DNA of 64,000 nt, from NCBI RefSeq assembly GCF_016907925.1, contig NZ_JAFBCZ010000026.1:1-64000 (forward strand), read 5' to 3'. The notes beneath the pieces are model-generated. The model was not told the DNA's origin. It was given only the letters and a program-made list of their open reading frames with translations, and ran no database searches. Positions 1-64,000 of this stretch are shown here, piece after piece (the first letter of the stretch is position 1; every line of letters begins with the position of its first letter). The position numbers and the translations under genes are program-made. Source of the DNA: Herpetosiphon giganteus. Lineage in GTDB: Bacteria > Chloroflexota > Chloroflexia > Chloroflexales > Herpetosiphonaceae.

Positions 1-74
1 GTCATGGTGATGGCTCCATGAACAAGCGATGCTGTGCTGAGCATGCCATGGAATCGGGCGCTTGTCGAGACCCC

Positions 75-111
75 TATGGATTGTGCAACACTCTGGTCAG
101 GGGATTAAAAC
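75..111. repeat. Degenerate first CRISPR repeat
   Basis: Only the last 16 bases (GTCAGGGGATTAAAAC) match the array repeat exactly. The 5' half is diverged, with scattered matches only. Nothing repeat-like is seen in bases 1-74, so this is the outer edge of the array on the left side. Confidence 0.75.
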
Positions 112-2259
112 ATAATAGCGGCCACCAAAGCACCAATACCAGCACTACATTCGAATAACCAAAATCCTCGTCAGGGGATTAAAACCTGGCGTTGATGACC
201 ACGAAACCGTTGTGATCGTCGTAAGATTCGAATAACCAAAATCCTCGTCAGGGGATTAAAACCTCCTTTGACTTCCACAGTAGCGGGCAGGCCATACACA
301 ATTCGAATAACCAAAATCCTCGTCAGGGGATTAAAACTTAATATCGGCGGTGTAAAAATTACACTTGGCAACAATCATTCGAATAACCAAAATCCTCGTC
401 AGGGGATTAAAACTCCATTCGTACAAAAGCATAGCCATCTAACGATTGTTCGATTCGAATAACCAAAATCCTCGTCAGGGGATTAAAACCAACAAAACCA
501 CGTAGTTTATTCAGGCTATCAACGCCTTTGATTCGAATAACCAAAATCCTCGTCAGGGGATTAAAACTCATGTTGAATCTGAGAAATTCTTTACAATGCA
601 AGGTGATTATTCGAATAACCAAAATCCTCGTCAGGGGATTAAAACTGATCTTAAGCTTGTTGGTGCTGGCCGCACTGGGTCATTTGTCATTCGAATAACC
701 AAAATCCTCGTCAGGGGATTAAAACCGATAACAATAAGCCATAGAATAAGCAAAACAAAGAAACTTAATTCGAATAACCAAAATCCTCGTCAGGGGATTA
801 AAACCCACATTCTAAGCATGACTTATTGATAGATGTTCCATTATTCGAATAACCAAAATCCTCGTCAGGGGATTAAAACTGTGTGGTGATGGCTCAAATA
901 GCCATTTATGGGTCGATGCATTCGAATAACCAAAATCCTCGTCAGGGGATTAAAACCTTGCCTTGGTGCTGCCATTATGGCGCTTGGGCCTGACGATTCG
1001 AATAACCAAAATCCTCGTCAGGGGATTAAAACGAAATTTAATTATTGCAGCCTACAATTCCTATAAAAAGAAATTCGAATAACCAAAATCCTCGTCAGGG
1101 GATTAAAACCTTTCACTGGTTTTGCCATACAATCTCCTATATCCAAGATTCGAATAACCAAAATCCTCGTCAGGGGATTAAAACTGCTTGAGCTGTGAGA
1201 CTAATCCGTTTCAAGGATGCTTTTAATTCGAATAACCAAAATCCTCGTCAGGGGATTAAAACTCTGCTTCACATCCCGCACCCATACATTTGGGAATTGA
1301 TGCATTCGAATAACCAAAATCCTCGTCAGGGGATTAAAACGCTCAGCATCAACCGCGTCATGGGCTGCCAGTCTTCATAGATTCGAATAACCCACATCCT
1401 CGGCAGGGGATTAAAACATGTCCTCTAACAAAAACTTGGCAATGCTCTGGCTGTCCATTCGAAGAACCCACATCCTCGGCAGGGGATTAAAACCGGATGT
1501 TGCGCCAAACGGGCAAGTTGTACTCGTAGATAGGATTCGAATAACCCACATCCTCGTCAGGGGATTAAAACTTTTGAAATTAGCATACGTCCTCCTGTGC
1601 CACTATCAATTCGAATAACCAAAATCCTCGTCAGGGGATTAAAACAGGCTCTTTTTTACTAGTTAATTTGTGCTTGGATACGAAAAAAAATTCGAATAAC
1701 CAAAATCCTCGTCAGGGGATTAAAACCGATTCACATGGTAGGTTTTCCCATAGATATGATCCTTAAATTCGAATAACCAAATCCTCGTCAGGGGATTAAA
1801 ACTCAAGCTAGAGCCATTCGCACACACATCACAATTGAAAATTCGAATAACCAAAATCCTCGTCAGGGGATTAAAACGGCGTTCTGGAATATCAATAGCG
1901 ACAGTAACTGTATTGATTCAAATAACCCACATCCTCGTCAGGGGATTAAAACTGAAGGCCGTTGGCGCTCCAATTGCGCCCGCAGTCTTTGAATTCGAAT
2001 AACCCACATCCTCGTCAGGGGATTAAAACATAGGTTGGATACATGGTGGCAGGCTTGCGCGTGGTGAATTCGAATAACCCACATCCTCGTCAGGGGATTA
2101 AAACGCCTATTGTGATGTAGGATTCGCCCAAGTGGGCCTTGTAAATTCGAATAACCCACATCCTCGTCAGGGGATTAAAACTGGCAACTACAGCGCACCA
2201 ACGCTGTTGGATAAAATATTAATTCGAATAACCCACAATCCTCGTCAGAGGATTAATAG
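75..2259. CRISPR. CRISPR array, 29 repeat units and 28 spacers
   Basis: Repeats of 37 bp begin ATTCGAATAACC and end CAGGGGATTAAAAC. They start at 75 (degenerate), 149, 226, 301, 377, 453, 531, 609, 689, 768, 843, 920, 996, 1073, 1148, 1226, 1304, 1381, 1457, 1535, 1609, 1690, 1767 (36 nt, one A lost), 1841, 1916, 1993, 2068, 2145 and 2222 (degenerate). All spacers differ and are 37-44 nt long. The middle reads CCAAAATCC in most units but CCCACATCC in the units at 1381, 1457, 1535 and from 1916 onward. AATCC/GGATT can form a short stem. The 3' end ATTAAAAC resembles the ATTGAAAC-type 8-nt crRNA handle of type I/III systems, favouring transcription on the plus strand. No cas gene lies in the window, so the subtype cannot be fixed. 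Both terminal repeats are degenerate, so leader position is uncertain. Confidence 0.98.
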
Positions 2260-2271
2260 CAGATCGGGTTT

Positions 2272-2305
2272 TGGTGGGTCGGGTGGGCATCGAACCCACC
2301 TAAAA
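2272..2305 (-). pseudogene. tRNA 3'-end-like fragment
   Basis: Read on the minus strand, this stretch gives a 5-bp T-stem (GTGGG/CCCAC) around the 7-nt loop TTCGATG. It is followed by the 7-nt acceptor strand CCGACCC, discriminator A and an encoded CCA. The matching 5' acceptor strand (GGGTCGG on the minus strand) and a D-arm are not found in the next 100 bases, so only the 3' part of a tRNA is present. It sits 12 bases past the last CRISPR repeat. Tail-end tRNA duplicates of this kind are typical attachment-site scars of integrative elements; that origin is inference, and chance resemblance is possible. Confidence 0.4.
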
Positions 2306-2370
2306 CCTCATTTTCTCATTTTGCAAGGGTCGATTTTTAGCGAGGTATTGAAGCGCAACAACGATTATTG

Positions 2371-2441
2371 ATCACCACCCTTCCGTCCCGCCTCAAGGCG
2401 GGAGACGCAGGGGTTTTCATCCCCTGCACCCCAAATATTTA
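2371..2441 (+). repeat. Dispersed repeat family A, copy 1
   Basis: About 70 bp beginning CACCACCCTTCCGTCC, with two nested hairpins: CCCGCCT/AGGCGGG and CAGGGG/CCCCTG. It ends in CCCCAAATATTTA. The stretch that follows (to about 2505) is repeated after copy 2, so the two copies form a direct repeat of about 130 bp. No gene is seen in 2306-2771. Confidence 0.85.
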
Positions 2442-2537
2442 GGAGTTGGAATGTTACTGTGATTCTATACCCCCAAACTTCGTGTGCTTCGCGATTCTTC
2501 ATTGCTGATCCCTGACCCCTGATTACGAGACCCTCGT

Positions 2538-2607
2538 TCACCACCCTTCCGTCCCGCCTCAAGGCGGGAGACGCAGGGGTTTTCATCCCCTGCACCCCAA
2601 ATATTTA
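2538..2607 (+). repeat. Dispersed repeat family A, copy 2
   Basis: Nearly identical to the copy at 2371-2441, including the downstream text about the 'cgtgcttcg' words (to about 2670). The pair is separated by about 30 bases of unrelated sequence. Confidence 0.85.
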
Positions 2608-2689
2608 GGGGTTGGAATGTTCCTGTGATTCTATAACCCCAAACTTCGCGTGCTTCGTGAGCTTCTAAGTATTAATAACTATTGAAATT

Positions 2690-2738
2690 AAAAAATGGAC
2701 GGATTTTCGTGCATTGCTCGAAGATTCGTCCATTTTGT
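2690..2738 (-). terminator. Rho-independent terminator of the hydrolase gene
   Basis: An 18-bp stem (arms 2692-2709 and 2719-2736, two G-U-type mismatches) with a 9-nt loop. On the minus strand the stem is followed by a U-rich tail (TTTTTTAATTTC). It lies 34 bases past the stop codon of the minus-strand gene at 2772. Confidence 0.85.
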
Positions 2739-2771
2739 ATTTAAGGGCTATCAAGGCAGGCTAAATTGGGG

Positions 2772-3581
2772 CTATGCGCTGGGGGAGCCGACTGCCGCAG
2801 CAGCAATGAGGTAGTGCCTAAACAGGGGCAACAAGTGTTTCGCGTTCACCATATGGCCTTGGCCTGCAAGCTGATCGTAGCTCGCATTGGGAATTTGTGC
2901 GGCTAACTTTTGGGATAGGCTACGAATCCCAGCTGGGCTTTTTGCGCCAGCCATGACATGCACGGGAATCTTGCATTGGCTGGCCCGCTCGAATGGTGGT
3001 AGATCGGCGGTTAAGCTCAGGTCGTAGGCGAGCGTTGGGGCAAGTGTGACCATGGTTTTCCAGCCTGGCATCAAACGCAGCATCCAACCAACAATTTTGG
3101 GCATGCCGATGCCTTGTAAAAAGCTGGTGATGGCACGAGCATGCTGGCCATGGGCAAGCATTGTTTCGATCTTGGCGCGCAAACTGGAATATTCGGCTTT
3201 TTCTGCTGCATCGTGGACGTAGGCTGGATCATAGAGGAACACTTGGTCGAGCTTTTCGGGATAGTGCAGCGCCGCTTCAAGCGCCAAAACAGCGCCCGAG
3301 GAATGGCCATAGACATGGGATTTGCCACCAGCAACCTCGATAAGCGCCAGCAAATCTTCAAGCTCACGTTCAAGGCTATACGGCAAGCTATCAGTGCTAT
3401 CGCCACGCCCGCGCCGATCGTACTTGTAGACCGTAAAAGCTTTGGCCAAGGCTTTGGCATCGCTAACAATCGGCGGAAACGAGCGAAAACAGGTTGCGCC
3501 GGTTACATAAATCAGCGGCGGGCCACTCCCATACACATCATAGGCCAGACGTGTTCCATCTTGTGAGCGGATAGTCTGCAT
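2772..3581 (-). CDS. Alpha/beta hydrolase
   Basis: Serine hydrolase of the alpha/beta-hydrolase fold; the substrate cannot be told from sequence. The start is taken at the ATG beginning MQTIRSQDG because a GGAG lies 6 bases upstream; a 14-residue longer reading frame has no such signal. The protein is 269 aa, normal for the family. Visible motifs are the oxyanion stretch GSGPPLIYVTG near residue 20, the nucleophile elbow YGHSSGA (Ser near residue 95) and the catalytic-His segment GQGHMVN near the C-terminus. The expected late Asp sits in an atypical context. No signal peptide, so probably cytoplasmic. It stands alone, with its own terminator, and its upstream side runs into a family B repeat. 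Confidence 0.85.
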   Translation of the reverse strand: MQTIRSQDGTRLAYDVYGSGPPLIYVTGATCFRSFPPIVSDAKALAKAFTVYKYDRRGRGDSTDSLPYSLERELEDLLALIEVAGGKSHVYGHSSGAVLALEAALHYPEKLDQVFLYDPAYVHDAAEKAEYSSLRAKIETMLAHGQHARAITSFLQGIGMPKIVGWMLRLMPGWKTMVTLAPTLAYDLSLTADLPPFERASQCKIPVHVMAGAKSPAGIRSLSQKLAAQIPNASYDQLAGQGHMVNAKHLLPLFRHYLIAAAAVGSPSA

Positions 3582-3610
3582 TGCTGCTCCAATCGTATCA
3601 AAGCGGTAAC

Positions 3611-3811
3611 TGCACTGGTACATCAGGTTAACCGCCGCCTGATCCCCTCACCCCAACCCCTCTCCCACGTGGCGGGAGAGGGGCTTTCATGCCGTGGTTC
3701 TTGCGCACGGCGTTGGTAAAAACGGCTGCTCCCCCGCGCCCGCGTCCAGTGGGAGAGCGGGCTGGGGGGGGTAAAGGGGACACGGTTGACAAGCCAATGA
3801 ACCAGTACAGG
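3611..3811. repeat. Dispersed repeat family B, complete copy
   Basis: MITE-like unit of about 200 bp. Its ends are related inverted repeats (left CTGCACTGGTACATC, right complement CTGTACTGGTTCATT). Inside are two GC-rich hairpins built from CCCTCACCCC/GGGGTGAGGG-type words. The rest of the 3582-3985 gap shows promoter-like AT-rich DNA before tlyA but no gene. Confidence 0.8.
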
Positions 3812-3985
3812 TAACTGCGCCAGTATAGCATAAATAGCACATATGATCTATATTAAATCTCCTTAGCTTTATCTGCCATAATTGCTGACAATAATTAATA
3901 GCCTTGTGGTCACGCCATGCGTGGCCTTTTTGTATTTAGGGGTTTCAGTTAAAATGATAGCCAGTCTACACAAAGGATTAGTCGC

Positions 3986-4789
3986 ATGACCAAGGTTAAA
4001 AAGCAACGTTTAGATGTCTTATTAGTTGAATTGCAACTTGCGCCAACCCGCGCCAAAGCCCAAGCATTAATTATGGCAGGCGATGTGATCGTCAATCAGC
4101 AAGCTGAAACCAAAGCTGGCACGCTAGTTGATCCTGCTGCGCAAATCACGCTTAAATCGAGTTTGCCCTATGTTGGGCGTGGTGGGCTAAAACTTGCCCA
4201 TGCACTCGATAGCTTTAATCTTGACCCGCAGGGCCAGATTGGCTTGGATGTTGGGGCGTGTACAGGCGGGTTTAGCGATGTGTTGTTGCAGCGCGATGCA
4301 GCCCATGTCTATGCAATTGATGTTGGCTATGGCCAGCTCGATTGGAAAATTCGCCAAGATCCACGGGTGACGGTGCTCGAACGCACCAATATTCGCTATT
4401 TGGAGCAGTTGCCCACGAGCGAAGAGCAAACGGCAGCGCTGGCAACCTGTGGGGTCGTCGATGTTTCGTTTATCTCGCTGGGCTTGGTGCTGCCAGCAAT
4501 GTTGCGCTTGCTGACCGCCGATGCCTGGATTGTCTGTTTGATCAAGCCGCAATTCGAGGCTGGCCCTGAGCATGTTGGCAAAGGCGGCATTGTGCGCGAT
4601 TCGGCGGTGCATCGCCAAGTAATCGAACGGGTGGTGCAGCAGGCAGCTGATTTAGGCTTAGGTTTGGCTGGATTGACTCGCTCGCCCATTACCGGAGCAG
4701 AGGGTAATATCGAATTTTTAGGCTATTTTCAACGGGGCGCTGCTGCAACAATTGATTTGTTACAGGCGTTAAGTGGCGTAGGTGTATGA
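3986..4789 (+). CDS. tlyA: TlyA family rRNA (cytidine-2'-O)-methyltransferase
   Basis: Predicted to methylate ribose 2'-O of rRNA cytidines using SAM, as TlyA does for 16S/23S rRNA; the exact target here is inferred from the family. 267 aa. The N-terminal S4 RNA-binding domain (about residues 6-65) contains RLDVLLVELQLAPTRAKAQ. An FtsJ/Rossmann methyltransferase domain follows, with SAM motif LDVGACTGGFSDVLL near residue 90, VVDVSFISLGLVLP near 157 and LIKPQFEAG near 186. AAGGAT lies 7 bases before the ATG. The stop overlaps the pcm start by ATGA, so the two are translationally coupled at the head of a four-gene operon. Confidence 0.95.
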   Translation: MTKVKKQRLDVLLVELQLAPTRAKAQALIMAGDVIVNQQAETKAGTLVDPAAQITLKSSLPYVGRGGLKLAHALDSFNLDPQGQIGLDVGACTGGFSDVLLQRDAAHVYAIDVGYGQLDWKIRQDPRVTVLERTNIRYLEQLPTSEEQTAALATCGVVDVSFISLGLVLPAMLRLLTADAWIVCLIKPQFEAGPEHVGKGGIVRDSAVHRQVIERVVQQAADLGLGLAGLTRSPITGAEGNIEFLGYFQRGAAATIDLLQALSGVGV

Positions 4790-5460
4790 GTGATGTTTGG
4801 CAACAGCAACGACAGCGCATGGTCGACGAACAATTAATCACACGCGGCATTCATGATCAGCGAGTTTTGGCAGCGATGGCGCATGTGCCGCGCCATTTAT
4901 TCGTGCCAGAAGCCGCACAAGCCCAAGCCTATAGCGACCAAGCCTTGCCCTTGACGCTGGGCCAAACCATCTCGCAGCCCTATATTGTGGCCTTGATGGC
5001 CCAGGAATTGTTGCTGAATCCTCATGAACAACTACTTGAAATTGGCGCTGGTTCAGGCTATGCTGCCGCAGTATTTGCCGAATTGGTGAGCAAGGTTGTG
5101 ACGATCGAGCGCCATCAAGCCCTCGCCAAGCAGACCTATGCGCTGCTCCACGACTTAGGCTATCGCAATATCGAACTCATCTGGGGTGATGGCTCGTTGG
5201 GGTATCTGGCAGCAGCACCCTATCATGCCATTAGCATTCCGGCGGCCACGCCGCAACTTGCCCAAACGTTGCTCAGCCAATTGCACGATGGCGGGCGCTT
5301 GGTTGCTCCGGTTGGCGAGGCCCACGATCAACGCTTAATTCGGCTGCAACGCCACGGCCAAGATTGGCAAAAAACGAGTATTAGCAACGTTCGCTTTGTG
5401 CCGCTGATTGGCGCTGGTGGCTGGGAGCAAGCACCAAAAACCACAGCGGAAGGAGAGTAG
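4786..5460 (+). CDS. pcm: Protein-L-isoaspartate O-methyltransferase
   Basis: Cytoplasmic repair enzyme that methylates isoaspartyl residues in aged proteins with SAM. 224 aa, the usual length. The family motif GQTISQPYIVALM (near residue 60) precedes the SAM loop LLEIGAGSGYAAAVFAEL (near residue 83), and GDGSLGYL with APYHAISIPAA follows. The start overlaps the end of tlyA by four bases (ATGA), and the next gene begins 5 bases after the stop, so it is in the middle of an operon. Identification rests on consecutive family motifs and is secure. Confidence 0.95.
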   Translation: MSDVWQQQRQRMVDEQLITRGIHDQRVLAAMAHVPRHLFVPEAAQAQAYSDQALPLTLGQTISQPYIVALMAQELLLNPHEQLLEIGAGSGYAAAVFAELVSKVVTIERHQALAKQTYALLHDLGYRNIELIWGDGSLGYLAAAPYHAISIPAATPQLAQTLLSQLHDGGRLVAPVGEAHDQRLIRLQRHGQDWQKTSISNVRFVPLIGAGGWEQAPKTTAEGE

Positions 5461-5465
5461 GCTCA

Positions 5466-6107
5466 ATGTTTAATCCACAGGCTGGCTATCCATTTCGCTC
5501 AGGTAACAAACCGCGCAATGAGCTATTTGAATTTGCCAAAGCATGGCTTGGAACGACCCTCGCCTTTGCGTTGGTTTATCGCGGTTTAGGGCTGCTGAAT
5601 GCAGTGATCATTATGGGCATCGCCGCTGGCCTCGGCATTGTCATCCACGAATTAGCTCATCGGGTTGTAGCGCGGCGCTTTGGCAGCCAAGCCCATTTTT
5701 TTGCCAACGATGCGATGTTGGTGATTTCAGTGCTGCTGGCATTAACTGGCTTTATCTTTGCAGCCCCTGGTGCGGTGCATCATCGTGGCTATCTGACCAA
5801 AAAACAAGTTGGTTTGGTCGCGGCTGCTGGGCCAGCCAGCAATATGGTTCTCGCGCTGCTTTCGTTAATTATCATCCAAATTGCCAAGATCCTGAACATT
5901 GAGTTTCTGTTTGTCATTGCCTTCTATAGCTATGTGGTCAATTCGCTACTGGGGATTTTTAATATGATCCCTTATGGCCCGTTGGATGGCGCTAAAATTA
6001 TGGACTGGGACATGCGGGCATTTATTGCCATGGCCTCCGTTGGTGGGCTGTTGTATGTTGTACAATACCTGCCGATCGCCAAAAACTTAATTGTCTTTGG
6101 CTTCTAA
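5466..6107 (+). CDS. Site-2-protease-like M50 family metallopeptidase
   Basis: Integral membrane zinc protease of the M50 family; the substrate is unknown. 213 aa, a short form without PDZ or CBS domains. HELAH near residue 61 gives two zinc-binding His residues and the catalytic Glu within the second hydrophobic segment. The later NMIPYGPLDGAKI near residue 164 carries the conserved NxxPxxxLDG ligand motif. Five or six hydrophobic segments are visible. GGAG lies upstream of the ATG, and the gene is 5 bases after pcm and 18 before tpiA, so co-transcribed with both. Proteins of this type are commonly annotated as site-2 protease family proteins. Confidence 0.9.
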   Translation: MFNPQAGYPFRSGNKPRNELFEFAKAWLGTTLAFALVYRGLGLLNAVIIMGIAAGLGIVIHELAHRVVARRFGSQAHFFANDAMLVISVLLALTGFIFAAPGAVHHRGYLTKKQVGLVAAAGPASNMVLALLSLIIIQIAKILNIEFLFVIAFYSYVVNSLLGIFNMIPYGPLDGAKIMDWDMRAFIAMASVGGLLYVVQYLPIAKNLIVFGF

Positions 6108-6125
6108 AGCTTTTTTGGAGGATGT

Positions 6126-6878
6126 ATGCGCCGACCATTGTTGGCTGGTAATTGGAAGATGCACTACGGGGTCAGTGAGGGTGTGGCCTTGGTTGAGGCA
6201 CTTAGCGCTGATTTGACCGATTTGAACGACCGTGATGTGGTGGTTTGCCCACCATTCACCTTGTTGGGCAGCTTAGCGCCCTTGCTTGATGGGACTGCCG
6301 TGGCTTTAGGTGCGCAAAATATGCACTACGAAGCCAAAGGCGCGTTTACTGGCGAAATCGCGCCCCAAATGCTCAAAGAATTGGGCTGTAGCTATGTGAT
6401 TTTGGGCCATAGCGAACGCCGCCAATATTTCGGCGAAACCGATGAGCTGATCAATCGCAAAGCTCATGCTGCCTTGGCCAATGGCCTCAAGCCGATCGTG
6501 TGTGTTGGCGAAGTTAAGGCCGAACGCGATAGTGGCCAAGCAGAAAGCGTCGTGGTTGGGCAATTACGCGGCAGTTTGGCTGGATTAAGCGCCGAGCAAT
6601 TGCGCAGCGTCGTGATTGCCTACGAACCAGTCTGGGCAATCGGCACTGGCCATACCGCCACTCCCGCCGATGCCCAAGCCATGCACGCCCGGATTCGCGC
6701 CGAATTAGCAGCCTTGAGCGACCAAGCAACCGCCGACGCAATCATTATTCAGTACGGCGGTTCGGTCAAGCCCGATAACGTCGATGAATTGATGGCTCAG
6801 CCTGATATTGATGGCGCATTGGTTGGCGGAGCCGCGCTCAAAGCCGCCGATTTTATTCGGATTGTACGCTTTAAGTAG
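6126..6878 (+). CDS. tpiA: Triosephosphate isomerase
   Basis: Glycolytic and gluconeogenic enzyme interconverting dihydroxyacetone phosphate and glyceraldehyde 3-phosphate. 250 aa, full length. The active-site residues are in their standard motifs: AGNWKM (Asn9, Lys11), VILGHSERR (catalytic His near 95), AYEPVWAIGTG (catalytic Glu near 166 and flexible loop) and YGGSVKPDN plus GALVGGAAL at the phosphate site. GGAGG sits just before the ATG. It is the last gene of the tlyA-pcm-M50-tpiA operon; a family B repeat begins immediately after its stop. Confidence 0.98.
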   Translation: MRRPLLAGNWKMHYGVSEGVALVEALSADLTDLNDRDVVVCPPFTLLGSLAPLLDGTAVALGAQNMHYEAKGAFTGEIAPQMLKELGCSYVILGHSERRQYFGETDELINRKAHAALANGLKPIVCVGEVKAERDSGQAESVVVGQLRGSLAGLSAEQLRSVVIAYEPVWAIGTGHTATPADAQAMHARIRAELAALSDQATADAIIIQYGGSVKPDNVDELMAQPDIDGALVGGAALKAADFIRIVRFK

Positions 6879-6884
6879 GGACGA

Positions 6885-7250
6885 TCCCTCACCCCCCAAC
6901 CCCCTCTCCCACTCGACGCGGGCGAGGGGGACGATCCCTCACCCCCCAACCCCCTCTCCCACTGAACGCGGGCGAGGGGGAGCCGCCGTTTTTACCGATA
7001 CATTGCGCTAGAACCACCGCATGAAAGCCCCTCTCCTGCTCGGCGGGAGAGGGGTTGGGGTGAGGGCTTCTTCACAACCGATCTTTGAAAGAACTCCCCT
7101 AACCCTCTCGCCCACTCGACGCGGGCGAGGGGGAGCCGCCGTTTTTACCGATACATTGCGCAAGAACCACGCGGTTAAAGCCCCTCTCCTGCTCGGCGGG
7201 AGAGGGGTTGGGGTGAAGGCTGTTCCTCGCCCACTTGAATGCAGGTGAGG
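6885..7250. repeat. Dispersed repeat family B, two or more copies
   Basis: Back-to-back GC-rich units (about 6885-7065 and 7085-7232) with the family words CCCTCACCCC, GCGGGCGAGGGG, 'ttgcgcaagaacca' and GAGAGGGGTTGGGGTGA. The two share long stretches of exact identity. No gene is visible; short reading frames here are low-complexity translations of the repeat. Confidence 0.85.
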
Positions 7251-7290
7251 GGCTTTTTGTCGTTGCAGCCATTCTCATGGGCAAATACAA

Positions 7291-9390
7291 TTAGTCATCG
7301 CTACTCACTTCATCGGTCTCATCCTCGCCCTCATCGCGCACCAAGTCAACTTTATGCAAACATTCTTCAAACCACAGCAACCCAGCTTCAGCAGTATGAA
7401 GATCAACATTACTCACATGGTTATGATGTGCCATTGCGTTACGCACAACCAAAACCGCATCCATATGCTGATCAAACTTCTTGCCATCACCGAAAACATC
7501 GCTAAAAAGCGGCCAATTTTTGCCTTCCTTCATAATTTTGCGGTAATCGCTAAACAGCCCCATGCCAATGCGCGCTGCTAAACTCGAATATTGATCGTGT
7601 TCATAGGGATGTTGATTAATCCGTTGTTCAACCCGACTCATAAACGTTTTGCGCATATAACTGGGAATTGCCTGCTCCCATGCGTGTTCACCAAAAGATT
7701 CGGTCAAGCGTTGCGCAACAATATCGCGGAGTTGATGTTCAAGGATAGCAATCCGCTGCTCAATTAATTCCACATCAGAGCGTGGCCATAGCGCTGGTGC
7801 ATCAGTTAAGGAATCAAGCAGCTTATTGATTGCCTCAGCAAGTAGCTTGCGGCGCTCTATAACAAAAGCTTCAAAATTCTCCCACAAGGCAGGATTATTG
7901 GGCACAGATTGGGCTTTTAGGCGCGCAGGCTCAATATGTTCGCCAGGAATATAGACACTCGGTGGTTTGCTGCCAATTTTTTTGTTCGCTGAGCTTGAGA
8001 GAAATGCCAAATTTGCAACTTGATCAACAATTCGACTGTCGTTGCGCAGACTATAGGTTTTGGAGAGCAGCGCTTTCGGAAAAATGTGATGGTATTCTAT
8101 ATGTTGGCCTGCCCCAATTTGAACTCCATTAAACCAATCTTGCGCATTATTCATGCGAGCCAACACATAACTCATCACCATAAATGGCGAATTACTGCGT
8201 TGATCACGTAATTGACGTTCATCAATTGGCCGTTCGCCAGAGCGATCAAAAATGTTTTGGGTCATTGCCAAAATCGGTTCGGAATTGCCTAAGGCTGAAA
8301 CATCTTGATCAGTTGTTGATTCTGGGCTAGAACTATAGCGCGACCAAATGAGGGCCAGATAAACCCAGCGTTGCAACAGGCGGGCATCTCTGGTTGAGAT
8401 ATGCGCACCAAAGCGATCAAAATATTGGGTCAGTGGCACAAGAATCGCTTGGGTTGGCAACATCCAGAGGCGATCGATCAAACAGTTATGTACCAGAAAG
8501 GTCAGTGCTTGCTCCATTGCTGGCTTCAAACGTTGCCAAAATGGGGCTATTTCCTCGACAGTTGCTTGTGAACGCTGCCCACGAAACATATAGGCAGGTC
8601 GGCTTTGACCACTAAACATCGAGGCAAGTGTGCGGATAATCATGCCATTGCCAATTTCGATGCCAAACTTTTTCTCTACATGCTGGCGAAAATCTTCAAA
8701 TTCGTTGGTAATACCCGACCAACGACTAGACAATTGAGCTAAAGTTAGGTCGGCACTACTCAGTCGGGTTCCGCCAGAATTGATGCGCACAAAAATGTCA
8801 GTCACTTCATCATAATCAACATCAGTCAAACGATTAACCCGATAGGTATAATCGCGGATTTTGTCGATTCGATTAAGCCGATCCATAATTTGCGCACCCT
8901 CAGGGCTAAAGCCATAGCTCTGAAATTGCTCTTGCATAATGGTCATCGCGCCATGAGCAAATAAGCGAATCAGCGAAACCCAATTTGGATCGTTGCGATG
9001 ACGCGGGGTTGCCACGTCAAATTGCTCGCTATGCACATTGAAGACAATATCAATCGGCCTAGTTTTGGATCGAACTTGGACTGGACGACCTTTGAGAATC
9101 GCCGAAAGTGAGGTCATGCGTTGCTGACCATCTAAGAGCAGATCGGGCTGACGACCAGTTTTACTTTGCATTGGGCTGCCTTGCAGACTAATCGCTGAGG
9201 TTGCGGGCAGATCAGTCGTCGACCAAACCAGTAATTGACCGCTCGGATAGCCGCGATACAGTGAATCAAATAAATCACGAACTTGCGTCGATTTCCAAAC
9301 ATAGCCGCGTTGCATCTCTGGCAAGAGCAAATGTCCATGTTCAATATCATTAACCAATTCTTGAATTTTGTGATCATGGCTTGAGATCAT
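7291..9390 (-). CDS. DUF262/DUF1524 GmrSD-like nuclease with C-terminal Swt1/HEPN-like domain
   Basis: Predicted defence nuclease. 699 aa. The N-terminal DUF262 (ParB-like NTPase) domain covers about residues 1-240, with PEMQRGYVW near 24 and the signature LLLDGQQRMTS near 84-94. A DUF1524 HNH-type nuclease segment follows, with EYHHIFPKALL near 430 and NLAFLSS after it. The last 150 residues look like the Swt1-type HEPN domain: LFSDYRKIM and then VRNAMAHHN near 650, an RxxxxH HEPN motif. DUF262-DUF1524 proteins include GmrSD and SspE, which attack DNA by modification status. The HEPN-like tail suggests an added RNase or dimerisation role (inference). It is the last of five minus-strand genes in the island. 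GGAG lies 10 bases before the ATG. Confidence 0.88.
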   Translation of the reverse strand: MISSHDHKIQELVNDIEHGHLLLPEMQRGYVWKSTQVRDLFDSLYRGYPSGQLLVWSTTDLPATSAISLQGSPMQSKTGRQPDLLLDGQQRMTSLSAILKGRPVQVRSKTRPIDIVFNVHSEQFDVATPRHRNDPNWVSLIRLFAHGAMTIMQEQFQSYGFSPEGAQIMDRLNRIDKIRDYTYRVNRLTDVDYDEVTDIFVRINSGGTRLSSADLTLAQLSSRWSGITNEFEDFRQHVEKKFGIEIGNGMIIRTLASMFSGQSRPAYMFRGQRSQATVEEIAPFWQRLKPAMEQALTFLVHNCLIDRLWMLPTQAILVPLTQYFDRFGAHISTRDARLLQRWVYLALIWSRYSSSPESTTDQDVSALGNSEPILAMTQNIFDRSGERPIDERQLRDQRSNSPFMVMSYVLARMNNAQDWFNGVQIGAGQHIEYHHIFPKALLSKTYSLRNDSRIVDQVANLAFLSSSANKKIGSKPPSVYIPGEHIEPARLKAQSVPNNPALWENFEAFVIERRKLLAEAINKLLDSLTDAPALWPRSDVELIEQRIAILEHQLRDIVAQRLTESFGEHAWEQAIPSYMRKTFMSRVEQRINQHPYEHDQYSSLAARIGMGLFSDYRKIMKEGKNWPLFSDVFGDGKKFDQHMDAVLVVRNAMAHHNHVSNVDLHTAEAGLLWFEECLHKVDLVRDEGEDETDEVSSDD

Positions 9391-9469
9391 GGGATGAAAA
9401 CTCCATAAGGCTAAAATTATCGATCGCTGTACTTAATTGTTATTTTCCCCTCGCCCACGAAAATGCGGG

Positions 9470-9663
9470 ATGAACGATCCCTCACCCCCCAGCCCCCTCG
9501 CCCACTCAACGCGGGCGAGGGGGAGGAACAGCCCTCACCCCCAGCCCCTCTCCCACTGAACGCGGGCGAGGGGGAGCCGCCGTTTTTACCGATACATTGC
9601 GCAAGAACCACGCGGTTAAAGCCCCTCGCTCGCTCCGCGGGAGAGGGGTTGGGGTGAGGGCTT
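9470..9663. repeat. Dispersed repeat family B
   Basis: GC-rich unit beginning ATCCCTCACCCCCCAG and ending GAGAGGGGTTGGGGTGAGGG, lying between the helicase and the DUF262 gene. It contains near-exact segments of the copies at 6885-7250. Confidence 0.85.
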
Positions 9664-9665
9664 CT

Positions 9666-11732
9666 TCACAACTCCAGATCATCCAAAAATTCTGAGGCGG
9701 GCGCAACGCCCGTTACCAGCAGATGATCGCGGGCACGAGTACAGGCAACATACAATAAATGGCGCTCGGTGGTGTAAATTTCGCCAATATCCGATTCATC
9801 GGCGGCGCTGTTGAGCCGCGCTTGCGATGGAATAACTTGATCATCACAGGCCATCACGACCACGGCGCGAAATTCGAGGCCTTTGGCTAAATGCATGGTC
9901 GCAAGGGCTGTGGCATTACTGGGCGCTGTAAGTTGCTGATCAAGCACTTGCCACGGCAACCCGCTGGCTTGTAACGTGGCCTCGGCCCGCGCCAACTCTG
10001 CTGCTGAACGCACAAAAACGCCAATTTCATGGGCTTGAATGCCTTCGCGCTGCCGTTCTTGCAACCATTCCACAATTGCTTGTTGTTCGGCGGCAATGGT
10101 GTTGCTGACCACGATTTGCGGCGGTGCGCCGTTGAACACCGAAATGGTGTGGTTGCGCTCCTCGCGGTTGCCATCAACATCGGCAATGCTCTTGGGCAGC
10201 AGTTGATCAGCTTGGCTGCGAATTTGATGGCTGGTGCGGTAGTTAATCGTGAGGGTATGCGAACGCCCACGAATATCCACCCCAACTTGTTTCCACGAGA
10301 AGGGCTGTTGGAAAATACGCTGGCCTTGATCGCCAGCAAAAAACAGGCTATCAGGCCGTTGGTTGCCCAGCATCGCCAAGAAATGCAATTCGGCCACATC
10401 GAGATCTTGGGCTTCGTCGATAATGGCAAAATCATAGGGGCGCTGCTCGATTGTGGCATACAGCGCAGCCAATTCATACCAAAGCATCGACCATGTTTGC
10501 AACCCACGTTCGTGCAAGGCTTGACGCACCTCGGCAAAGTAGGCCCACAGCACTTCGCGCTGCTTGCCACCAATCCGGGTTTTGCGCCCCAAACGCGGCA
10601 CATCGCGGTAGGCTTCCCACGTTTGCACGTTCCACGCATCAACAATGCTGGCCCATTCGCTGCTGAGGAAGCTTAGGTTATAGCTAAGCTGGTGCTGTTG
10701 ACGCAGTTCATTCAACAGTTGCTCCAAGGCAGCAGGCTCGATAATTTGCGGCTTTAGGCCATGCTCGGCAGCCAAATCAAGCGCTAGCTCGTGCATATCG
10801 GCAATCGTAATCCGTTCGCGAATCGCTGGCTCGTTGCCAATCAGGCGATTTAGTTTGTGATGCAGAGCATTGGCCAACGTCGGCGAGAAGGTTGCGAGCA
10901 GAATTTGGCTATTCGGATGTAGTTTGGCCAAATGCACTGCCCGATGTAAGGCAACTACAGTTTTGCCAGTGCCCGCCGAGCCAGCTACCCGCGCTGGGCC
11001 GTTGTAGCCGCGCTCGACAAATTGGCGCTGCACCGGATGCAAAAAGACTGTCCATTGTTCCCACGGATATTCCAAGGCCCGCTCCAACTCTTCGACGTTG
11101 TTGAGCACGCGGAAGCGGCGTTGCGCATCGGGGTGGGCAAATGGATCGCCTTGGAAATCGACAATTGGTTTGCTTGGCGTGCCACCGATTGCCAGCTCCA
11201 TCAGTGCTTCGCTGGCTTCTTGGGGCAAGTGCAGCAGAACATCAAGAAAATTGTCGTCGGTCGCTGCTAGCACATCATCAAGCCACTCGGTTGGCACGCC
11301 ATAATTGAGCAAACTATCGCGGGTTTGTTGGCGAAAGATCGCTGGCTTGGCAGGCGTTGGCGCAGCTACAAGGCTTGGTTGATAGATCACGACTTCTTCG
11401 ACGCGCTCGCGAATTTCGACCAACTGGGCGGCTCCGGTGCGCGGGTGTTGCTCGATTTTGCGCCGCATCGCCCATTGATAGGCGGCATCGTGATGATTAA
11501 CGTAGCAGAGCAAAATGCTCAAATCTGTTTTATGTAAAATAATTCGAATGTCGTCGTTAACCCGCACCGACCAAAAATGGGCATCTTTGGCCCGCTCTAG
11601 CCGATGCATTTGGAAGCTGGGATGCGCTGGGTTTATTTGCAGATCAAAGGCCGTGGTTTTGACAGCTTTTTGTTCGTTGTTGGTTAGTTGTTGTAGGCTT
11701 TGCTGAAAAGTATCAGCAATAATTACATTCAT
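9666..11732 (-). CDS. SF1 (UvrD-like) helicase with N-terminal RelE-like domain
   Basis: ATP-dependent DNA helicase in a defence context. 688 aa from the ATG beginning MNVIIADT, which has GAGG 5 bases upstream; the longer frame would need a TTG start. Residues 1-90 look like a RelE/ParE-type toxin fold (FQQSLQQL, then HFWSVRVNDDIRIILH and ILLCYVNHHDAAYQWA). The helicase core follows: Walker A GSAGTGKTVVALHRA near 257, DEAQD in DFAIIDEAQDLDVAEL near 440, TINYRTSHQIRSQA near 517 and the C-terminal TMHLAKGLEFRAVVVM and YVACTRARDHL motifs. The fusion of a RelE-like module to a UvrD-type helicase is known in databases but poorly studied. It lies between mod and the DUF262 gene on the same strand. 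Confidence 0.9.
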   Translation of the reverse strand: MNVIIADTFQQSLQQLTNNEQKAVKTTAFDLQINPAHPSFQMHRLERAKDAHFWSVRVNDDIRIILHKTDLSILLCYVNHHDAAYQWAMRRKIEQHPRTGAAQLVEIRERVEEVVIYQPSLVAAPTPAKPAIFRQQTRDSLLNYGVPTEWLDDVLAATDDNFLDVLLHLPQEASEALMELAIGGTPSKPIVDFQGDPFAHPDAQRRFRVLNNVEELERALEYPWEQWTVFLHPVQRQFVERGYNGPARVAGSAGTGKTVVALHRAVHLAKLHPNSQILLATFSPTLANALHHKLNRLIGNEPAIRERITIADMHELALDLAAEHGLKPQIIEPAALEQLLNELRQQHQLSYNLSFLSSEWASIVDAWNVQTWEAYRDVPRLGRKTRIGGKQREVLWAYFAEVRQALHERGLQTWSMLWYELAALYATIEQRPYDFAIIDEAQDLDVAELHFLAMLGNQRPDSLFFAGDQGQRIFQQPFSWKQVGVDIRGRSHTLTINYRTSHQIRSQADQLLPKSIADVDGNREERNHTISVFNGAPPQIVVSNTIAAEQQAIVEWLQERQREGIQAHEIGVFVRSAAELARAEATLQASGLPWQVLDQQLTAPSNATALATMHLAKGLEFRAVVVMACDDQVIPSQARLNSAADESDIGEIYTTERHLLYVACTRARDHLLVTGVAPASEFLDDLEL

Positions 11733-11762
11733 CGTTGCCTCGCACAAATAGATTTTGAGATC

Positions 11763-11893
11763 CCCTCGCCCTGAATCCCCTCACCCCCTAGCCCCCTCTC
11801 CCGCCCAGCGGGCGAGAGGGAACCTATTGCGCATCGTTTTTTCGTCCTCCCCCTCGCCCGCGTTCAGTGGGCGAGGGGGTCGGGGGGTGAGGG
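11763..11893. repeat. Dispersed repeat family B, shorter copy
   Basis: Words CCCCTCACCCCCTAGCC, CCCGCCCAGCGGGCGAGAGG and GCGAGGGGGTCGGGGGGTGAGG in about 130 bp between the mod and helicase genes. It stops 9 bases before the mod stop codon. Confidence 0.8.
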
Positions 11894-11901
11894 ATCGTCC
11901 A

Positions 11902-14640
11902 TTAAATACTAAACACTTTCATCACTTCGTCGCCAAGGTGGTTGATGACTTTGACGGCGATGCGGCCTGTGCTTGGCTTGGCGAATGGCCGCGAATGGTC
12001 GCTGTTGAGGCTTTCCCACGCGGTTTCGTCAATCTCTGCTTTGAGGCTGGTTTTGAGCGCTTTGTAGGGATCGTTCGCGCCCAAAAAGTAGGCATGACGC
12101 ACAAAAAAGCTTTCGCCGTTGTAGTCGCTATCAATAAACCAACAGGCAATATGCTCCGGCCCACCAGATACCACTGCGCCAGATTGAGGGTGGAAAATAT
12201 CAACGCCATGGATTTGCACTTGAATTTGTTGGCCTTCAGCGGGCTTGATCGTAATATCTGGCTCGCCGAAAATCACAAACAGGTTGCCAGCGCCGGTGTT
12301 TTTGAGCGTGTCGGCCATATGCAAATCGGCATTCATGCGCGCTTTGAGAATTGGAATGCGGCCTAGTTTTTCAAATTCGCTGGCGTGCGCATCGTAGTTG
12401 AAGGCGCAGGCAATCAGCACATCAAAGCCAGCATCGCCAGCCTCACGCGCCGCCAACACGAGGTCGCCACGCGGCACGGTGCCAAATTCGGGGCCAATAA
12501 AAATGCCCGCTCGGCGTTGGATGTTGCTATCGCTTTCGAGGTAGGTCGCTTCGGCACAAATATACTTGCCCGGCCAAGCCACAAGGCTATTGAAGCTGAT
12601 GCGGCCTGCTTTATGGGCTTGTTGCACGCCCGCCGTGCGCAAATTGTCGAGCATGGCTTTGACAAAGCTATCGGGATCGCCGTAGCTGGCTTGTTGCTCG
12701 CCAACGAAACGCCCCAATGGCTTAAGTTGATCATGTTCGTCGACGACGAGCACGCGATGCGGCGAGAGGCTTTCGACCGTAAACGGCCCTGCGACGCGCA
12801 CGGTGTTTTTTTCTTCGTAGGGCTTGTCGTAGAGCAATTCTTGGTCGGCTTTGGCCGCAATCGAAGCATCGATTTTGCGCTGGCGTTCGATGCGCGCTTG
12901 CCACCAAGCACTATGCAACTCAACCGCCTTGCGCGACCAGTTGGCCCCTGCTTCGCGCGGAATTTCCCACTCTTGCCACGTTTGGCCAAGCTGGGCGTTA
13001 AGTTGCCCACGCAAGGGTTCGAGCACTGTTTGGTATTCATCCCAAATGGTGTCGATTTCGGCGTTGTTGGCGATCGATTTGAGCGTGATATGCGGCACGC
13101 GCTCGTAGACAAAGCCATGGCGCAGGTTGTTGTAGCTTGGGCTGGAATTGGGAATTTTGCCTTGCAACTCTGCTTCTTTGCGTTGGCCTGCCGCCGAATC
13201 GGCCAGCAAATAGTAGGGGTAACGCGCGCCCATAATCCGCGCCCGCGCCAAGGCCAAGGCCACCCGCGAGGTATCGATGGTGATCCAGCGCCGCCCCCAT
13301 TGCTCGGCCACATAGGCAGTTGTGCCGCTGCCACAGGTCGGGTCAAGCACCAAATCGCCTGGGTCGGTCGCCATGAGAATGCAACGTTGGACAACTTTTA
13401 TATTAGTCTGAACAACATAAATCTTTTCTTCTGTAAATCCACCACTAGCAGTATCGTCCCACCGATCTGTAAGATTCTTTACAGACCAATCTTCCAAAAA
13501 GCGTTTATAATAAATGCTTTTAGAAGAAGCAATAATTCGATCACCCCTCTCTAATCTTATCATTCCCTGCAATGTAGTTTTCCATTGACGACCCTTTGGT
13601 AGATTTGCGATTGTTTCTCCAAATTTATACGTATAGATGCATGATTTAACGTTATTGTTTTGACCAGTTAAATCACTAGACCTATATAATCTTCCATAAG
13701 TATCATTTTTAAATAGAGTATATTGAGCGTCATTTTCATTTTTTTCTAAAAATATTTGTCTATACTTTACAGATTGTTTATTTTTTGCATACCATATTAT
13801 ATAATCAGATGTTACAGGTAATAAAGTTGCTCCCATTCCTGAGGTTTTAGCAACCTGAATTTGTCTGCAAAAATTCTCATCGCCAAACACCTCATCCATC
13901 AAGGCACGCACGCGGTGCACATTCTCATCGCCGATTTGGACAAAGATCGAGCCGCTTTCGGTGAGCAAATCGCGGGCAACTGTCAAACGATCGCGCAAGT
14001 AGGTCAAATACGAATGAATACCATCGCGCCAAGTATCGCGAAACGCCTTGACCTGCTCTGGTTCGCGGGTAATGTGGTCGCGGTTGCCATCCTTGACATC
14101 GCGGCTAGTGGTTGACCACTGAAAATTTGAGTTGAACTTAATGCCATAGGGCGGGTCGAAATAAATGCACTGCACCTTGCCGCGCAAGCCCTCGCGCTCG
14201 CCGAGGCTAGCCATCACCTGCAACGAATCGCCCAAGATCATGCGGTTGGTCCAATTGGCCTCGTGCTGATAGAACTCGGTGGCGGCTTCGGCGCTGGGCA
14301 AGCCATTGAAATCGGCGAACAAATTCATTTGGATGTCGGTTTCATCGTTGCGTTGGCGGCTTTGGCGGCGCAAATCGTCGATCAACACCTTGGGATGCAA
14401 TTTCTCTTGAATATAGAGTGGTGGGGCAGGCACGACCAAATCCGACCAATCTTGTTCGTCCTTGCCGCGCCACATGAGTTGCGGGTCGAGGTCGCGATTG
14501 CGGCGGTCGTAGCTGACGGGCACTGGTTGTTTTTGGCTATCGTCCATCACCGATTCGTGCTCGGCGCTGGGAATATTGCTGCGCCGCGCCTCGTGGTGGG
14601 TTAGGGTTTCGACTTTTTTTGCTGGTTTTTGTGGTGGCAT
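11902..14640 (-). CDS. mod: Type III restriction-modification adenine methyltransferase (Mod)
   Basis: N6-adenine DNA methyltransferase of the beta class that should both specify and protect the target site of the type III system whose Res lies upstream. 912 aa, long for a Mod. Motif IV DPPYGIKF is at residues 162-169, and the SAM motif LDPTCGSGTTA near 432 follows it, the beta order. Between them, roughly residues 260-420, lies the target-recognition region, encoded by strikingly AT-rich DNA (13381-13860). A long C-terminal extension (about 470-912) contains RVLVVDEHDQLKPLGRF and VLIACAFNYDAHASEFEKL and is typical of Mod proteins paired with BPTD_3080-type Res. The ribosome-binding site is weak (GAGA). 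Confidence 0.93.
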   Translation of the reverse strand: MPPQKPAKKVETLTHHEARRSNIPSAEHESVMDDSQKQPVPVSYDRRNRDLDPQLMWRGKDEQDWSDLVVPAPPLYIQEKLHPKVLIDDLRRQSRQRNDETDIQMNLFADFNGLPSAEAATEFYQHEANWTNRMILGDSLQVMASLGEREGLRGKVQCIYFDPPYGIKFNSNFQWSTTSRDVKDGNRDHITREPEQVKAFRDTWRDGIHSYLTYLRDRLTVARDLLTESGSIFVQIGDENVHRVRALMDEVFGDENFCRQIQVAKTSGMGATLLPVTSDYIIWYAKNKQSVKYRQIFLEKNENDAQYTLFKNDTYGRLYRSSDLTGQNNNVKSCIYTYKFGETIANLPKGRQWKTTLQGMIRLERGDRIIASSKSIYYKRFLEDWSVKNLTDRWDDTASGGFTEEKIYVVQTNIKVVQRCILMATDPGDLVLDPTCGSGTTAYVAEQWGRRWITIDTSRVALALARARIMGARYPYYLLADSAAGQRKEAELQGKIPNSSPSYNNLRHGFVYERVPHITLKSIANNAEIDTIWDEYQTVLEPLRGQLNAQLGQTWQEWEIPREAGANWSRKAVELHSAWWQARIERQRKIDASIAAKADQELLYDKPYEEKNTVRVAGPFTVESLSPHRVLVVDEHDQLKPLGRFVGEQQASYGDPDSFVKAMLDNLRTAGVQQAHKAGRISFNSLVAWPGKYICAEATYLESDSNIQRRAGIFIGPEFGTVPRGDLVLAAREAGDAGFDVLIACAFNYDAHASEFEKLGRIPILKARMNADLHMADTLKNTGAGNLFVIFGEPDITIKPAEGQQIQVQIHGVDIFHPQSGAVVSGGPEHIACWFIDSDYNGESFFVRHAYFLGANDPYKALKTSLKAEIDETAWESLNSDHSRPFAKPSTGRIAVKVINHLGDEVMKVFSI

Positions 14641-14723
14641 CGTGCTACTACTTTCTCTAAATTGCAGGTTTGGCGGTAATGAGGTGGTGAAGGGTTGGTT
14701 TTAGCAAACCATTGCATTGGTGA

Positions 14724-14796
14724 TCACCACCCTTCCGTCCCGCCTCAAGGCGGGAGATGCAGGGGGTTTTCAGCCCCCTGCACCCCCAAATATTCA
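14724..14796 (+). repeat. Dispersed repeat family A, copy 3
   Basis: CACCACCCTTCCGTCCCGCC followed by the two family hairpins and CCCCCAAATATTCA. It lies in the gene-free 14641-15114 gap between mod and the PH-domain gene, which otherwise holds copy 4 and a fragment of family B. Confidence 0.85.
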
Positions 14797-14907
14797 CCTT
14801 GTGGATTGTTGCTGCTTTGTCTATTCCCTCATATGTTCCTTCGCGATCTTCGTGTGCTTCGTGGTTGCTCATGGCTGATCCCTTGACCCTAACTCCTGGC
14901 CCCTCGC

Positions 14908-14980
14908 TCACCACCCTTCCGTCCCGCCTCAAGGCGGGAAACGCAGGGGGTTTTCAGCCCCCTGCACCCCCAAATATTCA
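14908..14980 (+). repeat. Dispersed repeat family A, copy 4
   Basis: Almost the same as copy 3. The following text, starting 'ccttgtggattgttgct' and running to about 15030, recurs almost unchanged after copy 5, marking a recent duplication. Confidence 0.85.
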
Positions 14981-15049
14981 CCTTGTGGATTGTTGCTATG
15001 CCTTCTTATTCCCGAACCTTTGCGAGCTTCGCTCAACCACGAATTCCCG

Positions 15050-15103
15050 TGCTCCCCCTCGCCCGCGTTCAGTGGGAGAGGGGGTTGGGGGGTGAGGGCT
15101 GTT
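15050..15103. repeat. Dispersed repeat family B, partial
   Basis: Half a unit: CTCCCCCTCGCCCGCG then GTGGGAGAGGGGGTTGGGG and GTGAGGG. It abuts the PH-domain gene. Confidence 0.8.
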
Positions 15104-15114
15104 CCTTGCGCCTA

Positions 15115-15492
15115 CTAGCTCAAAACATACTGGCTAATAATTTTATTGAAGCGCACAATATCAAAGCCCCCCTTAATCTCGAAGCGAACTTTGCCCAAGG
15201 CGCTAACATACACTTCCAACTCGCAATCGAGGTCAAGCACGCCAGCGGTTTCAATCGAAAATGCTTGAACTTTGCTATACGGAATCGACGTATAATCGAC
15301 TTTTTTGCCAGTAAAGCCTTGAACATTGGCGGCGATAATGCGTTTATTGGTAAAAGCCACCTGATCGCGTACGGTTTTGAAGACAGCAATCACCAGTTCT
15401 TCTTCGATTAGAAACTGATGAATTGGCTCGAAGAGTTGTTCAACGGGAATCGGGTTAAGCTTGAATAGCATGCTTTTTTGAAAATCAATCAT
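15115..15492 (-). CDS. Bacterial PH-domain protein within the restriction operon
   Basis: 125 aa, probably a single bacterial pleckstrin-homology-like domain. The pattern TNKRIIAANVQGFTGKKVDY near residue 47, followed by SIPYSKVQAFSIETAG and ending in the LGKVRFEIKGGFD strand, is that of YvbH/bPH_3-type proteins. No signal peptide or membrane segment. AAGGAT lies 6 bases before the ATG beginning MIDFQKS. It sits between res and mod on the same strand, although dispersed repeats separate them. A role in defence is inferred only from position; PH-like proteins of this kind also occur alone as housekeeping or stress proteins. Confidence 0.8.
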   Translation of the reverse strand: MIDFQKSMLFKLNPIPVEQLFEPIHQFLIEEELVIAVFKTVRDQVAFTNKRIIAANVQGFTGKKVDYTSIPYSKVQAFSIETAGVLDLDCELEVYVSALGKVRFEIKGGFDIVRFNKIISQYVLS

Positions 15493-15591
15493 TGAATTAT
15501 CCTTTTATGCTGCAAATTAATTATGACCGTTAGGTTCCTCATCGCTTGCCTGCTGAAAAACGAGATTTGGGCGTTTGCGTGGCATTGGTGT

Positions 15592-15663
15592 TCACCACCC
15601 TTCCGTCCCACCTCAAGGCGGGAAACGCAGGGGGTTTTCAGCCCCCTGCACCCCCAAATATTC
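15592..15663 (+). repeat. Dispersed repeat family A, copy 5
   Basis: TTCACCACCCTTCCGTCCCA with both family hairpins, then 'ccttgtggattgttgctat' as after copy 4. The 15493-15931 gap holds this copy and repeat-like text (for example 'tcatccttcatacctcatcc') but no gene. Confidence 0.85.
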
Positions 15664-15931
15664 ACCTTGTGGATTGTTGCTATGCCTTCTTATTCCCGAA
15701 CCTTTGCGAGCTTCGCGTGCTTCGGGCGAGGGGTCGGAGGTCAGGGGCTGGGGATCGGTATCCCGTGCTGTGCCAACCACCTGTTGCCAACGCCAATGAT
15801 TTTCCGCTAGCCAAAAGCGTAGAGACTTTCATCCCTCATCCTTCATACCTCATCCTTCAGTTGCTCTGCGCCTCTGCGTTAAAGTGCTCTTCGTGGTTTC
15901 TACTCGTTAAATCTCGATCCTTCGCTCAATC

Positions 15932-18900
15932 CTACCCACGCAGGCCGCGAATACACTGTTGCACCAAGCTATTGAAATCGGTTTGCATATCGACGGCGCT
16001 GGTAAATTCGGCAAAAGCCCAACGGCCATACTCGCGCAGATGATTGACCCCAGGAATCCAATAGGTTTTCATGGTGTTTGCTTTGGTAACGGCGTTCTCG
16101 TTGCGAAAACCCTTGACCTCGATCACCACCTGTAACAGATCGTCGCGGCCATGGCCATCGTCGAGCAACACGATAAAATCGGGCCAATACATGCGTGGCG
16201 TTGCGCCATCGAGGTAAGGCACTTCAAAGCCCAAGCCTTGATTTTTCACATAGCGAACGACCGCAGGATGCGCTTCGGCGATGCGACAAAACTCTGCTTC
16301 CCAATCGCTATCGCAAACCACCCAATTGATGTGATTGCGGCGTGGGTCAGTTTTCCAGCGCAACGCTTTCGAGGTCGTGAAATTGACATGCTGAGTTGAG
16401 CCAATTGGATTATAGGCATCGAGCATGGCGCGAATTGGGCGCTCTTTAATCATCGCCTGATTAATCGCATCTTTGATCCGCAAACAAACTTTATCGGCAA
16501 TCTCTTGATAAAGAACTTGGGCGGGGAAAGTTCCGCCGCTGCAAATCAGATAGCCACCTTCAAGCCATTGGCGCACAATCCGTTTTAGCTCGCCAAACAA
16601 ATTGAGCCGCGGCTCTTGGTCGGCATCGCGGAAGTGGCTATACAACAAATGTTTGGTCAGATTAAAAACAATCGTTGAAGGCCGCACATCTTCTAAATAT
16701 TGCACCGTGAGTTGAACTTCTTCGCCAATAATCCCTTGATTATGGGTAATTGATGGACCGACGATCTGCGGCGTAAGCTCAAACTTCGAGTCCTCGCCAA
16801 ATTGGGCAATCAAGCGATCGTCGGGCAATTCCACCCGATAGCCAGTTACCCGTGGAAAGCGAATCTCCAAGGCATCGCGGTCGGGGCGCACCGCATGCAC
16901 GCGCACGGTTTCGCGCGGCGTTTGCGGCTTCACAATCACTGGGTGGGCAGTGAAATCAAACGGAATGCCCAACACATCTGCATACTCGACATTAAACAAG
17001 CCGTTGTCGTTCAAATCGTAGGATTGGCGGCGCAGCGCCCGCCCAACCACTTGCTCACATAACAATTGGGTGCCAAACGCCCGCACGCCCAGCACGTGAG
17101 TGACCGTGTTCACATCCCAGCCTTCAGTCAACATCGAAACCGAAACGACACAGCGCACCGATTCGCCCAAGCGGCCAACCTTGCCGACGGTGTTCATCAC
17201 CTCGCGCAACAATTCTTGGTCGCTGATGCTTTCGACTTGGGCGTTATTGCCGCTGCGCTCAATCATCTCGCGCCGGAAGCGCTCAATTTCATCGGCAGCC
17301 ATCGCCCGAAAATTAGTATCCAAGGCATCGCCCGATTCAAGCTGCTCGCTATCAATCAACAACGTGTTGGGGCGCGCCAAGCGGTTGCCATACTCATCGA
17401 AATTGCGAAAGAGCGCCAAACGGCCTTCGTTATAGCTCGACGTGTCATTCTCGCCCTCGCGCATAAAACCACTAATAAAATCGTAGACCAGCTTCGAGGT
17501 TGCGGTGTTGTTACAAACCACAATAAAGACCGGTGGCACGCTAATTCCTTCGTTTTGCCATAGCTCGAAGGTTTTTTCATAGTGGCCATAGAGCGCATAG
17601 AGGGCAGTTTGCAACTCGACTGGCAAGCTAAGTGGGTCAAGCCCAGCTTGTTTGCGGCCTTTTTTAGGCAATTTTTTGCCAATATGCTCCCACAAATTGC
17701 GCAGCATTGGCATTTCGTCGCGGCTCACATTATCGGCAACTGGCACGCGCGGCAATTTAACAATCCCAGATTCAATTGCATCCATCAACGAAAAATCGCT
17801 GACCGTCCATGGAAACAAGGTACCTTCAACATAGCCAGAGCCGCGCAAAAAGAAGGGCGTGGCCGAAAGATCGATCACTGAGCTAATGCCAAGTTTGGCC
17901 TTGACGGTTTCGAGGCCACTAATCCATAAGCGAGCAGCCTCGTTATTGCGTTGAGCTTCTTCTTTTTCGTCTGCTTGAATCTCATCGAGCGCCTGATCGG
18001 CTGGGCGTTCGCGGTAGCAGTGATGAGCTTCATCGTTGATCACCAAAATCTGTTTGAGGCCCATCAGTTCGGGCATAACCCGCTGCAACATCTGGCCATC
18101 GCTTTCGAGCGTATCAAGCGGATCGCCACGGCCTTGCAGCAAGGCGCGATTGCCCGCCGAAAGATTCAAGCGTTCGCGGCGTTTGAAAGCGTGATAATTG
18201 GTAATCACAATTTTAGCCCGACCCAAACTTTCGAGGTATTCTGGTGGCACCAATTCGCGTTCACGATAATAACTATCAGGATCATTGGGCTGCAACACGC
18301 GCAAGCGATCGCGAATCGTAATGCCTGGAGCAACAATCAAAAAGCCGCGGGTAAACATTTTGCGCAGCGGGTGATAAACTGCATTAATCGTTTGCCACGC
18401 GATCAGCATGGCCATCACTGTTGTTTTGCCCGCCCCAGTTGCCAATTTCAAGGCAATTCGCAATAATTCGGGGTTGGCTTGGCGATTGGAGCGTTCGAGA
18501 TGATCGCTAAAATAACTGCCGCGTTTGCCCAAGGTTGGCAATACCTCAGTCAGCCAAATCATAGTTTCAACCGCTTCGACTTGGCAGAAAAATGGCCGCA
18601 CGCTCTGGAAGTTTTCTGAGCGCCAATGGCGCAAAAGGCGCGCGGTTTCGGCGGTCACCTTCCAATCGGCCTCGTTGGGCAAGGCGCGCCAGCGATCGAC
18701 CTCTTGGCGCACACTATTGATAAACTCAGTTGGGTTGTAAACCTGAAAATCAGTGGCATGCTCGCCAGCGTCAACAAAGCCTTCAGTGCTGACCAAAGTT
18801 AATTGCTGGCCACGGGAAGCTTTTTGTTTGCGTGGCTTCGGCACCGGAGAGACAAAATCAGCCGAGCGCCGTTGGTGCATAATCCGATTCGTTGGTTGGC

Positions 18901-18982
18901 CTTGGGCATCAAGCTCCCAATGACGTTGCGGATAACTATACGGCGAATTGAGGATGGGATGATCAAAAAAGCTCGTATCCAT
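15932..18982 (-). CDS. res: Type III restriction enzyme Res subunit (BPTD_3080-like)
   Basis: Helicase-nuclease that cleaves DNA lacking Mod methylation. 1016 aa from the ATG beginning MDTSFFDHPI, which has AAGGAG just upstream; a 23-residue longer frame lacks a signal. SF2 motifs run in order: Walker A LKLATGAGKTTVMAML near residue 180, DEAH box VINDEAHHCYRERP near 320, IDLSATPFF near 385, and motifs V-VI SVSMLTEGWDVNTV and LLCEQVVGRALRRQ near 640-670. The C-terminal PD-(D/E)XK-like nuclease is seen as WPDFIVLLDDG followed by VVIEVKGF near 955-980. It is first in the minus-strand series of five defence genes, with mod two genes downstream. Confidence 0.93.
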   Translation of the reverse strand: MDTSFFDHPILNSPYSYPQRHWELDAQGQPTNRIMHQRRSADFVSPVPKPRKQKASRGQQLTLVSTEGFVDAGEHATDFQVYNPTEFINSVRQEVDRWRALPNEADWKVTAETARLLRHWRSENFQSVRPFFCQVEAVETMIWLTEVLPTLGKRGSYFSDHLERSNRQANPELLRIALKLATGAGKTTVMAMLIAWQTINAVYHPLRKMFTRGFLIVAPGITIRDRLRVLQPNDPDSYYRERELVPPEYLESLGRAKIVITNYHAFKRRERLNLSAGNRALLQGRGDPLDTLESDGQMLQRVMPELMGLKQILVINDEAHHCYRERPADQALDEIQADEKEEAQRNNEAARLWISGLETVKAKLGISSVIDLSATPFFLRGSGYVEGTLFPWTVSDFSLMDAIESGIVKLPRVPVADNVSRDEMPMLRNLWEHIGKKLPKKGRKQAGLDPLSLPVELQTALYALYGHYEKTFELWQNEGISVPPVFIVVCNNTATSKLVYDFISGFMREGENDTSSYNEGRLALFRNFDEYGNRLARPNTLLIDSEQLESGDALDTNFRAMAADEIERFRREMIERSGNNAQVESISDQELLREVMNTVGKVGRLGESVRCVVSVSMLTEGWDVNTVTHVLGVRAFGTQLLCEQVVGRALRRQSYDLNDNGLFNVEYADVLGIPFDFTAHPVIVKPQTPRETVRVHAVRPDRDALEIRFPRVTGYRVELPDDRLIAQFGEDSKFELTPQIVGPSITHNQGIIGEEVQLTVQYLEDVRPSTIVFNLTKHLLYSHFRDADQEPRLNLFGELKRIVRQWLEGGYLICSGGTFPAQVLYQEIADKVCLRIKDAINQAMIKERPIRAMLDAYNPIGSTQHVNFTTSKALRWKTDPRRNHINWVVCDSDWEAEFCRIAEAHPAVVRYVKNQGLGFEVPYLDGATPRMYWPDFIVLLDDGHGRDDLLQVVIEVKGFRNENAVTKANTMKTYWIPGVNHLREYGRWAFAEFTSAVDMQTDFNSLVQQCIRGLRG

Positions 18983-19202
18983 AAGCTCCTTCAGAATCTC
19001 AACGGCAGCCAGAACGGGGGAAGCGTCACAGCTCAACGAGCCACAATGCATCCTTGCACTGCGTACCAGTAGTGTAGCGGATCATGTCAAGCAACAGTGG
19101 TAATCGTAGCACACCAAATGGTATACATCCAATCACCAAAACGCGCAACTGCATTCTAGCAGCGAGCATATTCCACATTTGTGCCGATGGCAAAAAGATA
19201 CC

Positions 19203-19605
19203 CGTTACCCCAACTCCCATTCCGTCCAACGGGCGAGGGGCTTTTTTGCACATGCCCTCACCCCAAACCCCTCTCCCGTCCAACGGGCGAGGGGCTTTTT
19301 GCACATGCCCTCACCCCAAACCCCTCTCCCGTCCAACGGGCGAGGGGCTTTAAGCTTGTGGTTCTGCGGCAATTCCTTGGTAAAAAATGGCGGCTCCACC
19401 TCGCCCGCGTCCAGTGGGAGAGGGGGCTGGGGGGTGAGGGAACGCTTCACAGCCGACCAATCGCTCAAAACGGAGCGTGCGCGGGGCGTTAACCCCGTGG
19501 TTCTGCCGCAATTCCTTGGTGAAAAACGCATGCTCCCCCTCGCCCGCGTCCAGTGGGAGAGGGGGTTGGGGGGTGAGGGCATGATTACCGTGGGAAGATC
19601 GGGCG
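19203..19605. repeat. Dispersed repeat family B, three or more tandem part-copies
   Basis: Three successive short units of CCAACGGGCGAGGGGC with CCCTCACCCCAAACCCC (19220-19350) are followed by two longer halves to 19605. They fill most of the 18983-19736 gap. Long apparent reading frames here are repeat translations. Confidence 0.85.
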
Positions 19606-19736
19606 CGGGGCTTTTTTATTGGATGCTGCTCCGTGTTGCGTTGGTTCGCGAAGGAGTTGGAAATTAATCATATAATCTATTTACTTAACAAAAGAGCGTT
19701 GTGCATTGAAAATCATAGAGCAAAGGAAAAATACGA

Positions 19737-20081
19737 ATGGATTGCGAAACCTTTCGGCGTTATTGGCTCAGCCCTGATGCAAACCAGATTACTGGTGATT
19801 TACGCATGGATTTAACCTACCATTTTATTGAGTGTAGTGCATGTAGCGAGGCTTCATTAACCTATGACCTGCAACAGCGTGGCATAGATTTAACCAAATA
19901 TCCCTGCATTCATTTGGCACAATATGCAGAATTCCACTGTGATCAGCATAGCGATCCATATGAATGCCCCGATGCGCTGATTGTCTATAGTAAGAAAAAC
20001 GCCGATTTTGGCATTATTCACGGCGATCGCACCAGTTACATTCAGATCAAATATTGCCCATGGTGTGGAACTAAGTGCTAA
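19737..20081 (+). CDS. DUF6980-type cysteine-rich small protein
   Basis: 114 aa, function unknown. A first CxxC (IECSACSEA near residue 31) is followed by a block matching the DUF6980 pattern: CIHLAQYAEFHC, HSDPYECPDALIVY and the terminal IKYCPWCGTKC. The Cys/His set suggests one or two zinc sites. No signal peptide. AAGGA lies 10 bases before the ATG. It opens a group of immunity-like small proteins, and proteins of this type often sit near toxin-immunity loci. The family call comes from recognised pattern only. Confidence 0.75.
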   Translation: MDCETFRRYWLSPDANQITGDLRMDLTYHFIECSACSEASLTYDLQQRGIDLTKYPCIHLAQYAEFHCDQHSDPYECPDALIVYSKKNADFGIIHGDRTSYIQIKYCPWCGTKC

Positions 20082-20105
20082 ATTATTAATCAATGATGGT
20101 ACGGT

Positions 20106-20306
20106 ATGCGCAGCTATTTTCCGTGGATGCCCGATGGCTGGCCCTATGTTTCGACGATTCCCATGCTTGAAGCGACGACCAACTGTATTGCCCTGTTCTA
20201 TCAATGGCAAGCAGGCGATTTAACCGATTTGGCAGTGCTTCAATGGTTAAATCGCCGTGGCCTATTGCCGATTAATCGTCAGTTGCTGGCGCATCAGGTT
20301 TATTAA
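20106..20306 (+). CDS. Small hypothetical protein (doubtful)
   Basis: 66 aa, unrecognised: Trp/Pro-rich start (FPWMPDGWPYV) and a leucine-rich end (DLTDLAVLQWLNRRGLLPI). No clear ribosome-binding site precedes the ATG. The last 35 bases overlap the 3' end of the convergent gene at 20272. It may be a real small gene in the same direction as the DUF6980 gene, 24 bases downstream of it, or a chance frame. Confidence 0.35.
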   Translation: MRSYFPWMPDGWPYVSTIPMLEATTNCIALFYQWQAGDLTDLAVLQWLNRRGLLPINRQLLAHQVY

Positions 20307-20682
20307 TCATCTCTTCGACAATGTTGATAATTTCGCTGACTGAAATATTGAAAACCCCAGCTTTGCCTTGCACAAAGGCTTCGCGCCACGAATCGTAGCC
20401 TTCCATAAAGCCCGGGTTACTGACGTTGGTATCGACCAACTCGGTCAGGCTTTGTTCAAGCGTGCTGGCAACCACCGGAAAGTGGTTGAGTTGGTTGATT
20501 GGTTCTGGCGAATGCGGGTTTTTAACATCCACACCAGCAATGCTGATATGGAAAATTGCACCCAAGACTGAATGATACTCAATCTTGTTGATTAACACTG
20601 CCGATTCTGGCTCGTGCGAGCGGGTTTGATAGCGCCAAACTTGGCCTTCGCTGAAATAGTAGACATTTTTGGCTTCGCTCAT
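20272..20682 (-). CDS. Conserved hypothetical protein, immunity-like context
   Basis: 136 aa, cytoplasmic, no recognised domain. The N-terminal half reads as beta strands (GQVWRYQTRSHEPESAVLI, then GAIFHISIAGVDVKN). The C-terminal half is helical and acidic and ends EEMINKPDAPATDD. Many bacteria have proteins with this VWRYxTRxxEP opening, of unknown function. GAGAGGAAC precedes the ATG. It is 26 bases downstream of the DUF1877 gene on the same strand, so probably co-transcribed with it and the SMI1/KNR4 gene. Confidence 0.75.
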   Translation of the reverse strand: MSEAKNVYYFSEGQVWRYQTRSHEPESAVLINKIEYHSVLGAIFHISIAGVDVKNPHSPEPINQLNHFPVVASTLEQSLTELVDTNVSNPGFMEGYDSWREAFVQGKAGVFNISVSEIINIVEEMINKPDAPATDD

Positions 20683-20708
20683 AGCAAGTTCCTCTCATAA
20701 AATTGATT

Positions 20709-21320
20709 TTAGCCAATATACCAAATAATTGCTTCGTTGGCGGCATACGCTTGTTGTGCCATGAGCTGAAGACTCGCCAGACAACCAACTACTGAATTAT
20801 AAACGCCTTGTTTCTCGCGCTCTGTTATATCGGTATATTCAACAAATTCGTCATCAAACCGTTGTTTAAGCTGCTCGTAAGGGAAATCTTGCAGCATTGT
20901 CAATAGCGGTATAAGTTCATCATGCAGCAGAATATGAAGTCGGCTATGTCCCATCGAAAAATCGCCAATATACAATGAAAAATCTTGGGTAATAGGCCAA
21001 TACGGAATCACTTGATCGCGCACCAGTTGCTTGATTAATCGTTCTAATAACGACCAATAGCTATTCTCCACGGTAAATGAATAGCAGGCTTTTTCTGGGC
21101 TAAGCTTATCCATTGGCACCATGGTATAGGTTTGCAGATGGCTACGTCGATGTGTAACTCGATAAATCGGATCAACACTGCACCAATATTCATGTTCAAG
21201 AGTTTCATCCTCTGGTATATTGTCAATCACTGCTTGAGAAATGTCGACTCTTCCTTCAATTTTTTCTAACTCAGCAAGATCTTCGGCGGTTATACGAGTG
21301 AAATAATACGCTATTCCCAT
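20709..21320 (-). CDS. DUF1877 family protein
   Basis: 203 aa from the ATG beginning MGIAYYFTRITAEDLAEL, which has GAGGAG upstream and matches the usual MGM-type start of DUF1877 proteins; the longer frame overlaps the upstream gene. Function unknown. The C-terminal part (FDDEFVEYTDITEREKQGVY, then ANEAIIWYIG) matches the family's late helical block. Such proteins commonly accompany SMI1/KNR4-type immunity genes, and this one ends up in a three-gene minus-strand set with one. No signal peptide. Confidence 0.75.
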   Translation of the reverse strand: MGIAYYFTRITAEDLAELEKIEGRVDISQAVIDNIPEDETLEHEYWCSVDPIYRVTHRRSHLQTYTMVPMDKLSPEKACYSFTVENSYWSLLERLIKQLVRDQVIPYWPITQDFSLYIGDFSMGHSRLHILLHDELIPLLTMLQDFPYEQLKQRFDDEFVEYTDITEREKQGVYNSVVGCLASLQLMAQQAYAANEAIIWYIG

Positions 21321-21334
21321 CACAGGCTCCTCAT

Positions 21335-22324
21335 CTAGTGCGTTAATGTATAACTCACTGCAAACCATTGCACAGCTGAATCTTTGGTGTAATCCTCAAC
21401 ATCAGGAATCTGCTGGTTGTAGCGAACCAGCCGCAGATGAGCATAGTTGCCACATTGAATCATGCCAAAGCCATAGGTTTGGGCCGCATATGCGCCAATT
21501 TTCTGGCGCTGCTCAATACCATCGATGTCAAAATCAAAGATAATAATCTCGGAGCCAATCCCCATAATGCTGCACATGCGCCCAGTTACTGCAATCTCTT
21601 GGTCAAACGCTAGTGCTTGAAGTGCGGCAGAATTAATTGGGGATGCTTGATAGGCCTCAATCCGAATATCGCGTAAATATTCGGGCATTAGCATTGGTTG
21701 CTTATTCGCTTGTTCTTGCTCAAGCTGCTCAAGCCCATATTCGCCCACTTGAATGTGGCCTTGTTCGAGTTGAATGATGAAGTTTTCAAGCCATTGTTCA
21801 AATGATGGCGCTAAAACACGCCACGTACAGCCTTCTGGATCGATTGAGATAACTTGGCCTGTAACGCCGCCTGGCGCGGGATCAAAATCTAAATAGAGAT
21901 AAATTCCGCCATCGCTCGACATGAACGGAATACGGAGTTCTGAATTGATGCCTAATTTGATTGGCCCTTCAACCCACACACTTTCGTCTAATACCCATTG
22001 ATGCCAAACTGGGCCATTCTCGCTCAAATCATTTTCGCGCGGAGTCGCATTGTCGCGGCTCCATTGCCACGATTCAACACACTCTGCCAACGATAACCAT
22101 TGATATTCTGGATAGCAGCAGATCGGAATACCACCGTGATGACTATTTAACAAATATGTTGTTGCAAACGCTGAAGGCAGCTCCAGCCCAATCGTTGCTT
22201 CAGCAGCAGCAATTTGGGCCTGATCAACTGGTTCGTGGCGATATTCCAAACCTTCAGGATAGTTTAGGCTGAGCCAATCCAACATGCGTTGCCATAAGCC
22301 AACAGCTTGCTCATCCATCTGCAC
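21335..22324 (-). CDS. SMI1/KNR4 (SUKH) family protein with C-terminal extension
   Basis: 329 aa. The SUKH fold covers about residues 15-195: the opening AAAEATIGLELPSAFATTYL, then GGIYLYLDFDPAPGG and the closing FEQWLENFIIQLEQG. SUKH proteins bind and neutralise toxins in contact-dependent and polymorphic toxin systems, or act as general binding modules. The remaining 130 residues (about GYLRDIRIEA to the end) are a second unknown domain. The start is probably the GTG at 22324, because AGGAGG ends 6 bases before it; the ATG two codons later is too far. No cognate toxin gene is visible nearby. Confidence 0.82.
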   Translation of the reverse strand: MQMDEQAVGLWQRMLDWLSLNYPEGLEYRHEPVDQAQIAAAEATIGLELPSAFATTYLLNSHHGGIPICCYPEYQWLSLAECVESWQWSRDNATPRENDLSENGPVWHQWVLDESVWVEGPIKLGINSELRIPFMSSDGGIYLYLDFDPAPGGVTGQVISIDPEGCTWRVLAPSFEQWLENFIIQLEQGHIQVGEYGLEQLEQEQANKQPMLMPEYLRDIRIEAYQASPINSAALQALAFDQEIAVTGRMCSIMGIGSEIIIFDFDIDGIEQRQKIGAYAAQTYGFGMIQCGNYAHLRLVRYNQQIPDVEDYTKDSAVQWFAVSYTLTH

Positions 22325-22457
22325 ATTAAACCTCCTTCAAGATCACTCAAGAAAAAAGAACAAATGTTTCAATTTATAAGCAGAGTATAGCATATGCTGC
22401 TGGCATTGTGAGCAGGATTTGCTATGTTAAGCAGCACTATTTTAGAAGGAGCAAACG

Positions 22458-22928
22458 ATGAAAAACTATCCATTACCAGTTGCGCTCAACATTCCTAGCG
22501 GCTGGATTGTGCATTCGAATACGTTGTTTGAGGTTGAGCCATTGCTGCCCGATGGCTCGATCAATCGCGAGTTTAATACTTCTGAGGACTTGATTTGGAT
22601 TGAGCAGTTAAATTTTGGGCGCTTTATCGATTACATTGCTCAGCTAGCAATCGCCAATCGACCAGCACAAGCAGCTGCATTAACTACATTTGCCGAGAAT
22701 TGGGCCAAACAACAAACAATCGCAGAAAATTTGAGCCTTGATGTTGGCTGGCATTACAATGGCGAAGGGAAAAAAGATGCCAGCAATGGCTATTATCGTT
22801 TGGTTCTGTTGCGCGGCGGCTGGGAAAATGTAATCTATCGCTATGAAACTACCTCAACCAGCGCCTTGATCGAAAAAATCAATCATTGCCTGAATTATCC
22901 CAATCACTACCTTAACCCTGAAGAGTAA
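22458..22928 (+). CDS. Hypothetical protein, immunity-like context
   Basis: 156 aa, cytoplasmic, unrecognised. It opens with LPVALNIPSGWIVHSNTLFE, and later strands include DVGWHYNGEG and YYRLVLLRGGWENVIYRYET. AAGGAG lies 6 bases before the ATG, and the gene is divergent from the SUKH gene across a 133-bp AT-rich gap that probably holds both promoters. The size and alternating strands resemble small immunity proteins, but no family is claimed. A family B repeat begins about 10 bases after the stop. Confidence 0.7.
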   Translation: MKNYPLPVALNIPSGWIVHSNTLFEVEPLLPDGSINREFNTSEDLIWIEQLNFGRFIDYIAQLAIANRPAQAAALTTFAENWAKQQTIAENLSLDVGWHYNGEGKKDASNGYYRLVLLRGGWENVIYRYETTSTSALIEKINHCLNYPNHYLNPEE

Positions 22929-22935
22929 ATGTGAA

Positions 22936-23203
22936 GATCCCCTCACCCCCAGCCCCCTCTCCCACTGGACGCGGGCGAGGGGAGCCAACCATTTTTCACC
23001 AAGGAATCGAGAGAGAATCACAGCGTTAAAGCCCCTCGCCCGCACACGGGCGAGGGGTTGGGGTGAGGGGATCTGCCCTACACAAAGCCAAAAAGTGCCG
23101 TTCCTGCACGCGGGCGAGCAACTGTGGTTCAATGAAAAATTGCGCAAGAACCAGAAAATTAAAGCCCCTCGCCCGCGCACGGGAGAGGGGTTGGGGTGAG
23201 GGA
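22936..23203. repeat. Dispersed repeat family B, one and a half copies
   Basis: CCCCTCACCCCCAGCCCCC... and GGGCGAGGGGTTGGGGTGAG words in two successive units, ending 13 bases before the chitinase stop codon. Confidence 0.85.
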
Positions 23204-23215
23204 ATTAGGAAAAAT

Positions 23216-24319
23216 CTAGCAGTACAAATTATTGCCCGGGCTTACACCAAGTCGATTGGTGATCGATTGGTATGAGCTGACCCGACTTTGCACTTGGCCG
23301 GGATTGCCACCATTACACTCGACCGAGCCGTTGATGCTGCGAATGGTTTCGCCGAAACCATTGCCATTAACCATCGCTTCGTGAGGAGTCATCGAGCCAG
23401 GGCCACGTTGGGTCATCCAATACCAGAGCGCGGTTTTCCACGCCACAGCTGAATCACGCGATACCAAATCGGGGTCGTTGAGCAAATTCAAGCCCAAGGC
23501 TTGGCCAGCCAACCCATAATTGTAGTTCCAGCTCAACTGAATTGGGCCCCGGCCAAAGTAGCGTTTGCCCGGGGCACAAGGCCATTGGGCGCTATTTTGG
23601 CAATATTCGCCTTGGGCAATTTCGGTAATATGCACAAAGTTGCCGGTTTCGTGGGCAAAGTTTGCCAAAGCAGCAGCGGCTTCGCGCTTGCGAACTTCGG
23701 TCGAGCCTGTGCCCGCAAACGCTGGATAGAAGGCAGCAGCCTGCACTAAACCCTCATAACTGTAGAAGGAATTGCGATTGGGGAACATTTGCTCGAATTG
23801 GGCCTTGCTGACGATTGCCCCAAAGCCCGATACTGGTGGGGGATTCGTTCCGCCACAAGTGGTTGGCTCCCAAAACCAGGTGCTAATCGTTGGATCATAG
23901 CCTGGATTATCGTGCTCGGCCACATAGAAACTGCCGTTGTAGCGCACAATGTTGCCCGTGTAATATTGGCGGCCTGCCACCCAATCGGTGTAGCTACAGC
24001 TGCCGCCGCCACCGCCACCGCCGCCGCAGCTGGTTGGCTCCCAGAACCACGTACTAATCGTTGGATCATAGCCTGGATTATCGTGCTCGGCCACATAAAA
24101 ACTACCGTTGTAGCGCACAATATTGCCCGTGTAATATTGGCGGCCTGCGACCCAATCGGTAAAATTGCAACTTTGTGCCAGGCTCGCTTCGGAAGGAGCG
24201 AATGCTTCACGAGCCATCCCAGCCTGTGGATTAAGCAGACTGCCCCAAAATGCGCTGATCAAGAGTGGCGTAAGCAACAACTTGCTCAGTTTCGAGGGAG
24301 TCAGTTGGGGGAGTTTCAT
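23216..24319 (-). CDS. Secreted GH19 chitinase with two CBM5/12 domains
   Basis: Endochitinase cleaving beta-1,4 GlcNAc polymers outside the cell. 367 aa. The N-terminal signal region (LSKLLLTPLLISAFWGSLL) probably ends near 34-49. CBM5/12-type modules lie at about 50-98 and 108-155, nearly identical to each other (both contain TDWVAGRQYYTGNIVRYNG), joined by a Gly-rich linker. A GH19 domain from about 165 to the end carries catalytic Glu224 in NFAHETGNF, and YFGRGPIQLSWNYNYG near 254. An AGGAGG lies before the ATG. Chitin and peptidoglycan-like hydrolases fit a predatory or degradative lifestyle. The second CBM looks like a recent DNA-level duplication. Confidence 0.95.
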   Translation of the reverse strand: MKLPQLTPSKLSKLLLTPLLISAFWGSLLNPQAGMAREAFAPSEASLAQSCNFTDWVAGRQYYTGNIVRYNGSFYVAEHDNPGYDPTISTWFWEPTSCGGGGGGGGSCSYTDWVAGRQYYTGNIVRYNGSFYVAEHDNPGYDPTISTWFWEPTTCGGTNPPPVSGFGAIVSKAQFEQMFPNRNSFYSYEGLVQAAAFYPAFAGTGSTEVRKREAAAALANFAHETGNFVHITEIAQGEYCQNSAQWPCAPGKRYFGRGPIQLSWNYNYGLAGQALGLNLLNDPDLVSRDSAVAWKTALWYWMTQRGPGSMTPHEAMVNGNGFGETIRSINGSVECNGGNPGQVQSRVSSYQSITNRLGVSPGNNLYC

Positions 24320-24643
24320 ACAACCTCCTAAATCGATGTTTCAATTGCCCATCGTCGTTGATAACGGGGCGCTTGAGAACGCTGCCAGCCTTGGCAACCA
24401 CCCAAACCGCCAGCATGCACCCAAAAATCAGCCATGCCAATTGAACGAATCTAGCCTTCCACCTTTATTATTCCAGTGGAATTACAAAGAACGTATCATG
24501 CCAGATCTGCAATGTCAAGCCTTTTCCTTAATAAAAGGTTTAAATTAGTATAAATATGATTAAAAATAACTAGATTACCGCAGAGGATTCCATTTAACCA
24601 CTAAGAACACGAAGCATCACAAAGCTGAATAGCAATTTATGCT

Positions 24644-25155
24644 TTACTTCGCGAGGTCAATGGTTGCGGTATAGGTTTGTTGTTGGGTACAATCAGCATC
24701 GAGAAAATATGGTACGTCAATTTTGACCAACTGATTCGGGTAGACCGTGCGATAGGCTGGCAGCATTTCGATCGCACCCGTCTGATCGAGCAATGTTGCC
24801 GTTCGCCGACATGATCGTAGAGCTTTAAATTAATCCCAACGGGATGATCTTGGTCGATTTTATTGCATACAACAAGATCGCACATTCCGAAAGAAGTCGT
24901 TAATTGATCATCGAGATAGTGCTGCCCCATAATAAAATCCTCAAGGCGATGCCAGCCAGCATCAGTCTGAATCGATAGAAATGGCTCGGCAAGGCAGGTT
25001 AATTCATAGCAAGGCACAATAATCGCGATGTAATTGGGAAATACGGTTAAGCTCTTACCCGATTCGGTAATTATTGGCTGCTGCTGGCTATTTTCTGAAT
25101 TCACACTGCATCCAACCATGATCAACAATACAATCATCCAGCCAAATCGACGCAT
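24644..25155 (-). pseudogene. Frameshifted lipoprotein gene
   Basis: The reading frame starts with a lipoprotein signal (MRRFGWMIVLLIMVGC, Cys16) and continues normally to KLYDHVGE. It then passes into low-complexity residues (RRVRSKCCQPIARS) and stops at 24637. A one-base shift at about 24800-24806 restores a sensible tail that includes TATLLDQTGAIEMLPAYR, VYPNQLVKIDVPYFLDADC and TATIDLAK, ending at the stop codon at 24644-24646. The gene is therefore either disrupted by a single-base deletion or carries a sequencing error. Function unknown: a surface-anchored protein of about 170 aa. The 24320-24643 gap holds no convincing gene. Confidence 0.8.
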
Positions 25156-25361
25156 AGCGTGCTTCTCGCGCTAGGGTTAGCTTTTGGTGCTAACGACTAG
25201 GCGTAGAGGTTTGTTCCAGTCGGTTCAATTGGGAGTTGCGTTCGCGTGGTTAGGGTTCTAGCTCAAGTACACACATTTCTGCTTTCAGCTGAATGATGGC
25301 GGGCATAGACAATTCGGGTTCCAAAAAAATGCCAGCTAGATTGTGACAAAGCACAATTTTT

Positions 25362-25452
25362 TTATTTAATCGTCATCGGAATATAGATCGGATATTGAAT
25401 TGCTGCCGCACCAAACTCGAAAGCTCCAATATCACACGGCGCTTGGTCGTCG
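25362..25452 (-). pseudogene. C-terminal remnant of a beta-helix (choice-of-anchor Q) protein
   Basis: On the minus strand this encodes DGNNDDQAPCDIGAFEF, then GAAAIQYPIYIPMTIK and a stop. This closely matches the last residues of the intact proteins at 30900 and 32966. No further upstream coding survives; the sequence changes to family B repeat text at about 25490. It is a broken fourth relative of that family. A degraded version of their shared terminator (AAAAAAATGCCAGCTAG) remains at 25324-25340. The rest of 25156-25552 shows no gene. Confidence 0.85.
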
Positions 25453-25489
25453 TTATTGCCATCAGCGGGTCACGGGGAATAGCAATGAA

Positions 25490-25530
25490 AAGCCCCTCTC
25501 CTGTTGGCCAGAAGAGGGGTTGGGGTAAGC
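25490..25530. repeat. Dispersed repeat family B, fragment
   Basis: AGCCCCTCTCCTGTTGGCCA followed by GAAGAGGGGTTGGGGTAAG, a half-unit just downstream of the GH5 gene. Confidence 0.75.
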
Positions 25531-25552
25531 GAATGGGGTAAGCGAATAAGGC

Positions 25553-27577
25553 TTAGGGAGCAGTCGCAACGAAGGTAAAGGCTTCCCATGCGCCACCGAT
25601 TGCATCGCGATTGGCAATCAGCACTGGCGAGCCACTATTCAAATCAGTGGTGACATACTTATTATTGGCCATTGCTTGTAAGCCAAACGTACCATTGCCA
25701 AGCTCAACGCGGCGGAATTTCTCCCAGCCCAAAACCCCACGTGATTGCGCAACGAGTCGCCCGCCTTGGTTCAAATCGGCAACGACATATTTGTTGTTGG
25801 CCATTGCCATGAACGAAACTGTGCCATCAGGATTTGTGATCATGCGGAATTTTTCCCAGCCTTGAATGGTTGGGCGATTGGCAACGAGTGGATTATTGCC
25901 ATAATTATCGGCACTTACATAATTACTGTTGGCACCAGCTTGCAGCGCAACCCATGAACCTTCAGGCGCATAAGCTCGAACCGTATTTTGAAACTGGGTA
26001 TTTGGCTGGAAGTAATTGGTACTAAAACGGCTCCATTTATCAGCAATTGTTGGCGCGCTATCATTTAAAAGGTCAGGTATAGCTTGGGTATTGTTTTGGT
26101 AAAAGCCCCAGTTGCCGCCGCCATTAACCTTGTACGTCCAGTTCGTCCATGAAACGTTCAGGGCGTTGAGGCCCGACATAAATTTTTCATACAAATCGTA
26201 GTGGGTCGAGAACCAATATTCACCAGCGAAACCAGGGACGTTCCAATCGTTGATGAAGGTCGAGTATTTGTCTAAAGCACTTTGGATGAAGTTGTTGGTC
26301 ACATTCCAATCATTGACTGTATCAAAGTTATAGTGATGCAATTGATACATCACGTTTGTCCAGCCATAGGTTGCTGGCGATAACGCTTGATACCAGTCGT
26401 AGAAGGCAGCCATAACAATCATATGGTCGGGGTCTTTCGCTCGCACTGCATCATACAGTCGATCAAAGAAATCAAATTTTTGGCGAATTTGTTGGGCAGT
26501 TTCTGCTTCGCCATTGCTCAATAATGGCTCGTTGAGTAAATCGTAGGCAGCCACAGTTGGGTTGCCACGGTAGCGCGTCGCCAAGCGCTCCCAAATTTGC
26601 ACTGTCCAATTTTGATAGGTAGCGTTAGTCCAGAGTTGGTTGGTGCCTGTTTGGCCGCACGAGTGCCATGGGCAAGCAGCACCAGGCGCGCCATGCAAAT
26701 CGAGCATCACATATAAATTGCGCTTACTGCTTTCGCTAATCAGCCAATCAAGCTTGCGAAAGGCCTCAGCATCTGATTTCATCGTGCCGTTAGGATTCAT
26801 CAGCACCAGCCAGTGAATCGGCACGCGCACCATATTCAGGCCCATTGCCTTGATAGTATCGAGGTCGCTGGCTTGAATCCACGTATCCTGATAGCCTGCG
26901 ATCAAACTATCGGCGGTACTGCTGCCAAAACGGCTGGTCAAGGCTTGGCGCAAATTAAATTCATCAGCAATCTGGGCATTAAATTCGTGAATTGACCACC
27001 AACTGCCGCTTGAGCCTGTTTGCAAGACCCGAATTAAACGGGTTACTTGGGTGCTATTAAATTGAACCGTCACAACTTGGCTCGTGCCACTGCCGATGCC
27101 AACCGTCAACCAAGCATTATTGACAAAGGCTTGCACTTGGTATTGGCGCGGATAATCGCCAGTCGAGGAGCCAGCGTCGATCGTGACCCGTTCGACAGCT
27201 TGATTGGCCCCAAGATCAACTTGGAACCACTGGCCATTGGCTTGGGGGGCATTGCTTGTCCAGCGAGTAGCAGGGTTGCCATCGATGGCGGCACTAGCAC
27301 CAGCAGCCGATCCGCTGGCAGTCCAGTTGGTACGAGGTAGCGCGGGATAGCCCAAGGGCGACATCCAGCCTTCTTGCAGCAACCAACCACCAAGATTGGT
27401 GCCTTTGAGCGTCACAACTGTGCCATTGCCGGAATTATTGCGCACAGTTGGGCCATTGGCTTTAAGAAAATCGCCAGCGCCAAATGCAGCTTGGGCAGCT
27501 GGCGCTGCTGAATATTGGGCGACAATTGTGCTAAGAAGCGTCAGTAAAACCATCAGCCTAGGCAGCTTGTGCATCAT
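25553..27577 (-). CDS. Secreted GH5 glucanase with inserted discoidin domain and C-terminal fascin-like trefoil
   Basis: Predicted extracellular exo-beta-1,3-glucanase/cellulase-type hydrolase. 674 aa from the ATG pair at 27577/27574 (MMHKLPRLM), preceded by AAGGAGG. Signal peptide to about Ala30. The GH5 opening strand TLKGTNLGGWLLQEGWMSPLG (57-77, trimmed here) is interrupted by an F5/8-type-C (CBM32-like) module at about 80-200. The barrel then resumes with IKAMGLNMVRVPIHW (242-256). The catalytic acid is Glu350 in LLNEPLL and the nucleophile Glu453 in GEYWF. Residues from about 545 hold three WEKFR-type repeats of a fascin/beta-trefoil domain. A LacI-type operator lies upstream (27648-27671). 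The precise substrate is not determinable. Confidence 0.9.
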   Translation of the reverse strand: MMHKLPRLMVLLTLLSTIVAQYSAAPAAQAAFGAGDFLKANGPTVRNNSGNGTVVTLKGTNLGGWLLQEGWMSPLGYPALPRTNWTASGSAAGASAAIDGNPATRWTSNAPQANGQWFQVDLGANQAVERVTIDAGSSTGDYPRQYQVQAFVNNAWLTVGIGSGTSQVVTVQFNSTQVTRLIRVLQTGSSGSWWSIHEFNAQIADEFNLRQALTSRFGSSTADSLIAGYQDTWIQASDLDTIKAMGLNMVRVPIHWLVLMNPNGTMKSDAEAFRKLDWLISESSKRNLYVMLDLHGAPGAACPWHSCGQTGTNQLWTNATYQNWTVQIWERLATRYRGNPTVAAYDLLNEPLLSNGEAETAQQIRQKFDFFDRLYDAVRAKDPDHMIVMAAFYDWYQALSPATYGWTNVMYQLHHYNFDTVNDWNVTNNFIQSALDKYSTFINDWNVPGFAGEYWFSTHYDLYEKFMSGLNALNVSWTNWTYKVNGGGNWGFYQNNTQAIPDLLNDSAPTIADKWSRFSTNYFQPNTQFQNTVRAYAPEGSWVALQAGANSNYVSADNYGNNPLVANRPTIQGWEKFRMITNPDGTVSFMAMANNKYVVADLNQGGRLVAQSRGVLGWEKFRRVELGNGTFGLQAMANNKYVTTDLNSGSPVLIANRDAIGGAWEAFTFVATAP

Positions 27578-27647
27578 GTTCCTCCTTGAACGATGGAGTG
27601 TCTGTCGAGTAGCATCGGTTGGAAAACTCGAAAAGCGCGAACATTCT

Positions 27648-27671
27648 GGTATCGTTTCCGGAAACGATACC
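27648..27671. promoter_or_regulatory. LacI-family-type operator, perfect 24-bp palindrome
   Basis: GGTATCGTTTCC followed at once by its exact reverse complement. The central CG and GTTTCCGGAAAC core are typical of LacI/GalR-family operators that control sugar-degrading genes. It sits 71 bases upstream of the GH5 start codon in AT-rich promoter DNA. No LacI-family gene is in the window, so the regulator is encoded elsewhere. Confidence 0.8.
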
Positions 27672-27735
27672 GATAAAGTAAATATTAACATAATTTAATA
27701 ATGTGTCAAGTCAAGCGTGCTAAAATCAGTAGGCA

Positions 27736-27774
27736 GAGCTTGATCAAACAGATTTATCCTGTTTGATCAAGCTC
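27736..27774. terminator. Strong hairpin, probable terminator
   Basis: Perfect 16-bp stem (27736-27751 with 27759-27774) and 7-nt loop, 12 bases past the stop codon of the Thr-Pro-repeat gene. The U-tract on the minus strand is weak, so termination efficiency is uncertain. Confidence 0.7.
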
Positions 27775-27786
27775 GTTACGTGCGTG

Positions 27787-28389
27787 CTAGCGCTTGTTGT
27801 GGTATAGCACAGTTTCAGCTCGCATTATTTGAGGTAAATACACACGATATAGTGAGGTAGGATTGGTTGGTGTATTCGTCGCTGTGACGGTCGGCGTGTT
27901 CGTCGCGGTTTCAGTTGGCGTATTGGTTGCAGTTGCCGTCGGTGTGTTCGTTGATGTATTGGTCGGTGTGTTGCTTGCAGTCACGGTCGGTGTATTAGTC
28001 GGTGTATTGGTTGGTGTATTGGTCGGTGTGTTGGTTGGTGTATTGGTCGGTGTTTCAGTTGGTGTATTGGTTGGTGTGTTGGTTGGCGTGTTCGTCGGTG
28101 TTTCAGTTGGCGTGTTCGTCGGTGTGTTGGTTGGCGTTGGGGTTAATGTTGGCACGCCAACCCAAAAGCCGCCTTCAAGGCTAAAATCGCCGCCGGTGCT
28201 GGCAGCGTTCGCATCAGCCTGACCAATCGAGCCATGCAGCTCAAAATCGCCACCGGTGCTCGTTCCGCCACCACTATCGATTGTCGACCACTCTAGGCTA
28301 AATATTCCGCCAGTTTGCGCTTGGGCCAACTGAACCGCAAGCATGAGGCCAATCAAGGGAAGGAGCCACCAGATCAAGCGCTGTTTCAT
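27787..28389 (-). CDS. Secreted Thr-Pro-repeat protein
   Basis: 200 aa from the ATG beginning [14 protein letters not shown], which overlaps the stop of the upstream gene as ATGA; the longer frame runs back through that gene. Signal peptide to about Ala24 (AQAQT). A folded-looking N-terminal part has two similar segments ([15 protein letters not shown] and [16 protein letters not shown]). About 95 residues of [12 protein letters not shown]-type repeats follow, and a short tail [12 protein letters not shown]. The repeat is encoded by a 12-bp-type minisatellite (about 27865-28140). Such Thr-Pro runs act as extended, often glycosylated, wall spacers. Function unknown; translationally coupled to the S74-domain protein. 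Confidence 0.8.
27865..28140. repeat. Minisatellite encoding Thr-Pro repeats
   Basis: Repeated GGTGTATTGGTTGGTGT-type 12/24-bp units. Unit number is likely to vary by slippage, which would change the spacer length of the encoded protein without shifting frame. Confidence 0.85.
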
Positions 28390-30698
28390 ATGCGTTGACC
28401 CTTGGCGCTCCGCCGCCCAAGCAGCCAACCCAAGCCAAGTGCCAAGCCAACTATTGGGAGCAGCCAAAGCCCTGAAAATCCGTTTTGGGCTGGTTGAGCG
28501 TGCTCCAACGCAGCAAGCCGAGCATCAAAGGCCGCTAATTGATCAGCTTGTTGATCGATGGTTTTGGCTTGAGCGGTGGCTAAACTATGCAGGCCTTGGA
28601 TCGCTGCCAGCGCCACGCCATCAGCATCAACCGTGGCGATATGGCGATCGTCGCTGCCTAAACCAAAGGCGGTGTAAAAATCTTGGGCTGTTGGGCCAAT
28701 ATGGCGCACGCTTGCCCCTTCGCTGGTATAGTTCCACGCTTGAACAGGAATTGCCGCCAGCTGATCGAGCAATACCTGCGGATCAATTGCAGCAAAGTTC
28801 GATTTGAGATTTTTATCTGATGAATTAGACCATGTGCCACCCTTGCTCAGAAAAGCGCCACTTTCAGTCGCCAAGATTGCACCATCGGGGATAACAACCT
28901 TGGTGCTGCTCCCAAACCACGCTCCGCCTGGAGCACGGACAATAAACTGGCCAGGAGCAGTCGTTGAAACCGTATCTTTTTTGTCGGTTTGTTGGCCAGC
29001 CCAGACAAAACTGCCAGCATGGGCCGCCACCGCATTCTCGCCAGCAGCAACGGTATAATCGGCCAAAGTTGTATTGCCGCTACCGCCAAGAATTGCCGAA
29101 AGCGTGCTATTGGCATTGTTGTTCTGGCCGCCACCAACGAAGGTGCCCGCCCCAGCCGCTTGGTTGTTGATGCCACCAACGACTGAAGCATAGGTATTGG
29201 TTGCATCATTATTAACGCCACCAGCCACAACCGCATATTGGCCAGTCGCTGTGTTGGTCTGGCCGCCACCAACAAAAGCTCCAGTGTTGGTAGCTTGATT
29301 CGATTGACCACCGCCTACACCTGCAATATTGGAAGAAGCGGTATTGCCACGGCCTCCAGCAATCACCGAGTAACTTCCACTCGCTGCATTGAGTTGACCG
29401 CCGCCGATGCTGCTGGTATCGCCGCTAGCAGTATTGCTTGTGCCACCAGCAACCGTGGTGTAATTGGCGCTAGCAGTGTTGCTGCTACCTCCACCAACTG
29501 TTGCGCCATCCTCGCTAGCAGTGTTGCTGCTACCTCCACCAACCGTGGCCGATTGCTGACTTGTCGTATCGCCAGTTACCCCAGCGGTGTTATTAGTTCC
29601 GCCGCCGATGGTGCCATAATTGTCGTAAACCCGATTGGCTTGGCTGCTAGTAGAACTACCGCCGCCGCTGATCGTAGCAAATTGCGCCGTAATACTATTG
29701 TTGTAGCCACCAGCAATTGTCGAATAATCATCGCTCACGCTGTTGCTTCGGCCACCGCCGACCAGCGTATAATTATCGCTGGCAACATTGGCGCGGCCTC
29801 CGCCAACGGTTGCATACATTTGGCTCACTGCATCGCCAGTTAGCCCAGCGCTGTTTTCGCTGCCACCGCCAATCGTGCCATAATCGTCGTAGATTGTATT
29901 GCCAGTTGTGCCGCCGCCACCAGCAATCACACTATAACGGCCACTGATCGTATTGTTGATCCCGCCGCCAATCGTTGACCAAGCAGCGCTAACATTGTTG
30001 GTTTGGCCACCGCCAATCACCACATATTCTTGGCTCGCAGTGTTGTTGATGCCGCCGCCAATCGTGGAATAAACATCGTTTGTCGGCGTGCCATCGTTAC
30101 TGCCAACGCTATTGCCAGCGCCGCCGCCAATCGAGCTATAGCTGTCATAGGCGCTGTTAAGGCTCGCCGAATTACCACCGCCGTTAATCGTGACCCCAAC
30201 CGTAGTGCTTGTGACCGTATTGCCTTCGTAGCCACCAATCAGGTTGGGGCTAGAGATGTTTTGGCGAGTCCAGAAGCCAGGCAAGGCCAAAGCGAGGGGC
30301 GCGGCGGTCACCTGCTGGCGTGGCGTAAGGATCGTATAACTACTACTGGCATCGGCCTTGACCGCTAGCTCAATCCAACGGCTTTCGCCATTAAAGAAAT
30401 CTTCGCCAAAATTAAGCTGGGTTGTAAATAAACCATTACTCACATTCAGATCAGCTTGGGTTATCGTTGCTAAGGCTGTGCCACCTGTCGCGGTCGAATA
30501 CAAGCTAAATTGAAAATCAAAAACGCCATTCGCGACGCTGCCACTTTCGCGCAACATGCCTTGGTAGGTAATTGTTTCGCCGGAGGGTGCTAAAACTGCC
30601 GCTGGTTGTTGGTTGGCTTGATCCTGAGCGGCAACAGGCAAAAGCCATGTGCTGGCTAAAACCAAGCCGATCAGCATGAGATAGCGTTTACGAATCAT
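28386..30698 (-). CDS. Secreted YadA-like beta-roll protein with S74 auto-processing domain and C-terminal membrane anchor
   Basis: 770 aa from the ATG beginning [16 protein letters not shown], with AGGAG 8 bases upstream. Signal peptide ending near AAQ(25). An N-terminal domain of about 130 residues ([20 protein letters not shown]) is of a type common in such proteins. About 20 tandem repeats of the form YSTIGGGxxNTAS follow, a left-handed beta-roll like YadA heads. The C-terminal part has the peptidase S74 intramolecular chaperone opening [10 protein letters not shown], with a Ser and a Lys spaced by five, and [17 protein letters not shown]. It ends in a coiled-coil-like helix and one transmembrane segment ([18 protein letters not shown]) with basic tail. 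By family knowledge, S74 domains trimerise the passenger and cleave themselves off. The stop overlaps the next gene as ATGA. Confidence 0.9.
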
Positions 30699-30850
30699 GT
30701 TTGCTGCTCCTATAAATAAATAACTATCAACCACCATCCTCTATTGCTCGCAGGTAGGCTTTTGCAACACCCAACGAGAGGCTGGCCTACTACCACTGTT
30801 ATAACATTCTTGGCAACTATGCTTGGGTTAGAATGAGCATGCACGCAACA

Positions 30851-30886
30851 AAAAATGCCAGCTGGATCATCCAGCTGGCATTCAGG
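30851..30886 (-). terminator. Rho-independent terminator of beta-helix gene 1
   Basis: Arms AATGCCAGCTGGAT (30854-30867) and its exact complement (30869-30882), followed on the minus strand by TTTTTTG. It lies 18 bases past the stop at 30900. Confidence 0.9.
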
Positions 30887-30899
30887 CAACGTACGAGTT

Positions 30900-32693
30900 T
30901 TATTTAATTGTCATGGGCAGATAAAGCGGATATTGAATTGCAGCCGCGCCAAATTCGAAGGCTCCAATATCACACCGCGCTTGGCCGTCATTATCGCCAT
31001 CGACAGGCCGTGGGAAATAGCGTTGATCGGTTGCGCCACAATCGCTGGAGCCTGCATCAATTGCGGGGCTGGTGGCACTCAGACTAAAACTGCGGGTGAA
31101 GCCACCATGGAAATCAAAGCTGCCCAGCTTGGGCTGCACCCCAAGCAAATCGCCCGTGGCTTGGGTCAGGATACAGGCTGCATCGGCATGCTCGATCAGC
31201 ACATTACCTTGGCTGCTGATCAGGCCTGAACAATCGCGAGCCACATTGCTCACATCGTTGCGATTGCCTGCCACAAGCGTGTTGCTCAGCTGCACGGTCG
31301 AACTGTAGAGCGCGGTAATGCCTGGCCCATCGTCCTCGACAATTTCTTGGGTGTAGGGGTGCAACAAGGAGTTGGTATTCGAAACAATCGTCGAATTGCG
31401 AATAATCAAGGCATTTGGGTTATAGGAATGATAGATTGCAGCGGCATAGCCATCGGCGCGATTATAAGCAAGCGTGCTTGAATCAAGCCAGACCTTGCCA
31501 CCATAACCGGTGTTAATCGCCCCGCCATTGCCGCGACATTCATCGCGTCCGGTTCCAGTTATCTGGGTATAATTTTCGCTAAATTCGCTATGATCAATCG
31601 TGGTTGTCCCAGTCATAACCGCAATTGCCCCAGCTTCATTCGCCCAATTGCCAACAAAACGTGAGTTGCTGATCGCCAATTGGCCATAGCTTGCAAGCGC
31701 GCCGCCATATGAGCAATAGAACGAGCCACCGCCACCATTGCCAATAAAGCTGCTGTTGTTAATCGTAGCCGTGCCGCCGCCATGAACGAGTGCTTTTGGC
31801 GTATTGTTGCTTAACCTTGTAGCACTCAGCGTCAACTCACCTCGCACGTTGGCAATAGCAGCTGAACCATCGGAGGTGCCAACATGGCCCGCGATCGTAG
31901 AATTGCTAATGCTTAAGCGTCCGCGACCATTATAAATAGCCGAGCCAGCAGCACCTTGCGATTCACGCAGCGTCGAGTTGCTAATATTCACGCTAGTTGC
32001 ATCAATATACAACCCGCCGCCCGAGCCAATGCCACCCATATAGACATGACGCACCCGATTGCGCTCAATTAGGCTGTTGGTGATCGTTAAATAGCCACTC
32101 AGCGAGGCAATGCCACCGCCATAATTATTGTAACCAAAGGTATTCGGGCTGGTAATAATCCCATTGGTTGTAATCAAGCTACTATCAATCGTCAATGAAC
32201 CTGCGTGATGCAGAATGCCATGACCATAAACCGTTGATTGTTCAGGAATGCCATCAAGGAAGCCTTCACGCACTTGCAGATTGCGTAGGCTTACAGTGCC
32301 GCCAGTAATCTCCAAGGCCCGATCAATCCGATTGGCATCGATAATGCTGGTTGCCGAGGTCACGCCCGTAATTTGAATCGTGCCATTCAAATCAAGATCG
32401 CCCGTTTGCGGACTTTCAGCACCAGTCAGGCTTAATTGATAACTGCCTGCGGCCAATTGAATCGTATCGCTAGCCGAACCAGCAGCACACGCATCAACCG
32501 CCAAATCGGTATTGGCCGCTTGAACTGCCTCGCGCAACGAACATGTGCCATTATTAGGCGTAAAATCATCAACCAACGTATTAACGGTAATTGTGGTGTG
32601 CACAGCGTGCGGTTGATTGCTATTCGCCGCCGCTGCTTGCCAACTGAGTGCCAAGCCCAAACTCCCAATCCCTATCCAACGCACAAATCGCAT
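30900..32693 (-). CDS. Secreted parallel beta-helix, choice-of-anchor Q type protein (copy 1)
   Basis: 597 aa. Signal peptide to about Ala23. A CSLREAVQAANTD segment near residue 51 is the CSLREA motif, followed by a right-handed parallel beta-helix of repeated ITNS/IDSS/ISNS rungs. The family's closing motif ATSPAIDAGSSDCGATD (near 545) with DIGAFEFG follows. Such proteins are secreted and cell-surface associated in Chloroflexota and others; some relatives are polysaccharide lyases, but no catalytic set is evident here. The tail AIQYPLYLPMTIK is shared with the paralogue and a remnant. GAGGTAGGGAT precedes the ATG. It is a tandem paralogue of the next gene, with a conserved terminator. Confidence 0.88.
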   Translation of the reverse strand: MRFVRWIGIGSLGLALSWQAAAANSNQPHAVHTTITVNTLVDDFTPNNGTCSLREAVQAANTDLAVDACAAGSASDTIQLAAGSYQLSLTGAESPQTGDLDLNGTIQITGVTSATSIIDANRIDRALEITGGTVSLRNLQVREGFLDGIPEQSTVYGHGILHHAGSLTIDSSLITTNGIITSPNTFGYNNYGGGIASLSGYLTITNSLIERNRVRHVYMGGIGSGGGLYIDATSVNISNSTLRESQGAAGSAIYNGRGRLSISNSTIAGHVGTSDGSAAIANVRGELTLSATRLSNNTPKALVHGGGTATINNSSFIGNGGGGSFYCSYGGALASYGQLAISNSRFVGNWANEAGAIAVMTGTTTIDHSEFSENYTQITGTGRDECRGNGGAINTGYGGKVWLDSSTLAYNRADGYAAAIYHSYNPNALIIRNSTIVSNTNSLLHPYTQEIVEDDGPGITALYSSTVQLSNTLVAGNRNDVSNVARDCSGLISSQGNVLIEHADAACILTQATGDLLGVQPKLGSFDFHGGFTRSFSLSATSPAIDAGSSDCGATDQRYFPRPVDGDNDGQARCDIGAFEFGAAAIQYPLYLPMTIK

Positions 32694-32917
32694 ATCCCTA
32701 CCTCACTACAACAAAATACACCAGCAGAGCATGTGGGCATAAAGTTTTATAGTTCATCTGCTTAACCAGATCCAGCAACCCTAAACCGTGGATTCACTCG
32801 ATCAACGGATATCCTAGCATTGCCTAGGGCACTTGTGCGCACTATATATCTGTCTATGCAGTTGATGTACAAATATTGGCCGCACGTTGTCGGGCAGTAT
32901 CCACAGGCAAGCAACAA

Positions 32918-32948
32918 AAAATGCCAGCCGGATCATCCAGCTGGCATG
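32918..32948 (-). terminator. Rho-independent terminator of beta-helix gene 2
   Basis: Arms ATGCCAGCCGGAT and ATCCAGCTGGCAT with one mismatch, followed on the minus strand by TTTTTTGTTG. Homologous in sequence and position to the terminator at 30851, 18 bases after the stop codon. Confidence 0.88.
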
Positions 32949-32965
32949 CAGGCAACGTACGAGTT

Positions 32966-34741
32966 TTATTTAATTGTCATGGGCAGATAAAGCGGATATT
33001 GAATTGCAGCCGCGCCAAACTCGAAGGCTCCAATATCACACCGCGCTTGATCGTCGTTATCACCATCGACAGGCCGTGGGAAATAGCGTTGATCGGTTGC
33101 GCCACAATCGCTGGAGCCTGCATCAATTGCGGGGCTGGTGGCACTCAGGCTAAAGCTACGGGTGAAGCCACCATGGAAAGCAAAGCTGCCCAGCTGGGGC
33201 TGCACTCCAAGCAGATCGCCCGTGGCTTGGGTTAGATTACAGGCTGCATCGGCATGCTCGATCAAGACATGGCCTTGGCTCAAGAACAGGCCTGAGCAAT
33301 CGCGAGCCACATTGCTCGAATCGTTGCGATTGCCCGCCAACAGCGTGTTGCTGAGCTGCACGGTCGAGCTGTAGAGTGTGGTAATCCCCGGCCCATCAAA
33401 TTCGACAATGCTGCCATCTTCGGGGTGTAACAAGGAGTTGGTATTCGAAACAATTGTCGAATTGCGAATAATCAAGGGATTTGGATTGTTACTATGAATA
33501 ATTCCTGCGGCTAAACCATCAGCATGATTATAGGCCAGCGTGCTGGAATCGAGCAGGACTTTGCCGCGGCCAGTGCTCATCGTACCGCCATCGCCAATAC
33601 AGATGTCGCGGCCAGCCATGAATTCACGCGCATCATTGCCGCTAAATTCACTGTGATCGATGGTTGCCGTGCCAGTCACAACCGCAATTGCCCCGCCTTC
33701 ATTCGCCCAGTTATCGATAAAGCGCGAATTGCTCACGCTCAATGCACTACTACTATTGATTGCGCCGCCTTTGGAACAATAGAACGAGCCATTGCCACCA
33801 TTGCCACGAAAGAGACTATCGGTGACGCTGGCTGAACCAGCATAAATGCGCAGCGCACTGGGCTGGTTATTGCTAAAAATACTCTTGTTGACGATGATTT
33901 GACCACGGTCAGTCGCTACAACGGCGCTAAAGTCACCGAGGCTTGAATGGTCCTCAATCGTTGATCCCGTAATCGTCAAATGCCCGGCATCGTTATAGAT
34001 GGCTGAACCAGTACCGCCGCTTGAGCTGTTGAAATTTGAATTGCTAATGCTGACTGTACTTGTGTCAATGTATAGCCCTGCACCAGGCCCACTGGTCTCC
34101 AGATACACATAGCCAAGGTGGTTATCTGCGATCAAACTATTGGTGATTGTCAGATAGCCAGTCAGCGAAGCAATCCCGCCCCCAACCATATCGCCGCTAG
34201 CACTCCGCCCATTGGTCGTAATCATGCTATTGTCGATTGTCAACGAGCCTACATGATGCAAAATGCCTTGCCCATAAACTGTGAACTCTTCAGTGGTTCC
34301 TGGCCGAAACCCTTCGCGCACTTGCAGATTGCGTAAGCTCACGTCCCCACCAGTAATTTCCAAGGCTCGATCAATGCCATTCGCATCAATAATGCTGGTG
34401 GCTGAGGTCACGCCCGTAATCTGAATCGTGCCATTCAAATCAAGATCGCCCGTTTGCGGGCCATCAGCACCAGTCAGACTTAATTGATAGCTGCCTGCGG
34501 CCAGTTGAATTGTATCGCTAGCCGAACCAGCAGGACACGCATCAACTGCCAAATCGGTATTGGCCGCCTGAACTGCCTCGCGCAACGAACATGTGCCATT
34601 ATTGGCGGTAAAATCGTCAACAAAAGTGTTCACGGTAATTGTCGTGTGCAATGATTGCGGCTGATTGAGGTTCGCCGCCGCCGCTTGCCAACTGAGTGCC
34701 AACCCCAAACTCCCAAGCCCTATCCAACGGAGAAAACGCAT
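32966..34741 (-). CDS. Secreted parallel beta-helix, choice-of-anchor Q type protein (copy 2)
   Basis: 591 aa, a close paralogue of the gene at 30900: same signal peptide region (MRF.RWIG.GSLGLALSWQA), same CSLREAVQAANTD motif, same end AIQYPLYLPMTIK. Divergence concentrates in the middle rungs, whereas both ends are almost identical. That fits a tandem duplication with later drift or partial gene conversion. Upstream sequence is also shared: GAGGTAGGGAT before the ATG, and CTTGTGCGCACTATATATCT near 34907 and 32829. Predicted to be exported and surface-associated; function unknown. Confidence 0.88.
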   Translation of the reverse strand: MRFLRWIGLGSLGLALSWQAAAANLNQPQSLHTTITVNTFVDDFTANNGTCSLREAVQAANTDLAVDACPAGSASDTIQLAAGSYQLSLTGADGPQTGDLDLNGTIQITGVTSATSIIDANGIDRALEITGGDVSLRNLQVREGFRPGTTEEFTVYGQGILHHVGSLTIDNSMITTNGRSASGDMVGGGIASLTGYLTITNSLIADNHLGYVYLETSGPGAGLYIDTSTVSISNSNFNSSSGGTGSAIYNDAGHLTITGSTIEDHSSLGDFSAVVATDRGQIIVNKSIFSNNQPSALRIYAGSASVTDSLFRGNGGNGSFYCSKGGAINSSSALSVSNSRFIDNWANEGGAIAVVTGTATIDHSEFSGNDAREFMAGRDICIGDGGTMSTGRGKVLLDSSTLAYNHADGLAAGIIHSNNPNPLIIRNSTIVSNTNSLLHPEDGSIVEFDGPGITTLYSSTVQLSNTLLAGNRNDSSNVARDCSGLFLSQGHVLIEHADAACNLTQATGDLLGVQPQLGSFAFHGGFTRSFSLSATSPAIDAGSSDCGATDQRYFPRPVDGDNDDQARCDIGAFEFGAAAIQYPLYLPMTIK

Positions 34742-34949
34742 ATCCCTACCTCACTACAGTTAGTACCAACCAATCTCACATGCTTGGCTCATCTATATCA
34801 GCAACAATCAATAGCTTAATGAAATCGATCCCAAAACATAGCTCATAATTCTGGTAGGCTACGTTGGCTTATGCTGAGCTGATGGTATCATCGCACGCTA
34901 AACTTGTGCGCACTATATATCTGTCTATGGAGTTAAATTGCTGATAGCG

Positions 34950-35085
34950 GCAAGAAAGAAAAGCGCTTGGTGATTGAGCAGATGCCACGCCAAACACGAA
35001 GGCTTCACGATCAAACAGCACGCATAAGATCAAAAGAAATGGCGTTGATTGGTTGCGCCGTCATGCTATAATGAGGCTGGTTGTG
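34950..35085 (-). pseudogene. Decayed 3' end of a third tandem beta-helix gene
   Basis: Degenerate but recognisable nucleotide similarity to the 3' ends of the two intact paralogues: CCACGCCAAACACGAAGGCT here against CCGCGCCAAACTCGAAGGCT there, then GGCGTTGATTGGTTGCGCC against AGCGTTGATCGGTTGCGCC. No open frame survives. The rest of 34742-35272 contains the duplicated promoter-like block near 34907 and no gene. Confidence 0.6.
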
Positions 35086-35272
35086 GCCCTTGCACGAGAG
35101 TTAGCATACCCACAATTATCCCAAATCCTAATAATTAATTGAATTTAATCCCCATGCTCAATCAGCAAACAGGCAATCGCATTGCTTGTTGCTTTGGCAT
35201 ACACATGATGATCCTGAAGCGCTAATCAAGCGCTGGATCGTTTTAGCCTCAACCAGTAAAGGAGTTGGTTGC

Positions 35273-35803
35273 ATGACCATACGTCGCAGTTTTATAGTGG
35301 GTTCGTTATTATTAGGATTAATCGGTTGTGGCAGTCAAGCAGTCAGCACCGTATTTCCGCGGCCAACCGCTGTACCAACCAGAATTCAACAAGTGCCCGC
35401 TGATCTCGAAATAACAATTGGACGAACCATGTGTTATGGCACATGTCCAGTCTATAGCCTAACAATCGATCATACAGGCAAAGTTGGTTACGAAGGCAAA
35501 GATTTTGTCAAAGTAGTTGGTCATGCCGAAGCAACCATTAGCAACGAACAACTGCTGACGCTGATCAATGCGTTTGTTGAGCGCAACTATTGGGAGTATC
35601 TAGATTCGTATAATGAAGGCCCTGAGTGCGTAGATGGCTTCGTAACTGATAACCCAGATGTCATCACATCGATCACCATGAACGGCAAAACCAAATCAGT
35701 CCGACATTATCATGGTTGTGAAGGTTTTTCTGGCAAAGGTTGGTTATTAGAGCTGGAAAAATTGATCGATAGGACGGTCAATGTCAAACAATGGACTGAC
35801 TAA
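35273..35803 (+). CDS. DUF6438 lipoprotein
   Basis: 176 aa from the ATG beginning MTIRRSFIVG, with AAGGAG 8 bases upstream; a 29-residue longer frame lacks a signal. Lipobox LIGC puts the lipidated Cys near residue 19, followed by a Pro-rich linker. The DUF6438 domain opens ITIGRTMCYGTCPVYSLTI (near 48) and continues with the GKVGYEGKDFV strand and NYWEYLDSYNEGPECVDG. Conserved Cys pairs suggest a disulphide-stabilised extracytoplasmic fold. Function unknown. It is followed 20 bases later by the HD-domain gene on the same strand. Confidence 0.85.
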   Translation: MTIRRSFIVGSLLLGLIGCGSQAVSTVFPRPTAVPTRIQQVPADLEITIGRTMCYGTCPVYSLTIDHTGKVGYEGKDFVKVVGHAEATISNEQLLTLINAFVERNYWEYLDSYNEGPECVDGFVTDNPDVITSITMNGKTKSVRHYHGCEGFSGKGWLLELEKLIDRTVNVKQWTD

Positions 35804-35823
35804 ATTCTGGCTCAGGAAGCAAC

Positions 35824-36411
35824 ATGAATCCAAATGCTTATCGTGATCAATTGGGATTGTATGGGTTACCAACGCAAGCAGCATTGCTATTAAGCCAATT
35901 GAATGCCCCGCCACGATTGCTAGCCCATGCAATTTTAGTTCATGATGTAGCCCAACAATTGGTTAGTGCGTTGAGGGAGAACTGGCCGAAGCTAGCGATT
36001 GATCGGGATCAGGTGGCATTTGGGGCTGCGCTACATGATATTGGCAAAATTCACTATCCTGAAGAACTCAGTAGCCCGGGCCACTTGCACGAAGCAGCGG
36101 GCCAAGCGATGTTGATTGCAGCGGGGATTGATGCTCAGCTCGCCCGTTTTTGCCTTACTCATGCAGCATGGCGCACGCAAACCCTTGCGCTCGAAGATTT
36201 GCTGGTGGCGCTTGCCGACACATGTTGGAAAGGCAAGCGCCAGCAAGCACTCGAGGAGCAGGTGCTTACCCACATTCAAGCGCACTATCCTGAGCAAGCG
36301 TGGGAAATACTGCTTTTCGTCGATGAGTTAATCGAGGGGTTGGCGGCCCAGGCTGATCAGCGCCTAGCGTGGCAAGCGCAGTTTCCAGTAGCTAGCGGTA
36401 ATGGTACATGA
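35824..36411 (+). CDS. HD-domain phosphohydrolase
   Basis: 195 aa. A metal-dependent HD fold is seen as HAILVHDVAQQLV near residue 35, the signature AALHDIGKIHYPEEL near 67 (His-Asp pair), GHLHEAAGQAML, LTHAAW near 117 and ALADTCWKGKR near 135, giving the H...HD...H...D ligand series. Substrate unknown; relatives act on nucleotides. The first ATG has GGAAGCAAC before it. The last residues GNGT and the TGA stop lie in the left terminal repeat of a family B element (36404 on), so the native C-terminus may have been altered by that insertion. Confidence 0.85.
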   Translation: MNPNAYRDQLGLYGLPTQAALLLSQLNAPPRLLAHAILVHDVAQQLVSALRENWPKLAIDRDQVAFGAALHDIGKIHYPEELSSPGHLHEAAGQAMLIAAGIDAQLARFCLTHAAWRTQTLALEDLLVALADTCWKGKRQQALEEQVLTHIQAHYPEQAWEILLFVDELIEGLAAQADQRLAWQAQFPVASGNGT

Positions 36412-36720
36412 GGTTAACCACCGCCTGATCCCCTCACCCCAACCCCTCTCCCACGTGGCGGGAGAGGGGCTTTAACGCCGTGGTTCTGCCGCACTGCGTG
36501 GTGAAAACCAGTGCTCCCCCTCGCCCGCGTTTTCGTGGACTGGCTTTCAAGGGTCGGTTGTGAAGATCCCCTCACCTCAACCCCTCTCCCACCTGGCGGG
36601 CGAGGGGCTTTAACGCCGTGGTTCGTGCAAAAATCCTTGCAAAAACGGGTGCTTCCCTCGCCCGCGTTACATGGGATCGGGGCTGTTGGCAAGGGCATAC
36701 CTCCCTAATCCCCTCACCTC
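36404..36720. repeat. Dispersed repeat family B, about one and a half copies
   Basis: The left end GGTACATGAGGTTAACC matches the terminal repeat of the copies at 3611 and 42150. Two CCCCTCACC...-type hairpin units follow. The end merges into the CTCTATG microsatellite. Confidence 0.85.
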
Positions 36721-36737
36721 AACCCCCGATCCCCAAC

Positions 36738-36784
36738 CCTATGCTCTATGCTCTATGTTCTATGCTCTATGCTCTATGCTCTCA
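36738..36784. repeat. CTCTATG heptamer microsatellite
   Basis: Six or more copies of a 7-bp unit (CTCTATG, one TTCTATG) end at the hisD stop codon. A similar run on the other strand (CATAGAG/CATAGAA) occurs at 47089-47130. Confidence 0.85.
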
Positions 36785-36785
36785 G

Positions 36786-38120
36786 TTACTGCTCCAAACG
36801 GCGGCGCACCGCAGCAGCATGGGCGGTCAGGCCTTCGGCCTCAGCCAAACGCTGGGCCACAGGGCCTAAGCGTTGTAAGGCTTTTTCGTTCAAGCCGACC
36901 AACGAAATCACCTTGCGAAAGTGATCAACATTGACAGGCGAGGCGTAGCGGGCGGTTCCACCTGTCGGCATAATGTGCGATGGGCCAGCCACATAATCGC
37001 CCAAGACTTCAAATGAACGCTCGCCGATGAAAATGCCGCCAGCATTGCGCACCTTGCCAACATATTGCCAAGGATCATTCAGCAATAAGCAGAGGTGTTC
37101 GGGGCCATAAGCATTGCTCAGTTCAAACGCCACATCCAACGATGGCACAAGCACAATTCCTGAACGATTGGCCAAGGCTTGAGCCGTGATCTCCGCACGG
37201 TCTAGCTCCTCAAGTTGGCGGGCAACCGCAGCTTGCACTTTTTCGGCCAATGGCAACGATGGTGTAAGCAAAATCGCCGAAGCCAACAGATCGTGCTCTG
37301 CTTGGGCCAACAAATCGGCGGCCACTAACTCAGGGTTGGCATCAGCATCGGCAATCACCATGGTTTCGGTCGGGCCGGGCAAGGCTTCAATATCGACCGT
37401 GCCATAGACCGCTTTTTTGGCCAGCACCACAAATAAATTGCCAGGCCCAATAATTTTATCAACATGAGGTACGCTGTCGGTGCCATAGGCCATGGCTGCA
37501 ATCGCCTGCGCCCCACCCAAGCGAAAAATCCGATCGACCCCAGCAATATCGGCAGCAACCAGCACGAGCGGCGAAATCTCGCCAGTAGACCGTTGTGGCG
37601 GCGAACAAACAATAATCTCGCGCACCCCAGCAACCTTGGCCGGAATCACGCCCATCAACAGCGATGAAGGCAACGGTGCAGTGCCCCCAGGCGCATAGGC
37701 TCCAATCCGATCAAGCGGCAACACAATTTGGCCAAGCGCCCCTTCATCGCTCCAATCGACCCAACTTTGGCGGGTTTGTTTGCGGTGAAAGCGCTCAATT
37801 TCGGCGGCAGAAACCCGCAAGGCCTCGATCAACAATGGATCAACCAAGGCATACGCAGCTTCGATTGCCAAACGATCAACCTCAAACTCGTTGATAGCCA
37901 CACCTTCGATGGTGCTGCTCCAATGCTGCAAGGCTGCATCGCCATCGCGGCGCACACTGGCCAAAATCTGGTCGACCGCTGCGGCTGGAGTTGTGCCAGC
38001 ACCAAACATACTATCGAGGCTTTGTTGCAAACGCTCAGGAATTTCGACCGTATCGAAGGCCACTCGCGCTAATGGCCCTTGTTTGGCCAACGCAAGATCG
38101 GTATAAAGCTTAATCGGCAT
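36786..38120 (-). CDS. hisD: Histidinol dehydrogenase
   Basis: Last step of histidine biosynthesis: NAD-dependent oxidation of L-histidinol to histidine, cytoplasmic, Zn-dependent. 444 aa, standard length. Motifs include [20 protein letters not shown] near 136, [25 protein letters not shown] near 198, [15 protein letters not shown] near 218, [19 protein letters not shown] near 255 and the late [14 protein letters not shown] lies 5 bases before the ATG. No other his genes are in the window, so it is an isolated his gene, as is common in this phylum. Confidence 0.97.
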
Positions 38121-38203
38121 AACGGCTCCATCTATCCAAGGTCAAGGCCCTAGCATGCTACCAAATTCAGGCTTGAGCGCAAATGCCCAATTCGGCCCAC
38201 GCC

Positions 38204-38230
38204 TTGAACCACGCAGGTTTGGGCTATAAT
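38204..38230 (+). promoter_or_regulatory. Promoter for a leaderless LuxR-type regulator mRNA
   Basis: TATAAT at 38225-38230 with TTGAAC at 38204-38209 (15-bp spacing). The ATG of the downstream gene is at 38237, 7 bases after the -10 element, where transcription should start. There is no ribosome-binding site, so the message is predicted to be leaderless. Confidence 0.65.
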
Positions 38231-38236
38231 GCCAGC

Positions 38237-40843
38237 ATGGCAATTGCAATGTTGGCAACCAAACTGATGATTCCAAACCCGCGGACGAGCGTCGTTAATC
38301 GCAGCCAGCTACTGGCGCGGCTTCAACGCGGCCTTGATCGGCGGGTGACCTTGGTTGCAGCGCCAGCAGGCTTTGGCAAAACAACCTTGCTGAGCACATG
38401 GCTGAATCAAACTAGCCATGCCAAAGCGTGGCTAACCCTCGATCAGCGCGATAATGATCCGTTGCGCTGGCTGAGCTATCTGGTGGCAGCGTTGCAAACG
38501 ATTGAGCCAACGCTTGGCCAAAGCGTGCAGCAAGCACTCCAAGCAGCCCAACCAGCCCCAAGCGAGCAACTGCTGGTTAGCTTAATCAATGAGATTCATC
38601 GAATCAAGCAACCAATGCTGCTACTGCTCGATGATTATCATGTGATTGAAAATCAAGCAGTTGACGATATGCTCAATTTTTTGTTGGAGCATATGCCCAA
38701 CTCGATGCATCTTGTGGTGGCAACCCGCGAAGACCCACAAATCCCCTTGGCCCGTTTACGCGCCCGCGGCCAATTGAACGAATTGCGGGTTAGCGATTTA
38801 CGCTTCAATTTGGCTGAAAGTAGCGAATTTCTCACCACCGTCATGGGCTTGCACTTACCCGATCAGGCGATTGCCAAGCTCGAAACCCGGACCGAAGGCT
38901 GGGTTGCTGGGCTACAACTTGCGGCGCTCTCACTCCAAGGCCAGCACGATCCAAGCAGCTTTATCGAAACATTTAGCGGCCAGCATCACTTTATTTTAGA
39001 TTATTTGCTCAGCGAAGTGCTGCACCAGCAAACGCCAGCGATCCAAGCCTTTTTGCTGCAAACCTCGATTCTTGAACGCATGACTGGGCCGTTGTGCAAT
39101 GCAGTTTTGAACCAAACCAACAGTCAAGCCATCCTTACCCAAATCGATCAGGCGAATTTATTTATTGTGGCGCTCGATCAGCAACGCGCTTGGTATCGCT
39201 ATCATCAGCTATTTAGCGATTTACTCCGCCAGCGTTTGGCCCAACAAATCACTCAGCCAGAGCTTGCGGCCCTGCATCAACGGGCCAGCCTTTGGTATCA
39301 ACAGCACGATTTGCTGCTCGAAGCCTTTCAGCATGCCACGCTGGGCCACGATTATCAACGCGCCGAGCAATTGATGCTCCAAATGCCGCTGCACGCCAAT
39401 GGTTTTGTCTCGGCGATGCTCAATTGGCTGGCGAGTTTGCCCAGCACAGTGCTTGATCAACAACCTTCGTTGTGGGTGCGCTATGCGGCAATTTTGCTGG
39501 TGCTAGGCCAAACCAGCGGCGTTGAAGCAAAATTGCAAGCAGCAGAACGTGGCTTACAGCAACAGCCCGATAATGAACACACCCGGGATTTAATTGGCCA
39601 AATTGCCGCCGCGCGCACAACCATCGCCTTAACCCAATATCAAATTGAGACGATTATCGCCCAAGCGCAACGGGCTTTTGCCTATTTGCATCCCCAGAAT
39701 TTGCCATTTCGGGCGACGACCAATTGGGCTTTGGCCTATGCCTATCAAGTGCGCGGCGAACGCCAGAACACGAACATTGCCCTGAGCCAAGCAATCGAAC
39801 TGAGCCAACAAGCCAATGATACGTTTACCCTGATTTTGGCTTTAATCGGCATGGGCCAACTGCAAGAGAGCAACCTAGAGCTGTATCGGGCCGCCGCAAC
39901 CTATCGTCATGTGCTGCAATTGGCGGGCGAGCAGCCGCAGCAAATCATCTACGAGGCCCAACTTGGCTTGGCACGAATTTCCTATCAATGGAACGATTTG
40001 GCCGCCGCCGAGCAGCATGCCCAGCAAAGCCTGCACCTTGCGCTGCAATACGAGCAAGGCATCGATCGCTTTATTTTGTGCGAATTGATGTTGTCCCAAA
40101 TTAAGCTGGCCCACAACGATCTGGCGGGAGCCAAACGGCTGCTTGAGCAAACTGAACAATTGGCGCGCCAGCATAATTTTGTGCAACGCTTTGCTGAAAT
40201 TGCCCATGTGCGAATTCAATTGCTCTTGCGCGAAGCCAAATTGAGCAACGCCAAGCAACTTGCCACCAGCCATCAACTCGCATTTTGCCAAGCCCAGATT
40301 GCCTTGGCCCAAGCTCAGCCAGCAGCGGCAATTACCATCCTAACGCTGCTCCAGCAGCAATCCCAAGCCAACAATTGGCCCGACCAGTTGGTGCAAGCTT
40401 GCTGCTTGTTGGCGCTAGCCTATGCCGCCCAAGGCCAAAACGCACAGGCAATCGAATGGCTCCAACAAGCGCTACCATTGGCAGAGGCCAATCAATTAAT
40501 CCGCAGCTTGCTTGATTATGGCCCTGTAATGCAGCAACTTTTGCATACGGCCCAAGCCCATGGCCTGCACTCGTCACTGATTGATCAAGCACTCCCCATG
40601 TTTAACCATAATTCCTCAATTAAACCCCAAGCAAAGCTGGTCGAGCGGCTGAGCGAGCGCGAAATCGAGGTGCTACAACAGATTGCCGCAGGCTCCACCG
40701 ACCGCGAAATTGGCGAGCGGCTATATCTGTCGATCTACACGGTAAAAGTGCATGCCCGTAATATTTATGCCAAACTTGAGGTCACGAATCGCACCCAAGC
40801 TGTTGCCCGTGCCCGCAGCCTCGGCATCTTGCCCCAAACCTAA
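38237..40843 (+). CDS. MalT-type (STAND) LuxR family transcriptional regulator
   Basis: Large ATP-dependent activator. 868 aa from the ATG beginning MAIAMLATKLMIP, a normal family start; the longer frame lacks support. The P-loop AAPAGFGKTT is at 41-50, the Walker B LLLLDDYHVI at about 128-137, and winged-helix and TPR-like repeats occupy the middle (YRYHQLFSDLLRQRL near 322). The C-terminal LuxR HTH is LSEREIEVLQQIAAG, then DREIGERLYLSIYTVKVHA, near 800-860. The middle is very Gln/Ala-rich. The gene likely regulates a neighbour, such as the DUF4386 fusion 125 bases downstream on the same strand; its ligand is unknown. Confidence 0.92.
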   Translation: MAIAMLATKLMIPNPRTSVVNRSQLLARLQRGLDRRVTLVAAPAGFGKTTLLSTWLNQTSHAKAWLTLDQRDNDPLRWLSYLVAALQTIEPTLGQSVQQALQAAQPAPSEQLLVSLINEIHRIKQPMLLLLDDYHVIENQAVDDMLNFLLEHMPNSMHLVVATREDPQIPLARLRARGQLNELRVSDLRFNLAESSEFLTTVMGLHLPDQAIAKLETRTEGWVAGLQLAALSLQGQHDPSSFIETFSGQHHFILDYLLSEVLHQQTPAIQAFLLQTSILERMTGPLCNAVLNQTNSQAILTQIDQANLFIVALDQQRAWYRYHQLFSDLLRQRLAQQITQPELAALHQRASLWYQQHDLLLEAFQHATLGHDYQRAEQLMLQMPLHANGFVSAMLNWLASLPSTVLDQQPSLWVRYAAILLVLGQTSGVEAKLQAAERGLQQQPDNEHTRDLIGQIAAARTTIALTQYQIETIIAQAQRAFAYLHPQNLPFRATTNWALAYAYQVRGERQNTNIALSQAIELSQQANDTFTLILALIGMGQLQESNLELYRAAATYRHVLQLAGEQPQQIIYEAQLGLARISYQWNDLAAAEQHAQQSLHLALQYEQGIDRFILCELMLSQIKLAHNDLAGAKRLLEQTEQLARQHNFVQRFAEIAHVRIQLLLREAKLSNAKQLATSHQLAFCQAQIALAQAQPAAAITILTLLQQQSQANNWPDQLVQACCLLALAYAAQGQNAQAIEWLQQALPLAEANQLIRSLLDYGPVMQQLLHTAQAHGLHSSLIDQALPMFNHNSSIKPQAKLVERLSEREIEVLQQIAAGSTDREIGERLYLSIYTVKVHARNIYAKLEVTNRTQAVARARSLGILPQT

Positions 40844-40968
40844 AATCCACAGCCAAATGAAAATCCAGCCTACCTCGCCGAATAACTCGTTTGAGGTATG
40901 ACAGGCTGCGCCCCAACTTGTATCCTGCTCACAGATCGAACACGACGCATAGTTCAAAGCAGGAAGGT

Positions 40969-41940
40969 ATGGCAAATTCATCGCCGCATTATCAGATTCA
41001 GATCAAAGGCCAGCTTGACCCAGGTTGGGCTGAATGGTTCGATGATTTAGCCATCAGCCATACGCCGCAAGGCGATACGCTGCTAACTGGCCCAATCGTT
41101 GATCAAGCAGCCTTATATCGGGTTTTGCGCAAAATTCGCGATTCAGGCTTGAGTTTGATTGCAGTCGTGCCACTTGAGCAACCAATTAGCATTTCACAAG
41201 GAGCAAGCACCATGGCCAACCAACGCCGCCACGCCATTCTCATTGGGATCTTTTTTATCTTGGCAGCAGTCAGCTCGATTCTTGGTTTACTCTGGTATGC
41301 GCCGTTGCTAACCGAAAGCGATTATTTGCGCACCGGCGCAGCCAATGCCAACCAAATTGTGTTTGCAGCGCTGATGGAACTGGTTCTCGTGACGACCGCC
41401 GTTGGCACAGCCGTCACGATGTTTCCAATCTTACGTCAATATAGCGAACGCATTGCCTTGGCGCATTTGTGTTTTCGCTTCCTCGAAGCAGTGGTGATTA
41501 CGATTGGAATTGTGGGCATGTTGGCCTTGCTCTCAATCAGCCGCGAATTTAGCAATGCAGCCGCAGCCGATGAGCAAAGCTATCGCGTGGTTGGCACAGC
41601 GTTAATCGCCATCCACGATTGGACATTTATGCTTGGGCCAAATTTCATGCTTGGGTTAAACACAATTATGTATAGCTACATTTTCTTTCAAACCCGCCAG
41701 ATTCCACGGCCAATCGCCACGCTGGGCTTGGTTGGTTCAAGCCTCATTTTTCTTGCATCCCTGTTGGAAATGTTTGGAATTATCGAGCAACTTTCGACTT
41801 GGGGCGCACTCTTGGCAATTCCAGTTGCACTTACCGAAATGAGTTTGGCAATTTGGTTGATTACCAAGGGCTTCAAACCCAACGCAAATGCAGCAAAAAC
41901 CAACTCAAGCCAGCAACTCGTCAATAGCAGCCCAATCTAA
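40969..41940 (+). CDS. Membrane protein: small regulator-associated domain fused to DUF4386
   Basis: 323 aa from the ATG beginning MANSSPHYQIQIKG, with GGAAGG upstream. Residues 1-70 match a family of small stand-alone proteins found beside LuxR/TetR-type regulators (pattern IKGxLDPxWxxWFxxL and PDQAALxxVLxKIRDxxLxL; here KGQLDPGWAEWFDDL and VDQAALYRVLRKIRDSGLSL). Residues from 82 form a DUF4386 membrane domain of six or seven helices (HAILIGIFFILAAVSSILGLL onward, quoted shortened by family call). An internal ATG at 41212 has AAGGAG 9 bases upstream and exactly begins the DUF4386 part. The gene may therefore produce both the fusion and the membrane part alone (inference). Confidence 0.83.
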   Translation: MANSSPHYQIQIKGQLDPGWAEWFDDLAISHTPQGDTLLTGPIVDQAALYRVLRKIRDSGLSLIAVVPLEQPISISQGASTMANQRRHAILIGIFFILAAVSSILGLLWYAPLLTESDYLRTGAANANQIVFAALMELVLVTTAVGTAVTMFPILRQYSERIALAHLCFRFLEAVVITIGIVGMLALLSISREFSNAAAADEQSYRVVGTALIAIHDWTFMLGPNFMLGLNTIMYSYIFFQTRQIPRPIATLGLVGSSLIFLASLLEMFGIIEQLSTWGALLAIPVALTEMSLAIWLITKGFKPNANAAKTNSSQQLVNSSPI

Positions 41941-41956
41941 GCATTTGCGAGAAACG

Positions 41957-42153
41957 GTATAGTGGTTCATTGGATTGCCAATCGGGTTCCCTCACCCCCC
42001 AGCCCCCTCGCCCACTAGACGCGGGCGAGGGGGGCACTCGTTTTTACCAAGGATTTTTCCATGAACCACGGCGTTAAAGCCCCTCGCCCGTTGGACGGGA
42101 GAGGGGTTGGGGTGAGGGGATCAGGCCGTGGTTAACCTGATGAACCACTACAA
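41957..42153. repeat. Dispersed repeat family B, complete copy
   Basis: The ends TATAGTGGTTCATTGG and ATGAACCACTACA (complement GTAGTGGTTCATCAGG) are related inverted repeats. Inside lie the two usual hairpin blocks. The decamer AGAAACGGTA is found just left (41950) and right (42159) of the unit. Confidence 0.85.
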
Positions 42154-42187
42154 TTCGGCAGAAACGGTACTAGCGCACTACCCACTT

Positions 42188-42234
42188 AATCGCTCTTGCA
42201 TACAGCCGCAAAACTCTGTATGCTTAGAGCGATT
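42188..42234. promoter_or_regulatory. Two-part inverted repeat upstream of the STAS gene
   Basis: AATCGCTC pairs with GAGCGATT and, inside it, GCATACAG pairs with CTGTATGC around a 10-nt loop. The structure ends 31 bases before the STAS gene start and has no U-tract, so it looks more like a leader RNA structure or protein-binding site than a terminator. Confidence 0.5.
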
Positions 42235-42265
42235 CTCCCCTTCCAACCGCAAAGGTAGGTGCGCA

Positions 42266-43300
42266 ATGTCGCAACCCACAGAGCAAGAACTGGTTACCAA
42301 ACGGCTCAAAACTACGGTCTATTGGTTGCTCGGCGGCTCCCTGATCTCATTATTTCTGTATCTGTTTATGGGCGATTTGGTTGCGGTTGCCAGCTTTACC
42401 GTTACCAGTGGGTTGTTAGCCACGGCATTTTGGCTCATCCAACGCCAATACAATCAGCCAGCAGTGGTCTTGATGAACATGGCAGCCTTGAGTTTGGTAA
42501 TTGTTGGCTCGTTTCGCTTTTTCACCTTGCTCTCAATCGCCACCGTGACGATTATTTCAATTGTGCTGGTGCTGCCGTTTGTTGATAGTAAGCGCTTGCT
42601 CGGAATTTGCGGTTTGGCATGGGTCGTCAGCATCGTCAGCATCACCAATCGCCTGCGAATCGATCAAGTTGCTGGCTCTGAGATGCCAGTTCGCGTCATT
42701 CTCAACTCGCTCTCGATTTTGATCATTATGGGCTTGCTTTGGCAAATTCACCGCCAATTGACCACTAGCCTCCAAGCCAGCAACAGCGCCAACCAAGCCT
42801 TGCGCGCCAGCCAACAATCGCTTGAACAGCAAATTGAGCAACGCACCTCAGCCTTACAACGGGCCTTGCGCGATGTCCAAGCCCAAGCAGATAGCCAAGC
42901 GGTGTTGGCTCAACAGTTGGCCGAACAACAAACCACCATTCGCAACCTCAGCGTGCCAATTTTGCCAATCACCCAACATAGCTTGGTCGTGCCCTTGGTT
43001 GGGGCCTTGGATGCAGAGCGCTTGAGCACCTTGGTTGAGCAAATTTTGGCCAATCTCAAAAGCCAACGCACCCGCAACTTGATTCTTGATATTACTGGCG
43101 TGCCAACCTTGGATCGTGATGCAGGCCGAACGTTGCTCAAAGTGAGCAATGCAGCCCGCTTGTTAGGAGCAAGCACGACCCTGATCGGCGTGCGGCCCGA
43201 TGTGGCCGAAATGCTGGTGAGCATCGGGCTGGATTTGCGCTCAATTCGCAGCGAAAAAGATTTGCAAAGCGTGGTGTATAGCCTCGTGCAAACATCCTAA
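42266..43300 (+). CDS. Membrane-anchored RsbR-like STAS domain protein
   Basis: 344 aa from the ATG beginning MSQPTEQELVTKR, with AGGT-type signal upstream; the longer frame begins in a family B repeat. Six hydrophobic segments lie at about 20-185 (LLGGSLISLFLYLFMG first), then a Gln-rich coiled coil (about 190-250). A STAS domain ends the protein: LVVPLVGALDAERLSTLVEQ, LILDITGVPTLDRDAG and ARLLGASTTLIGVRPDVAEML. This is the RsbR/RsbRA type of partner-switching stressosome co-antagonist, here with a membrane sensor. No RsbS/RsbT genes are adjacent, so the pathway is unknown. Confidence 0.85.
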   Translation: MSQPTEQELVTKRLKTTVYWLLGGSLISLFLYLFMGDLVAVASFTVTSGLLATAFWLIQRQYNQPAVVLMNMAALSLVIVGSFRFFTLLSIATVTIISIVLVLPFVDSKRLLGICGLAWVVSIVSITNRLRIDQVAGSEMPVRVILNSLSILIIMGLLWQIHRQLTTSLQASNSANQALRASQQSLEQQIEQRTSALQRALRDVQAQADSQAVLAQQLAEQQTTIRNLSVPILPITQHSLVVPLVGALDAERLSTLVEQILANLKSQRTRNLILDITGVPTLDRDAGRTLLKVSNAARLLGASTTLIGVRPDVAEMLVSIGLDLRSIRSEKDLQSVVYSLVQTS

Positions 43301-43346
43301 TATCTGCTATGATCGCACCAATTCAGCCAGTTCACAAGGATTTTGT

Positions 43347-43742
43347 ATGTTGCTCGTTGCTAGCTACCTTGCCCAAAGCACCATCCATGGCATCGGCGTA
43401 TTTACGGCCAATTTTATTCCCGCCAACACCATTATTTGGGAGTTCAATCCAGCAGTCGATTGGCGCATGAGCGCCGACGACGTTACGGCCTTTCCTGAAC
43501 CCTACCGGAGTGCATTCACTGCCTATATGTATGTTGATGATGAGGGTTATTATGTTTTGTGCGGTGATAATGCGCGCTATTTCAATCATTCAGCAACGCC
43601 CAATTGCGATGATGCAGGAGCCTACACCCGCACCGTGCGCGATATTCAAGCAGGCGAAGAATTGACCTGCGATTATTTTGTGTTCGATGAAATTACCCGC
43701 CAGCACGGGCTTGAGGTCAGTAGTTTTGTTCGGGTCGAGTAA
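43347..43742 (+). CDS. SET-domain protein methyltransferase-like protein
   Basis: 131 aa, essentially only a SET domain, the fold that transfers methyl from SAM to protein lysines. Opening AQSTIHGIGVFTANFIPANT, core RYFNHSATPNCD near 80 and AGEELTCDYFVFDE near 103 match the SET catalytic motifs NHSxxPNC and GEELxxDY. AAGGAT lies 7 bases before the ATG. Post-SET cysteines are absent. Substrate unknown; such short SET proteins occur in many bacteria. A bidirectional terminator follows. Confidence 0.9.
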   Translation: MLLVASYLAQSTIHGIGVFTANFIPANTIIWEFNPAVDWRMSADDVTAFPEPYRSAFTAYMYVDDEGYYVLCGDNARYFNHSATPNCDDAGAYTRTVRDIQAGEELTCDYFVFDEITRQHGLEVSSFVRVE

Positions 43743-43748
43743 TCTACC

Positions 43749-43776
43749 AAGCTGCCTGATGCCGCAGGCAGCTTTC
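43749..43776. terminator. Bidirectional terminator between convergent genes
   Basis: Perfect 10-bp stem AAGCTGCCTG/CAGGCAGCTT with a 6-nt loop, in the 36-bp gap between the SET gene and the minus-strand membrane gene. Confidence 0.8.
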
Positions 43777-43778
43777 AG

Positions 43779-44177
43779 TTAGCGTAGCGCCAAACCGCGC
43801 CGCACACCCACCAAATAGATCCCAAAGAGCAGCACCATCACACTATCGATAGCAATGGCGATGCCTGCTTGTTGGCCTAGATAGCGCGAACCTTGGGCCA
43901 AAACCAAGCCGATAAATACCAACTTGCTGCTCCCAGCAATCAGCAAAATCAACGGACGCTGAGCCACATTCCAAGCCCCATACAACAATAAAATCCCAAT
44001 TAGCGTAATCAGCGCACCCCAATTCCGCACCACAACTTCGACCAATGGCCCACTCATGGTCTCGCCAAAGTTCGATTGCAAAGCCGATTGGGGATTAATC
44101 GCTGCCATGATCATTGAACATGTCAATAATCCAGAAACCAGCATAATCCACTTCATGTTGTGCATAATCCAGCGCAT
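43779..44177 (-). CDS. Small four-helix membrane protein, unknown
   Basis: 132 aa with four hydrophobic segments: MKWIMLVSGLLTCSMIMAA, WGALITLIGILLLYGAW, LILLIAGSSKLVFIGLVLA and IAIDSVMVLLFGIYLVGV. No recognised domain; the plan resembles small DUF4345-like membrane proteins, but that is not claimed. GAGG lies 4 bases before the ATG. A role cannot be given. Confidence 0.75.
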   Translation of the reverse strand: MRWIMHNMKWIMLVSGLLTCSMIMAAINPQSALQSNFGETMSGPLVEVVVRNWGALITLIGILLLYGAWNVAQRPLILLIAGSSKLVFIGLVLAQGSRYLGQQAGIAIAIDSVMVLLFGIYLVGVRRGLALR

Positions 44178-44296
44178 AAGACCTCACACAGCTAAACAAA
44201 TAGGTGGTTATGATAGCATGGTTTAGCGTAGCGCTTAACAAACTTAACTACTTATTTTGAGCCAAATGGGCACATTCGAGCAAGCTTTTGACGACG

Positions 44297-44821
44297 TTAT
44301 GGAAGAATGGTCTTATTGATCGCTAGCACTTGGTCTGTTGCGCTATCAATCAATTGCAATGTTAATGGAGTATTTTGTGTCATAGCTGCTTGTTGCACCT
44401 GAACAATCGAAACTGGTGAATGGGTTCCGCCTTCAGTAAACGTATCAGGGGCAGGAACTGAAATATCAGCATAAACAAAAAGCGTCGTAGCTTCAAGCGT
44501 TATGGTACGAATAACAATCGCCTCGCCACCCTGCGAGCGCAGCCCAAGGAAACAGGCCAGCAGCAGCATATTTGGTTGCTGCTTGGCTTGAATTTCCCCG
44601 CGCACTTGCGAATTAACCATTGCCTCTAATGAATCATCAGCCGTATCAACTGGCTCCAACAGACACATGGGCGTAGATTGAGCATATTGGCCAGCAAAAG
44701 TACCTTCCCAATTGCTAAAATCAATCACGCTACTGAAGGTGATCGGCGTAGCTTTGGGTGTTGCTGAACCACAACTAACCATGCTCATCAATAACCACAA
44801 GTAACAAAACCTGGCTAGCAT
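44297..44821 (-). CDS. Lipoprotein, possibly PrcB-like
   Basis: 174 aa. The lipoprotein signal MLARFCYLWLLMSMVSC gives a lipidated Cys at 17, followed by a Ser/Thr/Pro-rich linker. The C-terminal half (LLLACFLGLRSQGGEAIVIR, then the VYADISVPAPDTFTE strand and SPVSIVQVQ) has the strand order of PrcB-type protease-associated domains. The match is weak, so the function stays unassigned. AAGG precedes the ATG. Not obviously co-transcribed with its neighbours. Confidence 0.75.
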   Translation of the reverse strand: MLARFCYLWLLMSMVSCGSATPKATPITFSSVIDFSNWEGTFAGQYAQSTPMCLLEPVDTADDSLEAMVNSQVRGEIQAKQQPNMLLLACFLGLRSQGGEAIVIRTITLEATTLFVYADISVPAPDTFTEGGTHSPVSIVQVQQAAMTQNTPLTLQLIDSATDQVLAINKTILP

Positions 44822-44848
44822 AGCAAATCAAACCTTCTAGTTAACCAA

Positions 44849-44884
44849 CAAACGCCCGCCGGAGCACTCTCCAGCGGGCGTTAC
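44849..44884 (-). terminator. Terminator downstream of gltA
   Basis: 14-bp arms AACGCCCGCCGGAG (44851-44864) and CTCCAGCGGGCGTT (44869-44882) with one mismatch, 24 bases after the gltA stop; followed on the minus strand by TGTTGGTT. Confidence 0.8.
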
Positions 44885-44905
44885 GATCACCATTACAATC
44901 TAGAA

Positions 44906-46189
44906 TTAGCCGCGTTTTTCGACTGGGACGAAATCGCGGGCATCGTAGCCAGTGTAGATCTGGCGGGGACGCGCAATCGAGGTTTCCTTGTCGTTGTGCA
45001 TTTCATCCCATTGGGCCAACCAACCCACCGTGCGTGGGATGGCAAACAACACCGGGAACATATCGACAGGGAATTTCATTGCTTGGTAGATAATGCCCGT
45101 GTAGAAATCGACATTGGGATAGAGTTTGCGTGAAACGAAATATTCATCTTCCAGCGCAATCTTTTCAAGTTCCAAGGCAATGTCGATCATTGGGTTGCGC
45201 CCAACGACTTCAAACACATCGTAGGCCAGCTTCTTAACGATTGCAGCGCGGGGATCGTAGTTCTTGTAGACGCGGTGGCCGAAGCCCATCAACAAGACTT
45301 CACGATTCTTGACGCGGCGAATGTAATCGGAGACATTGCTGGCGGAACCGATTTCTTGCAACATGCGCAGCACTTGCTCGTTTGCGCCACCATGCAGCGG
45401 GCCATACAACGCAGCAGCAGCAGCAGCCATCGCCGAATAAGGATCGACGTTTGAGCTACCAACCGAGCGCATTGCATTCGTGCCACAGTTTTGCTCATGG
45501 TCGGCATGCAAAATAAACAAGACATCCAAGGCTTTTTCCATAATTGGATCTGGTTGATAGGGATCGGCCTTTTGGAACATCATCTTCAAGAAGTTGCCAG
45601 TATAGCTCAGCGAGTTATCGGGGTAGACATAGGGCAAGCCCATGCGTTTGCGATACGCATACGCCGAGATTGTGGTTACTTTGGCAATCAAACGGGCAAT
45701 TTGCAAGCGGCGGGTTGCTGGGTCTTTGATGTTTTTAGCTTGAGGATAGAAGGTTGACATCGCGCTCAGCGTGCTAATCAACATCCCCATTGGGTGGGCA
45801 TCAAAGTGGAAACCATCCATCAACTTTTTGATATTTTCGTGGACCATCGTGCGGTGAGTAATTTCATGCACCCAGCCATCAAGTTGTGGTTTGGTTGGCA
45901 ATTCGCCGTTAAGAATCAAGTAGGCGGTTTCGAGGTAGCTGCTACTATCGGCCAATTGCTCAATTGGGTAGCCGCGGTAGCGGAGAATCCCAGCGTCGCC
46001 GTCGATATAGGTAATTGCGCTACGGCATGATGAGGTGTTATTGAAGCCTGGATCGTGAGTCATAAGCCCAAAATCTTCAGCATCGGCTTTAATCTGACGT
46101 AAGTCGAGGGCGCGGATGGTGCCATCGACGATGGGCAATTCGTAAGTTTTCCCAGTACGATTATCGGTGATCGTCAAGCTGTTAGTCAC
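44906..46189 (-). CDS. gltA: Citrate synthase
   Basis: First enzyme of the TCA cycle: oxaloacetate plus acetyl-CoA to citrate, cytoplasmic. 427 aa, full length (type II-like). Motifs include ILRYRGYPIEQLAD near 69, LHADHEQNCGTNAMR near 230 (catalytic His), GPLHGGANEQVLRML near 262 (catalytic His), MGFGHRVYKNYDPRA near 300 and the Asp-bearing YPNVDFYTGIIYQAM near 360. The start is a GTG at 46189, with AGGAGG 6 bases upstream. Single gene with its own terminator. Confidence 0.98.
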   Translation of the reverse strand: MTNSLTITDNRTGKTYELPIVDGTIRALDLRQIKADAEDFGLMTHDPGFNNTSSCRSAITYIDGDAGILRYRGYPIEQLADSSSYLETAYLILNGELPTKPQLDGWVHEITHRTMVHENIKKLMDGFHFDAHPMGMLISTLSAMSTFYPQAKNIKDPATRRLQIARLIAKVTTISAYAYRKRMGLPYVYPDNSLSYTGNFLKMMFQKADPYQPDPIMEKALDVLFILHADHEQNCGTNAMRSVGSSNVDPYSAMAAAAAALYGPLHGGANEQVLRMLQEIGSASNVSDYIRRVKNREVLLMGFGHRVYKNYDPRAAIVKKLAYDVFEVVGRNPMIDIALELEKIALEDEYFVSRKLYPNVDFYTGIIYQAMKFPVDMFPVLFAIPRTVGWLAQWDEMHNDKETSIARPRQIYTGYDARDFVPVEKRG

Positions 46190-46328
46190 CAGCGACCTCC
46201 TAAAAGCTTAGAACAAAGCTGAGGCGACATTGCCTCAAAAATTCTGATTGGTGTGTCATTGTAACATAAGCTGCCCAACATTCGTTGCTAAAATAGGCCT
46301 TTATGACGCACCATGTTGGCACACTGCG

Positions 46329-46751
46329 TTAGATTATAGGTTTGGGATGTTCGACCAACTCGGTTAACACGCCATGCAGGGCTTTTGGGTGCAGAAAGGC
46401 AATCCGAGTTCCATGAATGCCAGGTCGTGCTTCACGATCAATCAAGCGCACACCTTGGGCTTGCAAGCGCTCCAAAACATGGTCAATATGCTCAACTGTA
46501 TAAGCAATATGATGAATGCCCTCGCCACGTTCTGCCAAAAATTTAGCAAACGCCGCTTCTGGGCTGGTTGGGGCAATTAATTCCAATAATGTACCACCCA
46601 CGTTGCCAACCGCCACCCGCATATGGCGTTCGGGCATTTCGATAATTTCCCATTGATCGAGCGCCAAGTGATCCCGATAGCTGGCAATTGCTTGCTCCAA
46701 ATCGTGCACCGCCAAACCAAGATGATCAACCTTCGTGAGCAATTGCTCCAT
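46329..46751 (-). CDS. mce: Methylmalonyl-CoA epimerase
   Basis: Converts (S)- to (R)-methylmalonyl-CoA in propionate metabolism. 140 aa from the ATG beginning MEQLLTKVDHLGLAV, with GAGG 5 bases upstream; the longer frame adds 24 residues without support. Vicinal-oxygen-chelate fold with metal ligands in KVDHLGLAV (His), GTLLELIAP (Glu), GEGIHHIAYTVEH (His) and GVLTELVEH (Glu). No mutase gene is in the window. Confidence 0.93.
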   Translation of the reverse strand: MEQLLTKVDHLGLAVHDLEQAIASYRDHLALDQWEIIEMPERHMRVAVGNVGGTLLELIAPTSPEAAFAKFLAERGEGIHHIAYTVEHIDHVLERLQAQGVRLIDREARPGIHGTRIAFLHPKALHGVLTELVEHPKPII

Positions 46752-46850
46752 TGCAGCCTCACAAGCACATTCCAAAATCAGTCTTTTTAAGTGTACCGCC
46801 ACCCCGATCAAACGTAAAGGCAAGGGGCGAAGGATGAAGGATGAAGGCAG

Positions 46851-47190
46851 AAATCAAAATGATCAGGCTATGGGCTGGTGGCTTTGTGTACTAGTTCATT
46901 CGGTTAACCACGGCTTGATCCCCTCACCCCAACCCCTCGCCCACGTGGCGGGCAAGGGGCTTTAACGCCGTGGTTCTTGCGCAATACGTCGGTAAAAACC
47001 AGTGCTCCCCCTCGCCCGCGTTCAGTGGGCGAGGGGGTTGGGGGGTGAGGGCATGCCATTGGTTGCCAACCTAATGAGCTAGTACACATAGAGCATAGAG
47101 CATAGAACATAGAACATAGAGCATAGAACATAAAAGTCAGAAATCAAAAGTCAAAAGTCAAAATGATCAGGCTATGGGCTGGTGGCTTTG
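46851..47190. repeat. Direct repeat flanking a family B element
   Basis: The 33-base text CAAAATGATCAGGCTATGGG... (46852-46884) recurs at 47158-47190. Between the two copies lie a complete family B element and a CATAGAG/CATAGAA microsatellite. The 46752-47319 gap has no gene. Confidence 0.85.
46891..47087. repeat. Dispersed repeat family B, complete copy with clear TIRs
   Basis: 197 bp. The left end is GTACTAGTTCATTCGGTT and the right end, reverse-complemented, is GTACTAGCTCATTAGGTT: 16 of 18 bases match. It contains the two GC-rich hairpin blocks. No coding capacity, so it is a non-autonomous, MITE-like unit. Confidence 0.88.
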
Positions 47191-47313
47191 GACTATCGGA
47201 ATGAATAATCTGTGCAATCTGTGCAATCTGTGGCCAAAGAAATTAATCTTCGCGTTCTTCGCGGTTCCCTCAACCTGCCCCCAACAACTGATCCCTGACC
47301 GCTTCATTGCCTC

Positions 47314-47342
47314 TTGACAACCGTCTGCGCGGACGGTATAGT
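47314..47342 (+). promoter_or_regulatory. Strong promoter of the tetR-MFS operon
   Basis: TTGACA at 47314-47319 and TATAGT at 47337-47342 with the ideal 17-bp spacing. The spacer is occupied by the first TetR operator. Confidence 0.85.
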
Positions 47343-47360
47343 ACCGTCTAGGTAGACGGT
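47320..47360. promoter_or_regulatory. Two TetR operators
   Basis: Near-palindromes ACCGTCTGCGCGGACGGT (47320-47337) and ACCGTCTAGGTAGACGGT (47343-47360) with centres 23 bp apart. One fills the promoter spacer and the other covers the start site. Binding of the TetR protein encoded just downstream should block transcription, giving autorepression. Confidence 0.85.
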
Positions 47361-47372
47361 ATGGAGTATTCT

Positions 47373-47924
47373 ATGACCAAAAAAGACCCGCAGGCAACCA
47401 AAGCCAAGCTTTTACATGCCACGGTTGCAGTGATTATGGCTGATGGTGCGGCCAATTTGACCCTTGAAGCAGTTGCCAAAGCAGCGCAGGTGAGCAAAGG
47501 TGGCTTGCTGCATCATTTTCCCACCAAAGAGGCGTTATTTTATGGCTTGCTTGAGTTAGGCAAACAAGCGTGGGAGACATGCTTGGCTGCTGAATTAAGC
47601 AAAGAAGCAAGCGATCAACTGGGCTATTGGCATCGTGCCTATATTCATGCCAGCTTTAACCAATCGCCTGAAGATATTCAAATCTTGCATGCTATGCGGC
47701 GGGTTGTCTCAATCTATCCCAGTTTATTTGAGGCTTGGCGCGAAGCCTACGCCCAACCAATTTTGATTCCTGCTGACGATCGGCTAGCGTTAGGCCGTTC
47801 ATTAACGATTCAACTGGCCTGTGATGCGCTGTGGTTTAGCGAATTGATTGGTTTGCCAACCATGCCCTCAGCCACTCAACAGGCCCTTTACAGCGAATTA
47901 TTGAGGTTAACTTATGAGCATTGA
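47373..47924 (+). CDS. TetR family repressor
   Basis: 183 aa from the ATG beginning MTKKDPQATK, with GGAG 6 bases upstream; the ATG 12 bases earlier touches the operator and has no ribosome-binding site. N-terminal HTH: ATKAKLLHATVAVIMADG, then the LTLEAVAKAAQVSKGGLLHH recognition region with FPTKEALFYG. The C-terminal ligand domain resembles TetR_C/AefR-like. Overlaps the transporter start by 11 bases, so both are expressed from the operator-bearing promoter. It should sense a compound exported by the transporter. Confidence 0.92.
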   Translation: MTKKDPQATKAKLLHATVAVIMADGAANLTLEAVAKAAQVSKGGLLHHFPTKEALFYGLLELGKQAWETCLAAELSKEASDQLGYWHRAYIHASFNQSPEDIQILHAMRRVVSIYPSLFEAWREAYAQPILIPADDRLALGRSLTIQLACDALWFSELIGLPTMPSATQQALYSELLRLTYEH

Positions 47925-49188
47925 TTCGCTCACATCAAATAATCCAACCGAAGATTGGTCGCACATTAATTGGAAGCCGCGCTTTTTTGCGGTTTGGCTG
48001 GGCCAAGCTAGCTCCTTGGTTGGCAGCGCCCTCACCCAGTTTGTGCTGATCTGGTGGATCACCCAAACCGTTGGCTCGGCTCAATCGCTGGCAATCGCTG
48101 GCATGATGGCGCTGCTGCCGCAAGCAGTCTTTGGGCCAATCGGCGGTATTATCGCCGACCGCTGGAATCGACGCTTCATTATGATTAGCAGCGATTTAAT
48201 CTCAGCGCTCAGTATGGTTGTTTTGATTGTGCTGTTTGCCACTGATCAGATTCAGCTGTGGCATATTTATACCTTGATGTTTCTGCGCAGCACGATGCAG
48301 GCTTTTCAAAGCCCTGCTGCAACCGCAAGCACCAGCCAACTTGTGCCAGCCGATTGGCTAACTCGCGCCGCTGGCATGAACCAGATGATCTATGGCTTGA
48401 TGAGCGTGGCCGCTGCACCACTTGGGGCCTTGGCGATGAGTGTTTTTTCGCTCGAAGGCGCATTGATGATCGATGTGGTCACGGCGCTACTCGCAATCAC
48501 ACCATTGTTGTTCTATAAAATCCCTCAAACCATGCAAACCAGCGAAGAGCAAGTGAGCATGTGGCAAGATTTCCGCAGCGGCCTCGCCATGGTTATGAGC
48601 AATCGCGGCTTAGTGCTGCTGTATGGCGTTACCTTATTGATGGTTGCGGTCTTAATTCCAGGTTTCGTGCTCACTCCGCTGTTAATTCAGCAAGAATTTG
48701 GTGGTGGTGTTGAACGGGTTGCCTTGATGGAAGGAGTAGGCGGCCTGGGTATGATCATTGGCGGCGTGATGATTAGCCTCATTCAGTTTCCAATGCGCCG
48801 AATTGTGTTGGTGCTAGTGATGTTTGCGCTTTCGTCGGCCATGGTTGGCTTCACTGGGATGGTGCCAGGCCCACTTTTTTGGATAGCGGTTGTGCTGTGG
48901 TTTATCAGCGGCGTAACCTATACAATTGGCAATGCGCCAATTATCGCCATCATTCAAACAATTGTTCCCAACCAACTGCAAGGCCGCGTGCTCTCGCTCT
49001 ATTCAACCATGATTGGGCTGGCAGGGCCAATCGCTTTGATTTTTGTCGGGCCGCTCAGCGAATTAATCGGCATTCGCATGATTTTTATTGCAGGAGGTTT
49101 TCTGGCAACGCTCGTGTGTATGCTCGGATTTTTATCACCCAACATTTTGCGCATTGAGCAAAAACCGGTTCAGGTCGAGCAACATTAA
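47914..49188 (+). CDS. MFS transporter, DHA3 (macrolide-efflux-like) type
   Basis: 424 aa, about 12 membrane segments. Opening NWKPRFFAVWLGQASSLVGS, loop 2-3 motif GPIGGIIADRWNRRFIM near 72 and later MFLRSTMQAFQSPAATAS are typical of the MefA/NreB-like DHA3 group, which exports drugs and other small molecules. The start overlaps the tetR end, and a terminator lies just after the stop. Substrate unknown; control by the adjacent TetR suggests drug or toxin efflux. Confidence 0.92.
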   Translation: MSIDSLTSNNPTEDWSHINWKPRFFAVWLGQASSLVGSALTQFVLIWWITQTVGSAQSLAIAGMMALLPQAVFGPIGGIIADRWNRRFIMISSDLISALSMVVLIVLFATDQIQLWHIYTLMFLRSTMQAFQSPAATASTSQLVPADWLTRAAGMNQMIYGLMSVAAAPLGALAMSVFSLEGALMIDVVTALLAITPLLFYKIPQTMQTSEEQVSMWQDFRSGLAMVMSNRGLVLLYGVTLLMVAVLIPGFVLTPLLIQQEFGGGVERVALMEGVGGLGMIIGGVMISLIQFPMRRIVLVLVMFALSSAMVGFTGMVPGPLFWIAVVLWFISGVTYTIGNAPIIAIIQTIVPNQLQGRVLSLYSTMIGLAGPIALIFVGPLSELIGIRMIFIAGGFLATLVCMLGFLSPNILRIEQKPVQVEQH

Positions 49189-49193
49189 TGGTC

Positions 49194-49230
49194 AAGCGGC
49201 TTCCATGAATTGCATGGAAGCCGCTTAATT
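49194..49230. terminator. Bidirectional terminator after the MFS gene
   Basis: Perfect 14-bp stem AAGCGGCTTCCATG (49194-49207) with its complement at 49213-49226, 5-nt loop, AT-rich on both sides. Separates two convergent genes. Confidence 0.88.
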
Positions 49231-49238
49231 ATTTGCGC

Positions 49239-49736
49239 TTAATCACATGGCTCAGATAAAGGATACGACTCAGAATAGGCCGCTAAAAGGTCAGGATCAC
49301 GCCAAACCTGATCAAATAGCGCATTAATTTGTTGCACATCGTCAATCAATTGCAGCAAAAAATCATTATTAAACGCAAAATCGCCAGCAGCTTCAATGCT
49401 CACATGATCAACTGAATTCAACGCATAGACTACCTGAATATCGCCACTTCTGCCCTGTACTTGAAGCTTCAAGCGAAAATTATTAACTTCCATATAGGCA
49501 AAATCGCTGTTCAATTCTGCATCATGGGTGCGCAGTGTCAGCCACGGCCTAAGCTGTTCAGCAAAGCGCTTAAGGGTTGCGCGATTAAACCAACAATCAA
49601 AATGATCAACCTGAAGCCAACGATCCTTGATCCGAATGTGCACCAAGACGCGTTGCTCACGCAGATCAAGCTCAACAAAATGCAAGCCGAGCCGCTGCGT
49701 AGTACCCAAACCAATGATTAATGGTTTAATCTCCAT
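49239..49736 (-). CDS. Hypothetical protein
   Basis: 165 aa from the ATG beginning MEIKPLIIGLG, with GGAGG 8 bases upstream; the longer frame would need a TTG. Mostly predicted strands (VELDLREQRVLVHIRIK, then ELNSDFAYMEVNNFRLKLQV) with a final acidic helix ending WRDPDLLAAYSESYP. Cytoplasmic. Layout resembles small immunity-type proteins, but no family is recognised. Confidence 0.7.
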   Translation of the reverse strand: MEIKPLIIGLGTTQRLGLHFVELDLREQRVLVHIRIKDRWLQVDHFDCWFNRATLKRFAEQLRPWLTLRTHDAELNSDFAYMEVNNFRLKLQVQGRSGDIQVVYALNSVDHVSIEAAGDFAFNNDFLLQLIDDVQQINALFDQVWRDPDLLAAYSESYPLSEPCD

Positions 49737-49886
49737 TCCTTTTTCCTCCAAATCTATACGCCGATTAATGAACAGCTTGCTTGGAATATTAATTCATATT
49801 TTATTTTGCCAACATTAGACTAGGTATGCTAAACTAGCGATCAATACAATTATGGGGCTGCCCGATTCTTCCCCACGGGCATATGC

Positions 49887-50789
49887 ATGGATACAATCGA
49901 ATTCATCCACCTCCAACCTTCCGACGAGATCGAAATCATTATCAACGGAATCCCACTACTCACCCATGTTGCCAACATCGAACAACATTCGCTCGATCCT
50001 CAAGACCCAGATCAAAAAGCTGGCGATCATATCAATATTCATATTGATGATCTGGAGCAATTGAATCCCCAAAGAGGATATTTATTATGTCATGCTACTA
50101 TACCACTTCTGATCTGTTCATGTGGGTGGTGTGGTAATCCATCAATTATGAGCCATATGACCGTCACAAACGAGTTAGTTATTTGGCATAATTTTGATGA
50201 TAATCAGAACAGGCGGCCCTATCCATGGGTATATACTGGGCTTGGCCCATTTACCTTTGATCGGCAGCAATACACTAGAGCGTGGCAACAAGCGGCCCAA
50301 GCGATCTTTTCAAACGTGATCGGATCCGATTTATTCTATGATGGTGGGTATTATGGGTGGGCGCTTCGCATTAACAATAATCATACGGCGCTGCCTAGTG
50401 CTGGCCAAGCAATTAGCCTGAATTATGCAAACACGACTGGCGAATTTCGTTGTGTTGATCGCTATCAGGAACATCGCTGGCGGCTTGATTTCATGCGTGA
50501 GCATGGGTATTTAGCTCGCGAAGGTGCTAGCCATTACGAACGAATCCTCCTTGCTCACGATTCAACCATTTTTGCGCAGTGGTTTGGCGCAAAACTTGAT
50601 GATTATGTGCAATTATGGCAAAATTCGCGCTTGCACACCAAGCTTTTCAATCCAGGTCAATGGGATGTTGCCCAAGCCTATATCATCACCTTACCAATCG
50701 CGTTGAGTGTACTTGTTCCTCAGCAAAGCTACCAAGTTGTAGAAGCCATCGATTTAACTATCGAACGCTATCAGCGCTTGCTTCAATGA
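49887..50789 (+). CDS. Hypothetical protein with a CxCGxxGC-like segment
   Basis: 300 aa, cytoplasmic, unrecognised. Residues 1-60 are acidic, with IHIDDLEQLNPQRGY. A cysteine cluster follows (LICSCGWCGNPSI near 75) and then NELVIWHNF, which resembles small proteins with a C-x-CG-x-C zinc-like site. The second half has many aromatic residues (DGGYYGWALRINNN; HERILLAHDSTIFAQWFG-like stretch). No clear ribosome-binding site before the ATG. Convergent with, and overlapping by 7 bases, the GIY-YIG gene. Confidence 0.7.
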   Translation: MDTIEFIHLQPSDEIEIIINGIPLLTHVANIEQHSLDPQDPDQKAGDHINIHIDDLEQLNPQRGYLLCHATIPLLICSCGWCGNPSIMSHMTVTNELVIWHNFDDNQNRRPYPWVYTGLGPFTFDRQQYTRAWQQAAQAIFSNVIGSDLFYDGGYYGWALRINNNHTALPSAGQAISLNYANTTGEFRCVDRYQEHRWRLDFMREHGYLAREGASHYERILLAHDSTIFAQWFGAKLDDYVQLWQNSRLHTKLFNPGQWDVAQAYIITLPIALSVLVPQQSYQVVEAIDLTIERYQRLLQ

Positions 50790-51352
50790 TGTAAATCGGC
50801 CTGAAGGATTGCCTGTTCACGGAGCCGTTTAAGCATTGTAACAAACGGGTGGTCATTACCGTTAATATTCAGTGGCAAAGCATATTGTTGGAGAAGCTCG
50901 GGTTTAATCAACCAAGGCTGAGGATGCACAAGCCACGAAAGACCAGCGTTGGCCTCTAACCATTGCGATAGGCGTTTTTCGCCTGCACCAAAAGCTACAT
51001 ACTTGCTCGGGCCATAAGTAGCCAACTTTAGATTAAGCTGTTCGCTGAGCAGGCAACCTAAACTCAAGCGCAAGGTTGAACTATTCGCCCGACCAAGCAT
51101 ATGGTCGCGCAACCGTTTGCGCAGATTTTGGCGCGAAGTAGGGTTATTCCTAGCAGGCGAGATTCCCAGATAGAGCAATGTCCAGCCATCAACTTGTAAA
51201 CAGCCTACACTTGGAACTTGCGGCGGAATCGTTTTAAACCACCAGCCATAGATCCCAGGCTCAACTGGAATAAGCTCAGGCGTAGCTAAAAAGTTAACCA
51301 CAGGCAAAATCTTTTTTGGTTGTAGTAGCTGCTCAACAGCTTGATGATCCAT
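50783..51352 (-). CDS. GIY-YIG superfamily nuclease-like protein
   Basis: 189 aa from the ATG beginning MDHQAVEQLLQ; the longer frame needs a TTG. The GIY-YIG core is seen as PGIYGWWFK near 32 and WTLLYLGISPAR near 57, followed by the Arg-rich helix SRQNLRKRLRDHMLG, STLRLSLGCLLSEQ, and a Glu-bearing helix FGAGEKRLSQWLE near 125. This variant (YLGIS instead of YIG) is a distinct group often annotated GIY-YIG nuclease family protein; substrate and activity are unknown. It may belong to the surrounding set of unknown small proteins. Confidence 0.8.
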   Translation of the reverse strand: MDHQAVEQLLQPKKILPVVNFLATPELIPVEPGIYGWWFKTIPPQVPSVGCLQVDGWTLLYLGISPARNNPTSRQNLRKRLRDHMLGRANSSTLRLSLGCLLSEQLNLKLATYGPSKYVAFGAGEKRLSQWLEANAGLSWLVHPQPWLIKPELLQQYALPLNINGNDHPFVTMLKRLREQAILQADLHH

Positions 51353-51410
51353 CTTAACTCGCTTCTCTAGGTGGAACTTATCTTTTTCAGCAACACACAA
51401 TTTAGGTACT

Positions 51411-51543
51411 TTCCCTCACCCCAACCCCTCTCCCGTCCAACGGGAGAGGGGCTTTAAATCCATGGTTCTTAGCAATTCGTCGGTTAAAACTTCTGCTCCC
51501 CCTCGCTCGCGTGCAGTGGGAGAGGGGGTTGGGGGGGTGAGGG
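51411..51543. repeat. Dispersed repeat family B, core only
   Basis: CCCTCACCCCAACCCCTCTC at the left and AGAGGGGGTTGGGGGGGTGA at the right, both hairpin blocks present, terminal repeats not evident. Fills most of the 51353-51569 gap. Confidence 0.85.
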
Positions 51544-51569
51544 AAACACGCCTGTCAATTCAACGAAAA

Positions 51570-52301
51570 CTATTCCTCGCTCTTTTTCTTGAAATCGACG
51601 AAGCGATAGCCAACCCCACGCTCGGTCAAAATATAATGCGGGTTGGCTGGATCTTGCTCGATTTTTTGGCGCAAGTAGGTCACGTACAAGCGCAAATAAT
51701 GGCTTTCATCACGATATTCCGGCCCCCAAACTTTGGCAAGCAAGGTTTCGTGGGGCATTACAAAGCCAGCATTTTGCACCAGATGATAGAGCAAACGATA
51801 TTCGGTTGGGCGCAGGCTAATTCGTTCGCCATTGACCAACACTTCACGCCGATCAAAATCGACTGTCAAGCGATCATCGATTTTGGTAGTTGAAACTGCT
51901 TGAGTTGGAGTCACATAATGGCGACGCAACACGGCCCGCAAGCGGCTCACCAACTCGCGATGGCTAAACGGCTTGCCAATGTAATCATCAGCGCCAAGCT
52001 CCAAACCACGAATCCGATCATCTTCTTCGTCTTTGGCAGTGAGGAAAATCACCGGAATTGCAGAAAACTCACGTAAGCGGCGCAAGGTTTCGTAGCCATC
52101 CAAGCCAGGCATCATAATATCCAACAGCACAGCGTCGGGCATATCTTCGCGCACTTTTTCAAGCGCTTTGCGGCCATTTTCGGCGCTAATCACGCGGCAA
52201 CCCTCGGCTTCGAGATTTACGCGCATAAATGTGACCAGCCGTGGTTCGTCATCAACCACCAGAATGAGCTTATCGCGTAGCTCAACATTGAATGTATCCA
52301 C
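51570..52301 (-). CDS. OmpR/PhoB-type response regulator
   Basis: Phosphorylation-controlled transcription factor. 243 aa from the GTG beginning (M)[10 protein letters not shown], with AAGGAG 6 bases upstream. Receiver domain about 10-125: [12 protein letters not shown] (acidic pair), phospho-acceptor Asp in [15 protein letters not shown], Thr in VIFLTAKDE and Lys in [12 protein letters not shown]. The winged-helix OmpR domain from about 140 has [16 protein letters not shown] and [11 protein letters not shown]. No histidine kinase is adjacent. The gene is 39 bases downstream of fabZ on the same strand, so the two are likely co-transcribed. Confidence 0.93.
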
Positions 52302-52340
52302 AACAGACTCCTTCTGTAGGCGAATGTTTAAAGGCAATAC

Positions 52341-52766
52341 TTAATCAATAATTGCAAACATCAGCCCACCTTCGGCAACCAACGTGCCATCAACTGTGGC
52401 TTTGGCTTGGCCCTTACCAATGCGGCGGCGCATTTTATCGAGGCTTACTTCTAATTTCAGTGTATCACCAGGTGTAACCGGGCGCTTAAAGCGAAAATCG
52501 TCGATGCCAGCAAACATCACAATTTTGCCTGCATACTCTGGCTGGCGCAAAATGATAAATGCCCCGACCTGCGCCAAAGCTTCAACAATCAATACGCCAG
52601 GCATCACAGGCCGCCCGGGAAAGTGGCCAACAAAGAACTGCTCGTTCATGGTGACGTTTTTTAGACCAACCGCGCGCACGCCATCCTCAAGCTCTAAAAT
52701 GCGGTCGATCAACAGAAACGGCGGGCGGTGGGGCAGGATGGCCAAAATATCCTCAATATTAAACAT
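52341..52766 (-). CDS. fabZ: 3-hydroxyacyl-[acyl-carrier-protein] dehydratase FabZ
   Basis: Hot-dog-fold dehydratase of type II fatty acid synthesis. 141 aa from the ATG beginning [19 protein letters not shown], with GGAG upstream; a longer frame adds 8 residues. The catalytic His lies in the signature [20 protein letters not shown] (near 45-64), with the Glu at its end. QVGAFIIL and the [15 protein letters not shown] loop complete the family pattern. Head of a two-gene unit with the response regulator and divergent from the polyprenyl synthase gene. Confidence 0.96.
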
Positions 52767-52939
52767 CGCAACACTCCTAGCGGCTTTCAAAACCTCTCAC
52801 AAAGCTCTCAGATAGCCTAGCCTCTAGTGTAACCGAGCCTAAAGCCAGCGGCAAATCCGTTGACGCTGCTATGGTTTTCGGGTATGCTTTGGCTACGCGA
52901 TAACTTTCACAAACACCGAATTTATGTAGGAAGCGTGCT

Positions 52940-53920
52940 ATGACGCACACATTAAAACAATTGGAAATCCCAAGCACGTTACGCAATGATCTGCAGGCCG
53001 TCGAAGATCGCATTATGCATCGGGTCGAATCCCAATCGGCGCTGATCACGGCTGCTGGTCAACACCTTGTTAGCTCTGGTGGTAAGCGTTTGCGGGCCAT
53101 GATGGTTCTGCTTGCTTCACAATTAGGCCAGTACCGCTTGAGCGATAGCTTGCATGCAGCAACCGCCGTTGAGTTGATTCATGCAGCGAGTTTGGTTCAC
53201 GACGATCTAGTCGATGATGCCGACCGCCGCCGGGGCAAAGTTACCGTCCATGCCAAATGGGATCAGGGCGTAGCATTGATGGTTGGGGATTACCTGTTTG
53301 CGGTTGCTGCTGGCGAAATGGCGCTAGCTCCCGACCCACGGGTGATTCAGATTTTCGCTGAATCGGTTATGACGATTTCAGCCTCTGAATTGCACCCCGT
53401 CATGGCGACGCTGCCCACAGCCACAGCCCTTGAACAATATTATGCCAAAATTGGCGGCAAAACCGCAGCCTTGTTTGAAGCTGCTGCCGCAGCTGGCATG
53501 GTTTGTGGCGGTGGTAGCCCAGAAGAAATTGAGGCTGCTGCCCGCTATGGCTATGATATTGGCTTAGCCTTCCAAATTGTTGATGATATTCTCGATTTCG
53601 TCAGCACCGAGGAAACGCTTGGCAAGCCTGCTGGCAACGATTTGCGCGAAGGCACCATTACTTTGCCATTAATCTTGGCAGTCAAGGATCATCACGAACA
53701 TCCCTTAGTCAATTTGCTTGATCAATACGAGCAGCTGAGCGATGACCAAGTTGAGCAAGCAATTAGCCAAGTTAAGCAGCTTGGTGGCATCGAGCAAGCT
53801 ATCGCCGAAGCGCGCAGCATTACCCAACGCGGCCTCGCAGCCCTCGATATTTTCCCGCCATCAGCAGCCAAAGAGCTATTGCGCGAAATCTCAGAGTATG
53901 TACTCGACCGCCATTTCTAA
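52940..53920 (+). CDS. Long-chain polyprenyl diphosphate synthase
   Basis: Condenses IPP units onto allylic diphosphates for quinone side chains or carotenoid precursors. 326 aa. First Asp-rich motif HDDLVDDADRRRG near 88 and second VDDILDF near 217, plus GGKRLRAMM near 47, KIGGKTAALFEAA near 172 and GNDLREGTITLPL. Small residues (Ala, Ser) at positions -5 and -4 before the first motif favour a long product, as in octaprenyl or heptaprenyl synthases (inference). Divergent from fabZ. Confidence 0.94.
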   Translation: MTHTLKQLEIPSTLRNDLQAVEDRIMHRVESQSALITAAGQHLVSSGGKRLRAMMVLLASQLGQYRLSDSLHAATAVELIHAASLVHDDLVDDADRRRGKVTVHAKWDQGVALMVGDYLFAVAAGEMALAPDPRVIQIFAESVMTISASELHPVMATLPTATALEQYYAKIGGKTAALFEAAAAAGMVCGGGSPEEIEAAARYGYDIGLAFQIVDDILDFVSTEETLGKPAGNDLREGTITLPLILAVKDHHEHPLVNLLDQYEQLSDDQVEQAISQVKQLGGIEQAIAEARSITQRGLAALDIFPPSAAKELLREISEYVLDRHF

Positions 53921-54012
53921 ACTGCGCTAGCTTAATTGGCTAGGGGTTTCTATTTTAAAAACCACCATTTTAGATGCTTCGTTGGGCTTCTACACACCAC
54001 CAATTGCCCTTT

Positions 54013-54080
54013 AGGGGGTGCAGGGGGATGAAAACCCTCCTGCGTTCCCCGCCTTGAGGCGGGGCGGAGGGGTGGTGATC
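54013..54080 (-). repeat. Dispersed repeat family A, copy 6
   Basis: The family unit in reverse: GGGGTGCAGGGGGATGAAAA, then the AGGCGGG-type hairpin and GGGTGGTGATC. It lies in the gap after the polyprenyl synthase gene; no gene in 53921-54182. Confidence 0.85.
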
Positions 54081-54115
54081 AATATCAACTTAAGCAACCC
54101 AAATCCATTAATTCA

Positions 54116-54146
54116 GACCCTGTTGCAATGCAGCAGGGTTTTCTCG
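54116..54146 (+). terminator. Rho-independent terminator
   Basis: ACCCTGTTG/CAGCAGGGT stem around CAATG, followed by TTTTCTCGTTT. It is about 200 bases past the polyprenyl synthase gene and 40 before the GNAT gene. Confidence 0.7.
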
Positions 54147-54182
54147 TTTAATACAATCTCATGATCATTACTCAAGGAAATA

Positions 54183-54641
54183 ATGATGACAATCGTTCAT
54201 TTAGCCCCAGTTACCAGCGAAAATTGGCAGGCATGTTGCGAGTTGAGCTTGCCTGCTGAGCAACAAGATTTTGTCGCCTCCAACCTTTATTCAATCGCCG
54301 AGGCTCAGTTTTACCCAACGATGCATGTGCGGGCGATTATGACCCAAGCAGATACATTGGTTGGCTTGGCAGTGTATGGCCTTAGCCCAAACACCGATCA
54401 ATATCGCGTCGCCCGATTGATGATCGATCAGGCCTTTCAAGGCCAAGGCTATGGCCGCGCCGCAATGCAGGCGATTTTGGCCGAGGCAGCAGCGTTGGGC
54501 ACGATCGATCAGGTCTGGCTAAGCTATCGCGAGCACAACCATGCAGCCCGTTATTTGTATCAATCGCTTGGCTTTCAGGAGCAATCGTGTGATGCGAATG
54601 GCCGCATTGTGGCAATGTATTCACTAGCAACCCATAATTAA
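54183..54641 (+). CDS. GNAT N-acetyltransferase (spermine/spermidine-type group)
   Basis: 152 aa acetyl-CoA-dependent acetyltransferase. VGLAVYGLSPNTDQYRVARL then MIDQAFQGQGYGRAAMQAIL near 80 (acetyl-CoA binding Q/RxxGxG/A loop) and AARYLYQSLGFQEQ near 120. The early ASNLYSIAEAQFYP is characteristic of the BltD/PaiA-like polyamine acetyltransferase group, so a small amine is a plausible substrate (inference). AAGGAAATA precedes the double ATG. Confidence 0.88.
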   Translation: MMTIVHLAPVTSENWQACCELSLPAEQQDFVASNLYSIAEAQFYPTMHVRAIMTQADTLVGLAVYGLSPNTDQYRVARLMIDQAFQGQGYGRAAMQAILAEAAALGTIDQVWLSYREHNHAARYLYQSLGFQEQSCDANGRIVAMYSLATHN

Positions 54642-54721
54642 AGAGCAGCAAGCAGCCAATTGTAGCGGCATAGCGCTTGCTTAATGCCAGCCCAAGCGCA
54701 CATATCAGGAGCACGCAAACC

Positions 54722-55927
54722 ATGGATTTGAATAGTGGCTATCCGTTTTGGGCCGTTAAAAATGGCTTGTTAAGCACGTATCCTCGTCTACAACAGGATC
54801 TCAATTGCGAAGTGGTGGTGATCGGTGGCGGCATTAGCGGCGCGCTGATCGCCCATTATCTGACTGAGGCCAATATCGAAACCGTTGTGCTTGAAAAACG
54901 CGAGATTGCTGGCGGCAGCACCAGCGCCAGCACGGCCTTGTTGCAATATGAAATTGATACGCCACTAACCGAATTAGTTAAGTTGGTGGGCGAGCAAAAC
55001 GCCGTTCGCGCCTATCAACTTTGTCGCGACGCGATTGATAAGGTCTCTGAGGTTGCGCAGAATGTCGGTGTAGCAGACCATTTTTCATATAAGACAAGTT
55101 TATATCTTGCTAGTAGTCGGTGGCATGTCAAACAATTACGCCAAGAATATGAACTGCGCAAAGCTAACGGTTTTAATTTGGATTTTTTGGAAAAAGGCGC
55201 GATTAGCGAACGCTTTAGTTTTAGCGCTCCCGCAGCCTTATATTCCTACAATGCAGGCGAAGTTGATGCTTTTCAGCTGGCCCACGGCTTATTCAAGCAT
55301 GCTGCCCAACGTGGCGCACAAATTTTCGATCGCACGAGTGCCAAGGAATGGCAGGCCGATAGTGCTGGCGTGACCGTGACGACTGATACAGGCTGTCGGA
55401 TTCATGCCAAATATCTGATTTTGGCGGCTGGCTACGAAGCCCAAAACTATATCAAACAAGCATTGGTCAAATTTCGCAGTAGCTATGCAATTGCCAGCGA
55501 GCCGTTGAGCGATTTCAGTGGCTGGCACGAGCAATGTTTAATTTGGGAAAGTGCGCGGCCTTATGTCTACCTACGCACCACCAGCGAAGGGCGGGCGATT
55601 ATCGGCGGCGAAGATGATCGAATTGATATTCCAGCCAAGCGCGATGCTTTACTTGAACGCAAAGCAGCCAAATTAAGCAAACGTTTTAATGAGTTTTTCC
55701 CGCATATTCCGCTGCATGTTGATTATCGTTGGGCTGGAACGTTTGGTGAAACCAGCGATGGCTTGCCTTATATCGACAATTTGCCCGACCAACCGCGCAT
55801 TTTGCTGGCCCTGGGCTATGGCGGCAATGGCATTACCTATAGCATCGTCGCTGCCGAACTGCTGCGCGATCGGCTATGTCAACGTCCAAACCCCGATGCC
55901 GCGATTTTTCGGCTCGATCGCCATTGA
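54722..55927 (+). CDS. FAD-dependent oxidoreductase (DAO family)
   Basis: 401 aa from the ATG beginning MDLNSGYPFWAVKNG, with AGGAG 10 bases upstream. The dinucleotide-binding motif EVVVIGGGISGALIAHYL is near 29, then VVLEKREIAGGSTSASTALL; the late GYGGNGITYSIVAAELL near 370 closes the FAD site. Belongs to the D-amino-acid-oxidase-like group of deaminating/dehydrogenating flavoproteins; substrate unknown. No Rieske domain at the C-terminus, unlike some relatives. It ends about 50 bases before the SAM-riboswitch promoter and is not part of that operon. Confidence 0.9.
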   Translation: MDLNSGYPFWAVKNGLLSTYPRLQQDLNCEVVVIGGGISGALIAHYLTEANIETVVLEKREIAGGSTSASTALLQYEIDTPLTELVKLVGEQNAVRAYQLCRDAIDKVSEVAQNVGVADHFSYKTSLYLASSRWHVKQLRQEYELRKANGFNLDFLEKGAISERFSFSAPAALYSYNAGEVDAFQLAHGLFKHAAQRGAQIFDRTSAKEWQADSAGVTVTTDTGCRIHAKYLILAAGYEAQNYIKQALVKFRSSYAIASEPLSDFSGWHEQCLIWESARPYVYLRTTSEGRAIIGGEDDRIDIPAKRDALLERKAAKLSKRFNEFFPHIPLHVDYRWAGTFGETSDGLPYIDNLPDQPRILLALGYGGNGITYSIVAAELLRDRLCQRPNPDAAIFRLDRH

Positions 55928-55968
55928 AGCCAAGTTGGGCAGATTGCCCAAACCACGCTAAAAGCCAT

Positions 55969-55997
55969 TTGTCACAAGCAATTGACTATGCTATAAT
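55969..55997 (+). promoter_or_regulatory. Promoter of the SAM-riboswitch operon
   Basis: TTGTCA at 55969-55974 and a perfect TATAAT at 55992-55997 with 17-bp spacing. The start site should fall near 56004, 30 bases before the riboswitch core. Confidence 0.8.
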
Positions 55998-56033
55998 CGC
56001 CAACCGAACTGTGGAATACCAGTGAATACGCGA

Positions 56034-56168
56034 TTCTCATCGAGATGGGCGGAGGGACTGGCCCGACGAAGCCCGGCAACCCCAATTTTTTGGAAGGTGC
56101 AAAATCCTGCAGGTTCGGCCTGATAGATGAGTTGATGCATGCGGGCCTCTCTTTTGAGAGGTTTTTTT
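56034..56168 (+). promoter_or_regulatory. SAM-I (S-box) riboswitch with terminator
   Basis: The conserved core is plain: GGAGGGACTGGCCCGACGAA then GCCCGGCAACC, followed by GGAAGGTGC, AATCCTGC and GGCCTGATAGATGAG. P1 pairs CTCATC (56036-56041) with GATGAG (56126-56131). The expression platform is a classic terminator: CCTCTC/GAGAGG (56146-56161) with a T7 run. When SAM binds, the terminator should form and shut off mtnA and the following gene. Confidence 0.96.
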
Positions 56169-56173
56169 GTGTA

Positions 56174-57250
56174 ATGCAACCCATGAATGAAGTACCAAAA
56201 ACCATTTGGTGGGACGACGTGCCCTGTTTGATCGATCAACTGCGCTTGCCAGCAACGCTGGATATTGTGCGTTGTGAGGATTTAAACAGCGTTATCGAAG
56301 CGATTCGCTCAATGCAAGTGCGAGGCGCGCCAGCAATTGGTATTACGGCGGCATATGGCATGGCGCTGGCTGCTAAACGCAGCACGGCCCAAACCAGCAG
56401 CAAATTGATCGAAAAACTTGCGAAGGCCAAAACCCTGCTTGATGCAGCGCGACCTACGGCAATCAACTTGGCTTGGGCTACGCAGCGGATGCTCGATATA
56501 GCACAGGCAAATGCGCAGCTTGAACCCGATCAATTGCGTCAACGCTTATTGGACGAAGCCGAAACCATTCGCGACCAAGATGAGGCTATGTGCCGCGCAA
56601 TTGGCCAACATGGCAAAACGCTTTTGGCTCAAACGCGCAACGTATTGACCCACTGCAATGCTGGTGGTTTGGCCACTGCCGCCTATGGCACAGCGCTGGC
56701 CCCAATTCGGGCGGTGCACGAAGATGGCCAGCCAATTCACGTTTGGGTTGATGAAACGCGGCCATTTTTGCAGGGCGCACGCCTTACCGCGTGGGAATTG
56801 CAGCAGGCAGGCATCGATCTTACCCTCATTACCGATAACATGGCAGCCTATTTTATGCAGCAAGGCCATGTCGATTGTATTATTGTTGGCTCGGATCGGA
56901 TTGCGGCTAATGGCGATGTTGCCAACAAAATTGGCACCTATGGCTTAGCGGTTTTGGCCAAAGCGCACAACATTCCACTGTATGTCGCAGCGCCAACCTC
57001 GACCATTGATTTGCAGACTGCCACTGGAGCGGCAATTCCAATCGAGCAACGCTCAACTCAAGAAGTGACCCATATCGGGCAGCAGGCAATTGCCGCAGAA
57101 GGCATTAAAGTGGCGCATCCAGCCTTTGATGTGACACCTGCGCACTTGGTTACGGCAATTATTACCGAGCAAGGGATTGCCTACCCGCCCTTTGCCGAAC
57201 AATTACACACCATGGTCGAGGCTGCCAATGCCGCCAACGCTCGCCAGTGA
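56174..57250 (+). CDS. mtnA: Methylthioribose-1-phosphate isomerase
   Basis: Methionine-salvage enzyme converting methylthioribose 1-phosphate to methylthioribulose 1-phosphate. About 358 aa from ATG 56174 (or 56183, MNEVPKTIWW); longer frames run back into the riboswitch. MtnA/eIF2B fold with MQVRGAPAIGITAAYG near 42, catalytic Cys in LTHCNAGGLATAAYGTALAP near 155, VWVDETRPFLQGARLT near 187, Asp in IVGSDRIAANGDVANKIGTY near 240. The riboswitch terminator arm GAGAGG, 12 bases before the ATG, may double as ribosome-binding site. Stop overlaps the next gene by 23 bases. Confidence 0.96.
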   Translation: MQPMNEVPKTIWWDDVPCLIDQLRLPATLDIVRCEDLNSVIEAIRSMQVRGAPAIGITAAYGMALAAKRSTAQTSSKLIEKLAKAKTLLDAARPTAINLAWATQRMLDIAQANAQLEPDQLRQRLLDEAETIRDQDEAMCRAIGQHGKTLLAQTRNVLTHCNAGGLATAAYGTALAPIRAVHEDGQPIHVWVDETRPFLQGARLTAWELQQAGIDLTLITDNMAAYFMQQGHVDCIIVGSDRIAANGDVANKIGTYGLAVLAKAHNIPLYVAAPTSTIDLQTATGAAIPIEQRSTQEVTHIGQQAIAAEGIKVAHPAFDVTPAHLVTAIITEQGIAYPPFAEQLHTMVEAANAANARQ

Positions 57251-58247
57251 GTTTCGTTGCCAAGCGATTGCGCCATTTGATCTGCCCTACACCAATCAGG
57301 CAAGTGCATGGGCAGCCCAAATGCGATGGACGCAAGGCTATCCAATTGCACCAACTTTTGTGGCTCAGCCCTTGTGGAGTTTGAGCACTCATGGCTTTCC
57401 TGGCTTGAACAGTGACCCACATTTTGATCTAGCCCAACTCGAACGTCAGCTTGAAGCCCATCAATTGGCCTATCTCGAAAATACGGTTGGCCATGTGGCA
57501 GTTGACAGCGTTGAACAATTGCTTGATCATACACCGTGGCTCAATGATCGCCAATTGCGGCCCCAGGCGTTGGGTTTTGGACTATATGGCCCATTAAGTT
57601 TGGGCCTGACCTTGGTCGATGATCAAGAACGCCCGTTGTTGGCCGATCAACGCTTGCGCGAGGTCTTGACACAACATTTACACTTACGGATTGGTTGGCT
57701 GGCACGTGAATTACGCATTCACGACATCCAAGGCTGGGTCTGTTTGATTGAGCCATTTTGGAATGCCCAAGCCCAACCATTCAGCCCAATCAGCCAAGCA
57801 GAAGCCTATGGCTTGTTGGCCGAAACCATTCAGCATAGCCCAATTGCCTGTGGCATCGCACCAACTGGGGCGGCTGTTGATTGGCAGTTGTTGATCAAAA
57901 GCGGCATGCGGGTGTTGGTTTGTGCCAAAGAGCAACGCCAAGATTTGCTGGCCTGTGGCAAGTGTATCAATGAGTATTTGGAAAACGGCGGGGCGATTAT
58001 TTGGGAATGTTTGCCCAGCGATCCCGCGCAGCTGGCCACAATGACGGTCAGTGATGTGGTCAACGAATGGACTGAATTATTACGTGATGCACTCGATCGC
58101 GATATTCTCAACAGTCGCATTCTTGATGGCTCGTTATTAACGATTGCGCAGGGCCTTGCTCAACACGAGCCAAGCCACGCCGATCAAGCGCTTGGCCTGT
58201 TGGCCGAGGTTAGCCGCGTCATTCGGACGCACTATAAATTGCAGTGA
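57228..58247 (+). CDS. UROD/MetE-like family protein
   Basis: 339 aa from the ATG beginning MPPTLASEFRCQAIAPFD, with GAGG 6 bases upstream; overlaps the mtnA end. TIM-barrel of the cobalamin-independent methionine synthase/uroporphyrinogen decarboxylase type. FRCQAIAPFDLPYTNQASAW, ALGFGLYGPLSLGLTL near 122, DIQGWVCLIEPFW near 165, the IACGIAPTGAAVDWQLLI block near 207 and the NEYLENGGAIIWECLPSD stretch near 250 follow a family pattern in which HxCGNTDW and FLxxGGxIAWGIVPT are usual. The His of the usual metal site is missing, so catalysis as a methyltransferase is doubtful. Its place under the SAM riboswitch suggests a methionine-related role (inference). Confidence 0.75.
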   Translation: MPPTLASEFRCQAIAPFDLPYTNQASAWAAQMRWTQGYPIAPTFVAQPLWSLSTHGFPGLNSDPHFDLAQLERQLEAHQLAYLENTVGHVAVDSVEQLLDHTPWLNDRQLRPQALGFGLYGPLSLGLTLVDDQERPLLADQRLREVLTQHLHLRIGWLARELRIHDIQGWVCLIEPFWNAQAQPFSPISQAEAYGLLAETIQHSPIACGIAPTGAAVDWQLLIKSGMRVLVCAKEQRQDLLACGKCINEYLENGGAIIWECLPSDPAQLATMTVSDVVNEWTELLRDALDRDILNSRILDGSLLTIAQGLAQHEPSHADQALGLLAEVSRVIRTHYKLQ

Positions 58248-58304
58248 GCGCTGCTATCCACGTAGCATAGCGGCGATATCGTTACTCATACTAGGAGTTT
58301 GTTC

Positions 58305-59261
58305 GTGCGGATTGTTGTAGCTGGATCAATTGCCTACGATTACATTATGGTGTTTCCCGGGCAATTCAAAGATCATATTTTGGCCGATAAAGTTCACGTT
58401 TTGAGCGTGAGCTTCTTGGTAGAGTCGATGAAGCGCATGCGTGGCGGCACAGGGCCAAATATTGCCTATAACTTGGCCTTGCTTGGCGAACGCCCCACTG
58501 TCATGGGAACCGTCGGCGAAGATTTCAGCGAATATCGAACATGGCTCGAAAACGCTGGGGTTGATACTGGCTTGATCAAAGTTATCGAAGGCGATTTCAC
58601 TGCCTCGTGCTTTATCAACACCGACCTTTCCGACAACCAAATCACGGCGTTCTATCCAGGTGCAATGGCTCAAGCCCATCGCCAGCGCTTGCCACTCGAT
58701 GGCCATCGCCCAGATTTTGTGATTATTGCGCCCAATGATCCTGCTGCCATGGCGCAGTTGGTGATCGAATGCCAAGCCAACAATATTCCCTACTTGTATG
58801 ACCCAAGCATGCAAGCCCCCCGCATGAACGGCCCTGAATTGCTCGCAGGCTGCCGCAGCGCTGCTGCGTTGATCGGCAACGATTATGAATTTGCCATGAT
58901 GGCAGAAAAAATTGGCTGTACCGAGGAAGAATTGCATCAAGTCGTTGGCCTAACGGTTGTTACCAAAGGCGGCGAAGGTGCTACAATCTACCACAATGGC
59001 CAAGTTTATGAGATTCCAGTGGCCAAGGCAACTGTGGTTGCCGACCCAACTGGAGCAGGCGATGCCTTCCGCGCCGGATTTGTGCGAGGCTACTTGGCAG
59101 GTTTGCCCATGCCAGTCGCCGGTCGGATCGCCAGCTTGACGGCATGCTATGCCATCGAGCATCACGGCACGCAAGAACATCGCTACACCAAAGCCGATTT
59201 CGTGGCTCGCTACGAAGAAAATTTTGGTGCCGAACCACTCTTAGCTGAATTATTCGGCTAA
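58305..59261 (+). CDS. PfkB family kinase, adenosine-kinase-like
   Basis: 318 aa from the GTG (MRIVVAGSIAYDYIM), which has AGGAG 7 bases upstream. PfkB/ribokinase fold: GSIAYDYIM opening, GGTGPNIAYNLALLGE near 47, TVVTKGGEGATIYHNG near 220 and the catalytic VADPTGAGDAFRAGFVRGYL near 245 (DTGAGD-type with Pro). The substrate is not fixed by motifs. Position directly before ahcY and near metK argues for adenosine kinase, removing adenosine released by AhcY (inference from pathway context). Confidence 0.85.
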   Translation: MRIVVAGSIAYDYIMVFPGQFKDHILADKVHVLSVSFLVESMKRMRGGTGPNIAYNLALLGERPTVMGTVGEDFSEYRTWLENAGVDTGLIKVIEGDFTASCFINTDLSDNQITAFYPGAMAQAHRQRLPLDGHRPDFVIIAPNDPAAMAQLVIECQANNIPYLYDPSMQAPRMNGPELLAGCRSAAALIGNDYEFAMMAEKIGCTEEELHQVVGLTVVTKGGEGATIYHNGQVYEIPVAKATVVADPTGAGDAFRAGFVRGYLAGLPMPVAGRIASLTACYAIEHHGTQEHRYTKADFVARYEENFGAEPLLAELFG

Positions 59262-59346
59262 ATCAACCATGGTCATGTCAGTAATGCTACGTTGGTAGCT
59301 TACGATTCAGGTATTCAGGGGTGCAGTTCATCCTTCATCCCTTTGA

Positions 59347-60636
<1,290 letters not shown>

Positions 60637-60689
60637 TCTGATTCCGCCGTTGCGGTATAAACCTGAAGTATCAACTGCGATACAATCCA

Positions 60690-60729
60690 GTAGCAGAATT
60701 GGGTTTAGCAATCAACCCAATTCTGCTAC
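60690..60729. terminator. Perfect 16-bp inverted repeat after ahcY
   Basis: GTAGCAGAATTGGGTT (60690-60705) pairs exactly with 60714-60729 across an 8-nt loop. No U-tract follows, so it may be a factor-dependent terminator, a processing site or an operator. It lies just upstream of the 49-aa gene. Confidence 0.6.
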
Positions 60730-60746
60730 ATCACAATAGAGCACTT

Positions 60747-60896
60747 ATGCAAGAGATTCCATCCGAATCTGAGGCCAGCGAATCTGAAAATGTTTGGAAT
60801 ATTTTACAAACATTGATTGGTAGCTTAATCATGCCTGAGGATTGGTCAGAAAATCATCACCAGTACCTCTATAGTGATCCAGGACATACTGATTAA
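60747..60896 (+). CDS. Small conserved acidic protein
   Basis: 49 aa from ATG 60747 (MQEIPSESEASESENVW), acidic, no signal or membrane segment. The C-terminal block VWNILQTLIGSLIMPEDWSE, then HHQYLYSDPGH, fits a small family with the pattern PEDWxxxHDxYLYG found in Chloroflexota and Cyanobacteria; function unknown. It lies between ahcY and metK on the same strand, 69 bases before metK. The longer frame starting at 60699 would begin inside the hairpin and is less likely. Confidence 0.65.
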   Translation: MQEIPSESEASESENVWNILQTLIGSLIMPEDWSENHHQYLYSDPGHTD

Positions 60897-60965
60897 ACCC
60901 CTATTTACGTTTGATAAAGTGTTTGGATACAACCTGCACATATTGCTGCTAGGAGATAAAACTCA

Positions 60966-62183
60966 ATGGACGCAACAACATTTATGCGTGCTCCACAGTT
61001 CTTCTTCACCTCAGAATCGGTGACTGAAGGACACCCCGATAAAATTTGTGACCAAGTTTCCGATGCGATCCTGGATGAATTGTTGGCCCAAGACCCAATG
61101 TCACGGGTGGCGTGCGAAACCGCTACCACGACTGGCTTGATTGTGGTTCTCGGTGAAGTTACCACCAAGGGCTATGTTGAAGTCCAAGACATTGTGCGCA
61201 AAGTCGTCAGCGACATCGGCTACACCCGTGGCAAATTCGGCTTCGATGCTGAAACCTGTGGGATTATCGTTGCCTTGCACGGCCAATCGCCAGACATCGC
61301 CCAAGGCGTTGATGTGGCCTTGGAAGTCCGCGACGATCAAGCCAGCCGCGAAGCTGAAATTGAAAAAGTTGGCGCTGGCGACCAAGGTATGGTCTTCGGT
61401 TTTGCGTGTAACGAAACCGATGAATTTATGCCTTTGACGATTTCGTTGGCTCACCAATTGACCCGCCGCTTGGCCAAAGTGCGCAAAACCGGCGAGGTCG
61501 GCTACTTGCGCCCAGACGGCAAGAGCCAAGTAACCGTCGAATATAGCCACGGCAAGCCAGTGCGCGTTGATACCGTGTTGATCTCAACCCAACACGATCC
61601 CAACGTCGATAACGAACGCATCCACAAAGATGTGATCGATTTGGTGATCAAGCCTGTCATTCCTGAAGGCATGCTCGATGAAAACACCAAGATTTTCATC
61701 AACCCAACCGGTCGTTTCGTAACCGGCGGTCCAATGGGCGACTCAGGTTTGACTGGCCGCAAGATTATCGTTGATACCTACGGCGGCGTTGCTCGCCACG
61801 GTGGCGGCGCTTTCTCAGGCAAAGATTCAACCAAGGTCGACCGCTCAGCTGCGTATGCTGCCCGCTACGTTGCCAAAAACATCGTTGCCGCTGGCTTGGC
61901 CGAGCGCTTCGAATTGCAAGTGAGCTATGCAATCGGCGTTTCAAAGCCATTGTCAATTTCGTTCGAAACCTTTGGCACCGCCAAAGTCAGCGACGAAAAA
62001 TTGTTGGAACTGATCAACAAGCACTTCGATTTGCGCCCAGGCGCGATCATCCGCGACCTTGATCTGCGCCGCCCAATCTATCGCCAAACCGCTGCCTACG
62101 GTCACTTTGGCCGTGCCGACATCGATTTGCCATGGGAACGCACCGACAAAGCCGAAACCTTGCGCGCCGAAGCTGGCCTGTAA
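60966..62183 (+). CDS. metK: S-adenosylmethionine synthetase
   Basis: Makes SAM from ATP and methionine. 405 aa. Signature motifs [16 protein letters not shown] near 21, [18 protein letters not shown] near 136, [19 protein letters not shown] near 276 and the [20 protein letters not shown] stretch near 255. AGGAG lies 9 bases before the ATG. Strong codon bias as in ahcY. It has its own 5' region without an S-box, so unlike mtnA it is not under the riboswitch seen here. Followed by a clear terminator. Confidence 0.98.
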
Positions 62184-62199
62184 ATTTTAGCTCATTCTA

Positions 62200-62238
62200 G
62201 CCAAGAGCTACCTATAAAACGGTGGCTCTTGGCATTTT
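62200..62238 (+). terminator. Rho-independent terminator of metK
   Basis: GCCAAGAGC plus ACC pairs with GGT plus GCTCTTGGC around TATAAAAC, followed by ATTTTAG. 16 bases past the metK stop. Confidence 0.9.
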
Positions 62239-62247
62239 AGGAGCCAA

Positions 62248-62754
62248 ATGATGTTAATTCGCTCTGAAACCAGCACCGATAACGCAGCAATTACTACGAT
62301 CAATCAACAAGCTTTTGGCCGCGCTGGCGAGGCCGATTTAGTTAACCAATTACGTCAAGTAACGCCCATCATTTCCTTAGTTGCCGAATTGGATAATCAG
62401 CTGGTTGGCCATATTTTGTTCAGCCCTGTGCAGTATGATCAAGCGCCAACCGGCATCACAATTTGGGGCTTAGGCTCGTTAGCAGTGCTGCCAAGCCAGC
62501 AAACCAAGGGCATTGGTTCGGCCTTGGTCAAAGCTGGGCTTGAAGCTTGCCGCCAAGCGCAAATTCAGGCCTTGGTTGTGTTGGGTGGGCCTGAATATTA
62601 TCAACGCTTTGGCTTTCGGCCTGCTGCCACCTGGAATCTGCGCTGCCACTACCCAGTCGATGCCAAGTTTTTTATGGCCCAAGAATTAAGTGTTGGGTCT
62701 TTGGCAGGCTTGGATGGCACAATTTCCTATCACCCAGCCTTTGATGCAGTTTAA
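62248..62754 (+). CDS. GNAT N-acetyltransferase (YhbS-like)
   Basis: 168 aa. TINQQAFGRAGEADLVNQLR near 17 and VAELDNQLVGHILFSPV near 45 precede the acetyl-CoA loop LPSQQTKGIGSALVKAGLEA near 87; VLGGPEYYQRFGFRPA near 113 is characteristic of the YhbS group of predicted acetyltransferases. Substrate unknown. GGAG lies just before the double ATG. The metK terminator is within 10 bases, so it likely has its own promoter or depends on read-through. Confidence 0.92.
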   Translation: MMLIRSETSTDNAAITTINQQAFGRAGEADLVNQLRQVTPIISLVAELDNQLVGHILFSPVQYDQAPTGITIWGLGSLAVLPSQQTKGIGSALVKAGLEACRQAQIQALVVLGGPEYYQRFGFRPAATWNLRCHYPVDAKFFMAQELSVGSLAGLDGTISYHPAFDAV

Positions 62755-62814
62755 GCCTGTAACCTTGCCCAAACCCTGGCGTATTTAAAGCCAAATAATG
62801 CAGGGAGAATGGTT

Positions 62815-63183
62815 ATGGATTCACTGTTCTGGGGTATTGCGCTTGTGGTTATCGGCCTGATCATCGCAGTCCACTTAGCCTATTTATCCAAACAAGAAGA
62901 AGCCAAACAAGCTGCCAAACAGCGCTACCAACAAGCATTGCATCAATCCCGTACAAACCCTGACGCTGCCAGTTCACAAAACCTCGCCCAAGCGCGGGGC
63001 AAGAAGTATATTGAACTGCTTGAGGCCGAGCGCCGTCAACGTATATACAATGATCAGTCTCCATGGCAGGTTGATGCAGAGCTGGTGCGGGCAAAACAAC
63101 AGCTAGTTATTAGCCGCCACCAGCGCAACCAAGGCCCAACCTCGTATGCCGAATGGCAACAGCAAAATCAGCAACAGCAATAA
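62815..63183 (+). CDS. Small single-pass membrane protein
   Basis: 122 aa from the ATG beginning MDSLFWGIALVVIG, with GGGAG 7 bases upstream. One N-terminal membrane segment (FWGIALVVIGLIIAVHLAYL), then a charged, Gln/Ala-rich helical cytoplasmic part with EAERRQRIYNDQSPWQ and a poly-Gln end. No domain recognised; may be an anchoring or coiled-coil protein. Its terminator follows at 63201. Confidence 0.75.
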   Translation: MDSLFWGIALVVIGLIIAVHLAYLSKQEEAKQAAKQRYQQALHQSRTNPDAASSQNLAQARGKKYIELLEAERRQRIYNDQSPWQVDAELVRAKQQLVISRHQRNQGPTSYAEWQQQNQQQQ

Positions 63184-63200
63184 TTGCATCGAACATCAAC

Positions 63201-63226
63201 AACCATCTCCAACAGATGGTTTTTTA
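63201..63226 (+). terminator. Rho-independent terminator
   Basis: AACCATCT/AGATGGTT stem with CCAAC loop, followed by TTTTT. 18 bases past the membrane-protein stop. Confidence 0.92.
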
Positions 63227-63284
63227 TTCAATCCAAAAACGAAAATATGTTCTATAATTGAGCTGTATTTTCAAGGAGGAACGA

Positions 63285-63686
63285 ATGAACAATCAAGCTC
63301 GCTGGACTGATGGAGCGATTAGCGCAATTACCCTTTTCGTGCCCGATGCCGTTATGCAGAGCACAACCCAGTTTTATCAGCAAACATTTGGCTTGCCAAT
63401 GGTCTTCAGCGACGAAAATTCGATGGTGTTTCAGTTTGGCTCAACATTGATTAACCTGCTCACCGAGAGCGCAGCGGTTGAATTGCTTGCGCCGATGGCT
63501 GTGCCCAAAGCCGATACACGCGCCTTGTATACGATTACTGTTGCTAATACCGATGCAGTCTATGCCGAATTACGTGAGCGCGGCGTTGAGTTTATCAATG
63601 GGCCAATTGATCGCTCGTGGGGCGTGCGCACCGCCAGCTTTGCCGACCCCGCTGGCCATCTCTGGGAGCTAGCTCAACAGATCTAA
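63285..63686 (+). CDS. VOC family (glyoxalase-like) protein
   Basis: 133 aa from the ATG beginning MNNQARWTDGAISAITLF, with AAGGAGG upstream and a TATAAT at 63253. Vicinal-oxygen-chelate fold: ITLFVPDAVMQSTTQFYQQT near 10, LPMVFSDENSMVFQFGSTLI, and the closing RTASFADPAGHLWELAQQI with the usual Asp-Pro-xGHxWE end. Acts as lyase, isomerase or resistance protein in relatives; substrate unknown. Confidence 0.88.
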   Translation: MNNQARWTDGAISAITLFVPDAVMQSTTQFYQQTFGLPMVFSDENSMVFQFGSTLINLLTESAAVELLAPMAVPKADTRALYTITVANTDAVYAELRERGVEFINGPIDRSWGVRTASFADPAGHLWELAQQI

Positions 63687-63834
63687 GAGTTATTCGGCAG
63701 CTAGCCCTCTAGCTTTCAATCACAACCAGCTAGCTGTTGTCCCTGCCTACCCCTAGAAAATCCTCGCTTAGGCATTGGTGTATCATTCTGGGCAACAAAC
63801 CGTGGCTTAGCCAGAAGATAAGGATCGCAAACCA

Positions 63835-64000
63835 ATGCAATTTCGTTTTATATCAATTGATTTCGCTGTAATCAAACCAATAGTCGTTGACTATTATGTT
63901 CAGCTACTAACCCATGTCGATTCATTCTTCGAGGATCGCTTACTCCATGCCGCGTGGTATCAGATTATGCTTGATCAGGCAGCTATTGGCCTCGCCGCAG
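63835..64000 (+). CDS. 5' end of a gene cut by the window edge
   Basis: Open from an ATG with AAGGAT upstream to the end of the window: MQFRFISIDFAVIKPIVVDY and on, 55 codons. The pattern (ISID...YYVQLL...FFEDRLLHAAWYQIML...) hints at a GNAT-type acetyltransferase N-terminus, but too little is present to call a family. 63687-63834 shows no other gene. Confidence 0.6.
   Translation, partial: MQFRFISIDFAVIKPIVVDYYVQLLTHVDSFFEDRLLHAAWYQIMLDQAAIGLAA

Follow-up and report, generated by a model that had tools for sequence, protein, structure and literature searches.

A gene in the window (the whole stretch of 64,000 nucleotides of Herpetosiphon giganteus DNA analysed here) fuses a small domain to a DUF4386 membrane protein. 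On balance, we read it as part of a portable cassette of regulator, operator, modulator and effector, in which modulator and effector have merged in Herpetosiphon into one gene with two starts. In such a cassette, a MalT-like LuxR regulator with its own operator and promoter would be followed by a small protein and an exchangeable effector. The Herpetosiphon effector would be the DUF4386 membrane protein, the stop codon between it and the small protein having been lost, and the single frame would give two products, the fusion, which starts at ATG 40969, and DUF4386 alone, starting at ATG 41212. The regulator would bind the candidate operator of its own cassette, and the small domain may act on that regulator as a cassette-encoded modulator, as MalK, MalY and Aes do on MalT. 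Fusion to a membrane protein would place a fraction of the small domain at the membrane, presumably on its cytoplasmic side, as the charged residues RR precede the first predicted membrane segment of the DUF4386 part.

The fused gene and its internal start

The features of the cassette are collected in Table 1. Residues 91-301 of the fused product match Pfam DUF4386 with an E value of 4.8e-47 (2.2e-47 for the 242-residue product); the score of 161-162 bits compares with a curated cut-off of 27.6, and the match covers positions 1-210 of the 210 in the profile. Residues 1-81 hit none of the Pfam or NCBIfam models at E <= 1. AlphaFold2 predicts the full-length product with a mean pLDDT of 90.5, both halves being confident and the model silent on contact between them; the fold had no PDB match at E <= 0.001.

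Table 1. Cassette features, with their positions in the window, strand and basis
Feature	Position	Strand	Basis
MalT-like LuxR (STAND/LAL) regulator, 886 aa: ATPase, TPR_MalT, GerE	38183..40843	+	ORF, Pfam, NCBIfam
Palindrome TACCTC-N16-GAGGTA, candidate operator of the cassette	40871..40898	.	one site per genome
Promoter-like ATGACA-17-TATCCT between regulator and fused gene	40898..40926	+	consensus scan, alignment
Fused gene, long product of 323 aa	40969..41940	+	ATG-started open ORF, 323 codons
Small domain, residues 8-68	40990..41172	+	family profile, AlphaFold2, dN/dS
Variable linker, residues 69-81	41173..41211	+	identity and dN/dS of six species
Internal ribosome-binding site AAGGAG	41198..41203	+	invariant in 6/6 species
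Predicted second product, DUF4386 membrane protein alone, 242 aa	41212..41940	+	Pfam, border SD test
DUF4386 (PF14329) match	41239..41871	+	Pfam

The internal ATG is codon 82 of the long frame, and the AAGGAG that stands 8 nt upstream of it is read as codons x-AA-GGA-GCA. The site at the 5' ATG is poorer: AGGAAGG ends 1 nt upstream, and the duplex energy is -3.9 to -4.7 kcal/mol, compared to -7.7 to -8.0 kcal/mol at the internal site. Since the internal site is the stronger by its sequence, DUF4386 alone is probably the more abundant of the two predicted products. In the predicted RNA the internal site is not more unpaired than its surroundings (0.28-0.54 versus 0.43-0.50).

We compared six Herpetosiphon genomes, the window's own among them and the others including Herpetosiphon geysericola, H. 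llansteffanensis and H. aurantiacus DSM 785. Each of the six has two small-domain copies. One is fused to DUF4386, and the second, unfused in every genome, follows a different LuxR-type regulator and precedes a dehydrogenase-type gene. The fused frame, the AAGGAG, the 8-nt spacing and the ATG all recur in the six species, so that a conserved SD and start at the domain border, by which internal in-frame translation is recognized in sequence, are found in six out of six. Mean pairwise identity in the fused gene is 87% for the domain, 85.5% for DUF4386 and 54% for the linker (alignment columns 69-83), and the corresponding dN/dS values over the six fused genes are 0.154, 0.085 and 0.69. These values indicate that the small domain is under purifying selection. 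The linker codons GGA and GCA, which hold the ribosome-binding site, do not vary among the six species, nor does the ATG, and the invariant GGA and GCA sit in the most variable stretch of the fused gene. The pair alone is only moderately unusual, 25 of 94 four-fold codons with a conserved amino acid being identical in all six. GGA encodes 17 of the 125 glycines counted, and 6 of these 17 are the ribosome-binding-site codon. In the DUF4386 half the mean synonymous divergence is 0.96, and over that span the linker has acquired neither a stop nor an indel. For the small domain (40990-41172) mean dS is 0.48 in the same six genes, half of the DUF4386 value, which possibly reflects an overlapping signal.

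Because the small domain is under selection and no stop precedes DUF4386, the long product would have to be made, and the retained ribosome-binding site implies a second, DUF4386-only product. Conservation thus implies both. A sequence-only reading of the window had described the internal ATG at 41212 as having a good ribosome-binding site exactly at the domain border, and this is borne out by AAGGAG-N8-ATG in all six species. Its suggestion of two products gains evolutionary support from the conserved frame and internal site, and the products themselves stay predictions.

Fusions of the small domain in other genomes

The small domain comprises about 60 residues, and the freestanding small protein about 65-80. 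A family profile built from 11 sequences matches 83 of 400 Chloroflexota genomes. The alignment of 91 members contains one invariant and 13 nearly invariant columns, and a comparison of these members with Pfam gave no convincing match (13 families scattered at E <= 1, the best at E 0.0038). At least 138 small-domain matches were listed outside Herpetosiphon, and 80 stretches were fetched around them. The fetched set takes in all 21 listed matches with an open frame above 200 aa, and fusions are therefore over-represented in it. Sixteen of these 21 read into the following gene and five are open upstream, L067 being an ABC ATPase tail; among the non-genus matches listed, read-in fusions are thus 16 of 138. 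After removal of same-locus duplicates and of L066, which is nearly identical to L065, 97 of 107 domain hits were kept, and 21 of them are fusions (15 outside the genus).

The automatic gene caller for downstream genes erred at L053, L056, L058, the second copy of L059, L061 and L070, and probably also for some singletons; the sizes of downstream clusters are approximate, and fused partners were read by eye instead. They include DUF6326, a zinc-type dehydrogenase, a glyoxalase, an alpha/beta hydrolase, a CPBP/Rce1-like protease and a CMD protein, and moreover a DUF4386-like protein scoring below the cut-off, a second dehydrogenase (L070) and, as judged by eye, membrane-like proteins in L056 and the second copy of L059. 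Where the small gene is separate, the distance to the effector is often 2-200 nt and several pairs overlap by ATGA. The small-gene unit can be repeated, two domain copies standing in tandem at L081, L059/L062 and L128.

At each fusion the border start was defined as the first ATG at least 8 codons past the domain, and a core SD as AGGAG, GGAGG, AAGGA or GAGGT located 18 to 5 nt upstream of the ATG. A core SD is present at 12 of 16 border ATGs (Herpetosiphon counted once), whereas of the 137 remaining in-frame ATGs in these genes 2 have one (Fisher p 7e-13), and the mean duplex energy is -7.2 kcal/mol at border ATGs versus -2.4 kcal/mol at the others (Mann-Whitney p 3e-9), p-values that are too small because the 16 borders represent 9 partner clusters and are not independent. 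Counted by cluster, a passing border is found in 7 of 9. The borders that fail are L056, L061, L065 and L070. L061 fails by two codons, its site being at the next ATG, two codons on; the sites of L056, L065 and L070 are weak, and L070 has a strong 5' site instead. Across these sequences, a ribosome-binding site appears to be mostly kept at the domain border despite unrelated fusion partners.

The same data bear on another account, possible though on the unlikely side, in which the fusions are tolerated read-in: loss of the stop would be nearly neutral as the downstream start is kept, and the long product would only supply the small domain. Unrelated partners and a retained border SD are what it predicts, and 16 fusions in 138 listed matches are about as many as we estimate for chance (the frame fits in one of three cases and 15-20 codons are free of stops in about one half). 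Against this, the fused state in Herpetosiphon has outlasted a mean synonymous divergence of 0.96 with a linker free of stops and indels, although 13 codons are too short a stretch to demonstrate that an open linker is selected for. Tolerated read-in does not conflict with the two products proposed in the cassette explanation.

The neighbouring regulator and its candidate operators

The regulator in front of the fused gene matches TPR_MalT (E 3.1e-53) and GerE (E 3e-17) above the cut-offs and AAA_16 (E 1.9e-6) below it. With an ATPase, a TPR sensor and a C-terminal GerE HTH in one protein of about 900 aa it has the composition of the MalT-like class. The closest NCBIfam model is the MalT equivalog, which it matches with 397 bits compared to a cut-off of 537; thus, the window regulator is not MalT itself. 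The sequence-only reading had assigned the first residues of the fused product to a family usually encoded as a separate small gene beside regulators, and our survey agrees: all six Herpetosiphon genomes contain an unfused copy, and in 62 of 92 small-domain copies (those fetched with 1200 nt or more of upstream sequence; 12 come from Herpetosiphon) a LuxR-type regulator on the same strand ends within 600 nt upstream, the other 30 having no regulator in that interval.

The arrangement extends to plasmids from other phyla. On one of Deinococcus psychrotolerans the small domain follows a LuxR-type regulator, and on one of Candidatus Chlorohelix a LuxR-type regulator and the small domain are followed by an MMPL gene. 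On an Acaryochloris plasmid the domain has a LuxR-type gene about 3.6 kb upstream, in a cluster with DUF6326 genes. A Pseudomonas hit lies in an unannotated record, and a weak Microbacterium hit has no LuxR-type neighbour. The Deinococcus small-domain gene (L171, 4001-4210), located between the regulator and the next gene, is absent from the listed features; the family is therefore probably under-annotated.

Distances between small domains correlate with those between their regulators (r 0.75; 0 of 2000 permutations as high) over the 45 loci in which a regulator 700 aa or longer lies within 700 nt, a set from which all 12 Herpetosiphon loci were dropped because the fetched regulators were truncated. 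Pairs from the same genome, to which species history cannot contribute, give r 0.63 (n=17; Spearman p 0.004, the pairs not being independent). In 27 of the 45 loci, the locus with the closest small domain is also one of the three with the closest regulators, and in 10 the nearest small-domain relatives have the same downstream family, a count affected by gene-calling errors. Judged from these distances, the divergence of the small domain tracks the regulator while the gene behind it gets swapped. The tracking could in part be due to shared descent of linked genes, which would carry along a passive neighbour as well, a concern that the 17 same-genome pairs lessen without dispelling it.

This pattern has to be weighed against the linkage to DUF4386. 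Among the 150 DUF4386 genes listed from the 400 Chloroflexota genomes, 21 lie on the same strand within 400 nt directly downstream of a listed small domain (6 in Herpetosiphon, 15 elsewhere), one shows the wrong order and none the opposite strand; the other 129 are not directly behind a small domain. DUF4386 also forms the largest downstream cluster, 19 genes by approximate count (6 fused in Herpetosiphon and 13 separate), and the 14 cluster genes scanned, from the window and 13 neighbours, all match PF14329 over the cut-off or at E <= 0.001. The linkage of the two families in relatives that the sequence-only reading had proposed to look for is thus present. Together with the persistence of the fusion in six species, it favours the view that the small domain is the functional partner of DUF4386 itself and that the fusion reflects direct contact or direct regulation between the two. 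We regard this as improbable, since the domain also stands before or is fused to dehydrogenases, DUF6326, a hydrolase, a protease, a CMD protein and a glyoxalase, and is found with annotated MMPL and DUF6326 genes on plasmids. Moreover, 129 of the 150 listed DUF4386 genes are elsewhere, and the domain diverges with the regulator (r 0.75), the downstream family being kept in just 10 of 45 loci. The specific partnership with DUF4386 claimed by the sequence-only reading gains no support from these results; the sequences suggest that the claim should move to the regulator, DUF4386 being one of several interchangeable effectors. We found no paper naming DUF4386 or DUF6326, and a search for a description of the cassette brought up no pertinent title or abstract; neither search extends to preprints or subscription papers.

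The gap between regulator and fused gene contains the candidate operator. An exact TACCTC-N16-GAGGTA occurs once per genome in six of six Herpetosiphon genomes, always in this gap, and the reversed control pattern 0 times. With a single site per genome, its regulon-wide use was rejected. A promoter consensus scan of the region found 2 elements versus 1.3 expected, which is weak alone; the promoter-like element is aligned in all six species, as TATCCT or TATGCT. Among 53 gaps between regulator and small gene, AACAC-N4-GTGTCT-like sites (class A) occur in 10 (mean in shuffles 0.0) and ATCACCA...GGTGAT sites (class B; ATCACCACATGTGGTGAT) in 7 (0.01 in shuffles), both motifs having been chosen on the gaps in which they were later counted. 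For A2, a loose operator pattern, there was no enrichment (2 gaps out of 53 versus 3.6 in shuffles). The regulators' HTH domains provide independent support: their distance is 0.206 within class A (8 loci) and 0.240 within class B (7 loci), compared to 0.518 between the classes, a split that 0 of 5000 permutations reached, with L058 placed in class B by eye and L002, L094 and L114 omitted for truncated regulators. The TPR part of the regulators differs far less by class (0.575 and 0.552 within versus 0.614 between). The two palindrome types thus appear to match two types of regulator DNA-binding domain.

The small domain and known regulatory systems

AlphaFold2 predicts a ferredoxin-like beta-(alpha)-beta-beta-alpha-beta fold for the small domain (pLDDT 87.9). 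A sequence search of the PDB gave nothing at E <= 10, and Foldseek nothing at E <= 0.001. VIA-align returned RAM (Lrp/AsnC), ACT, ribosomal S6 permutants and the NosF R-domain of an ABC transporter at Z 6.2-7.5, none being above 8. The domain was not assigned to a known fold family, as the best Z is 7.5 and the matches scatter over several ferredoxin-like families, and because of this spread no function was read from the fold.

ABC ATPases of Ktedonobacteria-type genomes end in a small-family domain (L174, L176-L178, L180, L181), and 6 of 8 ABC ATPase tails score 32-90 bits with the small-family profile, two of the eight (L175 and L189) being mis-extracted or partial. The hhalign probability is 99.4% for the small family versus the ABC tails and 96.6% for DrrA versus the ABC tails. 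PF13732 (DrrA1-3_C) is found below the cut-off in 4 of the 6 ABC proteins with small-family tails, and it is not among the Pfam families matched by the 91 small-family members at E <= 1. Direct homology between the small family and DrrA1-3_C was rejected, the profile comparison not being significant (hhalign 0.8%; DrrA set from 28 of 30 loci). As the link to PF13732 runs via the ABC-tail intermediates alone, the small family is not filed under PF13732. By this route the small domain has a relative in the C-terminal tail of DrrA-type ABC ATPases, connected through the Ktedonobacteria-type tails, which match both the small family and the DrrA profile. Unlike the DrrA-type C-terminal domain, freestanding small copies are without the LEDVFL-type tail, which according to PMC4132065 serves complex formation in DrrA.

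These relationships weigh on the idea that the small frame is a leader that couples or boosts downstream translation, its protein being irrelevant. The short distances and ATGA overlaps between small gene and effector would suit a leader, ATGA-type overlaps having been reported as coupled in 13 of 14 pairs tested (PMC6728339). A dN/dS of 0.154, conserved columns in 91 members, a confident fold and homologues that exist as C-terminal domains of ABC ATPases make it quite improbable. A sequencing error that removed the stop, or a misread frame, has next to no probability: in the window copy a single substitution at 41197-41199 (CAA to TAA) would be enough to produce a stop, but the frame is open in six independent assemblies of different species, and error as the cause was rejected with all six species fused.

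For the cassette reading, the closest known parallel is E. coli MalT, which is held inactive by MalK, the maltose-transporter ATPase, which anchors it at the membrane, and which MalY and Aes inhibit directly, as described in PMC10427625. As in that system, the regulator here is a MalT-like STAND/LuxR protein, and MalK belongs to the ABC ATPases, to whose tails the small domain is related through intermediates. Unlike MalK, MalY and Aes, the putative modulator is a freestanding domain of 60 residues whose gene immediately follows that of the regulator, and the effector is exchangeable. We take the small domain not to be of the fold family of MalK's own C-terminal domain. An ABC-tail relative that stands behind a MalT-like regulator and diverges with it fits a dedicated modulator. 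By this analogy, modulation of its regulator is the most likely role of the small domain, and it is the least certain step of our account.

A bolder form of the cassette reading, which we consider doubtful, is that a domain related to the regulatory tail of ABC ATPases turned into a freestanding, mobile modulator of MalT-like regulators, that loss of the stop ties part of it to the effector, and that the ratio of the two starts sets the feedback. MalK-style control of a STAND regulator could then be placed before almost any effector, stops would be lost repeatedly with the internal start kept and free effector still made, and in Herpetosiphon the regulator would become tethered to the membrane through the membrane protein in the fusion.

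For Cas11b, which is encoded inside cas8b, experiments have shown a second product that starts at an internal methionine on a domain border (PMC11899642). The fused gene likewise has one frame with an internal methionine at the domain border; unlike in cas8b, the site here is deduced from conservation, and the short product would be an effector with freestanding homologues in other genomes. Annotated 'fusion proteins' in such cassettes may hide a second product. For DUF4386 (PF14329) and DUF6326 (PF19851), membrane families that are both fused partners, the proposed cassette would give a first functional, and specifically regulatory, setting, and the small family, which is missing from Pfam and NCBIfam, would gain a context by which to name it, that of a regulator partner. 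With matched pairs of operator and HTH, it may become possible to predict the regulons of many MalT-like regulators that are still uncharacterised. Should modulation of the regulator by the small protein prove true, STAND transcription factors would own a dedicated, exchangeable control subunit.

Elsewhere in the window, a sub-threshold Rfam match to Antizyme_FSE (42075-42122) lies inside a GC-rich intergenic repeat and was taken as chance. That repeat, which contains GGGTGAGGGG, is present in 7 copies, at 3644, 11777, 22939, 23061, 36430, 42110 and 46920, compared to 0.12 expected in shuffles. Finally, the fused gene is followed downstream by genes for a STAS-domain protein (42266-43297) and a bacterial SET-domain protein (43347-43739).
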